From contig MELC01000068.1 in the NCBI GenBank assembly GCA_001767455.1, forward strand, positions 1 to 64,000: 64,000 bases of DNA, read 5' to 3'. How positions within the stretch are numbered: position 1 is the stretch's first letter; each line of letters begins with the position of its first letter. The translations under genes and the position numbers were made by a program. The notes below the pieces were generated by a model. That model had not been told where the DNA came from and made no database searches. It was given only the letters and a program-made list of their open reading frames with translations. Origin of the DNA: Acidobacteria bacterium RIFCSPLOWO2_12_FULL_66_21. Its GTDB lineage: Bacteria > Acidobacteriota > Vicinamibacteria > Vicinamibacterales > 2-12-FULL-66-21. Below are positions 1-64,000 of the stretch, one piece after another.

Positions 1-98
1 TCTGTAGCGCAGCTCCAAAGCCCTGCGCTACCCCTTTCTGTAGCGCAGCCCCAAAGCCCTGCGCCACCGGTTTCTGTAGCGCAGCCCTTCAGGGCTGC
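1..98. repeat. three copies of a TGTAGCGCAG...CTGCGCTAC palindromic element
   Basis: Two near-identical units of about 35 nt, each a 9-bp inverted pair GTAGCGCAG / CTGCGCTAC (one base changed in copy 2) around a short loop, are followed by a third unit whose inner part is GCAGCCCTTCAGGGCTGC. The third copy abuts the rpsR stop codon, so on the minus strand it reads as a hairpin directly after the gene. The same word family recurs at 40846-41044 and 54718-54776. A terminator or mRNA 3'-end role is an inference; there is no T-run. Confidence 0.8.
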
Positions 99-395
99 CT
101 AGTCCGTGACATATGGGATGAGCGCGAGTTGACGCGCGCGCTTGATCGCCACCTGCAGCTTGCGCTGGTGCAGCGCGCACGTGCCCGAGATCCGCCGCGG
201 CTGGATCTTGCCGCGCTCGGGCAGGAACGGCGCGAGCAGGCGCACGTCCTTGTAGTTGATGTAATCGATCTTTTCCGCGCAGAACTTGCACACGCGCCGG
301 CGCCGGAAGAACCCGCGGCGCGGGGCGTCCGCGCCCTTGCCGTCCTTCTTGTCCTTGTCGCGGCCGCGCCCGCCGCCGCCTCGTTCTTCTCTCAT
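99..395 (-). CDS. rpsR: 30S ribosomal protein S18
   Basis: 98 residues, within the usual S18 range of about 75-100. The basic N-terminal tail is rich in Arg, Lys and Gly. The family core follows: CKFC at about residues 36-39, then the DYKD-like [10 protein letters not shown] stretch, and the C-terminal [11 protein letters not shown] and [13 protein letters not shown] segments that contact 16S rRNA. CxxC could bind zinc. S18 pairs with S6 on the 30S platform. Its ATG overlaps the rpsF stop as ATGA, so the two are translationally coupled. The usual next gene rplI is not in the window; the sequence downstream is repeat DNA. Identification is secure. Confidence 0.97.
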
Positions 396-841
396 CGCTG
401 GACCTCCGACCCTTCCATGTCGTCCTGCATGTCGCCGTCGCCGCGGCCTTCACCCGGCTGCCGCTCCGGCGGCAGGCCCCGCGCGACGCGGCGCCGCGCC
501 ACGAACGTCCGGCGCGCCTCGCGCGTCCGCTCGGCCACGCGCAGCTCCTCGTCCACCCGGACGACGAGATGGCGGATGACCTGGTCGAGCACCCGCAGCC
601 GCCGATCGATTTCCTTCATCAGCTCACCCGAGCCGGTGATGGTCTCGACGACGTAGATCCCCTCGCGGTGATGGCCGATGTCGTAGGCCAGCTTCTTCCG
701 GCCCCAGTTCTCGGTCTTGTCGAAGGTGCCGCTGTACCGCTGGACGATCTGCTCGATCTGCGTATGCAGATCCGCGATCTCCTGCTCGGTGGCTTCAGGC
801 GTGACGATGTAGACGAGCTCGTACTGTCGTGCTGTGCTCAC
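392..841 (-). CDS. rpsF: 30S ribosomal protein S6
   Basis: 149 residues. The S6 ferredoxin-like fold is recognisable from [16 protein letters not shown] near the N-terminus and [10 protein letters not shown] followed by [10 protein letters not shown] in the middle. The start is set at a GTG (839-841) because AAGGAG lies 6 nt upstream. The longer open frame reaching to 955 would translate the repeat array and is not credible. The C-terminal 40 residues are a charged Arg/Glu extension rich in low-complexity residues. The gene is coupled to rpsR by an ATGA overlap. S6 binds S18, and the pair can autoregulate the operon through its leader in many bacteria. Confidence 0.96.
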
Positions 842-972
842 ATGACTCTCCTTATGGACTAAGCGGTTACCATTCAGCTTCCAGTGCCCAGCTCCCAGCT
901 CCCAGCGTCGAATTGCTGGAAACTGGAAGCTGGAAACTGGCAGCTTCGGTAACAAGGAGAAGATTCGGTTGG
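842..972 (-). promoter_or_regulatory. rpsF leader, possible S6:S18 autoregulatory structure
   Basis: On the minus strand the leader reads GTTACCGAA, then the repeat hairpin, then GGTAACCGCTTAG, then the ribosome-binding site. GTTACC and GGTAAC pair to close a stem, and CCG words flank it. rpsF leaders bound by the S6:S18 dimer in other bacteria carry a conserved CCG in a bulge next to a stem-loop, so this is a plausible member. I did not fold it, and the apical arm here is repeat DNA, so the call is tentative. Confidence 0.35.
864..953. repeat. heptad inverted array, TTCCAGC/TTCCAGT family
   Basis: Left arm 875-906 is built from CCAGCTT, CCAGTGC and CCAGCTC words. Right arm 914-946 carries the complementary GGAAGCT and GGAAACT words. 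The arms are connected by about 7 nt, and GGTTACC / GGTAAC extend the stem. It lies between pth and rpsF, inside the presumed rpsF leader. The same word family recurs at 2266-2361, 12398-12499 and 15358-15421. Confidence 0.85.
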
Positions 973-1542
973 TTAGTCCGCGTCTTCTTTCCTATTGTAC
1001 CTGTTCATGACCGGCGCGATCCCGTCGGTGACGAACAGTTCGGCGGCGTCGGCGGCGCGCCCCACCGCTTCGGCGACGATTGGCCGCTCCTCCGGCTCGA
1101 ACCGCGCCAGCACGTGATCCGCGAGATCGCAACGCGCATCCCCGCGCCCGACGCCGATCCGCAGCCGTGCGAACTCTTCCGTGCCCGTGAGCTCGACGAT
1201 CGACTTCAGGCCGTTGTGCCCGCCCGCCGACCCGTTCGGCCGCACCCGCAGCCGTCCGATCTCCAGGTTCACGTCGTCGACCATCACGAGGAGATCGACG
1301 AACGCGATCTTGTAGAACCGCAGCAGGTCGCCCACCGCCTGGCCGCTGAGGTTCACGAACGTCAGCGGCTTGGCCAGCACGACTCCGGCGCCGCGCCATT
1401 TCGCGATCACCGCCTCGGCCGGCGCCGACTCCCAGTCGAGATGGTGCCGCCCGGCCAGCAAATCGGCGACCGCGAAACCGGCGTTGTGCCGCGTGCCCTC
1501 GTACTTGCGGCCGGGATTGCCCAATCCGACAAGGAGCTTCAT
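973..1542 (-). CDS. pth: peptidyl-tRNA hydrolase
   Basis: 189 residues, the normal size. It cleaves the ester of peptidyl-tRNA released from stalled ribosomes and recycles the tRNA. Visible motifs are the N-terminal LLVGLGNPGRKYEGTRHNAG, containing the catalytic His and the Asn that binds the peptide, then KPLTFVNLSG, VMVDDVNLEIG with the catalytic Asp, and GSAGGHNGLKSI. The ATG at 1542 is preferred over the GTG one codon upstream because the family begins MKLLVGLGNPG. It sits between rplY and rpsF, the standard prs-rplY-pth order. No ychF follows; the next segment is the rpsF leader. Confidence 0.96.
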   Translation of the reverse strand: MKLLVGLGNPGRKYEGTRHNAGFAVADLLAGRHHLDWESAPAEAVIAKWRGAGVVLAKPLTFVNLSGQAVGDLLRFYKIAFVDLLVMVDDVNLEIGRLRVRPNGSAGGHNGLKSIVELTGTEEFARLRIGVGRGDARCDLADHVLARFEPEERPIVAEAVGRAADAAELFVTDGIAPVMNRYNRKEDAD

Positions 1543-1570
1543 CACCAGCTCGTGGGGGGCGGCGACGCCG

Positions 1571-2260
1571 CTACTTCTTCTTCTCGGGCTTCTCGGGCGC
1601 CGCTTCCTCTTCCTTCTCGGCCTTGCCCTTCTTGATGACCTCGGGCTCCGCCCCCGCCACCGGCGCCGCCACCGCTTCCGCGGCCGCCGGCTCCTCCTCC
1701 GCCTTCAGCGCGACGACGTGGACGATCATCATGTCGGCGTCCGACACCGGCTTCCACTTCGTGTCCGCCGTCTGCAGGTCGCGCATGCGAACGCCCTGGT
1801 TCAGCATCAGCTCGGAGATGTCGACCGTCACGCTCTCGGGAATGTCGCCCGGCAGGCACTCGATCTCGATGTCGCGGTGCACGAAGTCGACGATGCCGCC
1901 CTGCTGCTTGACCCCCCTCGCCTCCCCCTTGAGCACGATCGGGACGGTGACCGTGATCGCCTGGTCCATCGCGACCGCGTAGAAGTCGGCGTGCAGCAGT
2001 TTGTGGCCGATCGGCTCGAGCTGATACTCCTTGACGAGCACGCGCGTGTCGATGCCGTCGAGGGTCAGGCCGATCAGCGTATTCACGCCCGACTCCGAGT
2101 GAAGGATGCGGAGGAGCGACTTGGGATCGACGGCGATCTCCACGGCCTTGTCCCTGCCGGCTCCGTAGACCACGGCCGGGATCCGCCCGCGCGCGCGCAG
2201 CCGGCGCGCCTCGTTCTTGCCCCTGCCTTCGCGTTTCTCCGCCTGAAGTGTTGCATCCAT
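1571..2260 (-). CDS. rplY: 50S ribosomal protein L25 / Ctc family
   Basis: 229 residues, the long Ctc/TL5 form. The N-terminal 5S rRNA-binding domain spans about residues 1-95 (LQAEKREGRGKNEARRLR at the start, then IPAVVYGAG and LIGLTLDG). A second beta domain follows at about 96-185, with GVRMRDLQ as a recognisable segment. The last 40 residues are an acidic Glu/Ala/Lys-rich tail ending PEKPEKKK, common in this family. It binds 5S rRNA in the central protuberance. It lies downstream of prs and upstream of pth, consistent with a prs-rplY-pth transcript. A repeat array fills the gap to prs. Confidence 0.95.
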   Translation of the reverse strand: MDATLQAEKREGRGKNEARRLRARGRIPAVVYGAGRDKAVEIAVDPKSLLRILHSESGVNTLIGLTLDGIDTRVLVKEYQLEPIGHKLLHADFYAVAMDQAITVTVPIVLKGEARGVKQQGGIVDFVHRDIEIECLPGDIPESVTVDISELMLNQGVRMRDLQTADTKWKPVSDADMMIVHVVALKAEEEPAAAEAVAAPVAGAEPEVIKKGKAEKEEEAAPEKPEKKK

Positions 2261-2265
2261 AAAAA

Positions 2266-2361
2266 GTTTCCAGTTACCAGTTACCAGTTTCCAGCTCGTT
2301 CTCGTTTCCAGCTCGCTCCTCAGCGGCTCCCAGCTGGAAGCTGGAAGCTGGAAGCTGGAGA
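2266..2361. repeat. heptad inverted array, TTCCAGC family, between prs and rplY
   Basis: The left half is CCAGTTA CCAGTTA CCAGTTT CCAGCTC, and the right half is at least three perfect GGAAGCT heptamers, giving complementary arms with a central interruption. It fills nearly the whole gap and ends 1 nt from the prs stop. Word identity with 864-953, 12398-12499 and 15358-15421 is clear by eye. Confidence 0.85.
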
Positions 2362-2362
2362 C

Positions 2363-3307
2363 TCACACGAATAACGAAGACACCGACGTCTCTTCATGAA
2401 TGCTCCGGATCGCCTGGCCGAGCAGCCGCGCGACCGAGAGCACCTTGATCTTCCGGCACTGCGCCTTCTCGCCGCCGAGCGGGATCGTGTTGGTGATGAT
2501 CACCTGGTCGATCGGCGCCGCATCGAGCCGCTCGATCGCCGGACCCGACAGCACGCCGTGCACCGCGCAGGCGAGGACCCGATCGGCCCCGTTCTGCTTG
2601 AGCGCGTTGGCCGCCTTCACGATCGTTCCCGCCGTGTCGATGATGTCGTCCTGGATGATGCAGGTCCGGCCCTTCACGTCGCCGACCACGTTCATCACCT
2701 CGGCCGTCCCGTCGTCGGTGCGGCGCTTGTCGATAATCGCCAGCTCGGCGTCGAGGCGCTTCGCATACGCGCGGGCGCGTTCCGCGCCGCCGGCATCCGG
2801 CGACACGATCGTCAGATCCGGAAACGCCAGACGCGAGCAGTAATCGATGATCACCGGCGCCGCGAACAGGTGATCGACCGGGATGTCGAAGAACCCCTGG
2901 ATCTGCGCCTTGTGCAGGTCCATCGTCAGCACGCGGTTCGTTCCGGCCGCGCTCAGCAGGTTCGCCACGAGCTTGGCCGAGATCGGCACCCGCGGCTTGT
3001 CCTTGCGATCCTGGCGCGCATACCCGTAATACGGGATGACGGCGGTGATGCGCGAGGCCGACGAGCGGCGGAACGCATCGATCATCACGCACAGCTCCAT
3101 GATGTGCCGGTCGACGTCGGTACACGTGGGCTGAATGACGAAGACGTCCGTGCCGCGGATGTTCTCGTCGATCTGGAACGAACACTCCGAATCCGGAAAA
3201 CGCTGCAGCCGCGCGTGCCCCGTCGCGACGCCCAGGAATTCGGCAATCTCCTGGGCGAGCGCGGGGTGCGCGCTGCCGGAAAACAGTTTGAGCTGGCCAC
3301 GACTCAT
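2363..3307 (-). CDS. prs: ribose-phosphate pyrophosphokinase
   Basis: 314 residues, matching bacterial class I PRPP synthases. It makes PRPP from ribose 5-phosphate and ATP for purine, pyrimidine, His, Trp and NAD synthesis. Landmarks are LKLFSGSAHPALAQEIAEFL at the N-terminus, the flexible loop YGYARQDRKD, the divalent-metal and ribose-phosphate segment MDLHKAQIQGFFDIPVDHL, and the PRPP-binding loop DDIIDTAGTI. The ATG at 3307 is chosen because the family begins MxxxxLKLFSG; the longer frame to 3358 would start almost at the tRNA 3' end. It lies 57 nt downstream of tRNA-Gln and upstream of rplY. The coding strand is typical of its neighbours. Confidence 0.96.
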   Translation of the reverse strand: MSRGQLKLFSGSAHPALAQEIAEFLGVATGHARLQRFPDSECSFQIDENIRGTDVFVIQPTCTDVDRHIMELCVMIDAFRRSSASRITAVIPYYGYARQDRKDKPRVPISAKLVANLLSAAGTNRVLTMDLHKAQIQGFFDIPVDHLFAAPVIIDYCSRLAFPDLTIVSPDAGGAERARAYAKRLDAELAIIDKRRTDDGTAEVMNVVGDVKGRTCIIQDDIIDTAGTIVKAANALKQNGADRVLACAVHGVLSGPAIERLDAAPIDQVIITNTIPLGGEKAQCRKIKVLSVARLLGQAIRSIHEETSVSSLFV

Positions 3308-3364
3308 ACGGGTCGCCGTTTCGATGCCGAAAAGACTGGAAACAACCGGGTCTGCCACTGGTTT

Positions 3365-3439
3365 TGGTTGGGGCGGGAGGATTCGAACCTCCGAATACGG
3401 GATCCAAAGTCCCGCGCCTTACCGCTTGGCCACGCCCCA
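3365..3439 (-). tRNA. tRNA-Gln (anticodon TTG)
   Basis: On the minus strand the acceptor arm is TGGGGCG / CGCCCCA, closed by discriminator A and an encoded CCA (plus-strand 3365-3367 is TGG). The D arm, the anticodon stem-loop CGGGA CTTTGGA TCCCG with anticodon TTG, and the T arm GGAGG TTCGAAT CCTCC all form. The position between ispE and prs matches the gene order in pseudomonads, where a tRNA-Gln also sits there. Confidence 0.95.
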
Positions 3440-3483
3440 ATCACCGACTGCGGGGGACGGGCCGGGCGCGGGAGCATTACTGG

Positions 3484-3522
3484 GCCGGGGCTCCGCCCCG
3501 GACCCCGGCTCGGTCGCTCGCG
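3484..3522. repeat. dispersed GC-rich element, copy 1
   Basis: A 39-nt segment (GGGGCTCCGCCCCGGACCCC core followed by CGGCTCGGTCGCTCGCG) is found again, inverted and with about one mismatch and one extra base, at 7410-7449. Looser similarity continues to about 3600, as GGGGCCCCGTCGCC-type sequence. A related hairpin is at 32186-32215. It lies in the 240-nt gap between tRNA-Gln and ispE; nothing else was recognised in that gap apart from a possible tRNA promoter. Confidence 0.75.
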
Positions 3523-3668
3523 TGCTTCGACCGCGCTCAGCACGCCCTGAGCATCGTCGAAGGGCGGGGCCCCGTCGCCCCGCTCCGCTCCCTCGCGCAG
3601 GAGCGCGCCGCGCGCTTCGTGTTGCGGGGTGCTCCGCTCCGACCGACCGGCCTGTCCGCAAAGGGTTT

Positions 3669-3698
3669 AGTTTATCCGTTCTTACCGGTTTTTGGCAA
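3669..3698 (-). promoter_or_regulatory. possible promoter for tRNA-Gln/prs
   Basis: On the minus strand TTGCCA (3693-3698) is followed after 18 nt by TAAACT (3669-3674). It overlaps the last codons of ispE. The distance to the tRNA 5' end is about 220 nt, so a long precursor would be made. Based on hexamer match only. Confidence 0.3.
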
Positions 3699-4620
3699 CG
3701 GGGCGGGCGCGGCGCTCGTGTTCGGCGCGGGTCAGCGTCCTGGTGAGCAGCGCCCGGCCCCCCGCGCCCGCGAGCGGTTTCAGCGTGCGTTCGGCCCCGG
3801 AACGCGTCCGGAACAGACCGAAAACAGCGGACCCGCTGCCCGACATCGCGACGGCAACGGCGCCCCCCTCGCGCAGCGTGGTCTTGAGCGCCGTGATCTC
3901 AGGATGGCGCCGGACGACCGGTGGCTCGAGATCGTTGATCATCTGCGCGGCACGCGTCGGCCAGGGGACGGGCAGCATCTGGAGTTCGCGGTTCTCCTTG
4001 AGTCCCGCGGCGCGATCCTCGTCGTACCAGGCATACGCCTCTGCCGTCGAGACCCCGAAGGGTGGGCGCGCGACAACGATCCAGTGGGGCGGCAGATCGA
4101 CGAGCGGGTAGATCTCCTCGCCACGGCCGAGGCCGAGGGCGGTGCCGCCCGCGAGAAAGAACGCCACGTCGGCTCCGATAGCCGTCGCGACCTCGCGCAG
4201 CAGCGAAAACGGGACACCTCCCCACAGCCGGCCCAGCGAGACCAGCGTGGCGGCCGCATCGGCGCTGCCGCCGCCGAGTCCCGCCTGCATCGGGATGGCC
4301 TTCTCGATGCGCACGACGGTGTCCTGGGGATCCCCGGCGCGCCCGACCGCTTTCCACAGGGCCGCCGCCGCGCGCCAGACGAGATTCGTTTCGTCGAGTG
4401 GAACACCCGGGGTGCGGCACTTCACGACGAAGGCCCCCGGACGCTCGTCGCACACGATCGTGTCGTGCAGCTCGATCGACTGGAAGACGGTGCGGAGCTC
4501 GTGATAACCGTCCGCGCGGGTTCCGAGCACGCGGAGATCGAGATTCACCTTCGCATGCGCGCGGGCCGCGAGTCGCTTCTTGGAGGTCATGACATCAACA
4601 GGAGGAGGGGAGGCCCTCAC
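3682..4620 (-). CDS. ispE: 4-diphosphocytidyl-2-C-methyl-D-erythritol kinase
   Basis: 312 residues. It phosphorylates CDP-methylerythritol in the MEP isoprenoid pathway. It is a GHMP kinase: the N-terminal AHAKVNLDLRVLGTRADGYH is the diagnostic IspE start, IPMQAGLGGGSADAAATL is the ATP-binding glycine loop, and AVAMSGSGSAVFGLF is motif 3. The start is taken as GTG 4620 because GGAGAAGGAGAG lies just upstream; the internal ATG at 4590 has no visible ribosome-binding site but would give the usual N-terminus. Neighbours are the LolB-like lipoprotein upstream and tRNA-Gln downstream, as in many proteobacteria. Confidence 0.95.
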   Translation of the reverse strand: MRASPPPVDVMTSKKRLAARAHAKVNLDLRVLGTRADGYHELRTVFQSIELHDTIVCDERPGAFVVKCRTPGVPLDETNLVWRAAAALWKAVGRAGDPQDTVVRIEKAIPMQAGLGGGSADAAATLVSLGRLWGGVPFSLLREVATAIGADVAFFLAGGTALGLGRGEEIYPLVDLPPHWIVVARPPFGVSTAEAYAWYDEDRAAGLKENRELQMLPVPWPTRAAQMINDLEPPVVRRHPEITALKTTLREGGAVAVAMSGSGSAVFGLFRTRSGAERTLKPLAGAGGRALLTRTLTRAEHERRARPVAKNR

Positions 4621-4650
4621 AACTCTCCTTCTCCCCTTCTCCTGTCTGCA

Positions 4651-5448
4651 TCACTCGCCGCCGCCGAGCGGTCCCGCCCGGCGCAATTCGTCCAGGGTGA
4701 GCGGCACGGCGTCGCGTGGAACCTCCACGTCGAATGCCGCCTTGTCGAGCGGCACGTTCAACTCGAGCTGCGACACGCGCAGCTTCAGGTCAGCGGCGGC
4801 GGCGCCGCCGGGCGGGGCCGTACGAATACGCACCGTCGACGCGCGGCCGGATTCGAAATCCGCGTAGTCGATGGCGACGCTGCCGCGCCGGGAGGCGGCG
4901 ACGCGCCAGCGTCCCTCGAGCTGCCGCAGGAACACCGTGGCGTCGCCGGTCTCGGCCGCCGCCCAGCCGTTCTGATACGCGCGGGGGTTCGACGGCGCGG
5001 AAAGGTCGAGGCCACAGCCGGCAATCACGAGGCGGAGCCGGGCCGGCGTCAGGGGAACACCCGCGAGCGCTTCGACAATCGCTTCCGGGGCCGCCCCGCG
5101 GAGCACGCGATTGTCGCGCGGCAGGACGAGCGTCGCGTCGCCCCCCTTCGAGACGAGCGTGAAGACGGGTTTCCCGAACGGCGCGACCCCTTCCAGGCGA
5201 AGGCTGGCGGGCGCGGCAAACCCCGCGTCGATCCGGCCGCGCAGTTTCGTCCGGCCGGCGCGTCCGGAAAGAGCCAGGGCCGCAGTGAGGGTGGACACCG
5301 CGCGACAGTCGCCCGTGGCCTGCTCGTAAGCGGCGTCAAAGCCTGGAAACGGGGCACCCGGCCCGGATGGCACCGGCACGACATGCGTGGCGCATGCGGA
5401 ACCAAGAAGTGCCGCGGCGAACACGGCCGCCGCCCAAACGCTCTTCAT
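4651..5448 (-). CDS. outer-membrane lipoprotein, LolB position (DUF4292/LolB-like)
   Basis: 265 residues. The N-terminus MKSVWAAAVFAAALLGSAC is a lipoprotein signal with Cys19 as the lipidation site. The mature part has the alternating beta pattern of LolA/LolB-fold proteins: an early STLTAALALSGRAGRTKLRGRI segment, repeated short strands, and a C-terminal DVEVPRDAVPLTLDELRR tail. Sequence alone does not prove LolB. Gene order does support it: in gammaproteobacteria lolB lies directly before ispE and often after a TPR gene, exactly as here. LolB receives lipoproteins from LolA at the outer membrane. The ATG overlaps the TPR gene stop (ATGA). Confidence 0.65.
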   Translation of the reverse strand: MKSVWAAAVFAAALLGSACATHVVPVPSGPGAPFPGFDAAYEQATGDCRAVSTLTAALALSGRAGRTKLRGRIDAGFAAPASLRLEGVAPFGKPVFTLVSKGGDATLVLPRDNRVLRGAAPEAIVEALAGVPLTPARLRLVIAGCGLDLSAPSNPRAYQNGWAAAETGDATVFLRQLEGRWRVAASRRGSVAIDYADFESGRASTVRIRTAPPGGAAAADLKLRVSQLELNVPLDKAAFDVEVPRDAVPLTLDELRRAGPLGGGE

Positions 5449-7010
5449 TTGCGGATGCGCGCGCGCACGTCGTGAAGCTTCTTCTCGACGGCCGCGCGAT
5501 CGAACGAGCGGCCGTCGCCCGAGACGGCGCGCTCCCAGGCCGCGGCGGCGTCGGCATAACGCTGCTGCTTGAACCGCAGATCGCCGAGATGCGCCTGCAC
5601 GGCCGAACTCTGCGGCAGCTCGGCGGCCGCCTTCGCCAGCGGCGCTTCGGCGAGATCGAGCCGCCCCTGCCGGTAGTACGCCCACCCGAGGCTGTCGAGG
5701 TAGGACGGATTCGCGGGATCCACCTTCAGCGCGCGTTTGAGGAGCTCCACGGCCTCGTCCAGGCGCTCGCCACGAACGGCCAGCATGTACCCGAGCGAGT
5801 TCAAGGCGTCGGCATCTTCCGGATCGCGGACGATCAGGTCGCGCAGCGCGCGCTCCGCTTCGGCAGGGTGTCCGGTCTCGTCGAGCAGGTTCGCATACTC
5901 GTACACGAACGACGTCTCATCCGGCGCCGCCGCCATCAACTTCTTGAAGGCGGCCAGCGCCTCGACCTTGGCGCCCTTGTCCTGGAGGACCTGCGCCTGC
6001 AAGTACAAGCTGCGCGGATCGCCGGGGAACGCGGAAGCGAGCTTCTGCGCCGTGGCCGCCGCACCCGGCAGGTCCCGCAGTTGACGCTGGGCCTGTCCGA
6101 GAAGATACAGCAGCGCGGGATCGCCCGACGGCGTGCGCGCGAGCGCCGCCTGCAGCAGGACGCGCGCTTCATCCGGTTTGCCCGCGTTGATGAGCGCGGC
6201 CGCCCGCCCGGTCGTCGTGTCCGCGCGGGGATCCGCGGCCTGCGCCTGGGCGTAGGCGCCGGCGGCCTCGGCGTAACGATGCTGCTTCTCGTAGAGCTCC
6301 GCAAGGCGCACGCGCCCTCGCGAGAATCCCGGATTGGCCTGCAGGAATCCTTCGAGCGTCCGCACCGCCTGGTCGAGCTGGCCGGCCTGTTCCAGCGCGG
6401 CCGAGAGCTGCATCGCCGCTTCGGGATAGCCCGGCTGGTCTTCGACGACTCTCTTGAGCGCCGGGATGGCCGCCGCGGTGTTCCCCGAGTGCAGATACAG
6501 GCGGCCGAGCATCAGATCGAGACCGATGTCGAACACGCCGTCGCGGCGCGCCTTCTCGAGCGCCGCGATCGCCCGCGACGCGTACGTGGCGGGGTCGTCG
6601 CCGGCAACGATCGCCCGCGATTGCTCGGCGAAGGCCGCATACACCGACCCGAGGATCCGGTTCCCTTCCCTGTTCGAGGGGTCGATGCGGAGCGCGTCCT
6701 CCGCGGTCCGCACGGCCTCGCGGGCGCGATCCTGCCTCGCGTAGAGCCCGGCAAGCTCCGCGCGCACTTCCGCCGAATCGGGGGCCAGCTCGATCGCGCG
6801 CTTGTGCGCGGCGATCGCCCCCTCGATGTCGCCGGTCGTCTCCAGATGGCGCCCCAACATGAAGTAGTAGCCCGCCGTCAGCTCGGACTGCGCGGACGTC
6901 CGCACGGGCTGGGCGTTGGCCATCGACACGAGCAGGAATGCCCACAGGAAGAAACAGGAAGCGCGCGCCTGGCGGGGTGCCCCCGCCGGGTAAAGAGGGA
7001 ATCGCCGCAT
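5445..7010 (-). CDS. exported tetratricopeptide-repeat protein
   Basis: 521 residues. A hydrophobic signal (CFFLWAFLLVSMANA) precedes a series of about a dozen TPR units running nearly to the C-terminus; typical copies are GDIEGAIAAHKRAIELAPDS, then the GNTAAAIPALKRVV unit, and near the end DADALNSLGYMLAVRGERLD. It most likely acts in the periplasm or anchored in a membrane as a scaffold. It is coupled by ATGA to the LolB-like gene, and a TPR gene occupies this place in pseudomonads as well. The start at 7010 places the signal at the N-terminus; no strong Shine-Dalgarno is visible, and a TATAGT lies just upstream, so the message may have a very short leader. Confidence 0.85.
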   Translation of the reverse strand: MRRFPLYPAGAPRQARASCFFLWAFLLVSMANAQPVRTSAQSELTAGYYFMLGRHLETTGDIEGAIAAHKRAIELAPDSAEVRAELAGLYARQDRAREAVRTAEDALRIDPSNREGNRILGSVYAAFAEQSRAIVAGDDPATYASRAIAALEKARRDGVFDIGLDLMLGRLYLHSGNTAAAIPALKRVVEDQPGYPEAAMQLSAALEQAGQLDQAVRTLEGFLQANPGFSRGRVRLAELYEKQHRYAEAAGAYAQAQAADPRADTTTGRAAALINAGKPDEARVLLQAALARTPSGDPALLYLLGQAQRQLRDLPGAAATAQKLASAFPGDPRSLYLQAQVLQDKGAKVEALAAFKKLMAAAPDETSFVYEYANLLDETGHPAEAERALRDLIVRDPEDADALNSLGYMLAVRGERLDEAVELLKRALKVDPANPSYLDSLGWAYYRQGRLDLAEAPLAKAAAELPQSSAVQAHLGDLRFKQQRYADAAAAWERAVSGDGRSFDRAAVEKKLHDVRARIRK

Positions 7011-7095
7011 CTGACTGACTATAATGACCTCAGCGTTCGCAGGACGCAATCCGCGAATGGTATAGTGGCCTCACAAAGACCAAAGAAGGACCGCG

Positions 7096-7266
7096 ATGCC
7101 TGTCGATCCCGAACTGCTGGAAATCCTGGCGTGTCCGAACTGCAAGACGAAAGTCGAGCTCGTCAAGAACGGCACGGCGCTGAAGTGCGCGCAGTGCAAG
7201 CGGGTGTATCCGATCAAGGACGACATCCCGGTGATGCTCATCGACGAGGCCACGATCGAGGAATAG
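7096..7266 (+). CDS. Trm112-like zinc-ribbon protein (YcaR/UPF0434 type)
   Basis: 56 residues. The N-terminus MPVDPELLEILACPNCKTKV and the segment CAQCKRVYPIKDDIPVML are diagnostic: two CxxC pairs form a zinc ribbon, followed by the family YPIxDxIPVML motif and an acidic end. Bacterial members resemble eukaryotic Trm112, an activator of methyltransferases; they often sit near lipid A or envelope genes. The ATG follows AAAGAAGGA with good spacing. It is divergent from the TPR gene and precedes the heptosyltransferase. Confidence 0.85.
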   Translation: MPVDPELLEILACPNCKTKVELVKNGTALKCAQCKRVYPIKDDIPVMLIDEATIEE

Positions 7267-7409
7267 GCCGTCATGCGGCGACTCACGAGTGTTCCGGGCT
7301 CGCTTACCGCATGACGGCGGCGCGCACGGCGCGCCCGCGAGCCGGGGCCCCCGACGCGCGTTCTTTGCGCGTTGGGGTGGGACGGAGCGGCGCGGGGCGG
7401 CGGGGTCCC

Positions 7410-7449
7410 CGCGAGCGACCGAGCCGGGGTCCGGGGCAGAGCCCCGGGC
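7410..7449. repeat. dispersed GC-rich element, copy 2 (inverted)
   Basis: This is the reverse complement of 3484-3522 with about one substitution and one extra base. It lies within the 190-nt gap before the heptosyltransferase and ends 8 nt before its GTG start, so it forms most of that gene's immediate upstream region. Homology to the flank of copy 1 continues more weakly back to about 7345. Confidence 0.75.
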
Positions 7450-7456
7450 GGGAAGA

Positions 7457-8490
7457 GTGAAGATCCTGCTGATTCGCCTGCGCCTGATCGGCGACGTGGT
7501 GTTCACGACGCCGATCCCGCGGGCGCTGAAGCGCGCGTACCCCGGGGCGCACCTCACGTACGTCGTCGAAGAGGCCGCCTTGCCGGTCGTCGCGGGCAAT
7601 CCGCACCTCGACGCCGTGATCGTCGCCGCACGGCCGGGGGGACTGCGCCGGCTCGCCGCGGACCTCGCGCTGGCGCGGCGGCTGCGGCGTGAACGGTTCG
7701 ACATCGCGATCGATTTCCATGGCGGGCCGCGCTCCTCGTGGCTGACGCTGGCGACTGGCGCGCGGCAGCGGATCGGGCGGTCGACCGGCCGCGCGCGCTC
7801 AGGCCCCGCCACTCCGTCGACAACCAATGGGACCTGCTCGAGGCGATTGACGGATGGTCCACCGGCCGGCCGGATCCGCTGCGCGACGGCGTCGAGATGC
7901 CGCTCGATCCCGCGGCCGATGCGCGGATCGCGCGGCGGCTGTCCGAGGCCGGTGTCGGCGATCGACACGAGATCGTCGTCGTCCACGTGAGCGCGGGCAA
8001 TCCGTTCCGCCGCTGGCCTGAGGCGTCGTTCGCGACGGTGGTCGCCGGACTGGCGGCCGGGTCGCCGCTGCGGCGGATCGTGCTGAGCTCCGGCCCGTCG
8101 GATCGGGCCGCGGCCGAACGCATCGCCCGCCTGGCCCGATCGGAGCTGGCGGACGCGGCAGGGCGCGTCGTGGACTTCGGCGAATTCGATCTGCGGGAGC
8201 TGCGCGCACTCGTCGCGCGCGCCCGGCTGTTCGTCGGCGGCGACACCGGGCCGCTTCACGTGGCGGCGACCACGGCCACGCCGATCGTGGGGATTTACGG
8301 CCCGACCGAGCCGGTGCGGTCGGCGCCGTGGCGCGATCCGCGGGTGCCGACCGAAGCGGTGGAAGTCAACGGCTTGCCGTGCCGGCCGTGCGATCAGCGG
8401 GTGTGTGAACCGGGCGATTTTCGATGTCTGACTACGTTGAGGCCGGAAGCAGTCCTTTCGGCGGCGGAACGCGCGCTCGGGCGCGCATGA
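7457..8490 (+). pseudogene. waaF: LPS heptosyltransferase (GT9 family), frameshifted
   Basis: Glycosyltransferase family 9 adds ADP-heptose to the LPS inner core. The first part, from GTG 7457, reads the family start KILLIRLRLIGDVVFTTPIP and continues to FDIAIDFHGGPRSSWLTLATGARQRIG near 7773. The rest of the family sequence continues in another frame from about 7780 (RPRALRPRHSVDNQWDLL), through the FVGGDTGPLHVAATT donor-site motif near 8240 and the CRPCDQRVC segment. Family members usually have about a dozen residues between RIG and RPRELRPRHSV that are missing here, so a deletion of 3n+1 bases is the simplest reading. It could be a true pseudogene or an assembly error. Confidence 0.75.
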
Positions 8491-9707
8491 CGCCGGCCGT
8501 CGGGACCGACGACAATCGAGGCTGGCTGGAGAAGGCGGCGTACTTCACCTTTCTCGCCTTCGCCGCCGTGCTGCAGTTGTCGATCGCCGTCTCGGAAGTG
8601 CTCCTCACGATCGCCGGCATCCTCTGGCTCGTGCTGGTGCTGCGGGAGCGGAAGCCGCTCCACGTGCCGCGCATGTTCTGGCCGCTTGCGGCGTACGCGG
8701 CGGCCACGCTCGTGGCCGCGGCACTCTCGATCGACCCGAACGTCAGCCTTCCCGACTGCAAGCAACTGCTGCTGTTCTTCATCGTGCCGATCGCGTACCG
8801 GCTGCTGCCGGGGAAACGCGCGCTGACGGCGGTCGATGTGATCATCACGTTCGGGGCCATCAGCGCGGTCGTGGGCGTGATGCAGTTCGGCATCCTGAAG
8901 TACGACGACCTCGGGCGCAGGCCCCAGGGGCTGCTCGGGATGTACATGACGTACTCGGGCCAGTTGATGCTGGTCGCGTGCCTGGCGGCGGCGCGCATCC
9001 TGTTCCGCAAGACCGATCGGGCGTGGTCGTTGCTCGTCATGCCGGCGCTCGTCGTGGCGCTGGCCGCGACCTTCAGCCGCAACGCGTGGGTCGGCGCGTG
9101 CGCGGGGATCGGCGTCCTGTTCCTCATCCGCGATTTCCGGCTCCTCGGGATCCTGCCGGTGTTCGCCGCGCTGTTCATCGCGTTCGCGCCCACGCGCCTC
9201 ACCGATCGGCTCTGGTCGACGTTCGAGATGCGCCAGCGTGCGAACGAAAGCGAAACGGTCGCGGCGAGCGTGCAATCGACCCGGGACCGCATCGCGATGA
9301 TCAAGTCGGGGCTGCACATCATCAGGGACCATCCCTGGACCGGCGTCGGCCCCGACATGGTCAAGGTGGTGTATGCCGGCTACCGCGACCCGTCGGCGGT
9401 CAAACAGCTCAACTCGCACCTCCACAACGTGCCGATTCAGATTGCGGCCGAGCGAGGCGTTCCCGCGCTGCTCGTCTGGCTCGTCTTCATGGGCATGCTG
9501 CTGCGCGACTTCTGGCGCGCGCGGGTGACCTCTCCGCTGTCCTCGCTCGCCACGGGCGCGCTGGCATCCGTGGTTGCGCTGGCCGCCGCCGGGATGTTCG
9601 AGTACAACTTCGGCGACTCCGAGGTGCTGATGCTGTTCCTCCTCGTCGTGACGCTGCCCTACGCCGGGGCCGCCGGCCGTGCGGCCGCCAGTGCTCCCCG
9701 TGCCTGA
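8487..9707 (+). CDS. O-antigen ligase / Wzy-type membrane protein
   Basis: 406 residues with about ten hydrophobic spans. It carries the Wzy_C/WaaL signature region: RDRIAMIKSGLHIIRDHPWTGVGP, then a periplasmic loop with SHLHNVPIQIAAERGVPALL. Such proteins polymerise or ligate glycan chains on the periplasmic face of the inner membrane. The ATG at 8487 overlaps the stop of the heptosyltransferase frame (ATGA) and its stop overlaps rfaE1, so the three form one envelope-polysaccharide transcript. Whether it is a ligase or a polymerase cannot be told from sequence. Confidence 0.85.
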   Translation: MTPAVGTDDNRGWLEKAAYFTFLAFAAVLQLSIAVSEVLLTIAGILWLVLVLRERKPLHVPRMFWPLAAYAAATLVAAALSIDPNVSLPDCKQLLLFFIVPIAYRLLPGKRALTAVDVIITFGAISAVVGVMQFGILKYDDLGRRPQGLLGMYMTYSGQLMLVACLAAARILFRKTDRAWSLLVMPALVVALAATFSRNAWVGACAGIGVLFLIRDFRLLGILPVFAALFIAFAPTRLTDRLWSTFEMRQRANESETVAASVQSTRDRIAMIKSGLHIIRDHPWTGVGPDMVKVVYAGYRDPSAVKQLNSHLHNVPIQIAAERGVPALLVWLVFMGMLLRDFWRARVTSPLSSLATGALASVVALAAAGMFEYNFGDSEVLMLFLLVVTLPYAGAAGRAAASAPRA

Positions 9708-10671
9708 CACTCCCAGGAGCGCCGGCGATGTGCTCGCGCGGCTGTCCGGGCGGACGGTCCTGATCGTCGGTGACGTGATGCTCGATCATTTCGTGATCGG
9801 GCGCGTCGAACGGATCTCCCCGGAGGCCCCCGTCCCCGTCGTCCAGTTCGACCACGAGGAGTACCGCCTCGGCGGCGCCGCGAACGTCGCGCACAACGTC
9901 GTGGCCCTCGGCGGGCGCGTGGAGATGGTGGGGCTGGTCGGCGACGACCAGGATGCTGGACGCCTGCGCGCCGATCTCGAGAAGCGGTCGATCGGCGCCG
10001 CCGGCCTCGTGACGGATCCCGGCCGGTGCACGACGCGCAAGCTGCGCGTCGTCACGACGCGCAACCAGCAGGTCGCGCGCATCGACTATGAGAGCGAGCG
10101 GGACGTGACGGGTGCCGTCGAATCGAGGGTTCTCGAGCGGCTCCTCGACCTCGCGGAACGCGCCGACGCGATTCTGGTGTCGGACTATCTGAAGGGCCTC
10201 GTCTCGCGACGCGTCGCCGAAACCGCCGTGTCCGCCGGACGGCGGCGCGGGATCGCCGTGCTCGTGGATCCGAAGGTCCCGCACATCGACTATTACGCCG
10301 GCGCGACCGTCATCACTCCGAACCACCACGAGGCGGAAGCGGTGACGCACCTGCGCGTCCGCACCGACGAGGAGGCGCGCGCGGCGGCCCGGCGCTTCCG
10401 CGAGCGCGCCGGCTGCGACAGCGTCCTCATCACTCGCGGCGAACAGGGCATGTCACTGCTCGGCCCCGACGGCCACGCGGAGCTCCCCGCCGAAGCGCGC
10501 GAAGTGTCGGACGTCACCGGCGCGGGCGACACCGTCATCGCGACGATGACCCTCGCCATCGCCGCAGGCGCCTCGCTCCTCGACGCCGCCCGCCTCGCCA
10601 ACCAGGCCGCCGGGATTGTCGTCGGGAAATTCGGGCCGGCTACGGTGACGGTGGAAGAGTTGAAGCAGTAG
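9700..10671 (+). CDS. rfaE1: D-glycero-beta-D-manno-heptose-7-phosphate kinase
   Basis: About 323 residues, a PfkB/ribokinase-fold kinase. Motifs include VLIVGDVMLDHFVIGRVERI at the N-terminus, LGGAANVAHNVVALGG (substrate), VITPNHHEAE, and DVTGAGDTVIATM with the catalytic Asp and anion hole. It makes heptose 1,7-bisphosphate for ADP-heptose. It has only the kinase half of HldE; no cytidylyltransferase domain follows. Three in-frame GTG codons (9679, 9691, 9700) could start it; all overlap the previous gene and none has a clear Shine-Dalgarno. Its TAG stop lies inside the repeat at 10665. It works with GmhA (encoded at 54773-55357). Confidence 0.92.
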   Translation: MPDTPRSAGDVLARLSGRTVLIVGDVMLDHFVIGRVERISPEAPVPVVQFDHEEYRLGGAANVAHNVVALGGRVEMVGLVGDDQDAGRLRADLEKRSIGAAGLVTDPGRCTTRKLRVVTTRNQQVARIDYESERDVTGAVESRVLERLLDLAERADAILVSDYLKGLVSRRVAETAVSAGRRRGIAVLVDPKVPHIDYYAGATVITPNHHEAEAVTHLRVRTDEEARAAARRFRERAGCDSVLITRGEQGMSLLGPDGHAELPAEAREVSDVTGAGDTVIATMTLAIAAGASLLDAARLANQAAGIVVGKFGPATVTVEELKQ

Positions 10672-10693
10672 GCAGTCTGCCTACTGCCTACTG
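10665..10693. repeat. heptad hairpin, GCAGTAG family, containing two stop codons
   Basis: GCAGTAGGCAG (10665-10675) and CTGCCTACTGC (10677-10687) are a perfect 11-bp inverted pair with a 1-nt centre, followed by one more CTACTG unit. The rfaE1 stop TAG is 10669-10671, and the stop TAG of the converging glycosyltransferase is 10688-10690, so both genes end inside the same element. The same word recurs at 58438-58545. Confidence 0.9.
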
Positions 10694-12388
10694 ACACCGA
10701 TTCGTTATCAACAACACCTCCGGCAGCGGCTTTCGCGCGAGGACGGCGTTCAGCTTCACGTTGACTGTCGGCCGCCGGGCGAGGACGCAGGTGCCCGCGG
10801 CCGCCGCGCCGAGGTCCGCGTAGTCGGCGGCGGACAGGACCGCGTAGACGGTGCGACTGCCCTCGATCGTCCGCAGGAACTCGTCGCGATCGAGCATCAC
10901 CTCGATGTGCCGGCCCAGGTAGAACACCATGCTCGGCAGCGCGACCCGGTAGTGCGCGACCACGTCATCCGGCGCCACGCGCTGCCGAATCACTTCGCTC
11001 AGTGCCGGAACGGGCTTGTATCGCTCGAAGCTGGGGAGCACGCTCAGCACGAACGTCCAGTTCACGACCACGAGCGACAGGACGACGGCGACGAGCGCCG
11101 CGCGCGGCTTGCGGAGCAGGACCAGGATCAGCGTCGACAGTCCGCCGGCCGCGCCCACCATGCCGACAAACGCGGCGCCGTCGAGCGCGTAGATCTTGCC
11201 GGCGGTCTCGAACACATACAGCACGCCGGCGCCGGCGATCGCCAGCACGAGCCCCATCGCGAGCGTTGTCCAGCCCAGCGCGCGCGCGGGGGCCGGGCCG
11301 CCGGCCCCGGCGATGAACAAGCCGCCGAGCGCAGCCACCGCGGGGACGACCGGGAAGACGTAGAGGTCCTGCTTCGCCGCCGACAGCGAAAAGAACACCA
11401 CGATGACCCCGACCCAGAGCCAGAGCAGCGTGCGCACGCGGAAGGCGCGGTGCTCCGTCGAGCGCTCCTCCGCCGGCGCGTCACGCGGCGCGAGGCGGGC
11501 CTGGCGGCGGTCGGCAAACCACGCGGCGGCCCCGCCGAACAGGCACAACGACCACGGGAACGGATCGCTGAGGAGCACCGGCAGGTAGTACCACGGCGGA
11601 CGGCTGACCTGAACGCCGACGCCGGCCGCGTAGCGGGCGACGTTCTCGTCAAGCAGAAAGGACCGGATATACATCCATCCGTACTGGTGGTAGAGCGCCG
11701 CGTACCACGGCACGACGATCGCGAGCACGATCACGATGCCCGCGGGCAGGAGCATCCCGCGCACGCGCTTCAGCTCGCCGTGCAGCAGCAGGTACGCACC
11801 GAACACCAGCCCCGGCAGCGCGAGCGCGACCGGGCCCTTCGTGAGCACTCCCAGCCCCGCGGCCCCGTACATGAGCGGCAGGTACAGGCGCCGCCGCTCG
11901 GGGTAGCGCTCCGCCAGCGCGAAGAACAGCAGCGTCAGCCCCATGAACATCGAGATGGAGATGTCGATGAAGATGCGGCGCGAGAACATGAGGAGGCGGG
12001 GCGCCACGGCGAGGCCGAGCGCCGCCCAGGTCGCGGCGCCGCGCGCGTGTGGCGGCTGCGCCGCGCGCGCGAGGAAGAACGCGGTCAGGATCAGCACGAC
12101 GGCGCCGATCGCGATCGGCAGCCGCTGCACGCCGACAGACACGCCGAACACCTTGTAGAACGCCGCGACCACCCAGTAGCTGAGGACCGGCTTGTTGAAC
12201 CGCGGCTCGTGGTTGAAGGTGGGGCTGATGTAGTCGCCGCGCTGCATCATTTCGCGCGGCGTCTCGACGTAATACGCCTCGTTCGCGTCCCAGATCGACG
12301 ACCCGTTCAGGTCGATGAAATAGGGGACGACGGCCGCCACGAGCAGCACGAATACGATCAACCGATAACGAGACACCGCCGACGGCAT
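10688..12388 (-). CDS. ArnT-like glycosyltransferase (GT83/PMT family)
   Basis: 566 residues. It has an N-terminal membrane anchor, then SSIWDANEAYYVETPREMM, which carries the acidic residues after the first span that are catalytic in ArnT/PMT enzymes. About eleven further hydrophobic spans and a hydrophilic C-terminal part follow. Family members move a sugar from a polyprenyl phosphate carrier to lipid A or protein on the outside of the inner membrane; the acceptor here is unknown. It converges on rfaE1 and shares its terminal hairpin. The start ATG directly abuts a TTCCAGT array on its upstream side and has no clear Shine-Dalgarno. Confidence 0.85.
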   Translation of the reverse strand: MPSAVSRYRLIVFVLLVAAVVPYFIDLNGSSIWDANEAYYVETPREMMQRGDYISPTFNHEPRFNKPVLSYWVVAAFYKVFGVSVGVQRLPIAIGAVVLILTAFFLARAAQPPHARGAATWAALGLAVAPRLLMFSRRIFIDISISMFMGLTLLFFALAERYPERRRLYLPLMYGAAGLGVLTKGPVALALPGLVFGAYLLLHGELKRVRGMLLPAGIVIVLAIVVPWYAALYHQYGWMYIRSFLLDENVARYAAGVGVQVSRPPWYYLPVLLSDPFPWSLCLFGGAAAWFADRRQARLAPRDAPAEERSTEHRAFRVRTLLWLWVGVIVVFFSLSAAKQDLYVFPVVPAVAALGGLFIAGAGGPAPARALGWTTLAMGLVLAIAGAGVLYVFETAGKIYALDGAAFVGMVGAAGGLSTLILVLLRKPRAALVAVVLSLVVVNWTFVLSVLPSFERYKPVPALSEVIRQRVAPDDVVAHYRVALPSMVFYLGRHIEVMLDRDEFLRTIEGSRTVYAVLSAADYADLGAAAAGTCVLARRPTVNVKLNAVLARKPLPEVLLITNRCQ

Positions 12389-12397
12389 GCCAGCAGT

Positions 12398-12499
12398 CAG
12401 TTTCCAGTCTCCAGTTTCCAGTTTCCAGCTCCCATGTTTTCAGCTTCGAATCGCCGTCCTCAGCGTGCACAGCTGGAAGCTGGCAACTGGAAGCTGTTT
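12398..12499. repeat. heptad inverted array, TTCCAGT/TTCCAGC family
   Basis: CAGTTTC CAGTCTC CAGTTTC CAGTTTC CAGCTCC on the left is matched by GGAAGCT GGCAACT GGAAGCT on the right, with about 35 nt between. It fills the gap between the start of the ArnT-like gene and the purH stop, and is the third of four TTCCAGC-family arrays in the first 16 kb. Confidence 0.82.
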
Positions 12500-12501
12500 C
12501 G

Positions 12502-14157
12502 TTAGTGCCGAAAGTGTCTCCGCCCCGTGAACACCATCGTCAGCCCGCGTTCGTCCGCGGCGGCGATGACCTCGGGATCGCGGACCGATCCGCCGGGCTG
12601 CACGACCGCGGTCGCGCCCGCGTCCGCCACCGCGTCGAGCCCGTCGCGGAACGGGAAGAACGCGTCGGAGGCGGCCACCGATCCCTTCAGCGATCCGGCG
12701 GCGGCTTTCATCACCGCCACCTTGACCGCATCGACCCGGCTCATCTGCCCGGCGCCAACCGCCAGCGTCCGATCGGCTGACGTGAAGATCACCGTATTCG
12801 ACTTCACGTGCGCGCACACCCGCCACGCAAAGCGCAGCGCCGTCCACTCCTCCGCCGTCGGCTGCCGTCTTGTGACGACACGAATCTCCGGCATGCCTTG
12901 TCCCGCCGAAGCCGCGGGGGTGTCGCCCGCACCGGCAGGACCTTGTCCCGCCGAAGCTGCTGCGTGTTCGAGCCGCGAAGGCGGAGGCCACGGGTCCCGC
13001 GCCTCGGTCACGCGGTCGGGCGCCTGCACCAGCATGCCGCCGAGAAACCCGCGCATCTCCTGGGGCTCGTGCCCCATGAACGGCTCGTAGACCCGCGCGA
13101 AGTCGGTCGTGACCACGCGCATGTTGCGCTTGGCCGCGAGGATCGCGCGCGCGTCCTCGTCGATCGACGGCGCCATGACGGCCTCGATGAAGGTCGACGT
13201 CAGCGCCGTGGCCGTCGCCGCATCGATCCCGCGGTTCAGGCCGACGATGCCGCCGAAGGCGGAGAGCGGGTCCGCTTCGCGCGCGCGCACGTACGCGTCC
13301 TCCATTGAGGCGCCCGTCGCGACGCCGCACGGATTCGTGTGCTTGACGACGACCGCCGCGGGCTCCGCGAATTCCAGCGCGATGCGCAGCGCCGCGTCCA
13401 GGTCGAGCAGGTTCGTGTAGGACAGCTCCTTCCCCTGGTGCACTTCCCATCCGTGGCCCGCCACCTCGGGCAGGGGCATCCACGAGGCCTTCTGATGGGG
13501 ATTCTCGCCGTAGCGCAGCGGGCGCGGCTGCGGGTGCTGCGGCACCTTGAACGCCGCGCGCGTCATCGCGCCATCCGCCACATGGACCTGCGCCATCGCC
13601 ATCGCTATGGTGCCGTCGTACTGCGCGGTGTGCGCGAACGCCTTCTGCATCAGGCTGAAGCGGAACTCGAGCGACGGCCCTCCCGGGCGCGAGAGCTCGT
13701 CCAGGACCCTTGGATAATCGGCCGGGTCGACGACCACGAGCACGTCACGGAAGTTCTTGGCCGCCGCGCGCACCAGACTGGGGCCGCCGATGTCGATCTC
13801 CTCGACGAGGCTGTCGAACGGCGTGTCGGGATTCTCGGCCGCCTTTCGGAAGGGATACAGATTGACGACGACGAGGTCGATGGGGGCGATCTGCTGGCTG
13901 CCGATCGCGTCGAGGTCGTCGGGGCGGCTGCGCCGGGCGAGAATCCCGGCAAACACCGCCGGGTGCAGGGTTTTGACCCGCCCGTCCATCATCTCGGGGA
14001 ATCCGGTCACGTCCGAGACGCTGGCGACGGGCAGGCCGGCGGCCGCGATCGCACGGGCCGTACCACCGGTAGAGATGAGCTCGGCCCCCCGGTCCAGCAG
14101 CCCCCTGGCGAGCTCGACCAGGCCGGTTTTGTCGGAAACGCTCAAAATGGCTCGCAT
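12502..14157 (-). CDS. purH: bifunctional AICAR transformylase / IMP cyclohydrolase
   Basis: 551 residues, longer than the usual 510-530. It carries out the last two steps of IMP synthesis. The N-terminal cyclohydrolase (MGS-like) domain shows AILSVSDKTGLVELARGL, then MDGRVKTLHPAVFAGIL. The transformylase domain shows LRYGENPHQKA and the catalytic VVKHTNPCGVA segment. A low-complexity insert at about residues 385-420 (rich in Ala, Gly, Pro, with AASAGQG repeated) is encoded by a dispersed repeat and accounts for the extra length. The start is ATG 14157 (MRAILSVSDKTG); the longer frame upstream is not coding. The promoter for the cold-shock gene diverges from just beyond this start. Confidence 0.95.
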   Translation of the reverse strand: MRAILSVSDKTGLVELARGLLDRGAELISTGGTARAIAAAGLPVASVSDVTGFPEMMDGRVKTLHPAVFAGILARRSRPDDLDAIGSQQIAPIDLVVVNLYPFRKAAENPDTPFDSLVEEIDIGGPSLVRAAAKNFRDVLVVVDPADYPRVLDELSRPGGPSLEFRFSLMQKAFAHTAQYDGTIAMAMAQVHVADGAMTRAAFKVPQHPQPRPLRYGENPHQKASWMPLPEVAGHGWEVHQGKELSYTNLLDLDAALRIALEFAEPAAVVVKHTNPCGVATGASMEDAYVRAREADPLSAFGGIVGLNRGIDAATATALTSTFIEAVMAPSIDEDARAILAAKRNMRVVTTDFARVYEPFMGHEPQEMRGFLGGMLVQAPDRVTEARDPWPPPSRLEHAAASAGQGPAGAGDTPAASAGQGMPEIRVVTRRQPTAEEWTALRFAWRVCAHVKSNTVIFTSADRTLAVGAGQMSRVDAVKVAVMKAAAGSLKGSVAASDAFFPFRDGLDAVADAGATAVVQPGGSVRDPEVIAAADERGLTMVFTGRRHFRH

Positions 14158-14171
14158 ATGCGTTGAATTCC

Positions 14172-14201
14172 TTGACAGGCCGGAGTGCGGGCCGCTACTA
14201 T
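14172..14201 (+). promoter_or_regulatory. sigma-70-type promoter for the cold-shock gene
   Basis: TTGACA (14172-14177), an 18-nt spacer and TACTAT (14196-14201). It is one of the two best-matching promoters in the window. It would start transcription near 14208, giving a leader of about 215 nt before the cold-shock ATG. Confidence 0.7.
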
Positions 14202-14305
14202 GGCGCGGTCGTTGGACCCGCATCCGCACGCGCGAATCAATCGCGCGACGGCGGGCAAGCCTGAGCGCCCGTGCGCCAGGCGGGCGGGCCAGCGTCGAAA
14301 GCCGA

Positions 14306-14330
14306 GGCCGCGCACTCGCGGTCTTTTTTT
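14306..14330 (+). terminator. intrinsic terminator inside the cold-shock leader
   Basis: GGCCGCG and CGCGGTC form a 7-bp stem (one G-U) around CACT, followed by seven T residues (14324-14330). It lies about 120 nt after the presumed transcription start and 95 nt before the cold-shock ATG. It may attenuate the gene or end a separate small RNA. A further hairpin (GCCTG...CAGGC with an inner GCGC pair) precedes it. Confidence 0.65.
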
Positions 14331-14424
14331 GTGTCCGCCCCCTTCCGTCCTGACGGACGGGCCTGCGGCGGGCAGGTTCCAAGCGGCGCGCGAGCGCCGC
14401 GGTTTGCAAGGCAGGGAAAGTACG

Positions 14425-14631
14425 ATGCGTATCACAGGCAAGGTCAAGTGGTTCAACAACGCCAAGGGTTACGGATTCATTGAACGCGAGGGTGGCAGCG
14501 ACGTCTTCGTCCACTTCTCGGCCGTCCAGGGAAACGGGTTCCGGACGCTCGAGGAGGGCCAGGCGGTCGAGTTCGAGATTGTTGACGGTCCGAAAGGCCC
14601 CCAGGCCGGCAACGTCACCAAACCAAACTAA
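14425..14631 (+). CDS. cold-shock domain protein
   Basis: 68 residues, a single OB-fold cold-shock domain. RNP1 is KGYGFIE and RNP2 is VFVHFSAV; the start [20 protein letters not shown] and the end [17 protein letters not shown] are typical of the Csp family. It is an RNA chaperone. The gene is preceded by its own strong promoter, a structured leader with a terminator, and a GGGAAAG ribosome-binding site. It is not part of a larger operon: the next gene converges, and a repeat array separates them. Confidence 0.93.
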
Positions 14632-14642
14632 GACCTTATAGA

Positions 14643-14763
14643 GGTGCTCAAGGGTGCTGAGGGGTGCGGCACCCCTGAGCACCCTTCAGCACCCTTCAGC
14701 ACCTTTCAGCACCCTTCAGCACCTTTCAGCACCCTTCAGCACCCTTCAGCACCCTTCAGCACC
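14643..14763. repeat. tandem CACCCTTCAG decamer array with inverted head
   Basis: The first 49 nt are a near-perfect inverted pair (14643-14666 with 14668-14691, GTGCTCAAGGGTGCTGAGG in the left arm). Then about seven further CACCCTTCAG or CACCTTTCAG decamers run to the end. It separates the converging cold-shock gene and the gene at 14764, whose TGA stop overlaps the last CACCTCA unit. Confidence 0.9.
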
Positions 14764-15351
14764 TCAACCCGCCACCCCCTTCAGTCCCCGCACCGTAAAG
14801 TTTACTTTTCCGTCCTTCAGCGCCACGCGGAACGCCACCTCGGGGCTGCCCGCCTCACGCAGCTTGGTCACCTGATCCTTCACGAGCGCGGCGAAACGAT
14901 GGAACGGGACGACCTCGTCGCCGGTCTGACGCCTCGCGTCCATCAACGAGTCGTACAGCCCGTGGAGCTTGTCCATCTCCCGCATCGGATCGTGGAAGGC
15001 GGTGACGTGGAGGATGCGGGTCTCCACTTCCTCCGGCTTCTTCTTTCCGGCCTTCGGCGGCGGCGCGGAAAAGGGACCCGGCCGCCCTTCCTCACGCGCG
15101 CGCTGGCCGCGATCCCAGAGATCGATGAACGTCTGGAACCGGGCCTGGAGCGTCTGGAACCGGAACCGATCGACCGAGGTGTCGATGTTCCCGCGATCCC
15201 AGCGCTTGATGAGCGCCTCGACGCGGCCGCGCGTCTCCCATGGCGGGCGCGGCAGGCGCCCGGCGAAGAACCCGTTGTACTCGGCCTCGAGCCGCTTCAA
15301 TTCCGTCGCGAGCGTCGCGAGGTCGCGCTGGACGTCAGAGTCCTCGGCCAT
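14764..15351 (-). CDS. MXAN_5187 C-terminal domain-like protein
   Basis: 195 residues, soluble, with no signal peptide. It starts with a helical segment (VQRDLATLATELKRLEAEYN), then RGRVEALIKRWDRGNIDTSV and FRFQTLQARFQTFIDLWDR, and ends with a domain carrying EVAFRVALKDGKVNFTVRGL. The layout matches the domain found at the C-terminus of Myxococcus MXAN_5187 and as stand-alone proteins in acidobacteria. Function is unknown. It is followed on the same strand by the protein at 15423-15881 (upstream in transcription), with a repeat array between. Confidence 0.6.
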   Translation of the reverse strand: MAEDSDVQRDLATLATELKRLEAEYNGFFAGRLPRPPWETRGRVEALIKRWDRGNIDTSVDRFRFQTLQARFQTFIDLWDRGQRAREEGRPGPFSAPPPKAGKKKPEEVETRILHVTAFHDPMREMDKLHGLYDSLMDARRQTGDEVVPFHRFAALVKDQVTKLREAGSPEVAFRVALKDGKVNFTVRGLKGVAG

Positions 15352-15357
15352 GAGAGA

Positions 15358-15421
15358 AAGCTTCCAGTTCCCAGTTCCCAGCTCCCAGCTGGAAGCCGGA
15401 AGCTGGAGACTGGAAACTTGT
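15358..15421. repeat. heptad inverted array, TTCCAGT/CCAGCTC family
   Basis: CTTCCAG TTCCCAG TTCCCAG CTCCCAG meets CTGGAAG CCGGAAG CTGGAGA CTGGAAA directly, giving arms of about 28 nt with almost no loop. It fills the gap between two same-strand genes. Confidence 0.85.
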
Positions 15422-15422
15422 C

Positions 15423-15881
15423 TCAGTCAATCAGAAACCACATGAGCGGCAGCCACAGCTCCCGCGCGTACGGCACGGGACGATCGTCGACGAGCACGTC
15501 GGTCGCGTCGTAGCGACCGACCAGCTCGAACAGCTCGCGCAGGCGGGCGGCCGCATCCGGAAAGAAGCGCGCGCGGTGGCGCAGGGCCGCGCCCGATCCG
15601 ATCTCGCGGTACTCGGCCGACTGTCGCGCGAGAGCGACCGCCTGTTCGTACCCCGGCCCGTCGAAACGGGGAAACTCCAGCGACACGGAAAACGGAATCT
15701 TCGGCCGGCCGAACAGCGCTTCGGCGAGCTCGGGATTGAGGGCGGCAAGCTCCTCGTCGGTGGGCTGCTCCGGCAGATCGACGTAGGGCCAGAAACGTTC
15801 GACAGGACGGTACTCCCGCGCCGGCGCTTCAGGCGGCGTGTTGTCGTTCTCGGCCGGGGACGGGGGCGTCACTGGGCTCAT
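15423..15881 (-). CDS. conserved hypothetical protein
   Basis: 152 residues, not assigned to a family. The first 25 residues are Pro/Glu-rich and likely disordered (MSPVTPPSPAENDNTPPEAP). The remainder looks like one small alpha/beta domain: RFWPYVDLPEQPTDEEL, then PFSVSLEFPRFDGPGYEQAV, and an aromatic-rich end LWLPLMWFLID. There is no signal peptide or long hydrophobic span. It lies upstream of the MXAN_5187-like gene on the same strand and is divergent from selA. The start is the only Met that precedes the conserved-looking part; no ribosome-binding site stands out. Confidence 0.6.
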   Translation of the reverse strand: MSPVTPPSPAENDNTPPEAPAREYRPVERFWPYVDLPEQPTDEELAALNPELAEALFGRPKIPFSVSLEFPRFDGPGYEQAVALARQSAEYREIGSGAALRHRARFFPDAAARLRELFELVGRYDATDVLVDDRPVPYARELWLPLMWFLID

Positions 15882-15923
15882 TTCTGCCGGGAAAACGTGA
15901 TGATATCCTGAAAGAACTGCGAA

Positions 15924-17297
15924 ATGCGATCCATCCCCTCGATCGAGCAGCTCCGACAGCGGCCCGCGATGCTCGCGCTCGAGACGCGATACGGCCGTGC
16001 CGCCGTGGTCGCTGCGTTGCGCGCTGAAGCGGCGGCCCTCAGGAACCGCATGACCGGCGGCGCGACGACGGCCGACGCCGCCGGCGCAATCGAACAGGGA
16101 GCGGCCGTCCGGCTGGCGCGGGCCCTGAGCCCGTCGCTGCGGACGGTCATCAACGCGACGGGCGTGATCGTCCACACGAACCTCGGACGCGCGCCGCTGT
16201 CGCGCCGGGCGGCGGAGCGCGCCGCGGCGCTGGCCGCACGCTACACGAACCTCGAGTACGACCTGGCGGAAGGCGCGCGCGGGCGCCGCGACGTGCACGC
16301 CAACCACCTGATCTGCCGCCTCACCGGCGCGGCGTCCTCCGTCGTCGTCAACAACAACGCGGCGGCGGCGCTGATCGTGCTGGCCGCGCTCGCCCACGGG
16401 CGGGAGGTGATCGTCTCGCGCGGCGAGCTGGTGGAAATCGGCGGGGGCTTCCGCGTGCCGGACGTGATGGCGCAGTCGGGTGCGATTCTGCGCGAGGTCG
16501 GCACGACCAACCGGACGCGCGCCGCGGATTACGCGGCCGCGATCGGCGAGCGGACGGCGCTCATCCTGCGCGTCCATCCGTCGAACTTCCGCATCACGGG
16601 ATTCACCGAGCGGCCGTCGCTCGATGAGCTGGTCGCGCTCGGACGGCGGTTTCATCTGCCCGTTGCGGAGGACCTGGGGAGCGGCTGGCTCGGGACGGGC
16701 AGCGACCGGCCGGCCGCGCCCGGCGACGAACCCGTCGTGTCTCGCAGCATCGAGGCAGGCGCTGACGTGGTGATGTTCAGCGGAGACAAACTGCTCGGCG
16801 GCCCGCAGGCGGGAATCATCGCGGGCAGCGAATCAGCGGTGTCCGCGATACGCACGCACCCGCTCATGCGGGCGCTGCGCGTCGACAAGCTGACGTACGC
16901 CGCGCTCGAGGCGACGCTGGAAGACCACGTGACCGGGCACGCTGGCGCGACGGTCCCGGTCGCGCGCATGATGGCGTTGACGCCTGACGAGATCGAGCCG
17001 CGCGCGAACGCGCTGGCGGACGCGGCCGGCGCCGCGGGATTCGACGCGTCAGTCATCGACGGCGCGTCGACGATCGGCGGCGGCAGCGCCCCCGGGTCCG
17101 CGCTGCCGACCCGCCTCGTGGCCTTGTCGCACCCGTCACTCACCGCCGCGGCAATCGCAGCGCGCCTTCGCGCCGGCGAGCCTCCCGTCATCGTCCGCAT
17201 CGAGAACGACCGCGTGCTCCTCGATCTCCGCGCCGTTTTCGAAGATGAGGACGATCTGCTGATCGCAGCCCTCCGAAACCTGGAAGGAAGAACGTAG
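15924..17297 (+). CDS. selA: L-seryl-tRNA(Sec) selenium transferase
   Basis: 457 residues, the normal size. This PLP enzyme turns Ser-tRNA(Sec) into Sec-tRNA(Sec) using selenophosphate. The PLP lysine is Lys289 in SGDKLLGGPQAGII. Other family landmarks are the N-terminal SIPSIEQLRQRP, INATGVIVHTNLGRAPLS, TNLEYDLAEGARGRRD and RVHPSNFRITGF. No selB, selD, tRNA-Sec or selenoprotein gene was recognised in the window. It stands alone on the plus strand; the next gene converges and is separated by that gene's terminator. Confidence 0.94.
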   Translation: MRSIPSIEQLRQRPAMLALETRYGRAAVVAALRAEAAALRNRMTGGATTADAAGAIEQGAAVRLARALSPSLRTVINATGVIVHTNLGRAPLSRRAAERAAALAARYTNLEYDLAEGARGRRDVHANHLICRLTGAASSVVVNNNAAAALIVLAALAHGREVIVSRGELVEIGGGFRVPDVMAQSGAILREVGTTNRTRAADYAAAIGERTALILRVHPSNFRITGFTERPSLDELVALGRRFHLPVAEDLGSGWLGTGSDRPAAPGDEPVVSRSIEAGADVVMFSGDKLLGGPQAGIIAGSESAVSAIRTHPLMRALRVDKLTYAALEATLEDHVTGHAGATVPVARMMALTPDEIEPRANALADAAGAAGFDASVIDGASTIGGGSAPGSALPTRLVALSHPSLTAAAIAARLRAGEPPVIVRIENDRVLLDLRAVFEDEDDLLIAALRNLEGRT

Positions 17298-17308
17298 AAG
17301 GCCCTGCG

Positions 17309-17355
17309 AAAAAAAATCGGCCGCCAACCAGTCCCGAAGGACCAGCTGGCGGCCG
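17309..17355 (-). terminator. intrinsic terminator of TonB receptor 1
   Basis: On the minus strand CGGCCGCCA-type arms (17347-17355 with 17318-17326, 9 bp perfect, extended inward by GTCC/GGAC) are followed by AT and a run of eight T (17309-17316 as A on the plus strand). Confidence 0.85.
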
Positions 17356-17356
17356 G

Positions 17357-17399
17357 ACTATCGACTTTGACTTCGACTTTGACTAACGACTATCGACTC
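17357..17399. repeat. CGACTTTGACT array after receptor 1
   Basis: Units GACTTT, GACTTC, GACTTT, GACTAAC, GACTATC are in tandem between the receptor stop codon and its terminator. The same array type lies in the same place after receptor 2 (23655-23695). Confidence 0.75.
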
Positions 17400-17401
17400 C
17401 C

Positions 17402-20400
17402 TTACCAGTTGATGCGGCCCACCAGTTGGATGATGCGCGCCGTGTTGGTTCCGTTCAGACCCGTGACCAGGTAGTTGTTCAGCGTAGTGCTGGACGCCTG
17501 GCCATTCGGGTTGTAGTTGACCGTGTTGAACACGTTCAGCGTCTCGGCCGAGATCTCGAGGTTCACATGCCCGAGCACCTGCGTCCGCTTGCCGATGCGC
17601 AGGTCGGTCTGCTGAAGCGTGGGTCCCGTGACGACGAGCGCGCCAACGCCGCCGCACTCGCCGGATCCCTGCACGATCTCGATGCAGTCCGGAAGGTTGG
17701 CGGGCGCGAAGTACCGGCCGGTCGGCGCCGCGCCGGAATAGCCGGTCGCCGACGTCGGGCTGACGCTGAAGGCCAGGATCGTGTTCGTGATGACGTCTTC
17801 CGGCCACATGAAGATCTGCTTCGCGTCGTTCACGAAGCGGAGCTTGAAGGCCTTCTGCACGTCCTGCTCCGTCCAGCCGACCAGGCGCACGTTGCCGAGA
17901 TTCGCGAGCACGCCGCTCTGGATCCGGCTGTTCACGCCGATCTGCCAGCCGCCGATGATCCGCTCCACGACGGGGTTCGCGTCGGAGGCGAAGCGCCGGC
18001 CGCGGCCGAACGGCAGGTCGTACACCACGTTCAGCTTGAACTGGTGCGTGATATCGCCAGGCGATCCGGTGTCGCGGCGCGACACCGGGTCGACGCGGAG
18101 CGACAGGAAGTTGGACTGCATGGCTCGTCCGAAGACGTAGCTGGTGTTGAACTGCAGCCCCTGGGCGAGACTGCGCCGCAGCTCGACCTGTGCCGAGTGA
18201 TAGTCGGAGAATCCCTCGTTGCGCGTCAGGATCGCGCCGCCCTGTTTGTCGGGGTTGGCGACGAAGAAGTTCGGCACGATGCCGACGAGGGCGCCGTTGG
18301 CCCGGAACGTGGCATTGCCCAGCAGGTCGTTGGCCAGGCCGTAGGGATTCGGGTTCTGGATCGCCAGCCGGTTGAGCTGTGCCGCCGTCGTCCACACCGT
18401 GCCGGTATAGCTCGCCGGGTCGCCGGCCGCGGACCGTCCGTTGATGAACGCCACGAGCGTCGGCAGCGGCGCGGTCCCCGCGGCGCCGGTGTAGGCGAAG
18501 GTGCTCCCCCTGCCGGCGGCGATGTTCGCCATCAGGTTGGCCTGGGCCAGCTTGAACTCGTTGAGGAAGCCGTTCTCGACGATGTTCGTCTCGTTGAAGT
18601 TGCGGGCCTGCCACAGTTCACGCGAGAGCGTGCCGACGTAGCGCACCTCGAGCGCCATGTTCCTCGACACCTTCCGCTGCACGCCGAAGCTCCACGAATC
18701 CGCATAAGGGATCTGGATGTCCGGGGCGAACATGCGTACGTCCTGCGTCACCAGGTCCGTGAGCGGATACTGCGGCGTGGCGGTGAAGTCGGCGGGCCCC
18801 AGCCGCGCGTCCTCACGGAACAGCACGGGAGCCGACTGGCCGGGCGGGATGATGTTGCCGATGTTCTGCGACCGCGACACCGCGATCACGACGCCGGGGT
18901 TCGAGTTGTACTGCCCCGTGAAGTCGTTCATGCCGTTGCGGCTGAAAGCGCGCGCCCAGCCGCCCCGCACGACGAACTCGTCGCTCATCAGCGCGCCGAG
19001 GATGCCACCGCGCGTGTGCGGCGTCCAGGCGAACCCGACGTTCGGCGCGAAGTTGTTGAGGTCGGTGTTGTAGGCGTGCTTGCCCTTTTCGAGCTGGAAG
19101 TACTGCGCGGTGCCCGTCTGCCCCGGCATCACGCCCGGCTGGAACAGGTTGCAGCCGTTGCCCGTGCTGTCGACACCCGACACGCCGCAGACGTCCTCGA
19201 CCTTCGGCGTCGTGTAGCTGTTGTTCTGCGCCGTGAACGGGAACTGCAGCGAGTAGCGGAGGCCGGCGTTGATCGTCAGGTTCGGCTTCCAGCGCCATGA
19301 ATCCTGCACGAAGAAGCCGGTTTCCTGCATCTGCGAGCGCTGGAGCCCGACGCCGACGTACTCGTACTGGCCGGTCGCCTCGTTGATGCGCGCGTCGGCC
19401 GTGATCGAGTTCACGCGCCCGGTCAGGAACGCATAGAGGCTCTGCGCCTGCCCCAGTTGCGCCGAGGACGGCAGGACGCCGGTCGCGGCCTGCAGCGCCG
19501 CGGCGGTGATCACCTGCTGCGCCGGATCAGCCGTCAGCAGCCCGAAGCCGATGCGCGGCACGAGCGAGGAGTTCTTCAACCAGACGTTGAAGTTCGTCCA
19601 CGACACGCCCGACGTGATGTTGTGGTTGCCCTTCAACCACGTCAGCGTGTCTTCGATCGCCAGGTCGGTGGCGTTGCGCGACTGCGGCGACGGATTCGCA
19701 CCCGCGGCGGTCAACTGCGACCCGATGTTGGGGAAGCCGATCTGGAAGCCCTTCTGGTTCGCGAGCTGACCCGTGTACATGCCCACGTTCATCTCGTCGA
19801 AGAACTTGACGGGGGCGCCGCTGTAGCCGACGCGCGCCTCGTTGACCAGGCTGCGCCCGAAGGTCGACCGCACGGAGTTGCTCCAGCTCAGACGGACCGA
19901 CGTCTGGCCGCCGAACGCGGGGAAGCCGGGCCACTGCGGGTCGAAGCCGTTCAGCGTGTCCGGCGTGTCGGTGAACCAGTTGTAGTTGATCGCGCTGGTG
20001 AAGCGGTGGCTGGCGGCGATGTTGTAGTCAACGCGGGCCGTCGGGAAGCGGCGCATCGACTGCACGCTGACGTTGTAGCGCAACTGGTCGATGTTGGCGT
20101 CGAGGTTCTCGATCTGGCCGCCGCCGGTGGCCGCCGAGCGGATGTCGGCCAGCAGCGTGCCGATCGTCGGGTCCAGGCTGGAATTCGCGGCCGTTGCGGC
20201 GCTGGCCGCGCCGAGCGCCAGCACGTTGACCGTCTTCCCGCCGTACGCGTAGGTGCCCGCCTGGGCCGCCGTCGTCAGCAGGTTCCTCGTCCGCGTCACG
20301 TCGGACGGCTGGCGCAGCTCCTCATAGTTGAAGAAGAAGAACGCCTTGCCCTTGTCGAGGAGTCCCGGCACCTGGAGCGGACCGCCGAAGCGGGCGCCGA

Positions 20401-21241
20401 CCTGGTTCTGGAGCAGCTTCGCCTTTGGCGTGCCAGCGCGGTTGTTGAACCAGGTGTTCGCATTCAGCTTGTCGTTCCGGTAGTACCAATAGCCGCTGCC
20501 GCTGTAGGTGTTGCCGCCGGACCGCGTGACGAACTTGATCTGCACGGCCCCCTGGCCGGCCTCGGCGCCCTGTCCCGCGGTCGTGACCGAGACCTCCTCG
20601 ATCGCGTCGAGGCGCGGGCTGACGATCGAGAAGAACCCGTCGGTGGTGCGCAGCGTGTTGTCCTGGATGTTGACGCCGTCGAGCGTGATGTTGATGACGC
20701 CCTGGGGCAGGCCGTTGATGGTCGCCTGGCGGTTGCCGCCCGGGGTCGACACGCCCGGCAGGAAGTTCACGAAGTCCATCGCGCTGCGCGAGGTCAACGG
20801 GAGCTTCGTGATCTGGTTCGTGTTGATGGTCGATGAGATCGTCGTCGACTGTGTCTGGATGATTTCCGAGCTGGAGGCCACGGTGACCGTTTCGGTGAGC
20901 CCGCCGACTTCGAGCACGGCCTTCACGCCCGCTCCCTGCACGGCCGTGAGCACGACGTCCTGCACGACATACGTCTTGAAGCCCTCGAGCGCGACGGAGA
21001 CCTCATAGGTCCCGATCGGCAGGCTCGGGAGCGTGAAGGCGCCGTCCTTGTTGCTGACGGCCGTCGTGACGACGTTGCTGCCAAGGTGCTTCGCCGTGAC
21101 GGTCGCCCCCGGCAGGACGCCTCCTGAGCTGTCGAGAACCGTGCCGCTGATGGTGGACGTGGTGCTTCCTTGCGCGTGCGCAAGGGGAGCGATCGCAAGT
21201 GTCAGGAGAGACACCGCGAGAACACGCAGGACATACCTCAT
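17402..21241 (-). CDS. TonB-dependent receptor 1, Oar-like with carboxypeptidase-regulatory domain
   Basis: 1279 residues. A signal peptide ends AHA-Q (23/24). Residues about 28-110 are a CarboxypepD_reg beta-sandwich (STISGTVLDSSGGVLPGATV). A plug-like region follows (LPLTSRSAMDFVNFLPGV, then GQGAVQIKFVTRSGGN), then a long beta-barrel ending RINW, whose terminal aromatic residue fits outer-membrane insertion. A cassette near the C-terminus (about residues 1150-1210, with PTGRYFAPANLPDC) is shared with receptors 2-4. Such proteins import or move large substrates across the outer membrane; no SusD partner is present. The start has AAGGAGGA. Substrate unknown. Confidence 0.9.
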   Translation of the reverse strand: MRYVLRVLAVSLLTLAIAPLAHAQGSTTSTISGTVLDSSGGVLPGATVTAKHLGSNVVTTAVSNKDGAFTLPSLPIGTYEVSVALEGFKTYVVQDVVLTAVQGAGVKAVLEVGGLTETVTVASSSEIIQTQSTTISSTINTNQITKLPLTSRSAMDFVNFLPGVSTPGGNRQATINGLPQGVINITLDGVNIQDNTLRTTDGFFSIVSPRLDAIEEVSVTTAGQGAEAGQGAVQIKFVTRSGGNTYSGSGYWYYRNDKLNANTWFNNRAGTPKAKLLQNQVGARFGGPLQVPGLLDKGKAFFFFNYEELRQPSDVTRTRNLLTTAAQAGTYAYGGKTVNVLALGAASAATAANSSLDPTIGTLLADIRSAATGGGQIENLDANIDQLRYNVSVQSMRRFPTARVDYNIAASHRFTSAINYNWFTDTPDTLNGFDPQWPGFPAFGGQTSVRLSWSNSVRSTFGRSLVNEARVGYSGAPVKFFDEMNVGMYTGQLANQKGFQIGFPNIGSQLTAAGANPSPQSRNATDLAIEDTLTWLKGNHNITSGVSWTNFNVWLKNSSLVPRIGFGLLTADPAQQVITAAALQAATGVLPSSAQLGQAQSLYAFLTGRVNSITADARINEATGQYEYVGVGLQRSQMQETGFFVQDSWRWKPNLTINAGLRYSLQFPFTAQNNSYTTPKVEDVCGVSGVDSTGNGCNLFQPGVMPGQTGTAQYFQLEKGKHAYNTDLNNFAPNVGFAWTPHTRGGILGALMSDEFVVRGGWARAFSRNGMNDFTGQYNSNPGVVIAVSRSQNIGNIIPPGQSAPVLFREDARLGPADFTATPQYPLTDLVTQDVRMFAPDIQIPYADSWSFGVQRKVSRNMALEVRYVGTLSRELWQARNFNETNIVENGFLNEFKLAQANLMANIAAGRGSTFAYTGAAGTAPLPTLVAFINGRSAAGDPASYTGTVWTTAAQLNRLAIQNPNPYGLANDLLGNATFRANGALVGIVPNFFVANPDKQGGAILTRNEGFSDYHSAQVELRRSLAQGLQFNTSYVFGRAMQSNFLSLRVDPVSRRDTGSPGDITHQFKLNVVYDLPFGRGRRFASDANPVVERIIGGWQIGVNSRIQSGVLANLGNVRLVGWTEQDVQKAFKLRFVNDAKQIFMWPEDVITNTILAFSVSPTSATGYSGAAPTGRYFAPANLPDCIEIVQGSGECGGVGALVVTGPTLQQTDLRIGKRTQVLGHVNLEISAETLNVFNTVNYNPNGQASSTTLNNYLVTGLNGTNTARIIQLVGRINW

Positions 21242-21710
21242 TCCAATCCTCCTTCGAACGTGGTGCAGTCTTACAATCGCGAACCGCGTGGAGAGGGTTC
21301 CAGCGCAGCATGCGGTTCGCTCAGACCGTCCACGTTACGGACGCACCGGAATTCCGTCAACAACAAAGAATTCGCACGGAATGACGCACTTCCGACGAGT
21401 GGGGGCCGCCGCGACCGATTCACGTGGTTGGTTTCCGTCGTGAGTCCGGCAGGAGGAATTGTCCGGCATTAACGAAAATGGGACGGCGAATCCAACAAGG
21501 GCGAACGACAAATCCGGAGGTTTGGATTGAATCCGACGACCGCGCTTACGCTCGGTCGGGACGGAACTACACTACATACTCAGTAGGGGGTATTGTTCGA
21601 GACCACGCTGGATTCACCTCGCGCGCTCATGGCCGTGACCTGTCGTGCCGGTACCCTTTGACTGAGGGAGTACGCACGCGTTAGCGTACCGTTCGCCCCG
21701 AACGATTCCC
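21242..21710. other. 469-nt divergent intergenic region, receptor 1 / VWFA protein
   Basis: It holds the receptor 1 promoter, an ATACTCAGTAGGGGGTAT box near 21576-21594 and, just before the VWFA gene, a TTGACT (21658) with a possible -10 TTAGCG and a GTACGC / GCGTAC palindrome over it. No credible gene was seen. Composition is less GC-rich than the flanks. Confidence 0.5.
21332..21360 (-). promoter_or_regulatory. promoter of TonB receptor 1
   Basis: Minus strand TTGACG (21355-21360), a 17-nt spacer and TAACGT (21332-21337), preceded by TTTGTTG. The same TTTGTTGTTGACG word lies upstream of receptor 2 (at 27862-27874), and TTTTTGTTGACA upstream of receptor 4. Confidence 0.55.
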
Positions 21711-23495
21711 ATGCGAAAACTGCGTCCCGTCTTGCTGACGTTTCTCGCCGCGGTGGCCTCGAGCGCGCCCCCCGCGGTATCCGCGCGGGGCGGCCAGCAG
21801 CCGCCACAGGCGCGCCCCCCCGTCTTTCGCAGCGCCATCACGCTGGTGCCTGTGGATGTCCGCGTCGTCGACGGGTTGGGCAAGCCGGTGATCGACTTGA
21901 GGCAGGAGGAGTTCGCGCTCTTCGAGGACGGCGCGAAGCAGGACATCCGCCACTTCGCGCTGCAGACGTTCACGGCCGTGGAACCCGCGCCTGGCGCGCA
22001 GCTCGAGTTGCGCCGGGACGCGGTCTCGTTCGATCCCCAGACCAACCGCATCTTCCTGATCGTGCTCGGCCGCGGGAAGCTGCAGGAGCCGTCGAAGTCG
22101 GTTGACGCGCTGGGGCGCTTCGTGCGCGAGCGGCTGCTCCCCCGGGACCAGGTCGCCGTCTTCGCCTACAACCGCGCCACGACCTTCACGACCGACCACC
22201 AGATGGTCGCGCGGCTGCTCGATCGGTTCAAGGCGATGCACGAGCAGGTGGACTACGAGATCGGGCTCGAGATGAGCGGCCTTGCGGCGATCTACGGGAG
22301 CAAGCTGCTCCCGCGATCGTTGCAGGGAAAGATCGACAGGATGTTCGAGGGAACGGGCCTGCTGGCCAGCGAGCGGGTCGATCCCCGCGCAACGGCGGAC
22401 AAGCGGATCGAGGCGGACGTCAAGCGGCAGACCGACGCGCTGATCCAGAAGGAGACCGAAGCCGCGAAGGCCGAGGCCGCGGCGGCCGCGGGCGTGGCCA
22501 ATCTCACCGCGTGGTCCGACCTGGACGAGATTCAGACGGACATGTTCGCCGACCTGTCGCTGGAGGCGTTCGTGTCCACGACGGCTCAGACGCTCCAGGA
22601 TCTCGGCAACATCTACGCCGCCATCAACTACCTCCGGCACTACGAGGGTGAGAAGCACCTCGTCTTCCTGACCGAGCGCGGGCTGACGCTGCCCCGGGTC
22701 GACGAAGACGAGCGGCTGGCGGCGATCGCCAACGACGCGCGCGTGGTCATCGATACGATTGAGACCGGCGGGCTGTATGTCGCGCAGTCGGGCGGCGTCA
22801 TGCCCGAGGGGCGCTGGAATCAGACGTTCGCCTTCAAGACGCTGCGCACCATCGCCGACCTGACCGGCGGCGTCTCGTCGATCGCGGAGCCGGGCATGAC
22901 GGCCATGAACCGTCTCAACGACGTCACCACGGCGACCTACCAGCTCGGCTTCTACCCCGCCAATCCGCGATGGGACGGGCAATATCGGAAGATCTCCGTC
23001 AAGGTCACGCGGCCCGGTATCACGGTGTACTATCGCCACGGGTACTACGGCCGCAAGGATCTCGATTCCTTCAACCGGCGCGAGTTCATCACCGCCGACC
23101 GCATCCAGGCCGCGGCGTCGTTCCGCCGGGAGATCAAGGACATCCGCCTCAAGGTCGGCGCCGGGCTGTCGAAGGCCAGGGACACCGGGCGGTACGAGCT
23201 GAGCGTCGACGTCAGCATCGATCCGACCAAGCTCGCCTTCACATTCGTCGAGGGCGTCCACATCGGCCGGGTCGCCATCGCGGTGTTCTGCTTCGACGAA
23301 AAGGGCAACGGCCTCGGCGGCAACATGGAAACCGCGGACCTCAAACTGATGGACGACGTGTACAAGAAGGTGCTCGACTCGGGTGTCCCGTACAAGGTGA
23401 CCTTCCCGATCGATCCAGGTGTTCGAAAAGTACGAGTCGTGGTGTACGACTTCAAGGCGGACCTGATCGGGAGCGCTGACAAGTCAGTGGTGTAG
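21711..23495 (+). CDS. secreted VWFA-related domain protein (acidobacterial type)
   Basis: 594 residues with a signal peptide (VLLTFLAAVASSAPPAVSA). The pattern is that of the acidobacterial VWFA-related family: ITLVPVDVRVVDGLGKPVID, then LRQEEFALFEDGAKQDI, a VWA fold with FLIVLGRGKLQE, and LVFLTERGL. A helical insert at about residues 205-275, rich in Ala, Glu and Lys, interrupts the VWA domain. After it, TATYQLGFYPANPRWDGQYR, then KISVKVTRPGITVYYRHGYY, is the usual end of the domain, and about 130 more residues form a C-terminal beta domain. It is probably a periplasmic or surface binding protein. It is the only plus-strand gene among the receptors. Confidence 0.88.
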   Translation: MRKLRPVLLTFLAAVASSAPPAVSARGGQQPPQARPPVFRSAITLVPVDVRVVDGLGKPVIDLRQEEFALFEDGAKQDIRHFALQTFTAVEPAPGAQLELRRDAVSFDPQTNRIFLIVLGRGKLQEPSKSVDALGRFVRERLLPRDQVAVFAYNRATTFTTDHQMVARLLDRFKAMHEQVDYEIGLEMSGLAAIYGSKLLPRSLQGKIDRMFEGTGLLASERVDPRATADKRIEADVKRQTDALIQKETEAAKAEAAAAAGVANLTAWSDLDEIQTDMFADLSLEAFVSTTAQTLQDLGNIYAAINYLRHYEGEKHLVFLTERGLTLPRVDEDERLAAIANDARVVIDTIETGGLYVAQSGGVMPEGRWNQTFAFKTLRTIADLTGGVSSIAEPGMTAMNRLNDVTTATYQLGFYPANPRWDGQYRKISVKVTRPGITVYYRHGYYGRKDLDSFNRREFITADRIQAAASFRREIKDIRLKVGAGLSKARDTGRYELSVDVSIDPTKLAFTFVEGVHIGRVAIAVFCFDEKGNGLGGNMETADLKLMDDVYKKVLDSGVPYKVTFPIDPGVRKVRVVVYDFKADLIGSADKSVV

Positions 23496-23613
23496 GGTGC
23501 CGCGCGCCCCTACCTCGAGCGTTTTCTGCGGACCGCGCCGCCGGAAGCCCATGCGAACGAGCTGCGAGAGGTCTCACGCCTGCTGCCATCGGGCCGGTGA
23601 TTGATCCCGCACA

Positions 23614-23650
23614 CAAAAAAACGGCCAGGGCCTGTTGAAGGCCCTGGCCG
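23614..23650 (-). terminator. intrinsic terminator of TonB receptor 2
   Basis: Minus strand CGGCCAGGGCCT / AGGCCCTGGCCG, 12-bp perfect stem with a 5-nt loop, followed by seven T. It lies between the converging VWFA gene and receptor 2 and has no T-run on the plus strand. Confidence 0.85.
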
Positions 23651-23654
23651 TTCA

Positions 23655-23695
23655 CGACTTTGACTACGACCGTCGACTATCGACTATCGACTACC
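23655..23695. repeat. CGACTATCGACT array after receptor 2
   Basis: Units GACTTT, GACTAC, GACCGTC, GACTATC, GACTATC, GACTAC lie between the receptor stop and its terminator, as after receptor 1. The stop codon context CTTACCAG (plus strand) is also shared. Confidence 0.75.
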
Positions 23696-26600
23696 TTACC
23701 AGGTGATTCTGAGTCCGAAGCTCGTGATCCGGCCGCCCGGATCCTGCGACGCGTTCACGTCGGTCGCCGCGGACGTCACCTGCCAGTTGGTCATGCTGCT
23801 GCCGGTGCTGGTGGTGGCGTTGAAGTTGATCGTGTCGAGGACGTTGAACAGGTCCATGCGGGCTTCGAACCGCATGCTCTTGACCACCGCGATCCGCTTC
23901 ACGATGCTGAGGTCGAACTTCGCGTACATCGGCCCCGTGATGATCCTTCTGAGCGCCGTGCCCGGACACTGGCCCGCGTAGTACTGGACGCAGTCCGGAC
24001 CGCTCGCCGGCGCCAGGTAGCGGCCGGTCGGGAGCGCTCCGGAGTACCCGGTCGCCGTCGTGGCCGACGCGGTGCTGAGCGCCAGGATCGAGTTCTCGAT
24101 CACGTCCTGCGGGAACATGTAGATGCGTTCGACGCCGTTCGCATCCTTGACGTGATAGAACTTGAACATCTTCTGGAGATCCTTGTCGGTCATCCCAACC
24201 AGGCGATAGCCGCCGTAATTGTATTTCCCGCCGCTCTGGACGCGGCCGACGCCGTCGATTTCCCAGCCTCCGATGATCCCGTCCACCAGACGCGAGGCGC
24301 TCCTGCCGAAGGTCTTTCCGCGGCCAAACGGCATCTCATACAGCCAGTTGATCTTGAAGGAGTGGTCCGGCCCGCCGGTGCTGGGCACGTAGAACCAGTC
24401 CTCGCGCAGCGACCGCTGCAGCCAGGTCTTGCGCCCGAACGAGTACTGGTAGCTGCCCTGGACGAGGAACCCGGCGCTCATCCGCCGCCGCAGCTCGAAC
24501 TGGACGGCGTTGAACCGCGTGTTGCCGGCCGTCGTCTCGAGGTAGGCGCTCCCCTGCGCGACCGCCGGATTGGCGACGAAGAAGTTGATCGGCAGGCCCG
24601 CGTTGATGCGGTTGAGGTCGCGGCCGGTTCCGGTGCCGATCCCGTTCTGCAGCCCGCTCGTGCCCCAGCCCGCAATGCCGCTCGAACCGGAGCCGTTCGT
24701 GATGTTCGGATTGTACATGCTCAGCGAGTTGTACCAGCTCGAGGTGCTGTAGACCGACGACGTGTAGGTCGCCGAATTCTGGTTCCGCGGATCCGACAAC
24801 GGGATCCCCGCCAGGTAAGCCTGGAAGATCGGAAGCGGCGAGGTCCCGGCAGCCCCGGTGTAGGCGAAGGTGTTCCCCTTGCCGGCGATGATGTTCGCAC
24901 GGAGGTTGGCCTGGGCCTTCCGGAACTCGTCCAGGAACCCGTTCTCGTTCGACAGCATGCTCCACTGAGCGCTGTTACTCATGTTCCAGCTCGTCCACCC
25001 GCCGGTATTCGTGTTGCCCACGTAGCGGATGTCCATCGCCATCGACTTGCCCAGCTCGCGCTGGAAGCCGAAGCTGTACTGGTGGGTCGAGGGGACCGGC
25101 CAATCCGGATAGTGAATGTCGAGCGACTCGTTGATGGCCGGGGTCAGCGTCCAGTTGCCAGTCAGAGGCGCGGGCGTCGTTGACGGGTACAACCGGGCCG
25201 TATCACGAAGCAGCACGGGCCAGCCGTCGTAGCCCAGCAGCGGTGTGCCGGAGGTGGCAGAGCGCGTCCCCGCCCGGCTGCGGCCGGGGTTGCCGCTGTA
25301 GTTCGAGTCGAAGAAGCTCGTGCCCAGCTTGGTGAAGCTGATGGAGTACCCGCCGCGGAACACCGGGTCGGTGCTCAGCAGCTTCGTCAGTAAACCTGAG
25401 TTCAGGTTGGGCCGCCACGCCACGCCAAGGCTCGGCGCGACGTTGTTCCAGTCGGTGTTGTATGCGGGCCTGTTGTTCTCGTACGGCACGACGACCGGAA
25501 CGGTGCCGGTCATCGTTCCCGGCTTGTAGAGATTGCCCTGCCCCAGGTTGCCCGACCCCGCACCGGTGATTCCATAGACCATCTGCCACGACTCGGGCCG
25601 CGAGTAGAAGCCGTCTGTCGTCATCGGGAGCTGCATCTGGTAGCGGACGCCGAGGGTCAGCGTCAGGTTCGGCCTGAACCGGAACGAATCGCTGGCGAAG
25701 AAGCCCAGGTCATCCGATGTCGTCTGGTTTCTCCGGTCGCCGTAGAGCTTGTACGAGCCGTCCGGCTGCGCGTAATACGTGCCGGCGTAGTTCGTCACGC
25801 GCCCGGTGAGGAAGCCATACAGGTTTCGCGCGTAGCCGGCGAACGTCGTGCTGATCCCTCCGGGGTAATTCCCCGACGTGGCGTCCAGCATGTTGTACGC
25901 CGTGGTGTCGAGCGACGAGGTCCCGAACGTCAGGGTCGTTTCATAGGGCGTCGATGCGAAGTTGCGCATCGAGGTTCTGGAGAACGATCCGCCCATGCTG
26001 ATGCTGTGCCGGCCCTTGAGCCACGTCAGGGTGTCTTCGAACGACGTCTGCGCCGCGACGCCGCCGCTCTGGCCGCCGTACGCCGTCGCGCCCGTCAGGT
26101 CGACGCCCAGGCTCGGGAATCCGAAGTTGAAGCCCCTGCCGCCGGCGCTCTGGCAGCCGAGGCCGGTGCAATTGAACTGCGACGCGTCGACACCCTTGCC
26201 GAAATAGGTCCCGAGGCCGGTCGAGTTCTGCGCGCCCGCCCGTGCCTCGTTGACCATGTTCCTGCCGAGGGTCGATCGCAGGTTGGCCTGCCACATATAG
26301 CGGCCGGACACCTGGCCTGCGAAGTTCGGGAATCCCGGGAACCGATTGTCCGCGCTGTTCAGGAAGTCCGGCGTCGAGTTGAAGTCGTTGTACCGGCCGG
26401 TGCCGGACACGCGGTGCGACTTCGTCAGGTTGTAGTCGAGCCGCAGCGTCGGGAACTTGCGGAGCTGCGTGGCCGAAGGAGAGAAGCTGTACTGGTCGAC
26501 GTTGTCGTTGTACTTGCTGACCGCACCAGCCGTCCCGGTAGCGGTCCGGATGTCGACAAGCAACTTGGCGATCGAGGGATCGGGCGTCGACGTCTGGTTC

Positions 26601-27724
26601 TTCGCCGCGGCCAGGGTGAACAGGTTGATCGTCTTGACGCCGCTCCCGTCGGAGGCGGGGTACGAGAAGTTGCCCGCCTGCGCGTCGGTGTTCAGGATGT
26701 ACCGGGTGCGGCTGCGCGACTCCGGCAGCCTGAATTCCTCGTAGTTGAAGAAGTAGAACGCCTTGTCCTTGAGAATCGGGCCGCCCACGCGGAAGCCCGG
26801 GGTCTGCAGCCGGACGTCGTTGATGAAGTAGCCGCCGGCCGCCGTCTTGGGCTGGTCCCGCTTGTTGAACCAGTACGGCGTGTTGAGCCGCCACAGGAAT
26901 CCCGGTTTCTTGGTCCGCGCGAGCGCGTCCTCTTCCGTGGTGCCCGCCTGGTTGCGCCAGGTGTTGTACACCGATCCGGACATCTTGTTCGACCCGGAGC
27001 GGGTCTCCATCTTGATGTTCGCCCCTCCAGACCCGCTGGCCTCGGCTCCCGGCGTCGAGGTGGAGACGGTGATCTCTTCGACCGAATCCATCATCGGCCG
27101 GATGTACATGAAGAAGCCCTCGTTGCCTCTTTTGTCCTGCACGTTGATGCCGTCGAGCGTGATGTTGATCGCGGTCGTCGGCAGACCGTTGACCGTGGAC
27201 CCGCGAGTGTTGCTACCGGCCGTCTCGACGCCCGGCAGGCTCACCACGTAGTCGAGCGCGGTGTGCGTGATGACCGGCAACTGCTGGATCTGGTTGACGG
27301 CCAGGGTCGTGGAGACGTTCGCGCTCTGGGTCTGCATGATCTCGGTCGCGCCCGTCACGACAACCGTTTCCGCGATCGCGCCAATCTCCAGCTTCATCTT
27401 GACGTTCGCCGGTGTCGCCGACAGCACGACCACGTCCGGAGCGACGGCGGTCTTGAACCCCATGAGCGAGACCGTCACCGTGTAGGTGCCAGGGGGCACG
27501 GCAGGCAGCAGGAAGCGGCCGGTGTCATCGGTCACGCCCTGAATCGTCATTCCGGTGGCGTTGTTCTTTGCCACGACGTCGGCGCCGGGGATCACGGCTC
27601 CCTGGGTGTCCACAACCACCCCGCCAAGCGTCGTCGTGCCTCCGCCGCTCTGGGCGTAGGCGAGCGTTGCAGCGAACGCCATCATTATCAGTGGCGTTAT
27701 CACCCGTAACAGCCGTCGCTTCAT
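23696..27724 (-). CDS. TonB-dependent receptor 2, Oar-like
   Basis: 1342 residues, the longest of the four. Signal peptide LIMMAFAATLAYA-Q, then the regulatory-like domain (TTTLGGVVVDTQGAVIPGAD), a plug-like region with LPVITHTALDYVVSLPGV and GSGGANIKMETRSGSN, and a barrel ending RITW. The shared C-terminal cassette reads LPTGRYLAPASGPDC. Unlike the others, its plug segment has GGANIKMETRSGSN in place of GQGAVQIKFVTRSG, and it lacks the TWFNN-type stretch, so it is the most diverged paralogue. The ATG at 27724 is chosen for the GGAGGATCCT ribosome-binding site. Substrate unknown. Confidence 0.9.
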   Translation of the reverse strand: MKRRLLRVITPLIMMAFAATLAYAQSGGGTTTLGGVVVDTQGAVIPGADVVAKNNATGMTIQGVTDDTGRFLLPAVPPGTYTVTVSLMGFKTAVAPDVVVLSATPANVKMKLEIGAIAETVVVTGATEIMQTQSANVSTTLAVNQIQQLPVITHTALDYVVSLPGVETAGSNTRGSTVNGLPTTAINITLDGINVQDKRGNEGFFMYIRPMMDSVEEITVSTSTPGAEASGSGGANIKMETRSGSNKMSGSVYNTWRNQAGTTEEDALARTKKPGFLWRLNTPYWFNKRDQPKTAAGGYFINDVRLQTPGFRVGGPILKDKAFYFFNYEEFRLPESRSRTRYILNTDAQAGNFSYPASDGSGVKTINLFTLAAAKNQTSTPDPSIAKLLVDIRTATGTAGAVSKYNDNVDQYSFSPSATQLRKFPTLRLDYNLTKSHRVSGTGRYNDFNSTPDFLNSADNRFPGFPNFAGQVSGRYMWQANLRSTLGRNMVNEARAGAQNSTGLGTYFGKGVDASQFNCTGLGCQSAGGRGFNFGFPSLGVDLTGATAYGGQSGGVAAQTSFEDTLTWLKGRHSISMGGSFSRTSMRNFASTPYETTLTFGTSSLDTTAYNMLDATSGNYPGGISTTFAGYARNLYGFLTGRVTNYAGTYYAQPDGSYKLYGDRRNQTTSDDLGFFASDSFRFRPNLTLTLGVRYQMQLPMTTDGFYSRPESWQMVYGITGAGSGNLGQGNLYKPGTMTGTVPVVVPYENNRPAYNTDWNNVAPSLGVAWRPNLNSGLLTKLLSTDPVFRGGYSISFTKLGTSFFDSNYSGNPGRSRAGTRSATSGTPLLGYDGWPVLLRDTARLYPSTTPAPLTGNWTLTPAINESLDIHYPDWPVPSTHQYSFGFQRELGKSMAMDIRYVGNTNTGGWTSWNMSNSAQWSMLSNENGFLDEFRKAQANLRANIIAGKGNTFAYTGAAGTSPLPIFQAYLAGIPLSDPRNQNSATYTSSVYSTSSWYNSLSMYNPNITNGSGSSGIAGWGTSGLQNGIGTGTGRDLNRINAGLPINFFVANPAVAQGSAYLETTAGNTRFNAVQFELRRRMSAGFLVQGSYQYSFGRKTWLQRSLREDWFYVPSTGGPDHSFKINWLYEMPFGRGKTFGRSASRLVDGIIGGWEIDGVGRVQSGGKYNYGGYRLVGMTDKDLQKMFKFYHVKDANGVERIYMFPQDVIENSILALSTASATTATGYSGALPTGRYLAPASGPDCVQYYAGQCPGTALRRIITGPMYAKFDLSIVKRIAVVKSMRFEARMDLFNVLDTINFNATTSTGSSMTNWQVTSAATDVNASQDPGGRITSFGLRITW

Positions 27725-27932
27725 AGGATCCTCCGTGGATAACACGTCGTACAAAGAGCTTCAAGGGCGGCCGGCACCTGCGGCCGTCGAGACCGAAGGT
27801 GCATGCGCCGATGAATTGTTTCGAGGTTGCTGGGTGACCCTACTCCGCCGATACTGGGGGTCGTCAACAACAAAGGCGGCGATCCGGTAGAGAATCTCGT
27901 GCGATTGAAGTGACGGAAATCCGGCAGTACGG

Positions 27933-27981
27933 AAAATGGGGCCGGATCTCAGTTTCGGTAGGGGCGAACCGAGATCCGGCC
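27933..27981 (-). terminator. hairpin after TonB receptor 3
   Basis: Minus strand GGCCGGATCTC / GAGATCCGGCC, an 11-bp perfect stem with a 20-nt loop, followed by CCATTTTCC. The T-run is only four, so it may be a weak terminator. The rest of the 27725-28031 gap holds the receptor 2 upstream region with the TTGTTGTTGACG word. Confidence 0.6.
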
Positions 27982-28031
27982 CGGACGACGACGTCAATAC
28001 TCAAGGCGGGCACCAGCCCGCGCGCGATCGC

Positions 28032-31000
28032 TTACCAGCTGATCCTGAATGCGATCTGTCCGGTGCGGGCCTGATCCACGGCGCCCGTCACCTGATAGCT
28101 GTCGTTCACGTTGCCCGCGTAGCTGTTCGGGTTGAAGTTCACCCGCTTGAACACGTTGAACACCTGCACCTGGAATTCCAGGTTGACGCCGGCGATCGCC
28201 GGGATCTGCTTCACCAGGTTCATGTCGAACCGGATCACCTTCGGTCCGGTGATGGCGACGCTGCCGGCGCCGCAGTCGCCGAAGCCGTTGGCCAGCTCCA
28301 GACAGTCGGGGCCGTTGGCCGGCTTGAAGTAGCGGCCCGTCGGCGCGTCACCACTGTAGCCCGTCGCGCTGAAGCTGTAGGCCTTGATGGTGTTGTCGAT
28401 GATGTCCTGCGGCAGGATGTACACCAGCGTCCGGAACTGGTTGTTCGGATCCGTCGTCAGCCGCAGCTTGAACATCTTCTGGAGGTCCTTCTGCGTGAAG
28501 CCGACGAGATTGACGTTGCCGAAGTCGACGATGCGGCCGCTCTGGAACCGGCCGACGCCCTGGAAGTTCCAGTTGCCGATGATGCGGTGCAGCAGCGGGC
28601 CGGCGTTGCCGCCGAACCGCTTGCCGCGGCCGAACGGCAGCTCGTACACCCAGTTGGTCGCGAACACGTGGGTGACGTTGCCGGTGCCCGCGGTCGAGTT
28701 CGTGTAGGTCTGCAGGCGCTCCACGTACGGCTTCCGCAGCGAGTAGAAGTCGTACTGGTACCCCTTGCCGAACGCGTAGTTCGCCTGGACCAGGAGGCCC
28801 TGGGCGAACCGGCGGTTCAGCACGAGCTGGACGCCGTTGTACCGCGTGTCGGGACCGTTGGTCGCCATGTAGGCGTTGTTGACGTCGGGATTGACGACCC
28901 AGAAGTTCGTCGGCAGGCCCCCGGCCAGCATGGTGGTCCTGTAGTTCGAGCGCAGCCGGCCGGCCGCGCTGTACGGATTCGGATTGAGCCGGTACATCGA
29001 CTGGACGAGTGTCGAGTCGGTCCAGCCGCTCGCCTTGTATGCGGTCGGATCGGTGTTCGTACCCGCGCCCTGGATGTGCGCGAACAGAATCGGAAGCGGG
29101 CTGGTTCCCGGGATTCCCGTATATTTGAAGGTCTCACCATTGCCCGCCGCAACGTTGGCGAACAGGTTCGCCTGTGCGATGCGGAACTCGTCGATGAACT
29201 TGTTCTCGACGATGTTCAGTTCGTTGTAGTTTCGCTGGTTCAGATCGCCGAGCGTCCACCGGTCGTGGCTGTCGGTGTGCACGAGCCGCGCCTCGATGGA
29301 CATCGTCTTCGAGAGCGCCCGCTGGATGCCGACCGTGTAGGAGGACGACCACGGCAGCTTGATGTTCGGATCGAACACGCGAACGTTCGAGCTCGCGCTC
29401 GGCACCGCCATCGGGAACACCCGCGTCGTCGGGATGTTGGTCGGCGCGCTGAGATCGCTGCTGCGGAAGAGCACCGGCACCGTGCCCAGGTTGGTGTTCG
29501 TCTGGTTGCGCGAGGCGTCGATCTGGATGCCCGGGTTGCCGCCGAAGATCTCCGTGAAGTCGTTCATGCCCCCGCGCTGGTAGGCGACGTTATAGCCCCC
29601 GCGCAGGACCGAGTCGCCAGGGTTGCCAAGGATCTTGTGCCAGATGCCGGCGTCGGCGCCCAGCGTCCACGCGACGCCGATGCTCGGCGCGAAGTTGTTC
29701 TTGTCCGTGTTGTACGCCTTCGCGCCCTTTGACAACTGCTTGTACGTCGTCGGCGAGCCCTCGAGCACGCCAGGCTTGTACAGGTTGCCGAGACCCGTGA
29801 CGTTGGATCCAGGGACGAAGCCGGCGCCCGGCCCGGTGACGCCGAACAGGTCGGCCACGGTGGCCATCGAGTAGCTGTTGTTCAGCGCGTAGAACGGCTG
29901 CTCGACGTCGTAGCGAAGGCCGGCGTTGATCGTCAGGTTCGGCTTCCACCGCCAGGAGTCCTGGATGAAGACGCCGCTGTGCCAGATGCGTCCCTGCTGG
30001 AAGCTCTGGCCGAGGATGTTGAACGTCGATCCGTCGGTGCCGATACGAGCCTCGCGGCCGATGTTCGTGATCCGGCCGGTCAGGAGCGCGTAGAGGCGGC
30101 CGGCGTTGTTGCGGTCCGTGCTCGACGACCCGGGGAAGTTGGCCGTCGTGAACATCGCGTCGGCGGGATCGCCGGAGGCCAGGCCGGTGCCCGAGTTCGA
30201 GGCGAGAGTTACCGTCGGAACGAGCTGCTGGTTCTTGAGCCACACGTCGGCGCGCGTGAACGACGCGCCCATCGAGATGCCGTGGCTGCCGTGCATCCAG
30301 CTCAGCGTGTCCTCGAAGACCTTCGTCGAGCCTTCGCGCGCGCTGAACGACGCGGTCCCATAGGCGTTGCTGAGACTCCTGAAGTTGCTCCAGGAGATCC
30401 CGTAGCCGTTCATGTTGCCCACCGACGCGCTCCACATGTCCTTGTTCATGTCCGGCGAGAACAGCGTGGCGCCGCCGGTGGCGCCGACACGCGCCTCGTT
30501 GACGAGGTTCTTCGTCAGCGTCGATCTGAACGACCCCTGCTCGGTATAGCGCTTCGAATCCTGGAGGCCGTGCCAGGCGAACCCGGGGAACACCGTCTGG
30601 CGGCTGTTCGTCGTGTCGGGGTCCGACAGCAGGTTGTTGCGCGTCATCGAGAACGTGGCGCGGTGCTTCGACGTGATGTTGTAGTCCAGCTTGACCGTCG
30701 GGTACTTCGTCGTGTTGTGGGTCGGCTGCTGCCAGAAGTACGACTGCACCAGCGGATCGTTCGTGTCCGAGACCGTGCCTTTCGTCCCCGTCGCGGCGCG
30801 GATGTCGGCGATCAGCTTCCCGACGACCGGATCGATCGTTGATGCCTGCCCGTACTTCGTGGCGAGCGCGTACAGGTCGACCGGCGTGCCGCCGCTGTAC
30901 TTGAACAGCCCCTGCTCGGACGAGGGGCTCAGAATGGTCCGCGTGGATCCGTTCGTGCCCGGCGTCCGCGATTCTTCATAATTGACGAAGAAGAACGCCC

Positions 31001-31910
31001 TGTCCTTGACAATCGGCCCGCCGACGCGGCCGCCCGGCTGGTACTGCGCCACGGTCGGCTTGGGCGACGCCTTGCCCGTGAGGTCCACGGCACGATGCGT
31101 ATTGAACCAGGTGTTCGTGTTCATCCAGTCGCGGCGGAAGTAGTAGTAGCCGCTCCCCTGGAACTTGTTCGTCCCCGAGCGCGTGACGAACTTGATCTGC
31201 ACCGCGCCCTGGCCGGCCATGTCGGCCCCCTGCGCCGCCGTCGACACGGTGACTTCCTCGACCGCGTCCAGCCGCGGGTTGACGCGGGTGAACATCCCGT
31301 CCCACGTCTTTGCATAGTTGTCCTGGATGTTCATGCCGTCGAGCGTGATGTTGACCGCGCTCTGCGGCAGGCCGTTGACCTGCGAGTCGCGGAGGCTGCC
31401 GGTGCTCGACGCGACGCCGGGAACGTAGTTCACCAGGTCGAACGCCGCGCGTCCGGCCAGCGGAATATTCGCAATCTGTCTGGCGGTCAGGGTCGTCGTC
31501 ACCGACGTCTGCTGCGTCTGCACGACTTCGGTCGCGCCGCCGACGACAACGGTTTCAGCCACTCCGCCGAGCTCCAGCTTCGCGTTGATGTGGGCGGGAA
31601 CGCCGACGCTGACGACGATGTCCTTCAGGACGACTGTCTTGAACCCTTCGAGGTGCACCGTCGCGGTATACGTGCCGGAGGAAATCGCCGGGATCGTGAA
31701 CGTGCCATTCGTGCCGCTCACCGCGGTGAACAGCGTGCCCGTCGCGTCGTTCTTGACGGTGATGTCGGCACCAGGCACGACGGCGCCGGTGGTATCGGTG
31801 ACCGTCCCGGACAGGGACGATGTCGAGCCGCCCTGCGCGGAGGCGATCCCGCTGCCGACGAGCAGCAGCGCCGCCGCGATGACCATGAGTCCAGCCAGTT
31901 TGTGCTTCAT
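28032..31910 (-). CDS. TonB-dependent receptor 3, Oar-like
   Basis: 1292 residues. Signal peptide ALLLVGSGIASA-Q; regulatory-like domain (SSLSGTVTDTTGAVVPGADI); plug-like region with IPLAGRAAFDLVNYVPGV and GQGAVQIKFVTRSGTN; barrel ending RISW. The shared cassette reads APTGRYFKPANGPDC. Three segments (INAGLRY, NTDKNNFAPSIGVAWTL, LPFGRGKRFGG) recur in the other three at the same positions, so the four genes are tandem duplicates that have diverged. The ribosome-binding site is GGGAGCG. No regulator or SusD-like lipoprotein is next to it. Confidence 0.9.
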   Translation of the reverse strand: MKHKLAGLMVIAAALLLVGSGIASAQGGSTSSLSGTVTDTTGAVVPGADITVKNDATGTLFTAVSGTNGTFTIPAISSGTYTATVHLEGFKTVVLKDIVVSVGVPAHINAKLELGGVAETVVVGGATEVVQTQQTSVTTTLTARQIANIPLAGRAAFDLVNYVPGVASSTGSLRDSQVNGLPQSAVNITLDGMNIQDNYAKTWDGMFTRVNPRLDAVEEVTVSTAAQGADMAGQGAVQIKFVTRSGTNKFQGSGYYYFRRDWMNTNTWFNTHRAVDLTGKASPKPTVAQYQPGGRVGGPIVKDRAFFFVNYEESRTPGTNGSTRTILSPSSEQGLFKYSGGTPVDLYALATKYGQASTIDPVVGKLIADIRAATGTKGTVSDTNDPLVQSYFWQQPTHNTTKYPTVKLDYNITSKHRATFSMTRNNLLSDPDTTNSRQTVFPGFAWHGLQDSKRYTEQGSFRSTLTKNLVNEARVGATGGATLFSPDMNKDMWSASVGNMNGYGISWSNFRSLSNAYGTASFSAREGSTKVFEDTLSWMHGSHGISMGASFTRADVWLKNQQLVPTVTLASNSGTGLASGDPADAMFTTANFPGSSSTDRNNAGRLYALLTGRITNIGREARIGTDGSTFNILGQSFQQGRIWHSGVFIQDSWRWKPNLTINAGLRYDVEQPFYALNNSYSMATVADLFGVTGPGAGFVPGSNVTGLGNLYKPGVLEGSPTTYKQLSKGAKAYNTDKNNFAPSIGVAWTLGADAGIWHKILGNPGDSVLRGGYNVAYQRGGMNDFTEIFGGNPGIQIDASRNQTNTNLGTVPVLFRSSDLSAPTNIPTTRVFPMAVPSASSNVRVFDPNIKLPWSSSYTVGIQRALSKTMSIEARLVHTDSHDRWTLGDLNQRNYNELNIVENKFIDEFRIAQANLFANVAAGNGETFKYTGIPGTSPLPILFAHIQGAGTNTDPTAYKASGWTDSTLVQSMYRLNPNPYSAAGRLRSNYRTTMLAGGLPTNFWVVNPDVNNAYMATNGPDTRYNGVQLVLNRRFAQGLLVQANYAFGKGYQYDFYSLRKPYVERLQTYTNSTAGTGNVTHVFATNWVYELPFGRGKRFGGNAGPLLHRIIGNWNFQGVGRFQSGRIVDFGNVNLVGFTQKDLQKMFKLRLTTDPNNQFRTLVYILPQDIIDNTIKAYSFSATGYSGDAPTGRYFKPANGPDCLELANGFGDCGAGSVAITGPKVIRFDMNLVKQIPAIAGVNLEFQVQVFNVFKRVNFNPNSYAGNVNDSYQVTGAVDQARTGQIAFRISW

Positions 31911-32230
31911 GAAACGCTCCCTAGAATGCCGTCACGTGTCACATCCAAGCCCTGTAGGCGCGAACCCCAGATCAGCCGCGGACGCGCTCCGGTGTGGACG
32001 GGTCGGCGGCAGCGAACCAATCGTGTGCGTGGCCGAAGGCGCGAAGCGATCGGCGTGGAGTGAATCGAGTGGCCGGAGGCGTAGCCGAGGGACACCTCCT
32101 CCGGCCCAGCACCGACTGCGCGGCGCAACTAGACCACGAAAGGGGGCGAAATTGTAATACTGGGAGAGGAGTATGGAAGGTGAGCGTCCGGGGCGGAGCC
32201 GCCCCGGACGTAGCCGATCGCCGAAAGCGG
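31911..32230. other. 320-nt gap between receptors 3 and 4
   Basis: No gene was recognised. On the minus strand TACAAT (near 32150) is a plausible -10 for receptor 3. An AATACTGGGAGAGGAGTAT box lies at 32157-32175 and a perfect GC hairpin GTCCGGGGCGG / CCGCCCCGGAC at about 32188-32212; the hairpin has no T-run. Confidence 0.45.
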
Positions 32231-35200
32231 TTACCAGCTGATGCGCGAAATCAACTGCACGATACGCCCCGAATCCGCGCTGGTGACCCGGAATGCGTCC
32301 GGGTTGTTCCCGGTGCCGGTCACCGGGCTGAACCACGGCGTGTTGAACGCGTTGAGGAACTCCGCGCGGAACGACGCCTCGACGTGTCCCGCGATCGGGA
32401 TGCGCTTGGTCGTACTCAGATCGAACCGCACCAGCGTGGGCCCGGTCACCACGAGCGAGTTGAGTCCGCAGTGACCGGAGCCGATCGCGACCTCGATGCA
32501 GTCCAGGCTGTTGGCGGGCGCAACATATCGGCCGGACGGCGCGCCGAGCGAGCCGTAGCCGGTCGGCGACGTCGCGTCCACGCTGAACGCCTTCACCGTG
32601 TTGTCGATGATGTCCTGCGGCAGCATGAAGATGACCTTGTTGGCGTCGTCGAACCGCAGCTTGAACGCCTTCTGCAGTTCCTTCTTCGTCATGCCGACCA
32701 GCCGCACGTCCCCGAAGTCGAGCAGCCGGCCGCTCTGGATGCGCGCGATGCCGTCGAGCGACCAGCCGCCGATCAGCCGATTCAACAGCGGACCCGCACT
32801 CCCGCCGAACCGCCGTCCCTGGCCGAACGGCAACTCGTACACCCAGTTGGCCTTGAGCGCATGCGTGACGCCCCCTTCCGTGCCGGTCTGCATCACGGAT
32901 CGCCGCGGCGTGCGGAACGAGTAGCGCTCGGATGAGTACGCGCGCCCGAAGACGTAGCTGGTCTGGAACTGCAGCCCGCGCGAAAGTCGCTTCCGCAGCT
33001 CGACCTGCAGGCTGTTGTATTTCGTGTACCCGCCGTTGCCGGTCACGCCGACACCGCCCAGCAGGTCCGGGTTCGCGCGGAAGAAGTTGCGCGGCAGTCC
33101 GGCGGCGAGCGCGTTGGCGCGCCGCGTCGCGCTACCTTCAAGCGCCTGATTCGAGACGGAGGAGCTGCTCGTCGGATTGTTCGGCGCCGCGGCGAACGGG
33201 TTGGGATTGTAGATCGCGAGCGGATTGATGAAGTTCGAGCTGCTCCAGGAGCTGCCCGAATACGCCGCCGCGTTCGACGCGTCCGCCCGTCCGTTCAGAT
33301 ACGCGAGATAGATCGGCAGCGGCGACGTGCCGGTGCCCGCGCCGCGGTACGCGAACGAGCAGGCCGCGTGACCCGGCGTCCCGCAGCCGGCCAGCACGTC
33401 CGCCCGGAGGTTCTGCTGCGCGAGCTCGAACTCGTCGAGGAAGCCGTTCTCGACGATGTTCGGCTCGTTGTACTGGTACTCCGTCCAGCCCTGGAGGTGC
33501 CGTGTGCCGACGTAACGGATCTCGAGCGCGGTCTCGCGCGTCAGCTTGCGCTGCCAGCCGGCGCTCCAGCTCTGGGCGTAGGGCACCTGGAGGTTCCGAT
33601 CGAAGATGCTCATGTCGCCGGTGATGACCTCCGACATCGGGTAGCTCCGAGTGGAGGGGAACGGCGGCGGCCCGAGCCGGTCGCCCTGGCGCAGCAGCAC
33701 CGGCAGGCCTCCGCCATCGTCCAGATTGCCGAGGCTCGCGTCGCGGTTCACCGTGACGGCCACGCCCGGGTTCGCGCCGAACTGGCCCGAAAAGTCCGAG
33801 GTGCCGTTGCGGCTGTACGCGAGCGAATACCCCGCGCGGAACACGCTGTCACCCTCGCTCCTGCCGAACAGCGGCCCGAAGAGGCCGCGGGCGCCCGGCA
33901 GGGTCCACGCGAAGCCGAGACTCGGCGCGAGGTTGTTCCAGTCGGTGTTGTAGGCGGGCTCGCCCTTCTTGAACAGTGCGAACTGCGGGACGCGATCGGA
34001 ACGGGCGCCCGGCTGGAACAGGTTGCAGCTGCCGTTGGGCGCGACGCCAGAGGTGCCGCAGATGTCGGCCATCGTCGCCGTCGAGTAGCTGTTGTTCAGG
34101 GGCCCGAACGGGAGCTGCAGCTCGTAGCGAAGCCCCATGTTGAGCGTCAGGTTCGGCTTCCAGCGCCACGAATCCGACGCGAAGAACGCGAACTCGTTCA
34201 TGCGCGCCCGCTGCATGCCGTTGCCCAGGTACTCGTACTCGTCGGTCGTCTCGTTGAGGCGCGCGTTGCCCTGGATCGCGCTCACGCGGCCCGTGAGCAC
34301 CGCGTAGAGATCGCCCGCGTCGCTGCGCTGCGTCGAGGAGGAGCCGGGAAAATTCGAGGCGCTGAACATCGGGTTGGCGGGATCGCCGCTGACGATGTCG
34401 AACGAGATCGACGGGACGGTGGTGTCGTTCTGGAGCCAGAGATCGACCTGCGTGAACGCGCCGCCGAACGCCAGCGTGTGGGAGCCTTTCAACCAGTTGA
34501 GGCTGTTCTCGACGACGTTGGTCGACGCTTCGCGCGCCGAGTAGCCGGTGCCGGAGCTTGCGTTGCTGATGCCGGCCGCGCTGATCCCGAGCAGGAACCC
34601 ACCTTGATCGGCCACCGCGGAGCCGCCCCACGGCTCGGACAGGATCTCGGGTGAGAACAGGGTCGCCCCGCCCGTGAAGCCGACCTTGAACTCGTTGACG
34701 ACGTTCGACCCGAATGTCGAGCGCAGGTTCGTCTGGAAGGCGTAGCGCTTCGAGTGCTGCGCGCCGAATATCGGGAAGCCGGGAAAAATGGGATCGCGGC
34801 CGTTGAGCGTGTCCGGATCGGACAGCAGGTTCGTGAAGTTCCACGACCCGGACAGGCGGTGCTGGGCCGTCATATTGTAGTCGAGCCGCGCCGTCGGGTA
34901 CCGCGTGACGCCTTTCCGATCGACCTGCCACGTGTACCGCTGCAGGCTCGGGTCGCTCAGGTCGGATACCTGCCCGGTGGTCCCGGTGGCGGCGTGGATG
35001 TCCCCCAGCAGCTTCACGACCGTGGGATCGAAGGTCGCGGTTTGCCCGTTGCGGGCCGCGAGCGCCATCAGGTCGATTTCCTGCACGCCGCTGCTCGTGT
35101 TGTACCGGAAGATGCCCGCCTGCGCGCGCGGATGCAGGACGGTACGATTCCGCGTGAGCTGCGCCGGCGACCGCGACTCCTCGTAGTTGACGAAGAAGAA

Positions 35201-36145
35201 CGCACGGTTGCGGAGGTTCGCGAGACCAGGGATCACGATGGGGCCGCCGAAACGCGCGCCGGGCTGATGCAGGACGTCCTGCGGCTTCGGGGCCTTGCCC
35301 GTCCGCGGGTCCGGCGGCAGATCGCGGTTGTTGAACCACGTGTTCGCGTTGAGCTTGTAATGCTGCAGATAGTAGTAGCCGCTGCCCGTGAACTGGTTGC
35401 TGCCAGACCGCGTGACGAACTGGATCTGCACCGCGCCCTGGCCGGTCGCCGCCGCGTCCTGCGCCGCAGAGCTCACCGTGACCTCGTCGATCGCGTCGAT
35501 CCGCGGGCTCACGCGCGCGAAGAAGCCGTCGCCGGTCTTCAGGTGGTTGTCCTGCACGCTCATGCCGTCGATCGTGATGTTGATGGTGCTCTGCGGCAGG
35601 CCGTTGATCGTGGAGTTGCGGCTCCCGCCCGGGGTGTTGACGCCCGGCAGGTTCACGACGAAATCGAGCACGCTGCGGCTGCCGACCGGCAGCTTCGCAA
35701 TCTGGTTGACGTCGAGCGTGGTCGCCACGGCGGCCGTCTGCGTCTGGACGACCTCGCTGCCGCCGGCCACGACGACGGTCTCCTCGAGCGCGCCGAGCTC
35801 CAGCGCGACGCGCACCGCGGCGGGCACGCCGGCGTTCACGACGACCGGCTTCACGACGGCCGTCTTGAATCCCATGAGCGAGATGGTGACGGTATAGGTG
35901 CCGGGCTGCACGCCCGGAATGGCGAACGTGCCGTTCTCGGCCGTCACGGTGGTGAACTGCGCGGTGGTGCCGTCGTTCTTGACCTTGACGTCGGCGCCGG
36001 GCAGCACGGCGCCCGACGAATCGACCACCGTTCCGGAGATGGACGCGGCCGTGCCCCCGCCCTGGGCGAAGGCCGGTCCGACGGACCGCACCACGAACGC
36101 AAGTGCGAGGACGCCGATGAACCGGCGCCAGGAGGCTCCTCCCAT
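32231..36145 (-). CDS. TonB-dependent receptor 4, Oar-like
   Basis: 1304 residues. Signal peptide GVLALAFVVRSVGPAFA-Q; regulatory-like domain (ASISGTVVDSSGAVLPGADV); plug-like region with LPVGSRSVLDFVVNLPGV and GQGAVQIQFVTRSGSN; barrel ending RISW. The shared cassette reads APSGRYVAPANSLDC. An insertion of three Cys residues around GCGTPGHAACSF (about residue 930) is not seen in the paralogues and could form a surface disulfide. It has the best promoter of the four (36316-36344) and a GGAGGGATC ribosome-binding site. Confidence 0.9.
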   Translation of the reverse strand: MGGASWRRFIGVLALAFVVRSVGPAFAQGGGTAASISGTVVDSSGAVLPGADVKVKNDGTTAQFTTVTAENGTFAIPGVQPGTYTVTISLMGFKTAVVKPVVVNAGVPAAVRVALELGALEETVVVAGGSEVVQTQTAAVATTLDVNQIAKLPVGSRSVLDFVVNLPGVNTPGGSRNSTINGLPQSTINITIDGMSVQDNHLKTGDGFFARVSPRIDAIDEVTVSSAAQDAAATGQGAVQIQFVTRSGSNQFTGSGYYYLQHYKLNANTWFNNRDLPPDPRTGKAPKPQDVLHQPGARFGGPIVIPGLANLRNRAFFFVNYEESRSPAQLTRNRTVLHPRAQAGIFRYNTSSGVQEIDLMALAARNGQTATFDPTVVKLLGDIHAATGTTGQVSDLSDPSLQRYTWQVDRKGVTRYPTARLDYNMTAQHRLSGSWNFTNLLSDPDTLNGRDPIFPGFPIFGAQHSKRYAFQTNLRSTFGSNVVNEFKVGFTGGATLFSPEILSEPWGGSAVADQGGFLLGISAAGISNASSGTGYSAREASTNVVENSLNWLKGSHTLAFGGAFTQVDLWLQNDTTVPSISFDIVSGDPANPMFSASNFPGSSSTQRSDAGDLYAVLTGRVSAIQGNARLNETTDEYEYLGNGMQRARMNEFAFFASDSWRWKPNLTLNMGLRYELQLPFGPLNNSYSTATMADICGTSGVAPNGSCNLFQPGARSDRVPQFALFKKGEPAYNTDWNNLAPSLGFAWTLPGARGLFGPLFGRSEGDSVFRAGYSLAYSRNGTSDFSGQFGANPGVAVTVNRDASLGNLDDGGGLPVLLRQGDRLGPPPFPSTRSYPMSEVITGDMSIFDRNLQVPYAQSWSAGWQRKLTRETALEIRYVGTRHLQGWTEYQYNEPNIVENGFLDEFELAQQNLRADVLAGCGTPGHAACSFAYRGAGTGTSPLPIYLAYLNGRADASNAAAYSGSSWSSSNFINPLAIYNPNPFAAAPNNPTSSSSVSNQALEGSATRRANALAAGLPRNFFRANPDLLGGVGVTGNGGYTKYNSLQVELRKRLSRGLQFQTSYVFGRAYSSERYSFRTPRRSVMQTGTEGGVTHALKANWVYELPFGQGRRFGGSAGPLLNRLIGGWSLDGIARIQSGRLLDFGDVRLVGMTKKELQKAFKLRFDDANKVIFMLPQDIIDNTVKAFSVDATSPTGYGSLGAPSGRYVAPANSLDCIEVAIGSGHCGLNSLVVTGPTLVRFDLSTTKRIPIAGHVEASFRAEFLNAFNTPWFSPVTGTGNNPDAFRVTSADSGRIVQLISRISW

Positions 36146-36315
36146 GATCCCTCCACGCCCCGACGGGGGCTCAATACGTTACTGGTAGAGGGAGTGAGTA
36201 TATTGGCCGGCGCAGGACCGGTCAAAGGAAAAGAGCCGGAGCGAAGGCCGTCCAACCTCCGCCCCGGCTCAGCACCCCCTGAAGGAGTTAGGGGGAAGCT
36301 ATACACGGTACCAGT

Positions 36316-36344
36316 ATCTTAGAACAGTAGCCGGGCTCTGTCAA
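36316..36344 (-). promoter_or_regulatory. promoter of TonB receptor 4
   Basis: Minus strand TTGACA (36339-36344), 17-nt spacer, TAAGAT (36316-36321), the closest match to the sigma-70 consensus in the window. The -35 box follows within 1 nt the T-run of the upstream gene's terminator. Leader about 165 nt. Confidence 0.8.
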
Positions 36345-36345
36345 C

Positions 36346-36376
36346 AAAAAAAGGCGGGGCGTCTCCGCCCCGCCTT
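36346..36376 (-). terminator. intrinsic terminator of sortilin-type gene 1
   Basis: Minus strand AAGGCGGGGCG / CGCCCCGCCTT, 11-bp perfect stem with 4-nt loop, then seven T. It lies 20 nt after the stop of the gene at 36396 and touches the receptor 4 promoter. Confidence 0.9.
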
Positions 36377-36395
36377 CGGATGCCGTCGCGTCGGG

Positions 36396-39300
36396 CTACC
36401 GCTCGTTCAGCCAGATGTCCTGCAGCACGGTCACCGGTTTCGACATCGTCTTTCCGTTGACGGTCAGCGTGACGATGTAGGTACCGGGATCGACGCCGCC
36501 GCCGCCGCCCCGCCCGCCACCGCCCGCGCGGCCGCCGCCCTGCCCGGCCGCAGGCGCGGGCGCGAGGTTCCAGTTGACGCGGTTGATGCCCGCCTCCTTC
36601 GTCCCGTCCAGCGTCCGGATGACCCGCCCGGTCGCGTCGGCGATCGTGATCTTCACGTCGCCGCTCGCGGCCGACTTCAGGTAGTAGCTGATCGCCGCGC
36701 CGCGCTGCGGGTTCTCGCCGATGAACACCTTCTGGCCGCCGATCTGCTGGCCGCCCTGCTGATCGGGCAGGTACGCCACGGCCGGACGGATGTCGAAGAG
36801 CGCCGCATCCTGCGACGCCGCCGCCGGCAACTGCTGCAGCGGCGTGATGTCGTCCGCGATCCACAGGCTCCGCGCGTGCGTCGCGACGATGAGGTCGCCG
36901 TCACGCGGATGAATGAGGATGTCGTCGACGCGCGCGGTCGGCAGGTTGTTCATGAACTTCTGCCACTGCTTGCCGCCGTCGGTCGAGATGTACAACCCGA
37001 ACTCGCTGCCCACATACAGCAGGTCCTTGTTCTTCGGATCCTCGCGCACGACCTGGATGTTGCCGGCCGGCAGGTTGTTGGCGATGCTCTGCCAGCTCTT
37101 GCCGTAGTCGCGCGTCACGAAGAGATACGGCTTCAGGTCGTCGCTGCGATGCCCGTCGACCGACACGTACGCGGTGCCCGCGTCGAAGTGCGACGCCTCG
37201 ATGCGCGAGATCCAATAGAGATGGTTCGGTGGAAGCCCGGGCATGCTCTTCCCGACCTCGGTGAAGGTCTGCCCGCCATCGCGGCTCACCTGCACGTTTC
37301 CGTCATCGGTCCCCGCCCAGACCACCCCGGGCATCACGGGAGACTCGTTGACCGAGATGATCGTGCTGTAGGACCCCACGCCGTCGTTCTTCGACAACTG
37401 CGTCAGGTTGCCCGCGACGCCCATCATCGCGACCGTGTTGCGATCGATGCTCTTCGTCAGGTCCGGACTTGCCGTCCACGTGTCGCCGCGGTTGTACGAC
37501 TTGAACACCCGGTTGCCGCCAAGCCACACGATGCTCGGGTTGTGCGGCGAGAGCATGAAGGGCGTGTTCCAGTTGAAGCGATACGCGTCGGTCGGGCCGG
37601 CATTCAGCACGTTCGGGAGGCCACCACGTCCTCCGGCCGCGCCCGCCGCCTGCGCCTGCGGGGTCACGGCCTGCTGCGCTCCGGCCGCGCCCGTCTGAGG
37701 CGCCCCCCGACCGGTGCCGCGACCCGCGGCACCGGGGGCGGCCGTCTCCGCCGGCGTCCCGCCGCCGAATCCGCCTCTGCCCCGCTCGCCCGGTCCACGA
37801 GGCCGGATGCTCTGCCCTCGACCGGCCCTGAGGTCGTACCGGTTGGTGTTGCCGTCCTGCGACTCGGAATAGACGATGGTGTGGTCGGTGGGATCGACGG
37901 CCGTCTGGAAGCCGTCGCCGCCGCCGATGCCGAACCAGTCGGAGTTCAGGATGCCGCGGGTGCGCGTGGCGCTCGGACCACCCCAGCTCCCGTTGTCCTG
38001 CAACCCGGTATACACGTAATACGGATGGCGCATGTCGGCGCTCACCCAGTACGCCAGGGCCGTCGCCATCGTGTTCACGAAATCCCAGGTCTTCCCCTGG
38101 TCCCAACTGATGTCGAGACCGCCGTCGTTCCCGATGATGAGGTGCTTCGGGTTCTTCGGGTCGATCCAGATCGCGTGCTGATCGACATGGCCAGGCGATC
38201 CGTTGCCGCCCGCGTTGTCGAGCGTGACGAATGTCTTGCCGCCGTCGAGCGACTTGGCGACCGGGAGTCCCGCGACGTAAATCGTCTTGTCGTTCGACGG
38301 ATCGACGCGAAGCTGGCTGAAGTACATCGGCCGCGCGTTGCAGTGGCTCACCAGCGTCCACGTCTTGCCGGCGTCGTCCGAGCGCAGCACCCCGCCGCGC
38401 GCGGGATCCAGCGGGGGCGCGACCTGCGGCACGGCCGGCGTCTGCTCGCCGCCGCCGCGGCCGCCGCCGAATCCCCTGCCCGGTCCGCCGTTGTTGCACC
38501 AGTTGTAGCCGCCGCGGCCGCCGCCTGGCTGTGCGGCCGCGGGCGGCTGCGCACCGGCTGCGCCGCGGGCGCCGGCCGGCGCTCCGGGCGGCGTCACCGC
38601 CGCCGCTCCCGGCGGGGTCGCTTCAGTCGCCGCAGTCGGACCCGCGCCGCGCGCCGGCTGCGGCTGCCCCGTCGGCCCCGCCTCAATCTGCGCGTACACG
38701 ACCTTCGGGTTCGACCGCGACACGTCGAGCGCAATCCGGCCGTACGTTCCGGGCGGGAGCCCGGCGCCCGTCATCTTCGTCCAGGTCTTGCCGGCGTCGG
38801 TCGTCTTCCAGAGCGCGCTGCCCGGCCCGCCGCCGTTGAAGCAGCAGCCGCTTCGTCGCCGCTGATAGCTCGCGGCATACAATGTCTTCGAATTCGACGG
38901 ATCGATCGCGATGTCCGTGAACCCGGTGTCGTCGTCGATGAACTTGATCTTCGTCCAGTTCTTGCCGCCGTCGGTCGTCTTGTAGACGCCGCGCTCGGGA
39001 TTGGGCCCGAACAGGTGCCCGGGCGACGCGACGTAGACGGTTTCCGGATTCCTGGGGTCGATGACGATGCGCGCGATCGACTGCGTGTCCTTCAGCCCCA
39101 TGTGCGTGAAGGTCTTGCCGCCATCCGTCGTCTTGTAAATGCCGTCGCCGAAGGTCGTGGTCTGCCGGTTGTTGGCCTCACCGGTCCCGACGTACACGAT
39201 GTTCGGGTTGCTCGGATGGATGGCGATGTCGCCGATGGACGCCGAGCCGAACGTCTCGAACACGGGCTGGAACGTCGTGCCGTTGTTCTCGGACTTGAAC

Positions 39301-39557
39301 ACGCCGCCGGCGGCGTAGCCGATGTAAATGACGCTGGGGTCCGACTCCGAGACCTCGAGGTCGTCGATGCGCCCGCCCATGCTCGCCGGGCCGATGGAGC
39401 GGAACCGGAACGCCTTCAGGAGCGGGTCGGCCGATGCGTTGATCATGCGCGGCTGTTCCGCCGGCTGTTGCGCGCCCTGCGGAAAGACGGTCGTGACCAG
39501 GACGGGAGCGACGACGAGCGGAAGCGCGAGGCGAATGAGTCTGTGTACTGTCAGCAT
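36396..39557 (-). CDS. secreted sortilin/VPS10-type BNR-repeat protein 1
   Basis: 1053 residues with a signal peptide. Many Asp-box/BNR units ([44 protein letters not shown]) build one or two beta-propellers; databases often label this family glycosyl hydrolase, but no hydrolase residues are evident. At about residues 285-375 a Gly/Ala/Pro/Gln-rich linker interrupts the propeller, and a second, shorter one lies near residue 590. The C-terminal 150 residues form a beta domain ending in PVTVLQDIWL. It is paralogous to the protein at 41046. The ribosome-binding site is AAGGAAG. Probably periplasmic or surface-exposed; substrate unknown. Confidence 0.85.
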   Translation of the reverse strand: MLTVHRLIRLALPLVVAPVLVTTVFPQGAQQPAEQPRMINASADPLLKAFRFRSIGPASMGGRIDDLEVSESDPSVIYIGYAAGGVFKSENNGTTFQPVFETFGSASIGDIAIHPSNPNIVYVGTGEANNRQTTTFGDGIYKTTDGGKTFTHMGLKDTQSIARIVIDPRNPETVYVASPGHLFGPNPERGVYKTTDGGKNWTKIKFIDDDTGFTDIAIDPSNSKTLYAASYQRRRSGCCFNGGGPGSALWKTTDAGKTWTKMTGAGLPPGTYGRIALDVSRSNPKVVYAQIEAGPTGQPQPARGAGPTAATEATPPGAAAVTPPGAPAGARGAAGAQPPAAAQPGGGRGGYNWCNNGGPGRGFGGGRGGGEQTPAVPQVAPPLDPARGGVLRSDDAGKTWTLVSHCNARPMYFSQLRVDPSNDKTIYVAGLPVAKSLDGGKTFVTLDNAGGNGSPGHVDQHAIWIDPKNPKHLIIGNDGGLDISWDQGKTWDFVNTMATALAYWVSADMRHPYYVYTGLQDNGSWGGPSATRTRGILNSDWFGIGGGDGFQTAVDPTDHTIVYSESQDGNTNRYDLRAGRGQSIRPRGPGERGRGGFGGGTPAETAAPGAAGRGTGRGAPQTGAAGAQQAVTPQAQAAGAAGGRGGLPNVLNAGPTDAYRFNWNTPFMLSPHNPSIVWLGGNRVFKSYNRGDTWTASPDLTKSIDRNTVAMMGVAGNLTQLSKNDGVGSYSTIISVNESPVMPGVVWAGTDDGNVQVSRDGGQTFTEVGKSMPGLPPNHLYWISRIEASHFDAGTAYVSVDGHRSDDLKPYLFVTRDYGKSWQSIANNLPAGNIQVVREDPKNKDLLYVGSEFGLYISTDGGKQWQKFMNNLPTARVDDILIHPRDGDLIVATHARSLWIADDITPLQQLPAAASQDAALFDIRPAVAYLPDQQGGQQIGGQKVFIGENPQRGAAISYYLKSAASGDVKITIADATGRVIRTLDGTKEAGINRVNWNLAPAPAAGQGGGRAGGGGRGGGGGVDPGTYIVTLTVNGKTMSKPVTVLQDIWLNER

Positions 39558-39744
39558 AGGCAGCTTCCTTTTTATAACGGGTCGGCAGTCTCGGCAGGGA
39601 TGAACGAGGGCAAGACCGGACGGCAGTGTTTCACCGCGTCCGGCGCCCTGTCAAGGGAGATCGCAATCCCACGTTTGTGGTGACGGTGAGAGGAAAAACG
39701 GGCATCATATTTTCGTCCCCCCCAGCGGGGCGGAGCCTTGCACG

Positions 39745-40833
39745 ATGACAAGACGCCGCGTTGCCGTTGCCGCCGCCACGATCGCCGTTCTCGCCTGCCT
39801 CGGCGGACCCGCCCGCCTGAGCGGGCTGCGCAGTGCCGACACGCTGCCCTCGCGGCTTTCCGATCAGGAGTTCTGGAAGCTCAGCGTTGACGCGTCGGAA
39901 ACCGACGGTTTCTTCCGATCGGACAACCTGCTCTCCAACGAGCTCGGACTTCAATACGTCATCCCGGAGCTCGTCCGGACGGCGCACGCCGGCGCCGTGT
40001 ACATGGGGGTCGGACCCGAGCAGAACTTCACGTATATCGCGGCGCTCAAGCCGAAGATGGCCTTCATCGTGGACGTGCGCCGCGGGAACCTGCAACTGCA
40101 CCTTCTTTACAAGGCGCTGTTCGAGCTGTCGCCGGACCGCGCCGCCTTCGTCTCGCGCCTGTTCTCGCGCAAGCGTCCCGACGGCCTGAAGACGTCATCC
40201 ACCGCCAGCGAGATCTTCACGGCGTATTCGAAGGTCGAAGGCAGCGAGGCGCTGTACAAGGAGAACCTGAAGGCCGTCGGCGATCACCTCGTGAAGAAGC
40301 ACGGGTTCGCTCTGTCAGCGGAAGATCTGGAAGGCATCGACTACGTGTATCACTCGTTCTTCTGGTACGGGCCCGACATCCAGTACTGGTCCACGGGCGG
40401 CCGCTTCGGCCGGGGATTCAGGGCGACCTACGCCGACCTGATGGTCGCCACGGACATGGACGGCGCGCCGCGCGGCTTTCTCGCCGACGAGGATCGGTTT
40501 GCGTTCCTCAAGGACCTCGAGAGCCGGAACCTGCTCGTGCCGGTCGTCGGGAACTTCGCGGGACCGAAAGCGATCCGCGCCGTCGGCGCCTGGGTGCGCG
40601 CGCACGGCGGCATCGTCTCGGCGTTCTACCTGTCGAACGTCGAGCAGTACCTCAGCCAGGAGGGAACCTGGAGCGCGTTCTGCGGCAACGTCGCCACGCT
40701 GCCGCTCGACGGGACGAGCACGTTCATCCGCTCTGTCCGGACGGGTTACAACGGGCGCGGCATGGGCTTGACCTCGGAGCTGGGGAACATCAGCTCCGAG
40801 GTCAAGGGATGCGCGGCGGCAGCCAGTCGCTAG
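39745..40833 (+). CDS. exported LIC_10091-like protein
   Basis: 362 residues with an N-terminal signal (VAVAAATIAVLACLGGPARL). The core starts LSDQEFWKLSVDASETDGFF, then RSDNLLSNELGLQYVIPEL; AYMGVGPEQNF-like and FIVDVRRGNLQLHLLYKALF follow. This resembles the Leptospira LIC_10091 family, whose fold is methyltransferase-like, and the VGPEQNFTYIAALKPKMAFI part could be the dinucleotide-binding strand and loop. Being exported, it is unlikely to use cytosolic SAM. It lies between the two sortilin-type genes on the opposite strand. Function unknown. Confidence 0.6.
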   Translation: MTRRRVAVAAATIAVLACLGGPARLSGLRSADTLPSRLSDQEFWKLSVDASETDGFFRSDNLLSNELGLQYVIPELVRTAHAGAVYMGVGPEQNFTYIAALKPKMAFIVDVRRGNLQLHLLYKALFELSPDRAAFVSRLFSRKRPDGLKTSSTASEIFTAYSKVEGSEALYKENLKAVGDHLVKKHGFALSAEDLEGIDYVYHSFFWYGPDIQYWSTGGRFGRGFRATYADLMVATDMDGAPRGFLADEDRFAFLKDLESRNLLVPVVGNFAGPKAIRAVGAWVRAHGGIVSAFYLSNVEQYLSQEGTWSAFCGNVATLPLDGTSTFIRSVRTGYNGRGMGLTSELGNISSEVKGCAAAASR

Positions 40834-40845
40834 CCGCCGCGCCCC

Positions 40846-41044
40846 TGTTGCGCAGGCCTTCAGGCCTGCCACGCCGGCGGAAGCAGCCCTAACCGCCTCC
40901 GCCAAGGCTACGGCGAGTCTCGCCGAAGCGCTTCGCGCGAAGGCGGAAGGGCTGCGCAACAACGGCGGAAGCAGCCCTGAAGGGCTGCGCAACAACGGTG
41001 GCGCCGGCGGAAGCAGCCCTGAAGGGCTGCGCAACAACGGTGGT
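40846..41044. repeat. array of GCAGCCCTGAAGGGCTGC palindromes with a GCGAAGGCGGA element
   Basis: Palindromes GCAGCCCTGAAGGGCTGCGC separated by AACAACGGTGGCGCCGGCGGA spacers are repeated at least twice, with truncated versions at each end (CAGGCCTTCAGGCCTG; GCAGCCCTAA). In the middle CCTCCGCCAAGGCTACGGCG and CGCCGAAGCGCTTCGCGCGA belong to the element also seen at 56844-56955. It separates converging genes. Confidence 0.85.
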
Positions 41045-41045
41045 G

Positions 41046-43997
41046 TTACTGCGGTATTTGGACCAGGGTAAACGTCTGCGGCGCGCCAATCGCGGTGACC
41101 TTGTCGCCGACCAGCCGTCCGAGCGTGGCGCGGTAGCGGCCGGGCGTGGCGAGCGGCGCCTGGCTGCCGCCGCGTCCGCCGAATCCGCCGCCGCGACCCG
41201 CCGCGCCGCCGCGACCGGGCGCCTGCCCTGAGGGAACCGGGGGCGGATCGCCGCGCAGGTTCCACGCCACGCGCCGCAAACCCGCCGTCTGGTCCACGTC
41301 CATCCGCCTGATCTGCTTCCCCGCATCGTCGGTAATCGTGATGACCAGCTTCGCATCGGCCGGCAGATCCTGCTTCACGTTGTAGGTGAACACGGCGCCG
41401 AACGGAGGATTCGGCGCGGTCCAGTTCCCGGCCATCGGCCCGAGACCGGCCGTCCCCGGGGGCGCCATGCCCGTCGGGCTGAACAGGTACGCGTCGCGCA
41501 GCGGGAAGAGCCGCGCCTCCTCGCCGAGCGCCTGCGCGGTGATCTCGCGCAACGGGCTGTAGTCGTCGAGGACGAAGAAGCCTCGGCCGAACGTGCCGAG
41601 CACGAGATCGTTCTCGCGCTTCTGCACGGTCATGTCGCGCACCTGTGCCACCGGCATGCCCCCCTTGAGCTGGACCCAGTGGCCGCCGCCGTCCACGCTC
41701 GTGAACAGCCCGAACTCGGTGCCGGCGAAGAGGAGATTGCCGTTGACGTGATCCTGGATGACGGACCAGACGTCGTGGCGGTCCGGCAGATCGCTGGCGA
41801 TGTTCGTCCAGGTCCTGCCGCGATCGGCGCTCTTCACCAGGTACGGCTTGTAGTCGCCGCGCTGCCAGTTGTTCAGCGCGACGAACACCGTGTTGACGTC
41901 GCGCGGCGACGCGAACACGTCGGAGACGTACGTCCACTTCGGCACGCCCGGGAAGTCCTCGATCTTCCGCCAGGTCTTTCCGCCGTCGTCGGTCACCTGG
42001 ACGAGGCCGTCGTCGGTCCCGACGTACAGCAGGCCTTCGCCCAGCGGCGACTCGTCGATCGACACCACGTTGCTCAACGCGGTCGTCGATTCATTCCGGG
42101 CGACGGAGTCGGCCGGCCAGAGCTTGCCCATGATCGGGATCTCGTCGCGGTTCAGGTTGCGCGAGAGGTCCGGGCTGATGCGCGACCACGTATCGCCGCG
42201 ATCGTCCGAGCGGTACACGTAATTGCTCGCCCAGTACAGCCGGCGTGGCGAGTGCGGCGAGATGATGTAGGGCGCGTCCCAGTTGGCGCGGTCGGCGTTC
42301 GCGCCGCCGCGTCCGGCGCCGCCCTGACGCCCCGCCTGTTGCGCGGCGGCCGGCGCCGCCGGACCGCCTTCGCCGCCGCCGGCCTGCTGCGCGACGGTCA
42401 CGCGCGGGCGAATCGACCGCGACGTGCCCGTGCGCAGATCGAGCCGCATGACGTTGCCGTCCTGCGACGTGGCGTAGACGATGCTCGGGTCGTCGGGATC
42501 GTTGCGCGTCTGGAACCCGTCGCCGCCGCCGACGATGTACCAATCGCTCATGCGCACGCCCCACCGGTTCAACGAGCGCGAGGGGCCGCAGTGTGACCAG
42601 TTGTCCTGCGCGCCGCCGCACACGTTGTAGAACGGCTTCGCGTTGTCGGTCGAGACGCGGTAGTACTGCGTCACCGGCAGATTCCCGAAGAAGCGCCACG
42701 AGCCGCCGCTGTCGTACGACTCGTACAGCCCGCCGTCGTTGCCGAGCAGCAGGTGGTTCTGGTCCATCGGGTCGAACGCGATCTCGTGATGGTCGACGTG
42801 CACGCCCTGGTTCTCCCAGTTCACGTTCGACCAGGTCTTGCCGCCGTCGGTGCTGCGGTCGAGGTTCGTGTTGACGGACCAGATCGTGTCGGGACGATAG
42901 GGATCGACGAAGATCTCCTGGTAGTACGCCGCGCCACCGCCGCGATACCAGCTCTCCTGCGGCACGGCCGGCGCGGCCGGCGCCGCAGGCGCGCCTCCTC
43001 GTCCACCTCGTCCCGCGGGCACGATGACCTTGCCGATGCGCGCCCATGTCTTGCCGCTGTCGTCGGAGCGGTAGAACCCGGCTTCGTCGACGACCGGACC
43101 GGACGCCACCGGCGCGGCCGCGGCCGCCGGCGGCCCGAACCCGCCGCGCCCGCGCGGCGCCTTCGCGCTGATCAAGGCAAACACCGTCGACGGCTTTCGC
43201 GGATCGACGCCGAGCCCGATCCGGCCGACGTCGTCCTTCGGCAGCCCGTCCTTCAGCTTCGTCCACGTCTTGCCCGCGTCGGTCGTCTTGTAGATGCCTC
43301 CCTCAGGGCCGCCGCCAATCATCTGCCCGACCGCGCGGCGCCGCTGATACGACGACGCATAAATCGTGTCCGGCTTTTTCGGAGCGAAAACGATGTCGCT
43401 GATGCCCGTGTCGTCGCTCACGTGGAGGACGCGCGTCCAGGTGGCGCCGCCGTCGGTCGTCCTGTAAAGCCCGCGCTCTCCGCCAGCCGACCAGAGCGGC
43501 CCCTGCGCGGCGACGTACACGGTGCTCGAGTTGCGCGGATCGATCAGGATCTTGCCGATGTGCTCCGAGGCGGCCAGCCCCATCCGCTTCCACGTCCTGC
43601 CCGCGTCGGTGGACTTGTACACGCCGTCGCCGAAATGCGCGCTGCGCTGGCTGGCATTCTCGCCCGTGCCGACCCAGACGACATTCGAGTCCTTCGGATC
43701 GATGACGACGCAGCAGAGCGTGAACGAGCCCTGGTCGTCGAACACCGGCGTGAAGGTGATGCCGCGGTTCGTCGTTTTCCACAATCCGCCGAACGCGCTG
43801 GCGACGTACCACACGCTCGGGTTCTTCGGATCGATGTCCACGTCGGCGATGCGGCCGGTGGACACCGTGGGTCCGATACCACGCAGCTCGAGGCCTTTCA
43901 GCGCCTGCGGCGTGAGTCCGCCGCCGCCCTGCCCCGAGACGCCCGCCGCGCCCGCAAGCGCAGCCGCGGCGGCTATGACAAGCAATCGGTATTTCAT
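41046..43997 (-). CDS. secreted sortilin/VPS10-type BNR-repeat protein 2
   Basis: 983 residues. Signal peptide [18 protein letters not shown], then [20 protein letters not shown]. Asp-box units such as [33 protein letters not shown] and [11 protein letters not shown] mark the propeller blades. Two Ala/Gly/Pro-rich linkers (near residues 285 and 330) interrupt blades, as in protein 1, with which it is paralogous along its length. The start is taken at ATG 43997, which gives a standard signal peptide; the longer frame reaches into the intergenic array. It converges on the LIC_10091-like gene and is followed upstream by the repeat hairpin at 44098-44352. Confidence 0.85.
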
Positions 43998-44097
43998 GAT
44001 GTGTGCACTCCGGGTTGCAGTTGGAGGAAGTGGGGCAATTATATGCGGGTTTCGCTGTCTTACAGGAGGGCAGGAGAAGCGGAGGCTTGTCACGGAA

Positions 44098-44352
44098 ATT
44101 TCACACGGAGACGCGGAGGCACGGAGACGCACGGGGGCGACGGGCCGGTCTGGCCGCACTACGCGCGGGATTGTGATCTGAGATCCACAGATACGAGCAC
44201 GCCAGAGATCGTTGCGTGTTTGTATCTGCGGATCTCAGATCACATCAGACGCCGGCCGAAATGGCCATGGGCCGGCGCCAGACCGGCCCATGGTCGTGCG
44301 GCACGCCCGACCGGTCCGTGCGTCTCCGTGATCTCCGTGCCTCCGTGTTTTG
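44098..44352. repeat. 255-nt nested inverted repeat, CACGGAG family
   Basis: Outer arms: CACGGAG/ACGCGGAGG words at 44102-44135 and their complement at 44316-44352. Middle arms: TGATCTGAGATCCACAGATA (44174-44193) and its complement at 44223-44242, with one mismatch. A GGGCCGGTCTGGC / GCCAGACCGGCCC pair links 44142-44155 with 44277-44290. This fills most of the 380-nt gap between sortilin protein 2 and nuoN; no gene is seen there. Confidence 0.8.
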
Positions 44353-44377
44353 TTTCGCTCCGCGCGCCCCGCACGCG

Positions 44378-45814
44378 TCAGAAGATCGTCGAGATCGAGT
44401 CGAGCGCCACGTCGAGCACTCGTGTCGGAAGGACCCCGAGGTAGAAGGTCGCCACCGTGGCGAGGCCCAGACCGGTCATCGCCATGCGGGAGATGCGTGG
44501 GCGGACCACGTCGGCCCCCTCCGTCATGTACATCATGACCACGATCCGGAGGTAGAAGAAGACGGAGATGACGCTCGTCAGCACGCCGATGATCGCGAGG
44601 GCGTAGTGCCCTTCCTGCACGGCGGCGGTGAAGATGTACCACTTGCCGATGAACCCCGCGGTCGGCGGGATCCCCCCGAGCGACAGCAGGAAGATCGTCA
44701 TCAATCCCGCGAGCCCGGGACGCGTCCGCCACAACCCCGAGAAGTCGCGCAGCTCGTCGTGCTGGTGCTTCGCGGTGCCGAGCAGCGCGACGATGCCGAG
44801 CGCGCCGATGTTGGTCACGGCGTACGAGAGCAGGTAGAAGAGGATGGCCGCCTTGCCCGCGCTGTTGGCCGAGACGATGCCGAGCAGCATGTAGCCGGCG
44901 TGCGCGATGCTCGAATACGCGAGCATCCGCTTGATGTTGCTCTGCACGACGCCGACGACGGTCCCGAGAATCATCGTCGCGGCGGCCACCACGGCGAGAA
45001 TGGGAATCCAGTGGACCTGGAGCGGCTCGAGCGCCGACAGGAACACGCGCACGAACGCGGCGAAGGCCGCGGCCTTGACGCCCGTCGACATGAACGCCGT
45101 GACGATCGTCGGCGCTCCCTCGTACGCGTCGGGCGTCCACATGTGGAACGGCACGGCCGAGATCTTGAACGCGAAGCCCACCGCGAGCAGCCCGACGGCC
45201 AGCAGCGCGAGCATCGGCGGCGCGCCGGTGGCCTGCGCGGACAGCGCCCGGCCGATGTCCTCGATGCGCGTCGAGCCGTTCGAGACCGCGAAGGCGAACG
45301 CAATCCCGTAGAGGAAGAACGCGCTCGAGAACGCACCGAGCAGGAAGTACTTGAACGCCCCTTCCGAACCCGCCGGGCTCTCGCGGCGAATCCCCGTCAG
45401 CACGTACACCGCGAGCGAGAGGATCTCGAGCGCGATGAAGATCACGAGCAGGTCGGTCGCCGCGGCCATCATCATCATGCCGCTGATGGCAAAGAGCGTC
45501 AGCGCGTAATACTCGCCCGCGGGGATGTGCTCGCGCTCCACCACGTCGTTCGAGAACATCATCGTCAGGATGCCGATGACGCAGAGAACGAGGTTGATGA
45601 ACAGCGCGAAATTGTCGGATCGGATGACGAAGAAGCTGTGCGCGTCGGTGTTCCACAGGAACAGCGAGGCCACCGCGGCCCCCACCAGCCCGATCAGGCC
45701 GAACCCGTAGATCGGCATGCGCTCGCCCGGCAGGCGGATCGCTTCGGCCAGCATGGCCGCGACCGCCGAGAGCACGACGATGACGATGGGGATGATGGCG
45801 GCGTAGTCAGTCAT
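44378..45814 (-). CDS. nuoN: NADH-quinone oxidoreductase subunit N
   Basis: 478 residues, about fourteen transmembrane helices. It is one of three antiporter-like proton-pumping subunits of complex I. The family's discontinuous-helix Lys/Glu region is visible in LEILSLAVYVLTGI, FKISAVPFHMWTPDAYEGAP and NIKRMLAYSSIAHAGYMLLG; GGIPPTAGFIGKWYIF is typical of NuoN. The ATG overlaps the nuoM stop (ATGA). It is the last gene of the operon; the nested inverted repeat follows after about 25 nt. Confidence 0.96.
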   Translation of the reverse strand: MTDYAAIIPIVIVVLSAVAAMLAEAIRLPGERMPIYGFGLIGLVGAAVASLFLWNTDAHSFFVIRSDNFALFINLVLCVIGILTMMFSNDVVEREHIPAGEYYALTLFAISGMMMMAAATDLLVIFIALEILSLAVYVLTGIRRESPAGSEGAFKYFLLGAFSSAFFLYGIAFAFAVSNGSTRIEDIGRALSAQATGAPPMLALLAVGLLAVGFAFKISAVPFHMWTPDAYEGAPTIVTAFMSTGVKAAAFAAFVRVFLSALEPLQVHWIPILAVVAAATMILGTVVGVVQSNIKRMLAYSSIAHAGYMLLGIVSANSAGKAAILFYLLSYAVTNIGALGIVALLGTAKHQHDELRDFSGLWRTRPGLAGLMTIFLLSLGGIPPTAGFIGKWYIFTAAVQEGHYALAIIGVLTSVISVFFYLRIVVMMYMTEGADVVRPRISRMAMTGLGLATVATFYLGVLPTRVLDVALDSISTIF

Positions 45815-47478
45815 ATTTTCTTGTCGCTTGCCGCAGCCCGTCGCTCGCAGCTCGTGGCTCGTGGCTCGCTGGTCGCAGCTCGTGGCTCGTGGCTCGTGGC
45901 TCGTGGCTCGTCGCTCGTCGCTCGTGGTTCGCGGCTCGCTGGTCGTCCCCGAGCCCCGAGCCCCGGCTGCGAAGCGCGTGCGGTCGCCGGCATGCGCCCC
46001 TCGATGCGGGCGATCGTGCGGACGATCGAGGGCTCCATCGGGCGCAGGAAGAGCGCGGGCGCGACCCCCATGAAGATGGCGACGGCGGCCGACGGGATCA
46101 TCATCCCCCACTCGCGCGCGTTCAGGTCCGGCAGTCCCCGGTTCTTCTCGTTCGTGACGCGCCCGTAGTTCACACGCTGGAACATCCACAGCATGTAGAC
46201 GGCCGACAGGATCACGCCGGTCGCCGCACACGCGGTCAGCCGCGGGTCCCACCGGAACGCGCCGATCAGGATCAGGAACTCGCCGACGAACCCGTTCGTG
46301 CCCGGGAGCGCGATCGACGAGAGCGTGATGAGCAGGAACGCGGCCACCAGGCGCGGCATCACCGCCTTGAGGCCGCCGAACTCGGAGATGAGCCGCGTGT
46401 GCCGGCGGTCCGAGAGCATGCCGACGATCATGAACAGCGCGCCGGTGCTGACCCCGTGGTTCACCATCTGGTACACCGCGCCCTGGACCCCCTGGACGTT
46501 CACCGCGCACAGTCCCAGGACGACGAAGCCGAGATGGCTGACGCTCGAGTAGGCCACGAGCTTCTTCAGATCCGGCTGCACCATCGCGACGAGCGCGCCG
46601 TAGATGATCCCGATGACGGCGAGGAGCGCGATCCACGGCGCGAACACGTGCGCCGCGTCCGGGAACAGCGGGAACGCGAACCGCAGCAGGCCGTAGGTGC
46701 CCATCTTCAGCATCACGCCCGCGAGGATCACCGAGCCGGCCGTCGGCGCCTCGACGTGCGCGTCGGGCAGCCACGTGTGGAACGGGAAGAGCGGCACCTT
46801 GATCAGGAACGCGAGCGCGAAGGCGAGGAAGAACCACTTCTGCATCGCCCACGGCAGCGTGACGGTGTGGAGCTCCCGGAGATCGAAGCTCGGCGCGCCG
46901 TTGGCGGCCGAGTACGCCCACGCCAGGCCGATGATGGCGATGAGCATGAGGACGCTGCCCGCCATCGTGTAGAGGATGAACTTCACCGCCGCGTAGATGC
47001 GGCGCTCGTAGCCCCAGATCCCGATGAGGAAGTACATCGGAATCAGCACGGCGTCCCAGAACAGATAGAAGAGGAACAGATCGATGGCGACGAACACGCC
47101 GAGCAGCGCCGTCTCGAGCGCGAGCAGGAAGAAGCAGAAGACCTTCACGCTCTTGTGGACCGCCGCCCACGACGACAGCAGCGCCAGCGGCGTCAGGAAA
47201 CCGGTGAGCACGACGAGGAAGAGGCTGATCCCGTCGACGCCGAGGAGATACTGGATGCCGAAGGCCGGGAGCCACGCGCGCTGCTCCACGAACTGGTAGT
47301 CCGCCGACGCCGGATCGAAGCGCCACCACAGGTAGAGCGTGGCGGCAAAAGTGACGAGCGACACGGCCAGCGACAGCCCCCGCACGAGCGGCTCGCGATC
47401 GTGACGGTCGCCGCGCCCGCCCGCGGCGAGGACGAGCAGCGCCCCCGCCAGCGGCAGGAACACGATTACTGACAGCAT
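45811..47478 (-). CDS. nuoM: NADH-quinone oxidoreductase subunit M with repeat-derived tail
   Basis: 555 residues; NuoM normally ends near residue 500-510. Antiporter-like subunit with about fourteen helices; KVPLFPFHTWLPDAHVEAPT, LKKLVAYSSVSHLGFVVLG and LPGTNGFVGEFLIL are diagnostic. Residues 511-555 are not a NuoM sequence: they repeat EPRATSD / EPRATSH / EPRATSC with a seven-residue period because a 7-nt GCTCGTG array is translated (7 nt x 3 frames). The stop falls in the nuoN overlap. The extra tail is hydrophilic and basic and would follow the last helix. Confidence 0.95.
   Translation of the reverse strand: MLSVIVFLPLAGALLVLAAGGRGDRHDREPLVRGLSLAVSLVTFAATLYLWWRFDPASADYQFVEQRAWLPAFGIQYLLGVDGISLFLVVLTGFLTPLALLSSWAAVHKSVKVFCFFLLALETALLGVFVAIDLFLFYLFWDAVLIPMYFLIGIWGYERRIYAAVKFILYTMAGSVLMLIAIIGLAWAYSAANGAPSFDLRELHTVTLPWAMQKWFFLAFALAFLIKVPLFPFHTWLPDAHVEAPTAGSVILAGVMLKMGTYGLLRFAFPLFPDAAHVFAPWIALLAVIGIIYGALVAMVQPDLKKLVAYSSVSHLGFVVLGLCAVNVQGVQGAVYQMVNHGVSTGALFMIVGMLSDRRHTRLISEFGGLKAVMPRLVAAFLLITLSSIALPGTNGFVGEFLILIGAFRWDPRLTACAATGVILSAVYMLWMFQRVNYGRVTNEKNRGLPDLNAREWGMMIPSAAVAIFMGVAPALFLRPMEPSIVRTIARIEGRMPATARASQPGLGARGRPASREPRATSDEPRATSHEPRAATSEPRATSCERRAAASDKKI
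45838..45945. repeat. GCTCGTG heptad array inside the end of nuoM
   Basis: About fifteen imperfect copies of GCTCGTG/GCTCGTC/GCTCGCT. Unlike most other arrays it lies inside a reading frame and has only one orientation. The words are unique to this locus in the window. Confidence 0.9.
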
Positions 47479-47491
47479 ATCGACTCGCGCA

Positions 47492-49594
<2,103 letters not shown>

Positions 49595-49603
49595 CAATGT
49601 CTC

Positions 49604-49632
49604 TGTAGGGGCCGTTCGCGAACGGCCCCTAC
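49604..49632. repeat. perfect palindrome GTAGGGGCCGTTCG...CGAACGGCCCCTAC
   Basis: Inverted repeat of 14 bp per arm, centre GC/CG. It spans the short gap between nuoK and nuoL and includes the nuoK stop codon (TAG, 49629-49631). Likely a hairpin in the mRNA of the operon. Confidence 0.85.
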
Positions 49633-49931
49633 CATTTGAGCGCCGTGAACGCGTCCGGGTTCAGCGTCTCCCTGTGGCGGAACAGCGAGATGACGAGCGC
49701 GAGACCGACGGCGGCTTCGGCGGCGGCCACGGTCATGACGAAGAAGGTGATGATCTGGCCGTCGACCGTGCCGAGGTACCGGCCGACGGCGACGAAGGTC
49801 AGGTTCACCGCGTTCAGCATGATCTCGATCGACAGCAGCACCGTGATCAGGTTGCGCCGCAGGAACACGCCGGCGGTGCCGATGGCGAACAGGACCCCCG
49901 ACAGCACGAGGTAGTAGTTCAGCGGAACCAT
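49629..49931 (-). CDS. nuoK: NADH-quinone oxidoreductase subunit K
   Basis: 100 residues, the usual size, three transmembrane helices. LVLSGVLFAIGTAGVFLRRN and LLSIEIMLNAVNLTFVAVGR carry the conserved membrane glutamates. The start MVPLNYYLVLSG is chosen because it follows the nuoJ stop by 1 nt; the longer frame overlaps nuoJ. The stop codon lies inside the palindrome at 49604-49632. Confidence 0.96.
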   Translation of the reverse strand: MVPLNYYLVLSGVLFAIGTAGVFLRRNLITVLLSIEIMLNAVNLTFVAVGRYLGTVDGQIITFFVMTVAAAEAAVGLALVISLFRHRETLNPDAFTALKW

Positions 49932-49932
49932 C

Positions 49933-50448
49933 TCAGTGTTCCCTCCGCGCGAGGACGACCGCGCCAATCATCGCGACGAGGATGAGCACCGACGTGGCCT
50001 CGAACGCGAAGGCGTGGCGCGTGAAGAGCGAGGCGCCGATGAGCGCGACCGAACTGACCGAGGCCGCGGCGGGGTCCTGCGGGAACCACCCCAGGCCGAT
50101 GCGCGAGAGCGCCCAGACGATCTCGGCGCCCAGCAGCAGCGACAGGATCACGCCGATCCGGATCCCCGTCGGGCCGAGCAGCGCGGACACGGCCGGCGGC
50201 GCCGGCTCCTCGCGCGGCACGTTCAGCAGCATGACCACGAAGAGGAAGAGCACCATGATCGCGCCGGCGTAGATGATGATCTGCGTCACGGCCGTGAACG
50301 GCGCGTCGAGCAGGACGTACAGCCCCGCCAGCGCGCCGAACGACGTGATGAGCAGCATCACGCTGTGCATCGGGTTCTTCTGTCCGACGACAAGCACCGA
50401 CGCGACGACGGCGATGGCGGCAAAAATGTAGAAAGCGATTACGTCCAT
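49933..50448 (-). CDS. nuoJ: NADH-quinone oxidoreductase subunit J
   Basis: 171 residues, five hydrophobic spans. KNPMHSVMLLITSFGALAGL and TAVTQIIIYAGAIMVLFLFV are diagnostic of NuoJ. The ATG overlaps the nuoH stop (TAATG). It contributes to the E-channel beside NuoH, NuoA and NuoK. Confidence 0.95.
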   Translation of the reverse strand: MDVIAFYIFAAIAVVASVLVVGQKNPMHSVMLLITSFGALAGLYVLLDAPFTAVTQIIIYAGAIMVLFLFVVMLLNVPREEPAPPAVSALLGPTGIRIGVILSLLLGAEIVWALSRIGLGWFPQDPAAASVSSVALIGASLFTRHAFAFEATSVLILVAMIGAVVLARREH

Positions 50449-51485
50449 TACCCAATCCACAAAATCAATGCCGCGGTCGCCAGCAGGTTCAGCACGGCGA
50501 CCGGCAGCAGGTACTTCCAGCCGAACTCCATCAGTTGGTCGTAGCGGTAGCGCGGCAGCGTCCACCGCATCCACACGTAAAAGAACAGGATCAGGAACAC
50601 CTTGACGAGGAACCAGACCCACGCGAGCCAGTCGGGCAGGAAGGGTCCCAGCCATCCTCCGAGGAAGAGGCTCGTCGCGACCGCCGAGACGGTGACCATG
50701 TTCACGTATTCCGCCAGGAAGAACATGGCGAAGCTCATCGAGCTGTATTCGGTGTGGTACCCCGCCACCAGCTCCTGTTCCGCCTCGGGAAAGTCGAACG
50801 GCGCGCGGTTGGTCTCGGCCACGCCGGCGGTCATGAAAATGAGGAACCCGATCGGCTGGAGGAAGACATACCAGCGCGGGATGAACCCCCACCACGTGCC
50901 CGCCTGGTTCAGCACGATCTCGCGCAGCGAGAGCGACCCGGCCAGCATGATGACCGCGGCGAGCGCCAGGCCGTAGGACAGCTCGTAGCTGATCATCTGC
51001 GCGGACGAACGCAGCCCCCCGAGCAGCGAGTACTTGCTGTTCGAGCTCCAGCCGGCGAGCACGATGCCGTAGATGCCCATCGAGGTGATCGCGAAGATCA
51101 CGAGTACCGCGACGTTGACGTCGGTCACCTGGAGCGGGATGGGCTGATCGAGCAGGCCCCAGAGCGTCGTGCTGGTGCCGAACGGAATCACCGCAAACGC
51201 CGCGAACGCCGCCGCCGCCGAGATGACCGGCGCGATCGCGAACAGCAGCGCGTCGGCCGCCTTCGGCCGGAGCTCCTCCTTGAAGAGCAGCTTGATGACG
51301 TCGGCAAACGGCTGCAGGACCCCTTCGAAGCCGACACGGTTCGGCCCGTTCCGATCCTGGATGTACGCGCAGACCTTGCGCTCCATCCAGACCATGAACG
51401 CCGCCGACAGCACGAGCATGTTGAAGACGACGAGAATCAGCCCGAGGTGGGCGAGAACGGCCGGGGGAGGCAGCCAGGCGGGCAT
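50448..51485 (-). CDS. nuoH: NADH-quinone oxidoreductase subunit H
   Basis: 345 residues, eight helices. It forms the quinone chamber with NuoB and NuoD. MERKVCAYIQDRNGPNRVGF, LLFKEELRP and AETNRAPFDFPEAEQELVAG are the conserved quinone-tunnel loops. The start ATG overlaps the nuoF stop (TGATG). In most 14-gene operons nuoG stands between nuoF and nuoH and nuoI follows nuoH; here nuoF runs directly into nuoH and nuoH directly into nuoJ. Confidence 0.96.
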   Translation of the reverse strand: MPAWLPPPAVLAHLGLILVVFNMLVLSAAFMVWMERKVCAYIQDRNGPNRVGFEGVLQPFADVIKLLFKEELRPKAADALLFAIAPVISAAAAFAAFAVIPFGTSTTLWGLLDQPIPLQVTDVNVAVLVIFAITSMGIYGIVLAGWSSNSKYSLLGGLRSSAQMISYELSYGLALAAVIMLAGSLSLREIVLNQAGTWWGFIPRWYVFLQPIGFLIFMTAGVAETNRAPFDFPEAEQELVAGYHTEYSSMSFAMFFLAEYVNMVTVSAVATSLFLGGWLGPFLPDWLAWVWFLVKVFLILFFYVWMRWTLPRYRYDQLMEFGWKYLLPVAVLNLLATAALILWIG

Positions 51486-52783
51486 CAGTGCGCTCCCGCC
51501 GCCACCCGCCATCCGCGCCAGTCGGACGGCACGGTGCACCGCCCCTCACGCACGTGGTCCTCGAACTCCGACCTGAAGTTCTTGACCGTGGTGAGCGCGG
51601 GCGCCGCCGCGGCATCGCCAAACGGGCACAGCGTCTTGCCGGCGATGTTGCCCGCGACGCTCGCGATCAGATCGATGTCGCGCATCGACCCTTCGCCGTT
51701 CTCGAGGCGCGTGAGGATCTTGTACAGCCAGTCGCCGCCTTCGCGGCACGGTGTGCACTTCCCGCACGATTCGTGCCTGTAGAAGTACATCAGGTTCTTC
51801 GCGACCCAGACCATGCAGGTCGTCTCGTCCATGACGATGATCGCCGCCGATCCCAGCATCGATCCCGCCTTCGCCACGTCGTCGAAGCTCGCCGGAATAT
51901 CGAGCTGGTCGGGCAGCAGCATCGGCACCGACGATCCGCCGGGAATGACCGCCTTGAGCCGATGGCCGTCGCGCACGCCTCCCGCATAGTCGAAAATCAG
52001 CTCGCGCAGCGTCGTCTTCATCGTGGCTTCGTAGACGCCGGGCTTCTTGACATGGCCGCTGACGCAGTACAGCTTCGGGCCGAAGTTCTTGTCCGGGCCG
52101 AGCGACGTGTACCACTCGACGCCGTTCAGCACGATGCCCGGGACGTTGCAGAGCGTCTCGACGTTGTTCACGGCCGTCGGGCAGTTGTAGATGCCGGACA
52201 CGGCCGGGAACGGCGGCTTGATGCGCGGCTGCGCGCGCTTGCCCTCGAACGACTCGATGAGGGCGGTTTCCTCGCCCGCTTCGTACGCGCCGGCGCCGCG
52301 ATGGATGACGATGTCGCAATCGAAGCCGGTGCCCAGGATGTTCTTGCCGACGTAGCCCTTGTCGTAGGCCTTCGCCAGCTCGGCCTCGAGCACCTTCTGC
52401 ACGTGATAGAACTCGCCGCGGATGTAGATGTAGGCGACCTTCGCGCCGATGGCCCAGCACCCGATGAGACACCCCTCGAAGACGAGGTGCGGGTTGCGCT
52501 CCATGAGCACGTGGTCCTTGAACGTGCCGGGCTCGCTCTCGTCGGCGTTGCAGGCGATGTACTTCGGCAGCGGCGTGTCCTTCAGGACGAACTGCCACTT
52601 CAGCCCGGTGGGAAAACCGGCGCCGCCGCGCCCGCGCAGCCCCGAGGCCTTCACCATCTCGATGACGTCGCCGGGCTTCATGGCGAGCGCCTTCTTCAGC
52701 CCCTCGTATCCCTGGTGCTGAAGGAAGAAATCCAGGGTGTGGCCGTTGGGCTCTCTAACGTACCGTGTCAGGACTGGATCCAT
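51485..52783 (-). CDS. nuoF: NADH-quinone oxidoreductase subunit F
   Basis: 432 residues. It binds NADH and FMN and the N3 cluster. GLRGRGGAGFPTGLKW and AGAYEAGEETALIESFEG are FMN/NADH contacts; ESCGKCTPCREG with a further Cys in AGKTLCPFGD ligates [4Fe-4S]. The start is ATG 52783 with AGGAGC just upstream. It is separated from nuoE by an inverted heptad array but otherwise in operon order. Confidence 0.96.
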   Translation of the reverse strand: MDPVLTRYVREPNGHTLDFFLQHQGYEGLKKALAMKPGDVIEMVKASGLRGRGGAGFPTGLKWQFVLKDTPLPKYIACNADESEPGTFKDHVLMERNPHLVFEGCLIGCWAIGAKVAYIYIRGEFYHVQKVLEAELAKAYDKGYVGKNILGTGFDCDIVIHRGAGAYEAGEETALIESFEGKRAQPRIKPPFPAVSGIYNCPTAVNNVETLCNVPGIVLNGVEWYTSLGPDKNFGPKLYCVSGHVKKPGVYEATMKTTLRELIFDYAGGVRDGHRLKAVIPGGSSVPMLLPDQLDIPASFDDVAKAGSMLGSAAIIVMDETTCMVWVAKNLMYFYRHESCGKCTPCREGGDWLYKILTRLENGEGSMRDIDLIASVAGNIAGKTLCPFGDAAAAPALTTVKNFRSEFEDHVREGRCTVPSDWRGWRVAAGAH

Positions 52784-52802
52784 GCTCCTGCTTGTCTCTG
52801 TC

Positions 52803-52920
52803 AACGCCAAACTTCAAACTTCAAACGCCAAAGCCAAGACCAACTTCAAATTTCAAACCTCAAACTTTGGAGTTTGTAATTTGTAGTGGCTTTGGAGTTT
52901 GAAGTTTGAAGTTTGGAGTT
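52803..52920. repeat. heptad inverted array, CAAACTT family, between nuoE and nuoF
   Basis: Arms 52803-52836 and 52887-52920, each 34 nt, match in reverse complement at 32 positions. Words are CAAACTT, CAAACGC, CCAAAGC. The 50-nt centre holds further copies. It would fold into a long hairpin in the message. Confidence 0.92.
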
Positions 52921-52921
52921 G

Positions 52922-53527
52922 TCATTTCTCAACCTTCAAATGGCACCCGCTCAGCGCGGCTTCGCCCTTGGCTTTGATGTCATCGATCAGTTTCGAACAG
53001 CTCTCCGGCGTCGCGTGTTCGTGCCAGTGCTCGTTGTTGACCATCACGACGGGCGCGCGGTCGCACGCGCCGAGGCACTCGAATTCGAGCAGCGTGAACA
53101 TCCCCGACGGGTCTGTTTCGCCGACCTTGATGCCGAGCTTCTCGGAGAGCGACTCGGTCACCCGCTCGGCGCCGTTCAACGCGCACGACAGCGTGCGGCA
53201 CACCTGGAGCACGTACTTGCCGACCTTCTCCTTGAAGAACATCACGTAGTAGGTCGCGACGTCTTCGACTTCGGCGGGCGTCAGGTCCAGGATGCCCGCG
53301 ACGTGCCGCATGCCGTTCGCCGTGAGGTACCCCTCCTGCTCCTGCACCAGGTACAGCGCGGCGAGCACCGCGGACCGCTTCCGCTCCGGCGGATACTCCG
53401 TCAGGATCTCGTCCAGCTTCGCGCGGCGCTCCGGCGTGAAGACGAACGGCGCCCCTTCGTCGGCGATCTTGCGCTCCGAGTGGTGGAACCGCCCGGGGTC
53501 GTACTCCATCAGCGGATGGAAGCTCAT
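52922..53527 (-). CDS. nuoE: NADH-quinone oxidoreductase subunit E
   Basis: 201 residues. Thioredoxin-like [2Fe-2S] subunit: CRTLSC and CLGAC supply the four Cys ligands. VLAALYLVQEQEGYLTANGM and EVEDVATYYVMF are typical. The ATG overlaps the nuoD stop (ATGA). Confidence 0.95.
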   Translation of the reverse strand: MSFHPLMEYDPGRFHHSERKIADEGAPFVFTPERRAKLDEILTEYPPERKRSAVLAALYLVQEQEGYLTANGMRHVAGILDLTPAEVEDVATYYVMFFKEKVGKYVLQVCRTLSCALNGAERVTESLSEKLGIKVGETDPSGMFTLLEFECLGACDRAPVVMVNNEHWHEHATPESCSKLIDDIKAKGEAALSGCHLKVEK

Positions 53528-54705
53528 CGATCCACGTCTCCCATGACCACGTCGGTCGAGCCGATGACGGCGATGACGTCGGCGATGAGGCCCCCGACGA
53601 TCGCCCGGGGCAGCGCCTGGCAGGCATAAAACGACGGCGGTCGCAGCTTGATCCGGTACGGCCGGTTCGTGCCGTCCGAGACAATGCTGAAGCCGTGCTC
53701 GCCGCGCGGCCCCTCGACCGGCACGTAGGACTCCCCCGCCGGCACGGTGAATCCCTGTGAATAGATCAGGAAGTGCTGGATGAGCGCTTCCATCTCCGAG
53801 TAGACCTTGTCCTTCGGCGGCGGGACGATGCGGTAGTCCTGGATGTCGTAGACACCGCGCGGCGTGATGCGGGCGAGCGCCTGGCGCGCGAGCCTCGTGC
53901 TCTGGCGCATCTCCTCGATGCGCACGAGGTACCGGTCGTACACGTCGCCGATCGTACCGGTCGGAACCATGAAATCGTAGGTCTCGTACCCGAGGTAGGG
54001 GAACGCCTTGCGCACGTCGTACGGCACGCCGGCGGCGCGCGCGATCGGTCCGACGAGCCCGTAGGCGACCGCATCCTCTTTACCGATAATCCCGACGTTG
54101 CGGGTGCGTTTCAGCCAGATCTGGTTCCTGGTCAGCAGCGCCTCGTATTCGTCGAGCTTCGACGGGAACGCGTCGAGGAAGCTCGAGACCGCCTCGTGGA
54201 AGCCGGGCGGCAGGTCCTCGCGCAGCCCGCCGATGCGGATGTAGCTGGGGAACATGCGGAAGCCGGCGATCATCTCGTTGATGTTGAGCAGCTGCTCGCG
54301 CTCGCGGAAGCAGTACATCATCACCGAGACCGCGCCAATCTCGAGGCCGTGCGTGGCGAGCCAGACCAGGTGGGAGTTGAGCCGCTGCAGCTCCGCGAGC
54401 AGGACGCGGATGTTCTGCACGCGCTCCGGCATCTCGACGCCGAGCAGGCGCTCGACCGAGAGGCAGAACGCCAGGCTGTTGGACTGCGCGGCGAGGTAAT
54501 CCATCCGCTCGACGAGCGGGATCACCTGCTGCCACTTCTTCTGTTCGGCCGTCTTCTCGATGCCGGTGTGGAGGTAGCCGATCGTGGTGTCGGCGCCGAC
54601 GACCGATTCCCCCGCGAGCTGCAGCACGAGCCGCAGCACGCCGTGGGTGCTGGGATGCTGCGGCCCCATGTTGACGGTCATTATCTCGGAGCGAAGCTCG
54701 GGCAT
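53524..54705 (-). CDS. nuoD: NADH-quinone oxidoreductase subunit D
   Basis: 393 residues. Quinone-site subunit: NMGPQHPSTHGVLRL (conserved His), YLHTGIEKTAE, and the C-terminal IVGGLIADVIAVIGSTDVVM-type end are characteristic. NuoC is a separate gene rather than fused. It is separated from nuoC by gmhA and a GTAGCGCAG-family repeat, so this is the one place where the operon order is broken by a foreign function. Confidence 0.96.
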   Translation of the reverse strand: MPELRSEIMTVNMGPQHPSTHGVLRLVLQLAGESVVGADTTIGYLHTGIEKTAEQKKWQQVIPLVERMDYLAAQSNSLAFCLSVERLLGVEMPERVQNIRVLLAELQRLNSHLVWLATHGLEIGAVSVMMYCFREREQLLNINEMIAGFRMFPSYIRIGGLREDLPPGFHEAVSSFLDAFPSKLDEYEALLTRNQIWLKRTRNVGIIGKEDAVAYGLVGPIARAAGVPYDVRKAFPYLGYETYDFMVPTGTIGDVYDRYLVRIEEMRQSTRLARQALARITPRGVYDIQDYRIVPPPKDKVYSEMEALIQHFLIYSQGFTVPAGESYVPVEGPRGEHGFSIVSDGTNRPYRIKLRPPSFYACQALPRAIVGGLIADVIAVIGSTDVVMGDVDR

Positions 54706-54717
54706 CTCACATTACCT

Positions 54718-54776
54718 GTAGCGCAGCCCTTCAGGGCTGCACGCGGCCGGTCGGCAGGCCTGACGGCCTGCGCTAC
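54718..54776. repeat. GTAGCGCAG-family inverted element between gmhA and nuoD
   Basis: GTAGCGCAGCCCTTCAGGGC at 54718-54737 starts one palindrome and GGCAGGCCTGACGGCCTGCG at 54753-54772 starts the other; the outer GTAGCGCAG / CTGCGCTAC arms also pair across the whole element. The gmhA stop TAG (54773-54775) is read from the CTAC end of the repeat. Confidence 0.85.
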
Positions 54777-55357
54777 GAAAGGCCGCGTTCCACCAGTTCA
54801 CAGATGGCGTGTATCACCGTCCGGTGCACCTCTTGCACGCGCGCTGTTGACTCCTCCGGCACGTTGACGTGGATATCGGCCGCCGCGCCGATCGGACCGC
54901 CGTCGCCGCCGGTCAGCGCCAAGGTCCGCAGTCCACGGGCCCGCGCCGCCTCGAGCCCCTTCAGCACGTTGGGCGAGCGGCCGCTCGTCGAGATCCCGCA
55001 CGCCACATCGCCGGCCCGGCCGAGCGCCTCGATCTGGCGGGCGAAGACCCGGTCGAAGGCGTAGTCGTTGGCCAGGCTGGTCAGCACGCTCGTGTCGGTC
55101 GTCAGCGCGAGCGCGGCGAGCGCCCGGCGCTCGCGCGCGAAACGGCCGACCAGCTCCGCCGCCATGTGCTGGGCGTCGGCGGCGCTGCCGCCGTTGCCGA
55201 AGACCAGCAGCTTGCCTCCCGCCTGGCACGTGGTGCCGATGGCGTCGGCCGCGGCCACAATCGCGCCCGCATCCATCGCGCGCATTCGCGTGTGCAGCGC
55301 GATGGTGCTGTCGAAGATCGCCGCCACGACCTCCGCCGATCCGCTGCGCGCCGCCAT
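54773..55357 (-). CDS. gmhA: D-sedoheptulose 7-phosphate isomerase
   Basis: 194 residues, a SIS-fold isomerase. It turns sedoheptulose 7-phosphate into heptose 7-phosphate, the first step to ADP-heptose for LPS. KLLVFGNGGSAADAQHMAAE, RRALAALALTTDTSVLTSLA and GISTSGRSPNVLKGLEAA are diagnostic. Its start overlaps the nuoC stop (TGATG), so it is translationally coupled within the complex I operon. The next pathway gene rfaE1 lies 45 kb away. Confidence 0.94.
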   Translation of the reverse strand: MAARSGSAEVVAAIFDSTIALHTRMRAMDAGAIVAAADAIGTTCQAGGKLLVFGNGGSAADAQHMAAELVGRFARERRALAALALTTDTSVLTSLANDYAFDRVFARQIEALGRAGDVACGISTSGRSPNVLKGLEAARARGLRTLALTGGDGGPIGAAADIHVNVPEESTARVQEVHRTVIHAICELVERGLS

Positions 55358-55905
55358 CAGTCCTTCCGCGCCCGATCGCGGTTCGCCTCGATATTCGCGA
55401 CGAACTGCTCGGCGGAGACCTGCAGCGCCTCGTACGTCTTGACCTTCTGCCTGATCTGTACCGGGTAGTCCTTGCGCAGCGGGAACCCCTCCCAGTCTTC
55501 CGGCATCAGCACGCGCCGCAGATCGGGATGGTTGTCGAAATGCACGCCGAACAGGTCGTAGACCTCGCGCTCGGCCCAGTTCGCCGCGGGCCAGACGTCG
55601 GACACCGTCGGCACGTGCGAGGGCTCGCCGGAGACGCGCACTTTCATGCGCAGCCGTCTGGGTGTCTCGCCGAAGCCCGGGATCCCGAGACTGGCGAGGA
55701 GGTAGATGACCTCGAAGCGCGGCTCCCGCGGGTGGTAGTCCACCGCGGTGACGTCCGCGAGCAGCGCGAAGCCGAGCACGTCGCGCAGCGCGAGCGCGGT
55801 CGCCGGAAGGTGCTCGGGCGCGACGTAGATGGTCGGCATCCCGTCGCGCGACGGCACTTCTTCGAACGCACCCTCTCCCACGGCCTGTTTCAGGGAGTCG
55901 AACAT
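55357..55905 (-). CDS. nuoC: NADH-quinone oxidoreductase subunit C
   Basis: 182 residues, separate NuoC. The 30-kDa-subunit signature is WAEREVYDLFGVHFDNHPDL, then RRVLMPEDWEGFPLRKDYPV. The start MFDSLKQAVG is preferred; the extra 16 residues of the longer frame are translated repeat. The gene ends inside the gmhA start. Confidence 0.94.
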   Translation of the reverse strand: MFDSLKQAVGEGAFEEVPSRDGMPTIYVAPEHLPATALALRDVLGFALLADVTAVDYHPREPRFEVIYLLASLGIPGFGETPRRLRMKVRVSGEPSHVPTVSDVWPAANWAEREVYDLFGVHFDNHPDLRRVLMPEDWEGFPLRKDYPVQIRQKVKTYEALQVSAEQFVANIEANRDRARKD

Positions 55906-55932
55906 ATTCTGTTTCTGCAGCGGGACCCCAAT

Positions 55933-55983
55933 CGGCCAATCAACAATTCGCAATACGAGCAGTCAACAATTCGCAATCCGCAA

Positions 55984-55985
<2 letters not shown>
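55933..55985. repeat. CAATTCG heptad array between nuoB and nuoC
   Basis: Words CAATTCG, CAATACG, CAATTCG, CAATCCG, CAATTAT, with TCAACAATTCGCAAT present twice. Single orientation. Related by word to the array at 58768-58890 (CGATTGC, its complement). Confidence 0.75.
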
Positions 55986-56451
<466 letters not shown>

Positions 56452-56462
56452 GCGTACGGTTC

Positions 56463-56828
56463 CTATGGTTTCTCGTGGCCCCAATCGAGTACGCCTTTGC
56501 GCCACACGTAAATGTAGCCGGTGAGCAGCAGCGCGAAGAACGCGAGGAGCTGGATGAACCCCGTCCAGCGCAGCTCGCGCAGCGCCATCGCGAACGGGTA
56601 GAGGAACGCCACCTCGATGTCGAACAGCAGGAAGATCATCGCCACCAGGTAGAACTTGACGGGGTGGCGCTCGCGGGCGTCGCCGACCGGGGGCATCCCG
56701 CATTCGTACGGGGCGAGTTTCTCGGCGGTCGGCTTTTTCGGCCCCAGGAAGTGCGACAGGAGCACGCTGCCGCCCCCGAAGCCCGCTCCGAGGCCGATCA
56801 TGATCAGGATGGGAACCCAGCCGTGCAT
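56463..56828 (-). CDS. nuoA: NADH-quinone oxidoreductase subunit A
   Basis: 121 residues, three helices. [20 protein letters not shown] and [20 protein letters not shown] are the NuoA core (Cys of the TMH1-2 loop, [10 protein letters not shown]). ATG 56828 follows GGTAGGCGC. First gene of the complex I operon; the longer upstream frame is repeat DNA. Confidence 0.96.
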
Positions 56829-56843
56829 GCGCCTACCGAACCC

Positions 56844-56955
56844 TTGGCTCGCCGAAGCCTCGGCGAAGGCGGCGGCCGCGCTTGTGAATGTTTTCTCAAG
56901 GCGCCGCCAAAAAAAGCGCGTGCCGCCTCCGCCGAGGCTCCGGCGAGCCAGGCTC
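56844..56955. repeat. inverted CGCCGAAGC / GCGAAGGCGG element upstream of nuoA
   Basis: Arms 56844-56875 and 56922-56955 are imperfect complements (GGCTCGCCGAAGCCTCGGCG in the left arm), separated by about 45 nt. Same element family as 40895-40945, the purH insert (12896-12990) and the glycosyltransferase repeat (57214-57260). Confidence 0.8.
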
Positions 56956-57050
56956 GGGTGGACGCGACATGAATGATCAGGCCGGCCGCAAGCGGCGCCG
57001 CCGATCACGGAATGCTATCACGCCTCTCGCTGAAATGGCAGAATGTGCCG

Positions 57051-58433
57051 ATGCGCCTCGCGTGGTTCAGTCCGATGCCGCCGGTGCCGACGGGCGTGGC
57101 GGCATGCAGCGCCGAGGTGGTCGCCGCGCTGCGCGCCGCACACGACATCGACGTGTTCGTCGACGAGCCTGTCGCACATGCGTGCGCGACCGCCGAGGAA
57201 GGTTCCGCCCTGGCCGCCGGAGCTTCAGCGAAGGCGGCCGGAGCCTCGGCGAAGGCGGCGCATGATTTCGTGTGGCTCCACCGCCGCGCGCCGTACGACC
57301 TGGTCGTGTACCAGCTCGGCAACTCCTCGCACCACGACTATGAGTGGCCGTACGTCTTCAGGTATCCGGGTCTCGCGGTCCTGCACGACGCGCACCTGCA
57401 CCATGCGCGAGCGGCCGCGCTCCTGCGGACGAAGCGCGCCGCGGACTACCGCGCCGAGTTCAAGGCGAACCATCCGGACGCGAGTGCCGATCTGGCCGAG
57501 CTGGCGATCGCCGGCTTCGACACCCACCTTCATTACTACTGGCCCATGACCCGGCTCGTCGTGGGTGTCTCGCGGCTGACCGCGGTGCACGCCGCCGCGA
57601 GCGCCGCGGGCCTCGCGGACGAGAACCCGTCGGCGGCGATCGAGACCATCCGGCTGGGGCACGGCGTCGAGGTCGGCGACGACGAGGCGCGCGCCGCGCG
57701 CGCGCGCGTGCGAGCGAGCTACGGCATCGGCGAGGACCGGCTCGTCTTCGGCGTGTTCGGCGGCCTCGCCCCGGAGAAGCGCCTGCCGCAGGTGCTCGAG
57801 GCCTTCGCGGCGGTCCTGCCCTACGCGCCGGCGGCGCACCTGCTCCTGGCGGGGGCGTCCGCGGCTCACTACGACGTCAAGGCAGATATCGCCCGCCGCG
57901 GACTCGATGCGCGCGTGACGCTCACGGGGTATCTCGACACCGACGAGGCGCTCACCGCCGCGATCGCGGCATCCGACGTGGCGCTGAACCTCCGCTGGCC
58001 CACCGCGCGTGAAGTGTCCGGCCCGTGGCTGCGATCCCTCGCCGCGGGCAAGCCGACCGTCATCATCGATCTCGCGCACCTTGCTGATGTACCGTCGGTC
58101 GATCCCCGGACGTGGCGACCAAACATGTCGGGCCACGAGCCAGTCACTGTCGCTGTCGACATCATGGATGAAGACCATTCGTTGCGGCTGGCGATGCGCC
58201 GGCTTGCCACCGACGCGGCGCTGCGCGGCTCGCTCGGGCGGGCCGGGCGCGAATACTGGCGCCGCGAACATTCGCCGGCGATGATGCTGGAGGATTACCG
58301 CCGCGTCATCGGGCGTGCCGCGAGCCTCCCTGCTCCGGCGGTCACGCTGCCGCCGCACCTCCGTAACCGTGGAGACGGCACGCTCCGCGCGATCCTCGAC
58401 GAAATGGGGTGCAGCTCCGCGTGTGAGCTGTGA
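57051..58433 (+). CDS. GT4-family glycosyltransferase
   Basis: 460 residues, GT-B fold. N-terminal RLAWFSPMPPVPTGVAACSA; C-terminal domain FGVFGGLAPEKRLPQVLEAF, then LTGYLDTDEALTAAIAASDV and LNLRWPTAREVSGPW, which holds the donor-binding Glu region of the family. Between residues 55 and 70 AAGASAKAAGASAKAA is encoded by two copies of a dispersed GCGAAGGCGG element. Start ATG 57051 fits the family. Divergent from nuoA. Acceptor and sugar unknown; it may belong to an envelope polysaccharide pathway. Confidence 0.85.
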   Translation: MRLAWFSPMPPVPTGVAACSAEVVAALRAAHDIDVFVDEPVAHACATAEEGSALAAGASAKAAGASAKAAHDFVWLHRRAPYDLVVYQLGNSSHHDYEWPYVFRYPGLAVLHDAHLHHARAAALLRTKRAADYRAEFKANHPDASADLAELAIAGFDTHLHYYWPMTRLVVGVSRLTAVHAAASAAGLADENPSAAIETIRLGHGVEVGDDEARAARARVRASYGIGEDRLVFGVFGGLAPEKRLPQVLEAFAAVLPYAPAAHLLLAGASAAHYDVKADIARRGLDARVTLTGYLDTDEALTAAIAASDVALNLRWPTAREVSGPWLRSLAAGKPTVIIDLAHLADVPSVDPRTWRPNMSGHEPVTVAVDIMDEDHSLRLAMRRLATDAALRGSLGRAGREYWRREHSPAMMLEDYRRVIGRAASLPAPAVTLPPHLRNRGDGTLRAILDEMGCSSACEL

Positions 58434-58437
58434 TTTT

Positions 58438-58545
58438 GCAGTAGGCAGTATGCAGTATGTGGTAGGCAGTGAATCGAGCCGTCGAGCTGACTCTCGACAG
58501 CGTGACAGCGTGATCCGCTGCCTACTGCCTACTGCCTGCTATTTC
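58438..58545. repeat. heptad inverted array, GCAGTAG family
   Basis: Left GCAGTAG GCAGTAT GCAGTAT (58438 on) with GGTAGGCAGT; right CTGCCTA CTGCCTA CTGCCTG (58517-58540). The arms are separated by about 45 nt holding a small TCGAGCTGACTCTCGACAG hairpin. Same word as at 10665-10693, 48 kb away. Confidence 0.88.
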
Positions 58546-58567
58546 AGACACGCCAATGGGGTAAGAT

Positions 58568-58780
58568 TTGACCATACGCCTGAACGGCGAGCCGTTCGAG
58601 ATCGCCGGACCCGTCAGCATCAGCACGCTGCTCGCCGAACTGAAGATCGACCCCCGGCAGGTTGCGGTCGAGCGCAACCTCGCTGTCATCAAGAGAGACA
58701 GGTACGAGACGACCATGATTGGCGAGGGTGACGAAATCGAGGTCGTCAAGTTTGTCGGCGGGGGGTCGCGCGATTGCTGA
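58568..58780 (+). CDS. thiS: thiamine biosynthesis sulfur carrier ThiS
   Basis: 70 residues, beta-grasp ubiquitin-like. TIRLNGEPFEIAGPVSISTL and LAVIKRDRYETTMIGEGDEI, then EVVKFVGGG are the ThiS pattern. The starting codon is TTG at 58568 with GGGGTAAG just before it. ThiS must end Gly-Gly to be adenylated by ThiF; here GGG is followed by SRDC, four extra residues. The end of the gene is overlapped by a repeat, so the original stop may have been lost. It needs trimming to work, or the frame near the end is wrong. Confidence 0.88.
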   Translation: MTIRLNGEPFEIAGPVSISTLLAELKIDPRQVAVERNLAVIKRDRYETTMIGEGDEIEVVKFVGGGSRDC

Positions 58781-58890
58781 ATGCGAATTGGCGATTGCGG
58801 ATCCTACTGGCGATTGCCGATTGGGGATTGGCGCGCAATCGACGATCATCAATCCGCGATACGATCTGCAATCCGAAACAGGGAATCCGC
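58768..58890. repeat. CGATTGC / CAATCCG heptad array between thiS and thiG
   Basis: First half: GCGATTG, GCGATTG, CCGATTG, GGGATTG words; second half the complement (CAATCGA, CAATCCG, CAATCCG). It forms an imperfect inverted repeat and overlaps the last codons of thiS. It fills the thiS-thiG gap. Confidence 0.8.
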
Positions 58891-58891
58891 G

Positions 58892-59689
58892 ATGACGATT
58901 GACTCGTTGGTGATCGCAGACAAGGCCTTCCGTTCGCGTCTCATTGTCGGTACAGGCAAGTACCCCTCGCACACCATCATGCGGGACGCGCATCGGGCGG
59001 CGGGAACCGAGATGGTGACCGTCGCGGTGCGGCGGGTGAACCTGACGGACAAGACGAAGGAATCGCTGATCGACTACATCGATCGCCAGTCCATCTTCAT
59101 CCTCCCGAACACCGCCGGGTGTTACACAGCCGACGAGGCGATCCGGACGGCGCGGCTCGGGCGCGAGGTGGGCTTGTCGAACTGGGTCAAGCTCGAGGTG
59201 ATTGGCGACGAGCGGACCCTGTTTCCCGACAACGTGGCGCTGCTCGAGGCGACGCGCGCGCTCGTGAAGGAAGGCTTCGTCGTGCTTCCGTACACGAACG
59301 ACGATCCGGTCATCTGCCGGAAGCTCGAGGAGGCGGGGGCCGCGGCCGTGATGCCGCTTGGCGCGCCGATCGGCTCGGGGCTCGGCATCCAGAATCCCGA
59401 GAACATCCGCATCATCAAGGACCAGGCGCGCGTGCCGGTCATCGTGGACGCCGGCGTCGGCACCGCGTCGGACGCGGCGATCGCCATGGAGCTGGGGGCC
59501 GACGGCGTGCTGATGAACACCGCGATCGCGCTCGCCCGGGATCCGGTCGCCATGGCGGAAGCCATGAAGCTGGCGGTCGAAGCGGGCCGGCTCGCCTTCC
59601 GCGCGGGACGCATCCCGAGGCGCAGCCTCGCGTCGCCGAGCAGCCCCGTCGAGGGGCTGATCGGGGCGGGAGCGCCCGCGCGCTCCTAG
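58892..59689 (+). CDS. thiG: thiazole synthase ThiG
   Basis: 265 residues. TIM-barrel that joins DXP, ThiS thiocarboxylate and an iminoglycine to make the thiazole phosphate. [17 protein letters not shown], then [18 protein letters not shown] supplies the Schiff-base Lys; [20 protein letters not shown] is the phosphate loop. The last residues (about 20, rich in Pro/Ser/Ala) are beyond the barrel. Follows thiS; no thiH, thiO, thiF or thiC is present here. The ATG at 58892 lies at the end of the repeat and has no strong ribosome-binding site. Confidence 0.93.
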
Positions 59690-59695
59690 CGCCAC

Positions 59696-61168
59696 ATGGC
59701 AGACCCTGCGCACGAGAGCCTGGAGGCCACCCTCGAACGCCTGAAACAGGAGCGCGACGAGGCGGACCGCCGCTACAACGAGGCGCTGACCGCGCTCGAT
59801 CGCGCGATGACGCCCGTGGTCGATCTCCCCGGTGTCCCTCCCGGGTTCGATGAACATCAGGTGACGCCGCTCAACGAGGCGTGGAACATCCTCCCCGCGC
59901 CGCCGCCGGCGGCGGCCGGCCTCACGGGACGGCTCGCCGGCTTCATCTGGCGCACCATCGGCCCCCACCTCCAGCGGCAGCTCAGGTTCAACTCGCTGCT
60001 CGTGGATCACGTCAACCGGAACACGGCCGCCGCGCGTGACGCGCATCGCGCGATGGAAGCGGGCGTCCGCTCGCTGCGGGCCCAATCCGCCGCGCTGGCG
60101 GAGTTCCACGGGCGCCTGCTGCTGTACCTGCAGCAGATCACCGCTTACGTGGATACCAAGGACCGCGACACCGCCGGCGGACAGCTCGTCCTGAACGGGG
60201 CCCTCAGCGGACTTGCCGAGGATCTCGCGAAGCGATGGGAATCCCTCACCGCGCGCGAGCGGCGCTACGAGACGCACGCGGCGGCGCTCGGTGCCGGGCA
60301 TGACGAGCTGCGCGGCATGATCGGCATTGCGCAGCAGGCGATCCTGACGCTGAAGCGCGAGCTCGAATCGGTGCGGCCGTCCGGCTCCGCTCCATCAGCC
60401 GCGCCACGCGTCGGGCAGGCCGGCGCGCCGGAACCGCCGCGCGATGCCTTCGCACCGGCGCTCGACGCGTACAAGTACGTGGGGTTCGAGGATCGCTTCC
60501 GCGGCTCTCCTGAGGCGATCCGGGAGCGGTTCGAGTCCTACTTGCCGCTCTTCGACGCGCGCGCTGATGTGCTGGACGTCGGCTGCGGGCGCGGGGAGTT
60601 CCTCGACCTCCTCAACGCCCGCGGCATCGCGTGCCGCGGCATCGACCTGAACCACGAGATGGCGGAGGTGTGCCGCGCCCGCGGTCTCGACGTCACCGAG
60701 GCGGACGCGGTCGGCTACCTGTCGTCGATCCCCGATGGCTCTCTCGGCGGACTGTTCGCGGCGCAGGTCGTCGAACACCTCGAGCCCGGCTACCTGCTTC
60801 GTTTCCTGGAGCTCGCGTTCCACACGCTGCGCCCCGGCGGCCGCCTCGTGCTCGAGACGTTGAACCCGGCGTGCTGGGTCGCGTTCTTCGAGAGCTACAT
60901 CCGCGACATCACGCACGCCTGGCCGCTCCATCCCGAGACGCTCAAGTACCTGGTCGTCGCCAGCGGCTTCACCCGCGCGGACATTGAATTCCGATCGCCG
61001 GTGCCGCCCGAAGACCGACTCCAGCCGATCGGGCTGCCGCCGGGAACCGGCGCGGCGCTGGCCGGCCTGACCGAGGCGTTCAACAGCAACGTGGAAAAGC
61101 TGAACGCCCGCATGTTCACCTACATGGACTACGCGGTCGTCGCCGAGAAAGGCTCGATCCAGCCATGA
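59696..61168 (+). CDS. SAM-dependent methyltransferase with N-terminal helical region
   Basis: 490 residues. The first 250 are helical and charged (ATLERLKQERDEADRRYNEA, later LSGLAEDLAKRWESL), consistent with a coiled coil. A class I methyltransferase follows: DVLDVGCGRGEFLDLLNARG is motif I, GLFAAQVVEHLEPGYLLRFL includes motif IV. Similar two-part proteins occur in O-antigen and glycan clusters. It overlaps the next gene (ATGA). The substrate is unknown. Confidence 0.8.
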   Translation: MADPAHESLEATLERLKQERDEADRRYNEALTALDRAMTPVVDLPGVPPGFDEHQVTPLNEAWNILPAPPPAAAGLTGRLAGFIWRTIGPHLQRQLRFNSLLVDHVNRNTAAARDAHRAMEAGVRSLRAQSAALAEFHGRLLLYLQQITAYVDTKDRDTAGGQLVLNGALSGLAEDLAKRWESLTARERRYETHAAALGAGHDELRGMIGIAQQAILTLKRELESVRPSGSAPSAAPRVGQAGAPEPPRDAFAPALDAYKYVGFEDRFRGSPEAIRERFESYLPLFDARADVLDVGCGRGEFLDLLNARGIACRGIDLNHEMAEVCRARGLDVTEADAVGYLSSIPDGSLGGLFAAQVVEHLEPGYLLRFLELAFHTLRPGGRLVLETLNPACWVAFFESYIRDITHAWPLHPETLKYLVVASGFTRADIEFRSPVPPEDRLQPIGLPPGTGAALAGLTEAFNSNVEKLNARMFTYMDYAVVAEKGSIQP

Positions 61169-62004
61169 TGCGCACCCGTCGGTTCATTTCCGGCTTCACC
61201 GTTTTCGTGGTTCTTGTCGGCGGGGTGTTGCCGATCTTCGCGCAACGCGCCGTCAAACGGCCGCCCGCGAAGACCGCGCCCGCCAAGCCGCCTGCGGCCA
61301 AGCCGCCGTCCGCACCACGACGCCCGCAGGCCGTCCCTTTCGCGCCCGGCGAGACGCTGACCTACGACATCTCCTGGGCCTCGTACGTCACCGCCGGGAC
61401 CGCGACCCTCACGGTGAAGGAGAAGAAGGCCTCCTACAGCTCCGACGCGTACTACATCGTGGCCGAAGGCCAGCCGACCGCGCTGCTCTCGAAGCTGTAC
61501 GAGCTCTACTACAAGGTCGACACGCTGCTCGACGTGTACACCCTCCTGCCTCAGCGCGGCTCGGTCTTCAGCAAGGAGGGCAAACGTCAGCGGATGAAAA
61601 CGACCATGTTCGACCACAGGACGAACACGGCGCACTACGAGGTGCAGACGCGGACCCTCGTGAAGAAGGACCTGCGCATGCCGGCCTACTCGCAGGATCC
61701 CCTCGGGGCCGTATACGTGCTCCGCGCCCTGGCGCTGAAGGTGGGCGATCGCTTCTCGGTGCCGATCTGCGACGCCGGGGAGACCTACACGATCGACGTG
61801 GCTGTTGCGTCGCCGGAACCGGTGAAGACCGGACTGGGCGAGATTCGAGCCTGGCGCATTACGCCCACGCTGCCCAGGGACCAGACGGCCGGAGCCCGGC
61901 GGCTGACGCTATGGTTGTCGGACGATGCGCGGCGACTGCCGGTGCGGATGCAGGCACAGCTCGCCGTGGGCTCGTTCGATTTGACGCTCCGCAGCGTCAA
62001 GTGA
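61165..62004 (+). CDS. DUF3108 domain exported protein
   Basis: 279 residues. Signal peptide VFVVLVGGVLPIFAQ, then a Pro/Ala/Lys-rich linker (about residues 30-55) and a beta-barrel-like domain starting FAPGETLTYDISWASYVTAG that matches DUF3108. Ends DLTLRSVK. Coupled to the methyltransferase by ATGA. Function of DUF3108 is not established; it is often periplasmic and near envelope genes. Confidence 0.8.
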   Translation: MMRTRRFISGFTVFVVLVGGVLPIFAQRAVKRPPAKTAPAKPPAAKPPSAPRRPQAVPFAPGETLTYDISWASYVTAGTATLTVKEKKASYSSDAYYIVAEGQPTALLSKLYELYYKVDTLLDVYTLLPQRGSVFSKEGKRQRMKTTMFDHRTNTAHYEVQTRTLVKKDLRMPAYSQDPLGAVYVLRALALKVGDRFSVPICDAGETYTIDVAVASPEPVKTGLGEIRAWRITPTLPRDQTAGARRLTLWLSDDARRLPVRMQAQLAVGSFDLTLRSVK

Positions 62005-62058
62005 TCAGGGTACTGGGGGTGTCTTGAGGGCCGCGAGACGTCTACGCACGGGGCGACG

Positions 62059-64000
62059 GTGATTGGGACGCGGACCCGAGTCCAGCACGTCGCGGCGGTC
62101 GCCGGGTGGGTCACCCTCCTGGTGCCACTTGTGGTCGTGCTGCTGTCGCTGGCTATCTCGTCCGACAGCAACTGGACCGTGCGAGCGGCTCTGGCCGGAT
62201 TCGGCATCCTCGCGGTCGCCCGACCGGCTGCGGCTCTCCTCGTGGCGACCGCGCTGATCGGCTTCGGGGGCATCCTGTCTCACCTCGCCGGGGTTCCGTC
62301 CCTGCGTCTCACCGAAGCCCTCGTCGTCACTTGTGTCGCGGGGTGTGTCCTCCGAGCGCTCCCGCCCGGCGGCCGGTTTCGACGTGCGCTGACCGGCCAG
62401 ATCTCAGCGCCGATCGCGCTGTTCGCGATTGCGGCCGTGGCCTCCATGACGGTGTGGCTGCGCGTTCAGCAAGTCGAGACCGGATTCGCGCCGGCGTTCG
62501 TCAAGTCGCTGCTCCGGTTCGCGACCCGCGGCTATTTCGGCGAGCCCGGCGACTTCGGGCTGATGGTCTCGACCGCCGTCATTCTCGAAGGTCTGGCCTT
62601 GTACGTCGCCGTCGGCGTGCTCTGTCGAGTGAACGCCACCTTCTTCAAGCAAGCGCTGCGCATGTTCGCACTGGGCGGCGCCGGCCTCGCGGTGATGAGC
62701 GTCGTTCGCCTGGCGGAAATCCACCTTCGCAATCCGAACGCGATCGCGTTCCTGCGGACGACCCCCGACGGGCTCCGGATCTCGCCCCAGATACCGGACT
62801 ACATCGCTGCCGGCTCGTACTTCTCGCTGTGCTGGCTGATCGCGCTGGGCGTCGCCGTCGCGGCGCCCGGGCGCCGGCTCCTGTGGCTGGCGGCGGGTGC
62901 GCCTCTGGTGGCCGCGCTCTACTTGACAGGCTCACGCTCGGTCATCGCCGCCGCGCTCGTGGGAATCATCGTGCTGGGGCCCGTCATCGTGCGCCTCGGG
63001 ACCTCCTCGGCTCGCGCTGTCCTTGCGGTCGCGCTCCTCGCCGTCACCCTCATGGTCGCGTGTTACCCCCAGTTGACCGGTCGTGACGTCGCGGGCGACA
63101 TGGCGCAGCGGTCGCTTCAGGTACGAGTCGAGCTGGCCCAAACGAGCCTTCGCATCATCGCGGTACGGCCGCTGTTCGGCGTTGGCATCGCCCGGTACCA
63201 CCTTTTCTCCGAGCGCCTCGCTTCGCCGGAGCTGAAGGCCATGTTTCCAGCCCGCAAGACCGCGCACAACGATTTCCTGCGCGTGGGTGCGGAGCTGGGC
63301 CTCGTGGGTCTGGCCTGCTTTCTCTGGATCCTTGCCGCCGCGGTCCGATCGATCTGGCGGGCTCTTCGGGCGACACGCGACGCGCGCCTCGCCGGTCTCG
63401 CCGGCGGGCTCGTCGCCTTCCTCGTGACGAGCCTGGTCAGCAACCCTCTCATCGTCCGCGACGTGTCTTACGCGTTCTGGATTGCCCTCGGTCTTGCCGT
63501 CGCGCATTCCAACGCGCGACTGCAGCCGCCGCCTGACGTGCCCGAAAGGACGACACCTGGTTTCGTCCAGCCACACGGGCCCGTCCGCACATCGCCGTGG
63601 CTGTCGAGGATCGCGGTGCTGGTGGCGGCCCTGCTGGTCCTCTCGATTCCGTTCCGCGCCAGGCAGGAGCTTGCGGCCATCGACATGACGCACCTGAGCT
63701 ACGGCCTCTTCGAGTGGGAGACGGACCAGACTGGGACGCCATTTCGTTGGTCTGGTCCTCACGCAACGCTCTTCGTCGACGGCAAGGCCCAACTCGTCGA
63801 GATCGCGTTGGGTTGCGTGGCGTTCCCTTCGGGCTCACAATCTCAGGTCGAAATCCGGGTCGACGGTCAGCTGGCCAATCGCGTCGTTGTCGGCCCCGAC
63901 TGGCAACGGCTGCACACGCTCCTTCCGGCCGGCCGATCGGCACATCCTCACCGCATCGATCTTCATGTCTCACCGACCTGGGTACCGGCTGAGGTGTTTC
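62059..64000 (+). CDS. O-antigen ligase-like membrane protein, 3' end outside window
   Basis: At least 647 residues, no stop before the window edge. About a dozen hydrophobic spans; the family region FPARKTAHNDFLRVGAELGL, preceded by RIIAVRPLFGVGIARYH, is the Wzy_C signature. After the last helix (LLVLSIPFRARQEL) a soluble domain of at least 100 residues begins (HLSYGLFEWETDQTGTPFRW), with a beta-rich look. The start is GTG 62059, 54 nt after the DUF3108 gene; upstream in-frame codons include no other start. Ligase or polymerase cannot be decided. Confidence 0.8.
   Translation, partial: MIGTRTRVQHVAAVAGWVTLLVPLVVVLLSLAISSDSNWTVRAALAGFGILAVARPAAALLVATALIGFGGILSHLAGVPSLRLTEALVVTCVAGCVLRALPPGGRFRRALTGQISAPIALFAIAAVASMTVWLRVQQVETGFAPAFVKSLLRFATRGYFGEPGDFGLMVSTAVILEGLALYVAVGVLCRVNATFFKQALRMFALGGAGLAVMSVVRLAEIHLRNPNAIAFLRTTPDGLRISPQIPDYIAAGSYFSLCWLIALGVAVAAPGRRLLWLAAGAPLVAALYLTGSRSVIAAALVGIIVLGPVIVRLGTSSARAVLAVALLAVTLMVACYPQLTGRDVAGDMAQRSLQVRVELAQTSLRIIAVRPLFGVGIARYHLFSERLASPELKAMFPARKTAHNDFLRVGAELGLVGLACFLWILAAAVRSIWRALRATRDARLAGLAGGLVAFLVTSLVSNPLIVRDVSYAFWIALGLAVAHSNARLQPPPDVPERTTPGFVQPHGPVRTSPWLSRIAVLVAALLVLSIPFRARQELAAIDMTHLSYGLFEWETDQTGTPFRWSGPHATLFVDGKAQLVEIALGCVAFPSGSQSQVEIRVDGQLANRVVVGPDWQRLHTLLPAGRSAHPHRIDLHVSPTWVPAEVF

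Follow-up and report, generated by a model that had tools for sequence, protein, structure and literature searches.

The question raised by this locus is whether an acidobacterial lipoprotein gene that occupies the place of lolB also encodes a LolB. According to one review, LolB is absent outside the beta- and gammaproteobacteria, and so arose after their split from the alphaproteobacteria, and in species that lack it the Lol route may terminate in a dual-role LolA (PMC11784454). That old limit is already eroding, given the LolB-like proteins reported from Bacteroidota in 2025 (PMC11885536) and 2026 (PMC13103446); in P. gingivalis, deletion of the LolB-like gene was without effect on growth or fimbria assembly (PMC13103446). 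The F. johnsoniae and E. coli proteins reportedly cannot replace one another (PMC11885536). No earlier report of an acidobacterial LolB was found in the titles and abstract openings of the literature on LolB and the Lol pathway, of which few subscription papers were covered.

The window, that is, the whole stretch of 64,000 nucleotides that was analysed, belongs to a genome of 6475179 bases in 91 contigs. On its minus strand, a gene for a TPR protein with a signal-peptide-like start (5445–7010; Pfam TPR matches) is followed by the gene for the lipoprotein (4651–5448), a precursor of 265 residues, and the start of the latter overlaps the stop of the former (AAATGAAG). Next come ispE (about 3682–4590), recognized by its Pfam GHMP kinase domains, tRNA-Gln(TTG) (3365–3439) and, each with Pfam support, prs (2363–3358; ribose-phosphate pyrophosphokinase), rplY (1571–2260; L25 with a TL5 C-terminal domain) and pth (973–1545; peptidyl-tRNA hydrolase). 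An earlier note had equated this order with that of pseudomonads. The order itself holds both in the window and in beta- and gammaproteobacterial loci, and is presumably that of pseudomonads in particular. Loci of Burkholderiales, L094 and L099 among them, have the run from the TPR gene to pth around a true LolB; a Lysobacterales locus (L095) shares the order up to the tRNA, where the locus ends. More broadly, all seven parts are present in 10 of 20 Pseudomonadota loci (L267–L286), and a TPR match lies directly upstream of LolB in 18 of 25; of 150 genomes from the phylum to which a Trinickia genome belongs, 57 match the Pfam LolB model. The neighbour on the TPR side is thus shared with many beta- and gammaproteobacterial LolB genes, but in E. 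coli it is hemA.

Within the taxonomic order to which the window belongs, 60 genomes were searched with a profile, and 57 of them, its own included, encode a relative of the lipoprotein; the exceptions are G001, G003 and G034, which are 90, 57 and 74% complete, respectively. There is one match per genome, fragments split over contigs excepted. The complete seven-part cluster is present in 33 of 40 long loci; six of the seven incomplete ones (L036, L037, L065, L067, L069 and L071) are cut by a contig or fetch edge, and the remaining one, L035, is without a TPR match. With the lipoprotein in 57 of 60 genomes and all seven parts in 33 of 40 loci, the gene order is beyond chance.

Residues 1–18 of the precursor (5395–5448, minus strand) constitute a predicted signal peptide, which precedes the lipidation site at Cys19 (codon 5392–5394). 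The residue at position −3 is Gly, which is off the usual lipobox consensus. The alignment for the order (A1) comprises 53 rows chosen by lipobox pattern; it left out L032 and the duplicate L005, neither of which matches the pattern, the cut loci L029 and L069, and duplicates. The lipidation Cys is present in 53 of 53 aligned members, albeit partly by construction, because the rows were chosen with that pattern; L032, the sole intact locus that the pattern missed, has a Cys at this site by eye. LolA itself is a soluble periplasmic carrier without a lipid anchor, a description that does not fit a family with this Cys in all 53 rows. Retention in the inner membrane is signalled by an Asp directly after the lipidated Cys; as judged from the aligned sequences, none of the 53 rows carries one, the next residue being Ala in 44 and Gly in nine. 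Exactly two cysteines besides that of the lipidation site occur in 52 of the 53 rows. In the window protein these are Cys48 (codon 5305–5307) and Cys145 (codon 5014–5016, minus strand), the only further cysteines of the mature part, and their columns are filled by Cys in 51 and 53 rows, respectively. They probably form a disulfide that would link the first helix of the mature part to the lid region. The pair distinguishes the proteins of this order from beta- and gammaproteobacterial LolB, and the mature part of the window protein is also longer than that of E. coli LolB (247 versus 186 residues).

At the level of single sequences, the relationship to LolB is faint. The window protein has no Pfam match at E ≤ 1, scans of the single protein against Pfam and NCBIfam returned nothing, and the Pfam LolB model finds no match in its genome at E ≤ 10; a comparison at the family level was, therefore, needed. 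Eight of the 53 order members match Pfam LolB at E ≤ 0.01, and L061, which is 39% identical to the window protein, exceeds the curated cut-off (26.3 versus 23.7 bits), as the sole one among 10 members scored. Of 20 members from other Acidobacteriota, three match Pfam LolB, two DUF4292 and two LolB1_Flavo. Stray weak matches of members to VMAP-M2, DUF2092 and three NCBIfam models were one-off, and were taken as chance. In a search of 177635 PDB sequences, the five top-ranking rows for the profile of the 53 order members were all constructs of E. coli LolB (best E-value 8.2e-4). A wider profile, built from 35 Acidobacteriota members, placed six LolB rows first, of which five are E. coli constructs (E-values from 1.6e-12 to 2.9e-10) and one is V. 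cholerae LolB (4.6e-4); at E ≤ 0.001 it found LolB alone, and no LolA appeared at E ≤ 1. In control searches, a profile built from the LolA proteins of the order returned 17 rows, all LolA, and a proteobacterial LolB profile had LolB in its first seven rows.

Direct comparison of profiles gives a more mixed picture. With hhalign on the mature parts, the window family aligned to LolB at 94.8 and 96.3%, and to LolA at 93.9% one way and 39.8% the other. The corresponding values for the other Acidobacteriota are 97.3 and 97.2% for LolB, and 91.5 and 88.2% for LolA; for the Myxococcota family, LolB reached 97.7% both ways, and LolA 95.4 and 95.5%. Proteobacterial LolB and LolA aligned to each other at only 0.1%, and the reversed and neighbour-gene controls stayed at or below 3.2%, with the exception of the family aligned to itself in reverse (43.6%). 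On a comparison set of 17 LolB and 31 LolA sequences (30 from the order plus that of E. coli), the order profile produced a tie (E. coli LolB 0.0011; LolA of the order 0.001), whereas the wider profile recovered, at E ≤ 1e-3, eight of the 17 LolB and 10 of the 31 LolA, with best values of 2.2e-12 and 4.3e-7, respectively. The order profile missed LolB in three beta- and gammaproteobacterial genomes that possess one; G065 and G066 gave no match to it, and G064 a match at 0.97 over the signal-peptide part. Conversely, our own LolB and LolA profiles match the members weakly: the best order member scored 3.4e-6 with LolB and 0.0029 with LolA, and the best Myxococcota members 4.2e-7 and 8.3e-8, respectively, values that do not decide between LolB and LolA for the Myxococcota proteins. 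Two of the underlying alignments were trimmed of rows, A2 leaving out L283–L286 and A5 leaving out L311. Given these mixed profile and hhalign scores, we place the family between LolB and LolA in sequence, and nearer to LolB.

The predicted structure points in the same direction. An AlphaFold2 model based on the 53-row alignment (pLDDT 94.1, pTM 0.89) was compared with the PDB using Foldseek, which listed P. gingivalis LolB first (E-value 7.4e-9), a LolA second (9.2e-9) and E. coli LolB at rank 8 (3.8e-8). The matches of Foldseek were re-examined with VIA-align, counting rows less than one Z unit apart as ties. Among the matches listed, rows 1–7 are all LolB and represent four different proteins (Z 16.4–15.1, rmsd 2.1–3.1): those of P. 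gingivalis, V. cholerae, E. coli (four entries) and Xanthomonas, with 8orn_B named LolB. Rows 8–10 are three LolA-superfamily or DUF1329 proteins (Z 14.8–14.2, including 3buu at 14.8 and 3bk5 at 14.3), of which the first is tied with the last LolB row (14.8 versus 15.1), and LolA3 and LolA follow from Z 13.9 downwards (best LolA 13.9, rmsd 4.0). A second model, built from the 20 other Acidobacteriota (pLDDT 83.7), gave P. gingivalis LolB at Z 18.2, E. coli LolB at 15.8 and then 3bk5 at 15.6, tied with the second; LolA3 scored 14.9, and LolA came from 14.0 downwards. Thus, a fold unlike LolA and LolB, which would have told against the earlier proposal, did not come out, and the solved structures nearest to the model are LolB. 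The Bacteroidota LolB-like protein (PDB code: 9tpm) holds the first VIA row for both models, but none of the 53 order members matches either of the sequence models for that group (DUF4292, PF14125, 0/53 at E ≤ 0.01; LolB1_Flavo, 0/53).

A further structural correspondence is the protruding loop between strands 3 and 4, which is described as a LolB-specific feature in E. coli, together with a role for its hydrophobic residue Leu68 (PMC11885536). According to DSSP of the model, the profile alignment and column counts, its counterpart in the window protein is the segment Ala89-Pro90-Phe91-Gly92-Lys93 (5170–5184, minus strand), which is predicted to sit between model strands 82–88 and 94–101. Phe91, within a P-F-G motif, aligns with Leu68 (residue 89 of the E. 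coli precursor), and the tip column across the order contains 45 Phe, four Leu, one Ile and one Tyr, such that 51 of 53 rows have one of these four residues. Two Flavobacterium LolB proteins likewise have Leu or Phe at the loop tip (PMC11885536). In the 20 other Acidobacteriota, the P-x-G frame is retained (Pro in 20, Gly in 18) with mixed tips, often Ala, Thr or Ser. By eye, the LolA consensus of the order has no P-x-G loop motif. The window protein has in common with beta- and gammaproteobacterial LolB (PF03550; E. coli b1209) its predicted fold, the lipidation site, the place before ispE, and an inter-strand loop whose hydrophobic tip lies within a P-x-G motif.

The expected partners are found in the same genomes, as the earlier proposal had suggested looking for. 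LolA (PF03548) was detected in 58 of 60 relatives, with a model that also matches two archaeal control genomes, and the window's genome has its own gene at G000:C91:126167-126664, which by eye encodes a signal peptide and no lipidation Cys. This separate, non-lipidated LolA shares the superfamily fold with the window lipoprotein, but differs from it in these respects and in the lower VIA Z-scores of LolA as a class. A LolC/E-type permease is present as a single copy at E < 1e-85 in 56 of 60 genomes; the LolC/E model exceeds its curated cut-off in 18 of the 60, the window's genome included, and gives weak matches in 13 of 14 controls. In the window's genome the permease gene lies at G000:C57:25333-26544, and a LolD-like ATPase frame follows directly (by eye), in what would appear to be a LolF–LolD arrangement.

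Taking fold, sequence profile, loop and neighbourhood together, we conclude that the lipoprotein at 4651–5448 is very likely to be a strongly diverged LolB, its function being assigned by family. On this assignment, it would be anchored in the outer membrane, where it would take lipoproteins from LolA and insert them into that membrane. The strongest competitor is a lipid-anchored paralogue of the LolA superfamily, comparable with LolA3 or NE2245, that handles other lipids or special cargo and is not a general LolB. The hhalign and profile results, which relate the family to LolA too, are in keeping with such a paralogue, as are the LolA-superfamily structures that follow close behind LolB (3buu and 3bk5 for the first model, and 3bk5 in third place for the second); nevertheless, LolB takes the first seven VIA rows and the top PDB sequence rows, the loop motif is retained, and genomes of the order have, split fragments aside, one match each, at the place of lolB, with a normal LolA elsewhere. 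We regard a paralogue of this kind as unlikely.

Gene order alone is not diagnostic, because the core of the cluster also occurs without lolB: two Desulfovibrio loci (L097 and L109) have hslV and an M48 peptidase–TPR gene (by eye) before ispE, and a clostridial contig has the core genes in the same order. An unrelated or convergent lipoprotein could, accordingly, have filled the place of lolB independently in an old ispE–tRNA–prs–rplY–pth cluster; against this stand the fold and the sequence relation to LolB, as well as the TPR gene that in both phyla flanks the lipoprotein gene opposite ispE, and we consider it the least probable of the explanations weighed here. Scarcely more credible is a transfer of the whole cluster into Acidobacteriota from a beta- or gammaproteobacterium. 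Such a transfer would account for the identical gene order, but LolB of the two groups is far removed in sequence, and the arrangement extends across the acidobacterial phylum. Moreover, in a tree of IspE, Prs and Pth rooted on a clostridial locus, 34 Acidobacteriota form a clade (support 70) beside, and not inside, 16 Proteobacteria (support 100); by keeping the two groups apart, the tree speaks against a recent transfer.

The range of such LolB-like proteins extends beyond one window and one taxonomic order. In searches of large genomes, the best 8 candidates were scored for Acidobacteriota, and the best 17–18 for Myxococcota and for the phylum of one Desulfovibrio genome. Among 297 acidobacterial genomes, the order profile matches 66 and the wider profile 160, although the latter number is not a count of LolB, as weak matches confined to the C-terminal part may be LolA-superfamily paralogues. 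The wider profile gave no match in 137 of the 297 (among the best 8 candidates in large genomes), and the order profile none in Geothrix; in unmatched Acidobacteriota the gene may be lost, too diverged or missed. Forty loci from other Acidobacteriota were chosen by hand (20 of the 37 order-profile matches outside the order, and 20 further loci from wider-profile matches that had not been covered before). In 36 of them ispE lies directly downstream, and 39 are in the cluster: in L229, L347 and L362 the gene precedes tRNA-Gln and/or prs, whereas in L235 it precedes neither. As the profile is blind to neighbours, this neighbourhood constitutes independent support.

Matches were obtained in 101 of 148 genomes from the phylum of the Desulfovibrio genome, and there a TPR match lies directly upstream in 20 of 20 loci read, with ispE detected in none of them. 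Three of five members scanned pass the DUF4292 cut-off (two of the three also pass that of DUF3261 or DUF2092), and none of the five matches Pfam LolB at E ≤ 0.05; the basis for a putative LolB assignment in this phylum is, therefore, the TPR neighbour together with matches to the wide profile and to the Bacteroidota LolB-like model. For Myxococcota, 47 of 140 genomes match, and in the 20 loci read, ispE was seen in none and a TPR match directly upstream in six. Across several phyla, a TPR gene adjoins lolB-like genes upstream even where ispE is elsewhere (L327–L346, L228, L231, L356, L078 and L095), and in some loci from the phylum of the Desulfovibrio genome (L327, L331 and L336) the TPR protein itself has, by eye, a lipobox-like signal.

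The earlier suggestion that a positional homologue of LolB outside the Proteobacteria would widen its range is, therefore, supported, and on the strength of these relatives and loci, statements that confine lolB and its ispE neighbourhood to Proteobacteria look wrong. It is a plausible, if still speculative, extension, which we would stop short of calling probable, that LolB is no late invention of the beta- and gammaproteobacteria: the TPR–lolB pair and the ispE–tRNA-Gln–prs–rplY–pth cluster would have been present in the common ancestor of Acidobacteriota and Proteobacteria, LolB being later lost or unrecognized elsewhere, and the TPR protein would be an unrecognized partner in lipoprotein delivery. 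A LolB at this place in Acidobacteriota, with relatives in Myxococcota and in the phylum of the Desulfovibrio genome, would reverse the reasoning of the review, making LolB an old protein that many lineages have lost or in which it has been missed; many unnamed lipoproteins would gain a likely function, the age of LolB would become testable, and the TPR protein would be a possible missing partner.

A few further observations concern the loci themselves. Two Pseudomonadota loci (L285 and L286) encode very weak LolB matches of 176 and 184 residues (Pfam E-values 2e-7 and 4e-7, respectively) between the TPR gene and ispE–tRNA-Gln–prs, and perhaps represent another overlooked branch of LolB. In the window, a small DUF343/Trm112-type gene (by eye; 7096–7267, plus strand) lies divergently beside the TPR gene, and the majority of the 40 loci from the order have a divergent relative of it at the same spot. 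Beyond it, a heptosyltransferase-like gene (by eye; 7460–8490, plus strand) is apparently divided over two frames, with a switch near 7775–7830, and seems to be either a broken gene or the product of a sequencing error.

Follow-up and report, generated by a model that had tools for sequence, protein, structure and literature searches.

We consider it likely that the hairpin in which two converging genes of a soil acidobacterium both end belongs, as a short and degenerate copy, to a dispersed palindromic repeat that is non-autonomous, and that such repeats are tolerated directly behind genes, where they would mostly touch stop codons and sometimes supply them. The hairpin lies in a window of 64,000 nucleotides, the whole stretch of DNA analysed, from a genome of 6.475 Mb in 91 contigs that was placed in the Vicinamibacterales (Acidobacteriota) from its relatives. 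In the mechanism we propose, these repeats, like the GTAG REPs, would be retained where they are harmless: mainly in the space just behind genes, and most of all where two genes converge. Both outer ends carry a TAG, each on its own strand, and two outcomes could follow from this. Most often, the element end would coincide with or abut a pre-existing stop, leaving the protein end unchanged; less often, the last codons would be displaced, and an in-frame TAG inside the repeat would act as a new stop behind a short repeat-coded tail. The hairpin and the two genes that meet in it are as follows.

10665..10693, no strand assigned: GCAGTAG/CTACTGC heptad hairpin with two perfect 11-bp inverted repeats; RNA fold z -4.6 and -4.0, one per strand
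9679..10671, plus strand: rfaE1, heptose-7-phosphate kinase (TIGR02198, 368 bits; open reading frame); the true start may be at 9691
10688..12388, minus strand: PMT/ArnT-like glycosyltransferase (PF13231; orthologue ends)

The initial annotation had both converging stops inside one GCAGTAG/CTACTGC palindrome, and this is indeed their position: rfaE1 ends in ...VEELKQ followed by TAG at 10669-10671 (+), the glycosyltransferase ends in ...LLITNRCQ followed by TAG at 10690-10688 (-), and the hairpin sequence GCAGTAGGCAGTCTGCCTACTGCCTACTG contains both codons. Its two perfect inverted repeats are alternatives to each other (10665-10675/10677-10687 and 10666-10676/10683-10693). The glycosyltransferase end is unchanged relative to 3 of 4 orthologues with at least 50% identity; orthologues read ...ITNRCR, ITNRCK and ITNRCE and stop at that very residue, by TAA or TGA. 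The stop site therefore appears to be ancestral, and a native stop touched by the repeat is the most likely case for this gene. The same is probably true of rfaE1, whose orthologues end in VEELR, VEELRRE, VEELLG and VEELS; the tail is variable past VEEL and is compatible with either a native or a supplied stop. An Rfam RNA was rejected, the only Rfam match in the window being a tRNA.

For counts, we sampled 1.264 Mb of the same genome (about one fifth), with 1016 genes called by a home-made caller based on a dicodon model and with arrays detected by Tandem Repeats Finder (TRF). GCAGTAG arrays are flanked by a recurrent core, GCAGTGGATCACGCTGTCACGCTG. When this genome and 59 relatives were searched for it with 2 mismatches allowed, there were 58 matches in this genome and 1 in the 59 relatives, the latter in a relative of another family and with 2 mismatches. 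Judged by this core, the GCAGTAG heptads are the arms of a genome-specific dispersed palindrome. Its copies are laid out as RTAGC-NG-(GCAGNNG)n-core-spacer-mirrored arm-CNGCTAY, and the 11 complete ones measure 96-148 nt between their RTAGC and GCTAY ends; in our model, a full-size copy would thus comprise an RTAGC end, GCAGNNG heptads, the core GTGGATCACGCTGTCACGCTG and the mirror image down to GCTAY. The hairpin at 10665-10693 is without this core, and it is the GCAGTAG word, the one feature it has in common with the family, that makes it likely to be a short form. The window holds one full-size copy, and its other repeats that are discussed here are listed with it.

58438..58537, no strand assigned: full-size dispersed heptad palindrome with GCAGNNG arms, core GGATCACGCTGTCACGCTG and inverted arms (TRF; fold z -6.1; core match at C68:58498-58520)
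12398..12496, no strand assigned: TTCCAGY heptad palindrome behind glycosyltransferase start / purH end (TRF; fold z -6.4)
14643..14763, no strand assigned: array of the 10-nt CACCCTTCAG (TRF; fold z -7.1)
15359..15415, no strand assigned: AGCTCCC/AGCTGGA heptad palindrome (TRF; fold z -4.4)
49605..49632, no strand assigned: GTAGGGGCCGTTCGCGAACGGCCCCTAC palindrome supplying the nuoK TAG (sequence; GTAG hairpin scan)
54718..54776, no strand assigned: GTAGCGCAG REP pair in inverted orientation (hairpin scan; another locus of the genome has a RAYT-like gene flanked by this family)

The end tag of the heptad palindrome begins with a purine rather than the strict G of GTAG, and a terminal in-phase TAG is retained in only 25 of 63 arms, each a half-element. 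Where one of these 25 has a gene 3' end within 40 nt, its terminal TAG is the exact stop in 8 of 15 cases. The same TAG is carried by 10 copies with no 3' end nearby, so that the TAG belongs to the element end itself. We infer from its dispersal only that the element has been mobile. Among the 11 complete copies there was no 3-5 nt flank repeat, the target-site duplication looked for as the mark of a MITE of a DDE transposon. A 2-nt TA duplication might exist, but as a uniform rule a TA target-site duplication was rejected: the right-hand TA is followed by C or T in all 11, and the right flank is therefore unlike what would remain of a TAA or TAG split by the insertion. Heptad elements had no RAYT gene next to them, and the 3 Y1_Tnp loci are without the element core and GCAGNNG arms. 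Of separate note, GATGACGGATGAC, which served as a reversed control pattern, occurs 51 times in one relative (G002), indicating a separate heptad array family in this relative.

Two further stops in the window that had been ascribed to repeats do come from them. The nuoK (Oxidored_q2) TAG at 49631-49629 (-) is provided by GTAGGGGCC, with the protein reaching the end of PF00420 (95/95), and the gmhA (SIS domain) TAG at 54775-54773 (-) is supplied by the minus-strand GTAGCGCAG REP of the pair. For the gene at 14764-15351 (-), the claim that its TGA is taken from the array stood in part: the codon (14766-14764) abuts the array edge, but it lies just outside, the array ending at 14763, and it fits the array unit only if a 1-nt gap is allowed. 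The examples given in the initial annotation mix two types of element, since the gmhA and nuoK stop elements are GTAG-type REP palindromes, distinct in kind from the heptads. GTAGCGCAG occurs in many copies and, like the GTAG REPs, has a short hairpin behind a GTAG tag; it accounts for 25 of the 40 GTAG hairpins in the 1.264 Mb. Around a RAYT-like gene (C62:21200-23700), there are 5 direct and 7 inverted copies, the arrangement of REPs flanking the RAYT gene in published RAYT systems. The Y1 transposase encoded there (C62:22302-22577), used as a partial query, has REP_Tyr_transpos NF047646 as its best NCBIfam match, with 59.8 bits where the cut-off is 80. This locus has probably given rise to the GTAGCGCAG REPs of this genome, a family separate from the heptad palindrome. 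We also observed that the window starts (1-87) with a 36-nt tandem repeat of the GTAGCGCAG REP unit (TCTGTAGCGCAGCCCCAAAGCCCTGCGCCACCCCTT).

Repeats of period 7 are mostly noncoding (mean noncoding fraction 0.70 over 330 rows, versus 0.04-0.14 for periods 9 and 12), and as tandem, intergenic 7-nt units they are heptad repeat arrays of the STRR or LSSR kind. Many of the 330 array blocks in the sample begin no more than 10 nt behind a stop, and 152 gene 3' ends are array-adjacent, that is, have an array within 15 nt. As a null, we grafted the same arrays behind the ends of array-free genes and rescored the overlap. If arrays simply started behind stops and the repeat finder extended them into matching codons, overlaps would arise by pure chance, and the graft null accounts for part of the observations in this way: it reproduces the edge overlaps of 1-2 nt fully, and it puts the whole stop inside an array at 8% of ends (about 12 of 152) versus the 20 of 152 (13%) observed, so that chance extension makes up a large part of the raw count. 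Longer overlaps make pure chance highly improbable as the explanation: overlaps of at least 6 nt number 14 against 2.6 expected (graft null 1.7%), and those of at least 9 nt number 9 against about 1. A genome-wide excess of stops within array words, which the initial annotation had anticipated, is thus found in the sample. It stems from arrays whose word has TAG, which hold the stop in 13 of 26 cases (graft null 22%); arrays with stop-free words do so in 4 of 111 (graft null 3%). GTAG hairpins are not a source of stops beyond chance, the TAG being a stop in 10 of 40 (25%) versus 117 of 564 hairpin-free GTAGs (21%). TAG makes up 80% of stops inside arrays versus 26% in array-free genes, a partly circular comparison, and genes with a real 3' gap already use it in 32-34%.

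For 24 genes that a repeat overlaps or abuts, the protein end was compared with the median end of orthologues (50-90% protein identity) belonging to other genera in the same family and order. In the outer-edge class (overlap below 7 nt), 10 of 14 proteins finish no more than one residue from this median; in the inside class (overlap of at least 7 nt), 2 of 10 do, while each of the remaining 8 departs from it by 1.5-9.5 residues in one direction or the other. This difference is weak (Fisher p=0.036), with a class boundary chosen post hoc from data already seen, and 4 of the 5 genes in the small control set were within one residue. Most outer-edge genes thus end where element-free orthologues end, so the stop site would be ancestral and there would be nothing to restore. 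GlmS, for example, ends in LAKSVTVE in 9 of 9 orthologues, and 6 of the 9 have the same TAG without an array, the very observation that the initial annotation had named as telling against stop restoration. Likewise, the LKTGKPLRN end of a FadJ-like protein is kept in 7 of 7 orthologues, mostly with TGA, and the VDPMTALRYE end of an ABC permease in 2 of 2. The inside-class ends are usually shifted, and there the repeat probably supplies both stop and tail. Repeat-coded tails include ...LAQLATRSS in a UbiD/peptidase-like gene (C30:245935; median +4 residues), ...RSASRGS in a RluD-like gene in C79 (+6.5 residues) and ...EGVSRQ (+8 residues, one orthologue), and the genes at C30:101633 and C22:110471 have their stop at least one unit inside the repeat and a protein end different from that of relatives. 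The order of events, read from the orthologues, would then be an ancestral stop touched by the repeat in one class and a stop contributed by the repeat in the other, and comparing protein ends makes the two separable. Of the candidate rules for which stop is used, random-phase insertion as the sole source was rejected, as was use of the first TAG only: in GCAGTAG arrays, the used TAG lies mostly at offset 0 and also 7 and 14 nt inside.

These results bear on why arrays sit behind genes at all. According to the initial annotation, elements land in gene ends, their two-strand TAG restores a stop, and this explains their position. The restoring of stops is seen in several genes, with the eight shifted ends and repeat-coded tails, the 13 of 26 TAG-word arrays holding a stop, and the gene at C22:110471, where the arm's third in-frame TAG serves as the stop after a TAG and a TAA have been passed out of frame. 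It is not general, as shown by the unchanged outer-edge ends and by GTAG hairpins, which give stops hardly more often than hairpin-free GTAGs (25% versus 21%), and it fails to explain the position, because 111 of 152 arrays adjacent to 3' ends (73%) have no stop word on the strand of the gene. Stop-bearing words do lie near 3' ends more often than stop-lacking ones (41 of 128 versus 111 of 532, p 0.01), but with the overlapping cases set aside the shares inferred from the counts are about 22% versus 20%, so that the difference is due to those cases. As an account of position, we find stop restoration unlikely. Inserts tolerated behind genes, or a function of the hairpins there, explain it better. 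Another reading is that the arrays grew by slippage from gene-end sequence, the stop codon being part of the seed word, for which the conserved GlmS codons GTC GAA TA(G), resembling the array word GTCGATA, could be an example. Microhomology at insertion would account equally for GlmS; the words GCAGTAG and GTCGATA occur at many unrelated sites and the GCAGNNG arms have a common core and fixed ends, which indicates that the array word comes from elsewhere, and we regard slippage as very unlikely.

Hairpins could also have a function, ending transcripts from both directions or protecting the 3' ends of converging genes, with the overlap of stops as a by-product. Consistent with this, arrays make up 19.7% of convergent intergenic DNA, 10.8% of tandem and 5.6% of divergent; folds are strong; and in 4 of 8 syntenic rfaE1-glycosyltransferase gaps the fold z is below -2.5 despite differing words. 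The other 4 have no strong fold or no gap, however, the hairpins have no T-run, a palindromic partner within 120 nt exists for only 18% of arrays (control 4%), and tolerated insertion predicts the same pattern; a function has, in our estimate, a small chance of being the explanation. In relatives, the rfaE1-glycosyltransferase gap is occupied by unrelated heptads, REPs or palindromes that follow the genes' own, intact stops, and judging from these sequences the rfaE1 3' gap looks like a recurrent landing place. Across genera (L052-L080), unrelated heptads, decads, REPs or long palindromes were observed in the rfaE1 3' gap. We also considered that the RTAG-ended palindrome might insert preferentially at TAG (or TA-containing) stops, amber stops being a safe harbour that leaves protein ends unchanged. 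Such a preference seems to us quite improbable; if true, it would offer a simple model of safe-site insertion. We thus prefer the degenerate dispersed palindrome tolerated behind genes, in which selection would be the cause of the position.

Known repeats resemble this case in several respects. Cyanobacterial STRR are intergenic tandem heptanucleotide repeats of high copy number; they are like the present arrays in these respects and differ in their words. Repeat-provided stops have already been published for GTAG REPs, whose end-tag TAG frequently serves as the stop codon of the ORF alongside (Di Nocera et al. 2013 PMC3733652), and for TAACTGA heptads (MacGregor 2015 PMC4679880). REPs lie mostly between converging or co-directional genes, no more than 20 bp from 3' ends (PMC3733652), and the groups known for RAYTs include the Acidobacteria (PMC3733652; Nunvar et al. 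2010 PMC2817692). The gmhA GTAGCGCAG belongs to this system. The heptad element is likewise palindromic, dispersed and behind genes, with the order convergent > tandem > divergent reported for REPs (PMC3733652), but it is longer, its arms are built of heptads, each of its two sides has an RTAGC end, and the search for an adjacent RAYT gene found none. TAACTGA heptads of marine Beggiatoaceae, Cyanobacteria and Bacteroidetes are intergenic, have stops in all frames and overlap the stop of 13 upstream ORFs, and inserts were argued to succeed at protein ends (PMC4679880). The arrays described here share with them an intergenic location and some overlaps with the stop of the upstream gene; that system has a single, non-palindromic word mostly just upstream of start codons, whereas here many words, partly in palindromic arms, lie mostly just behind stops. 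To the published idea of repeat-end stop codons, the present work adds a case from an acidobacterium, together with counts and a test against orthologues, and a warning for annotation that in such genomes a short C-terminal tail may come from a repeat. What is new relative to both systems is the genome-specific heptad palindrome with RTAG ends, the overlap null and the distinction of stops that are touched from stops that are supplied.
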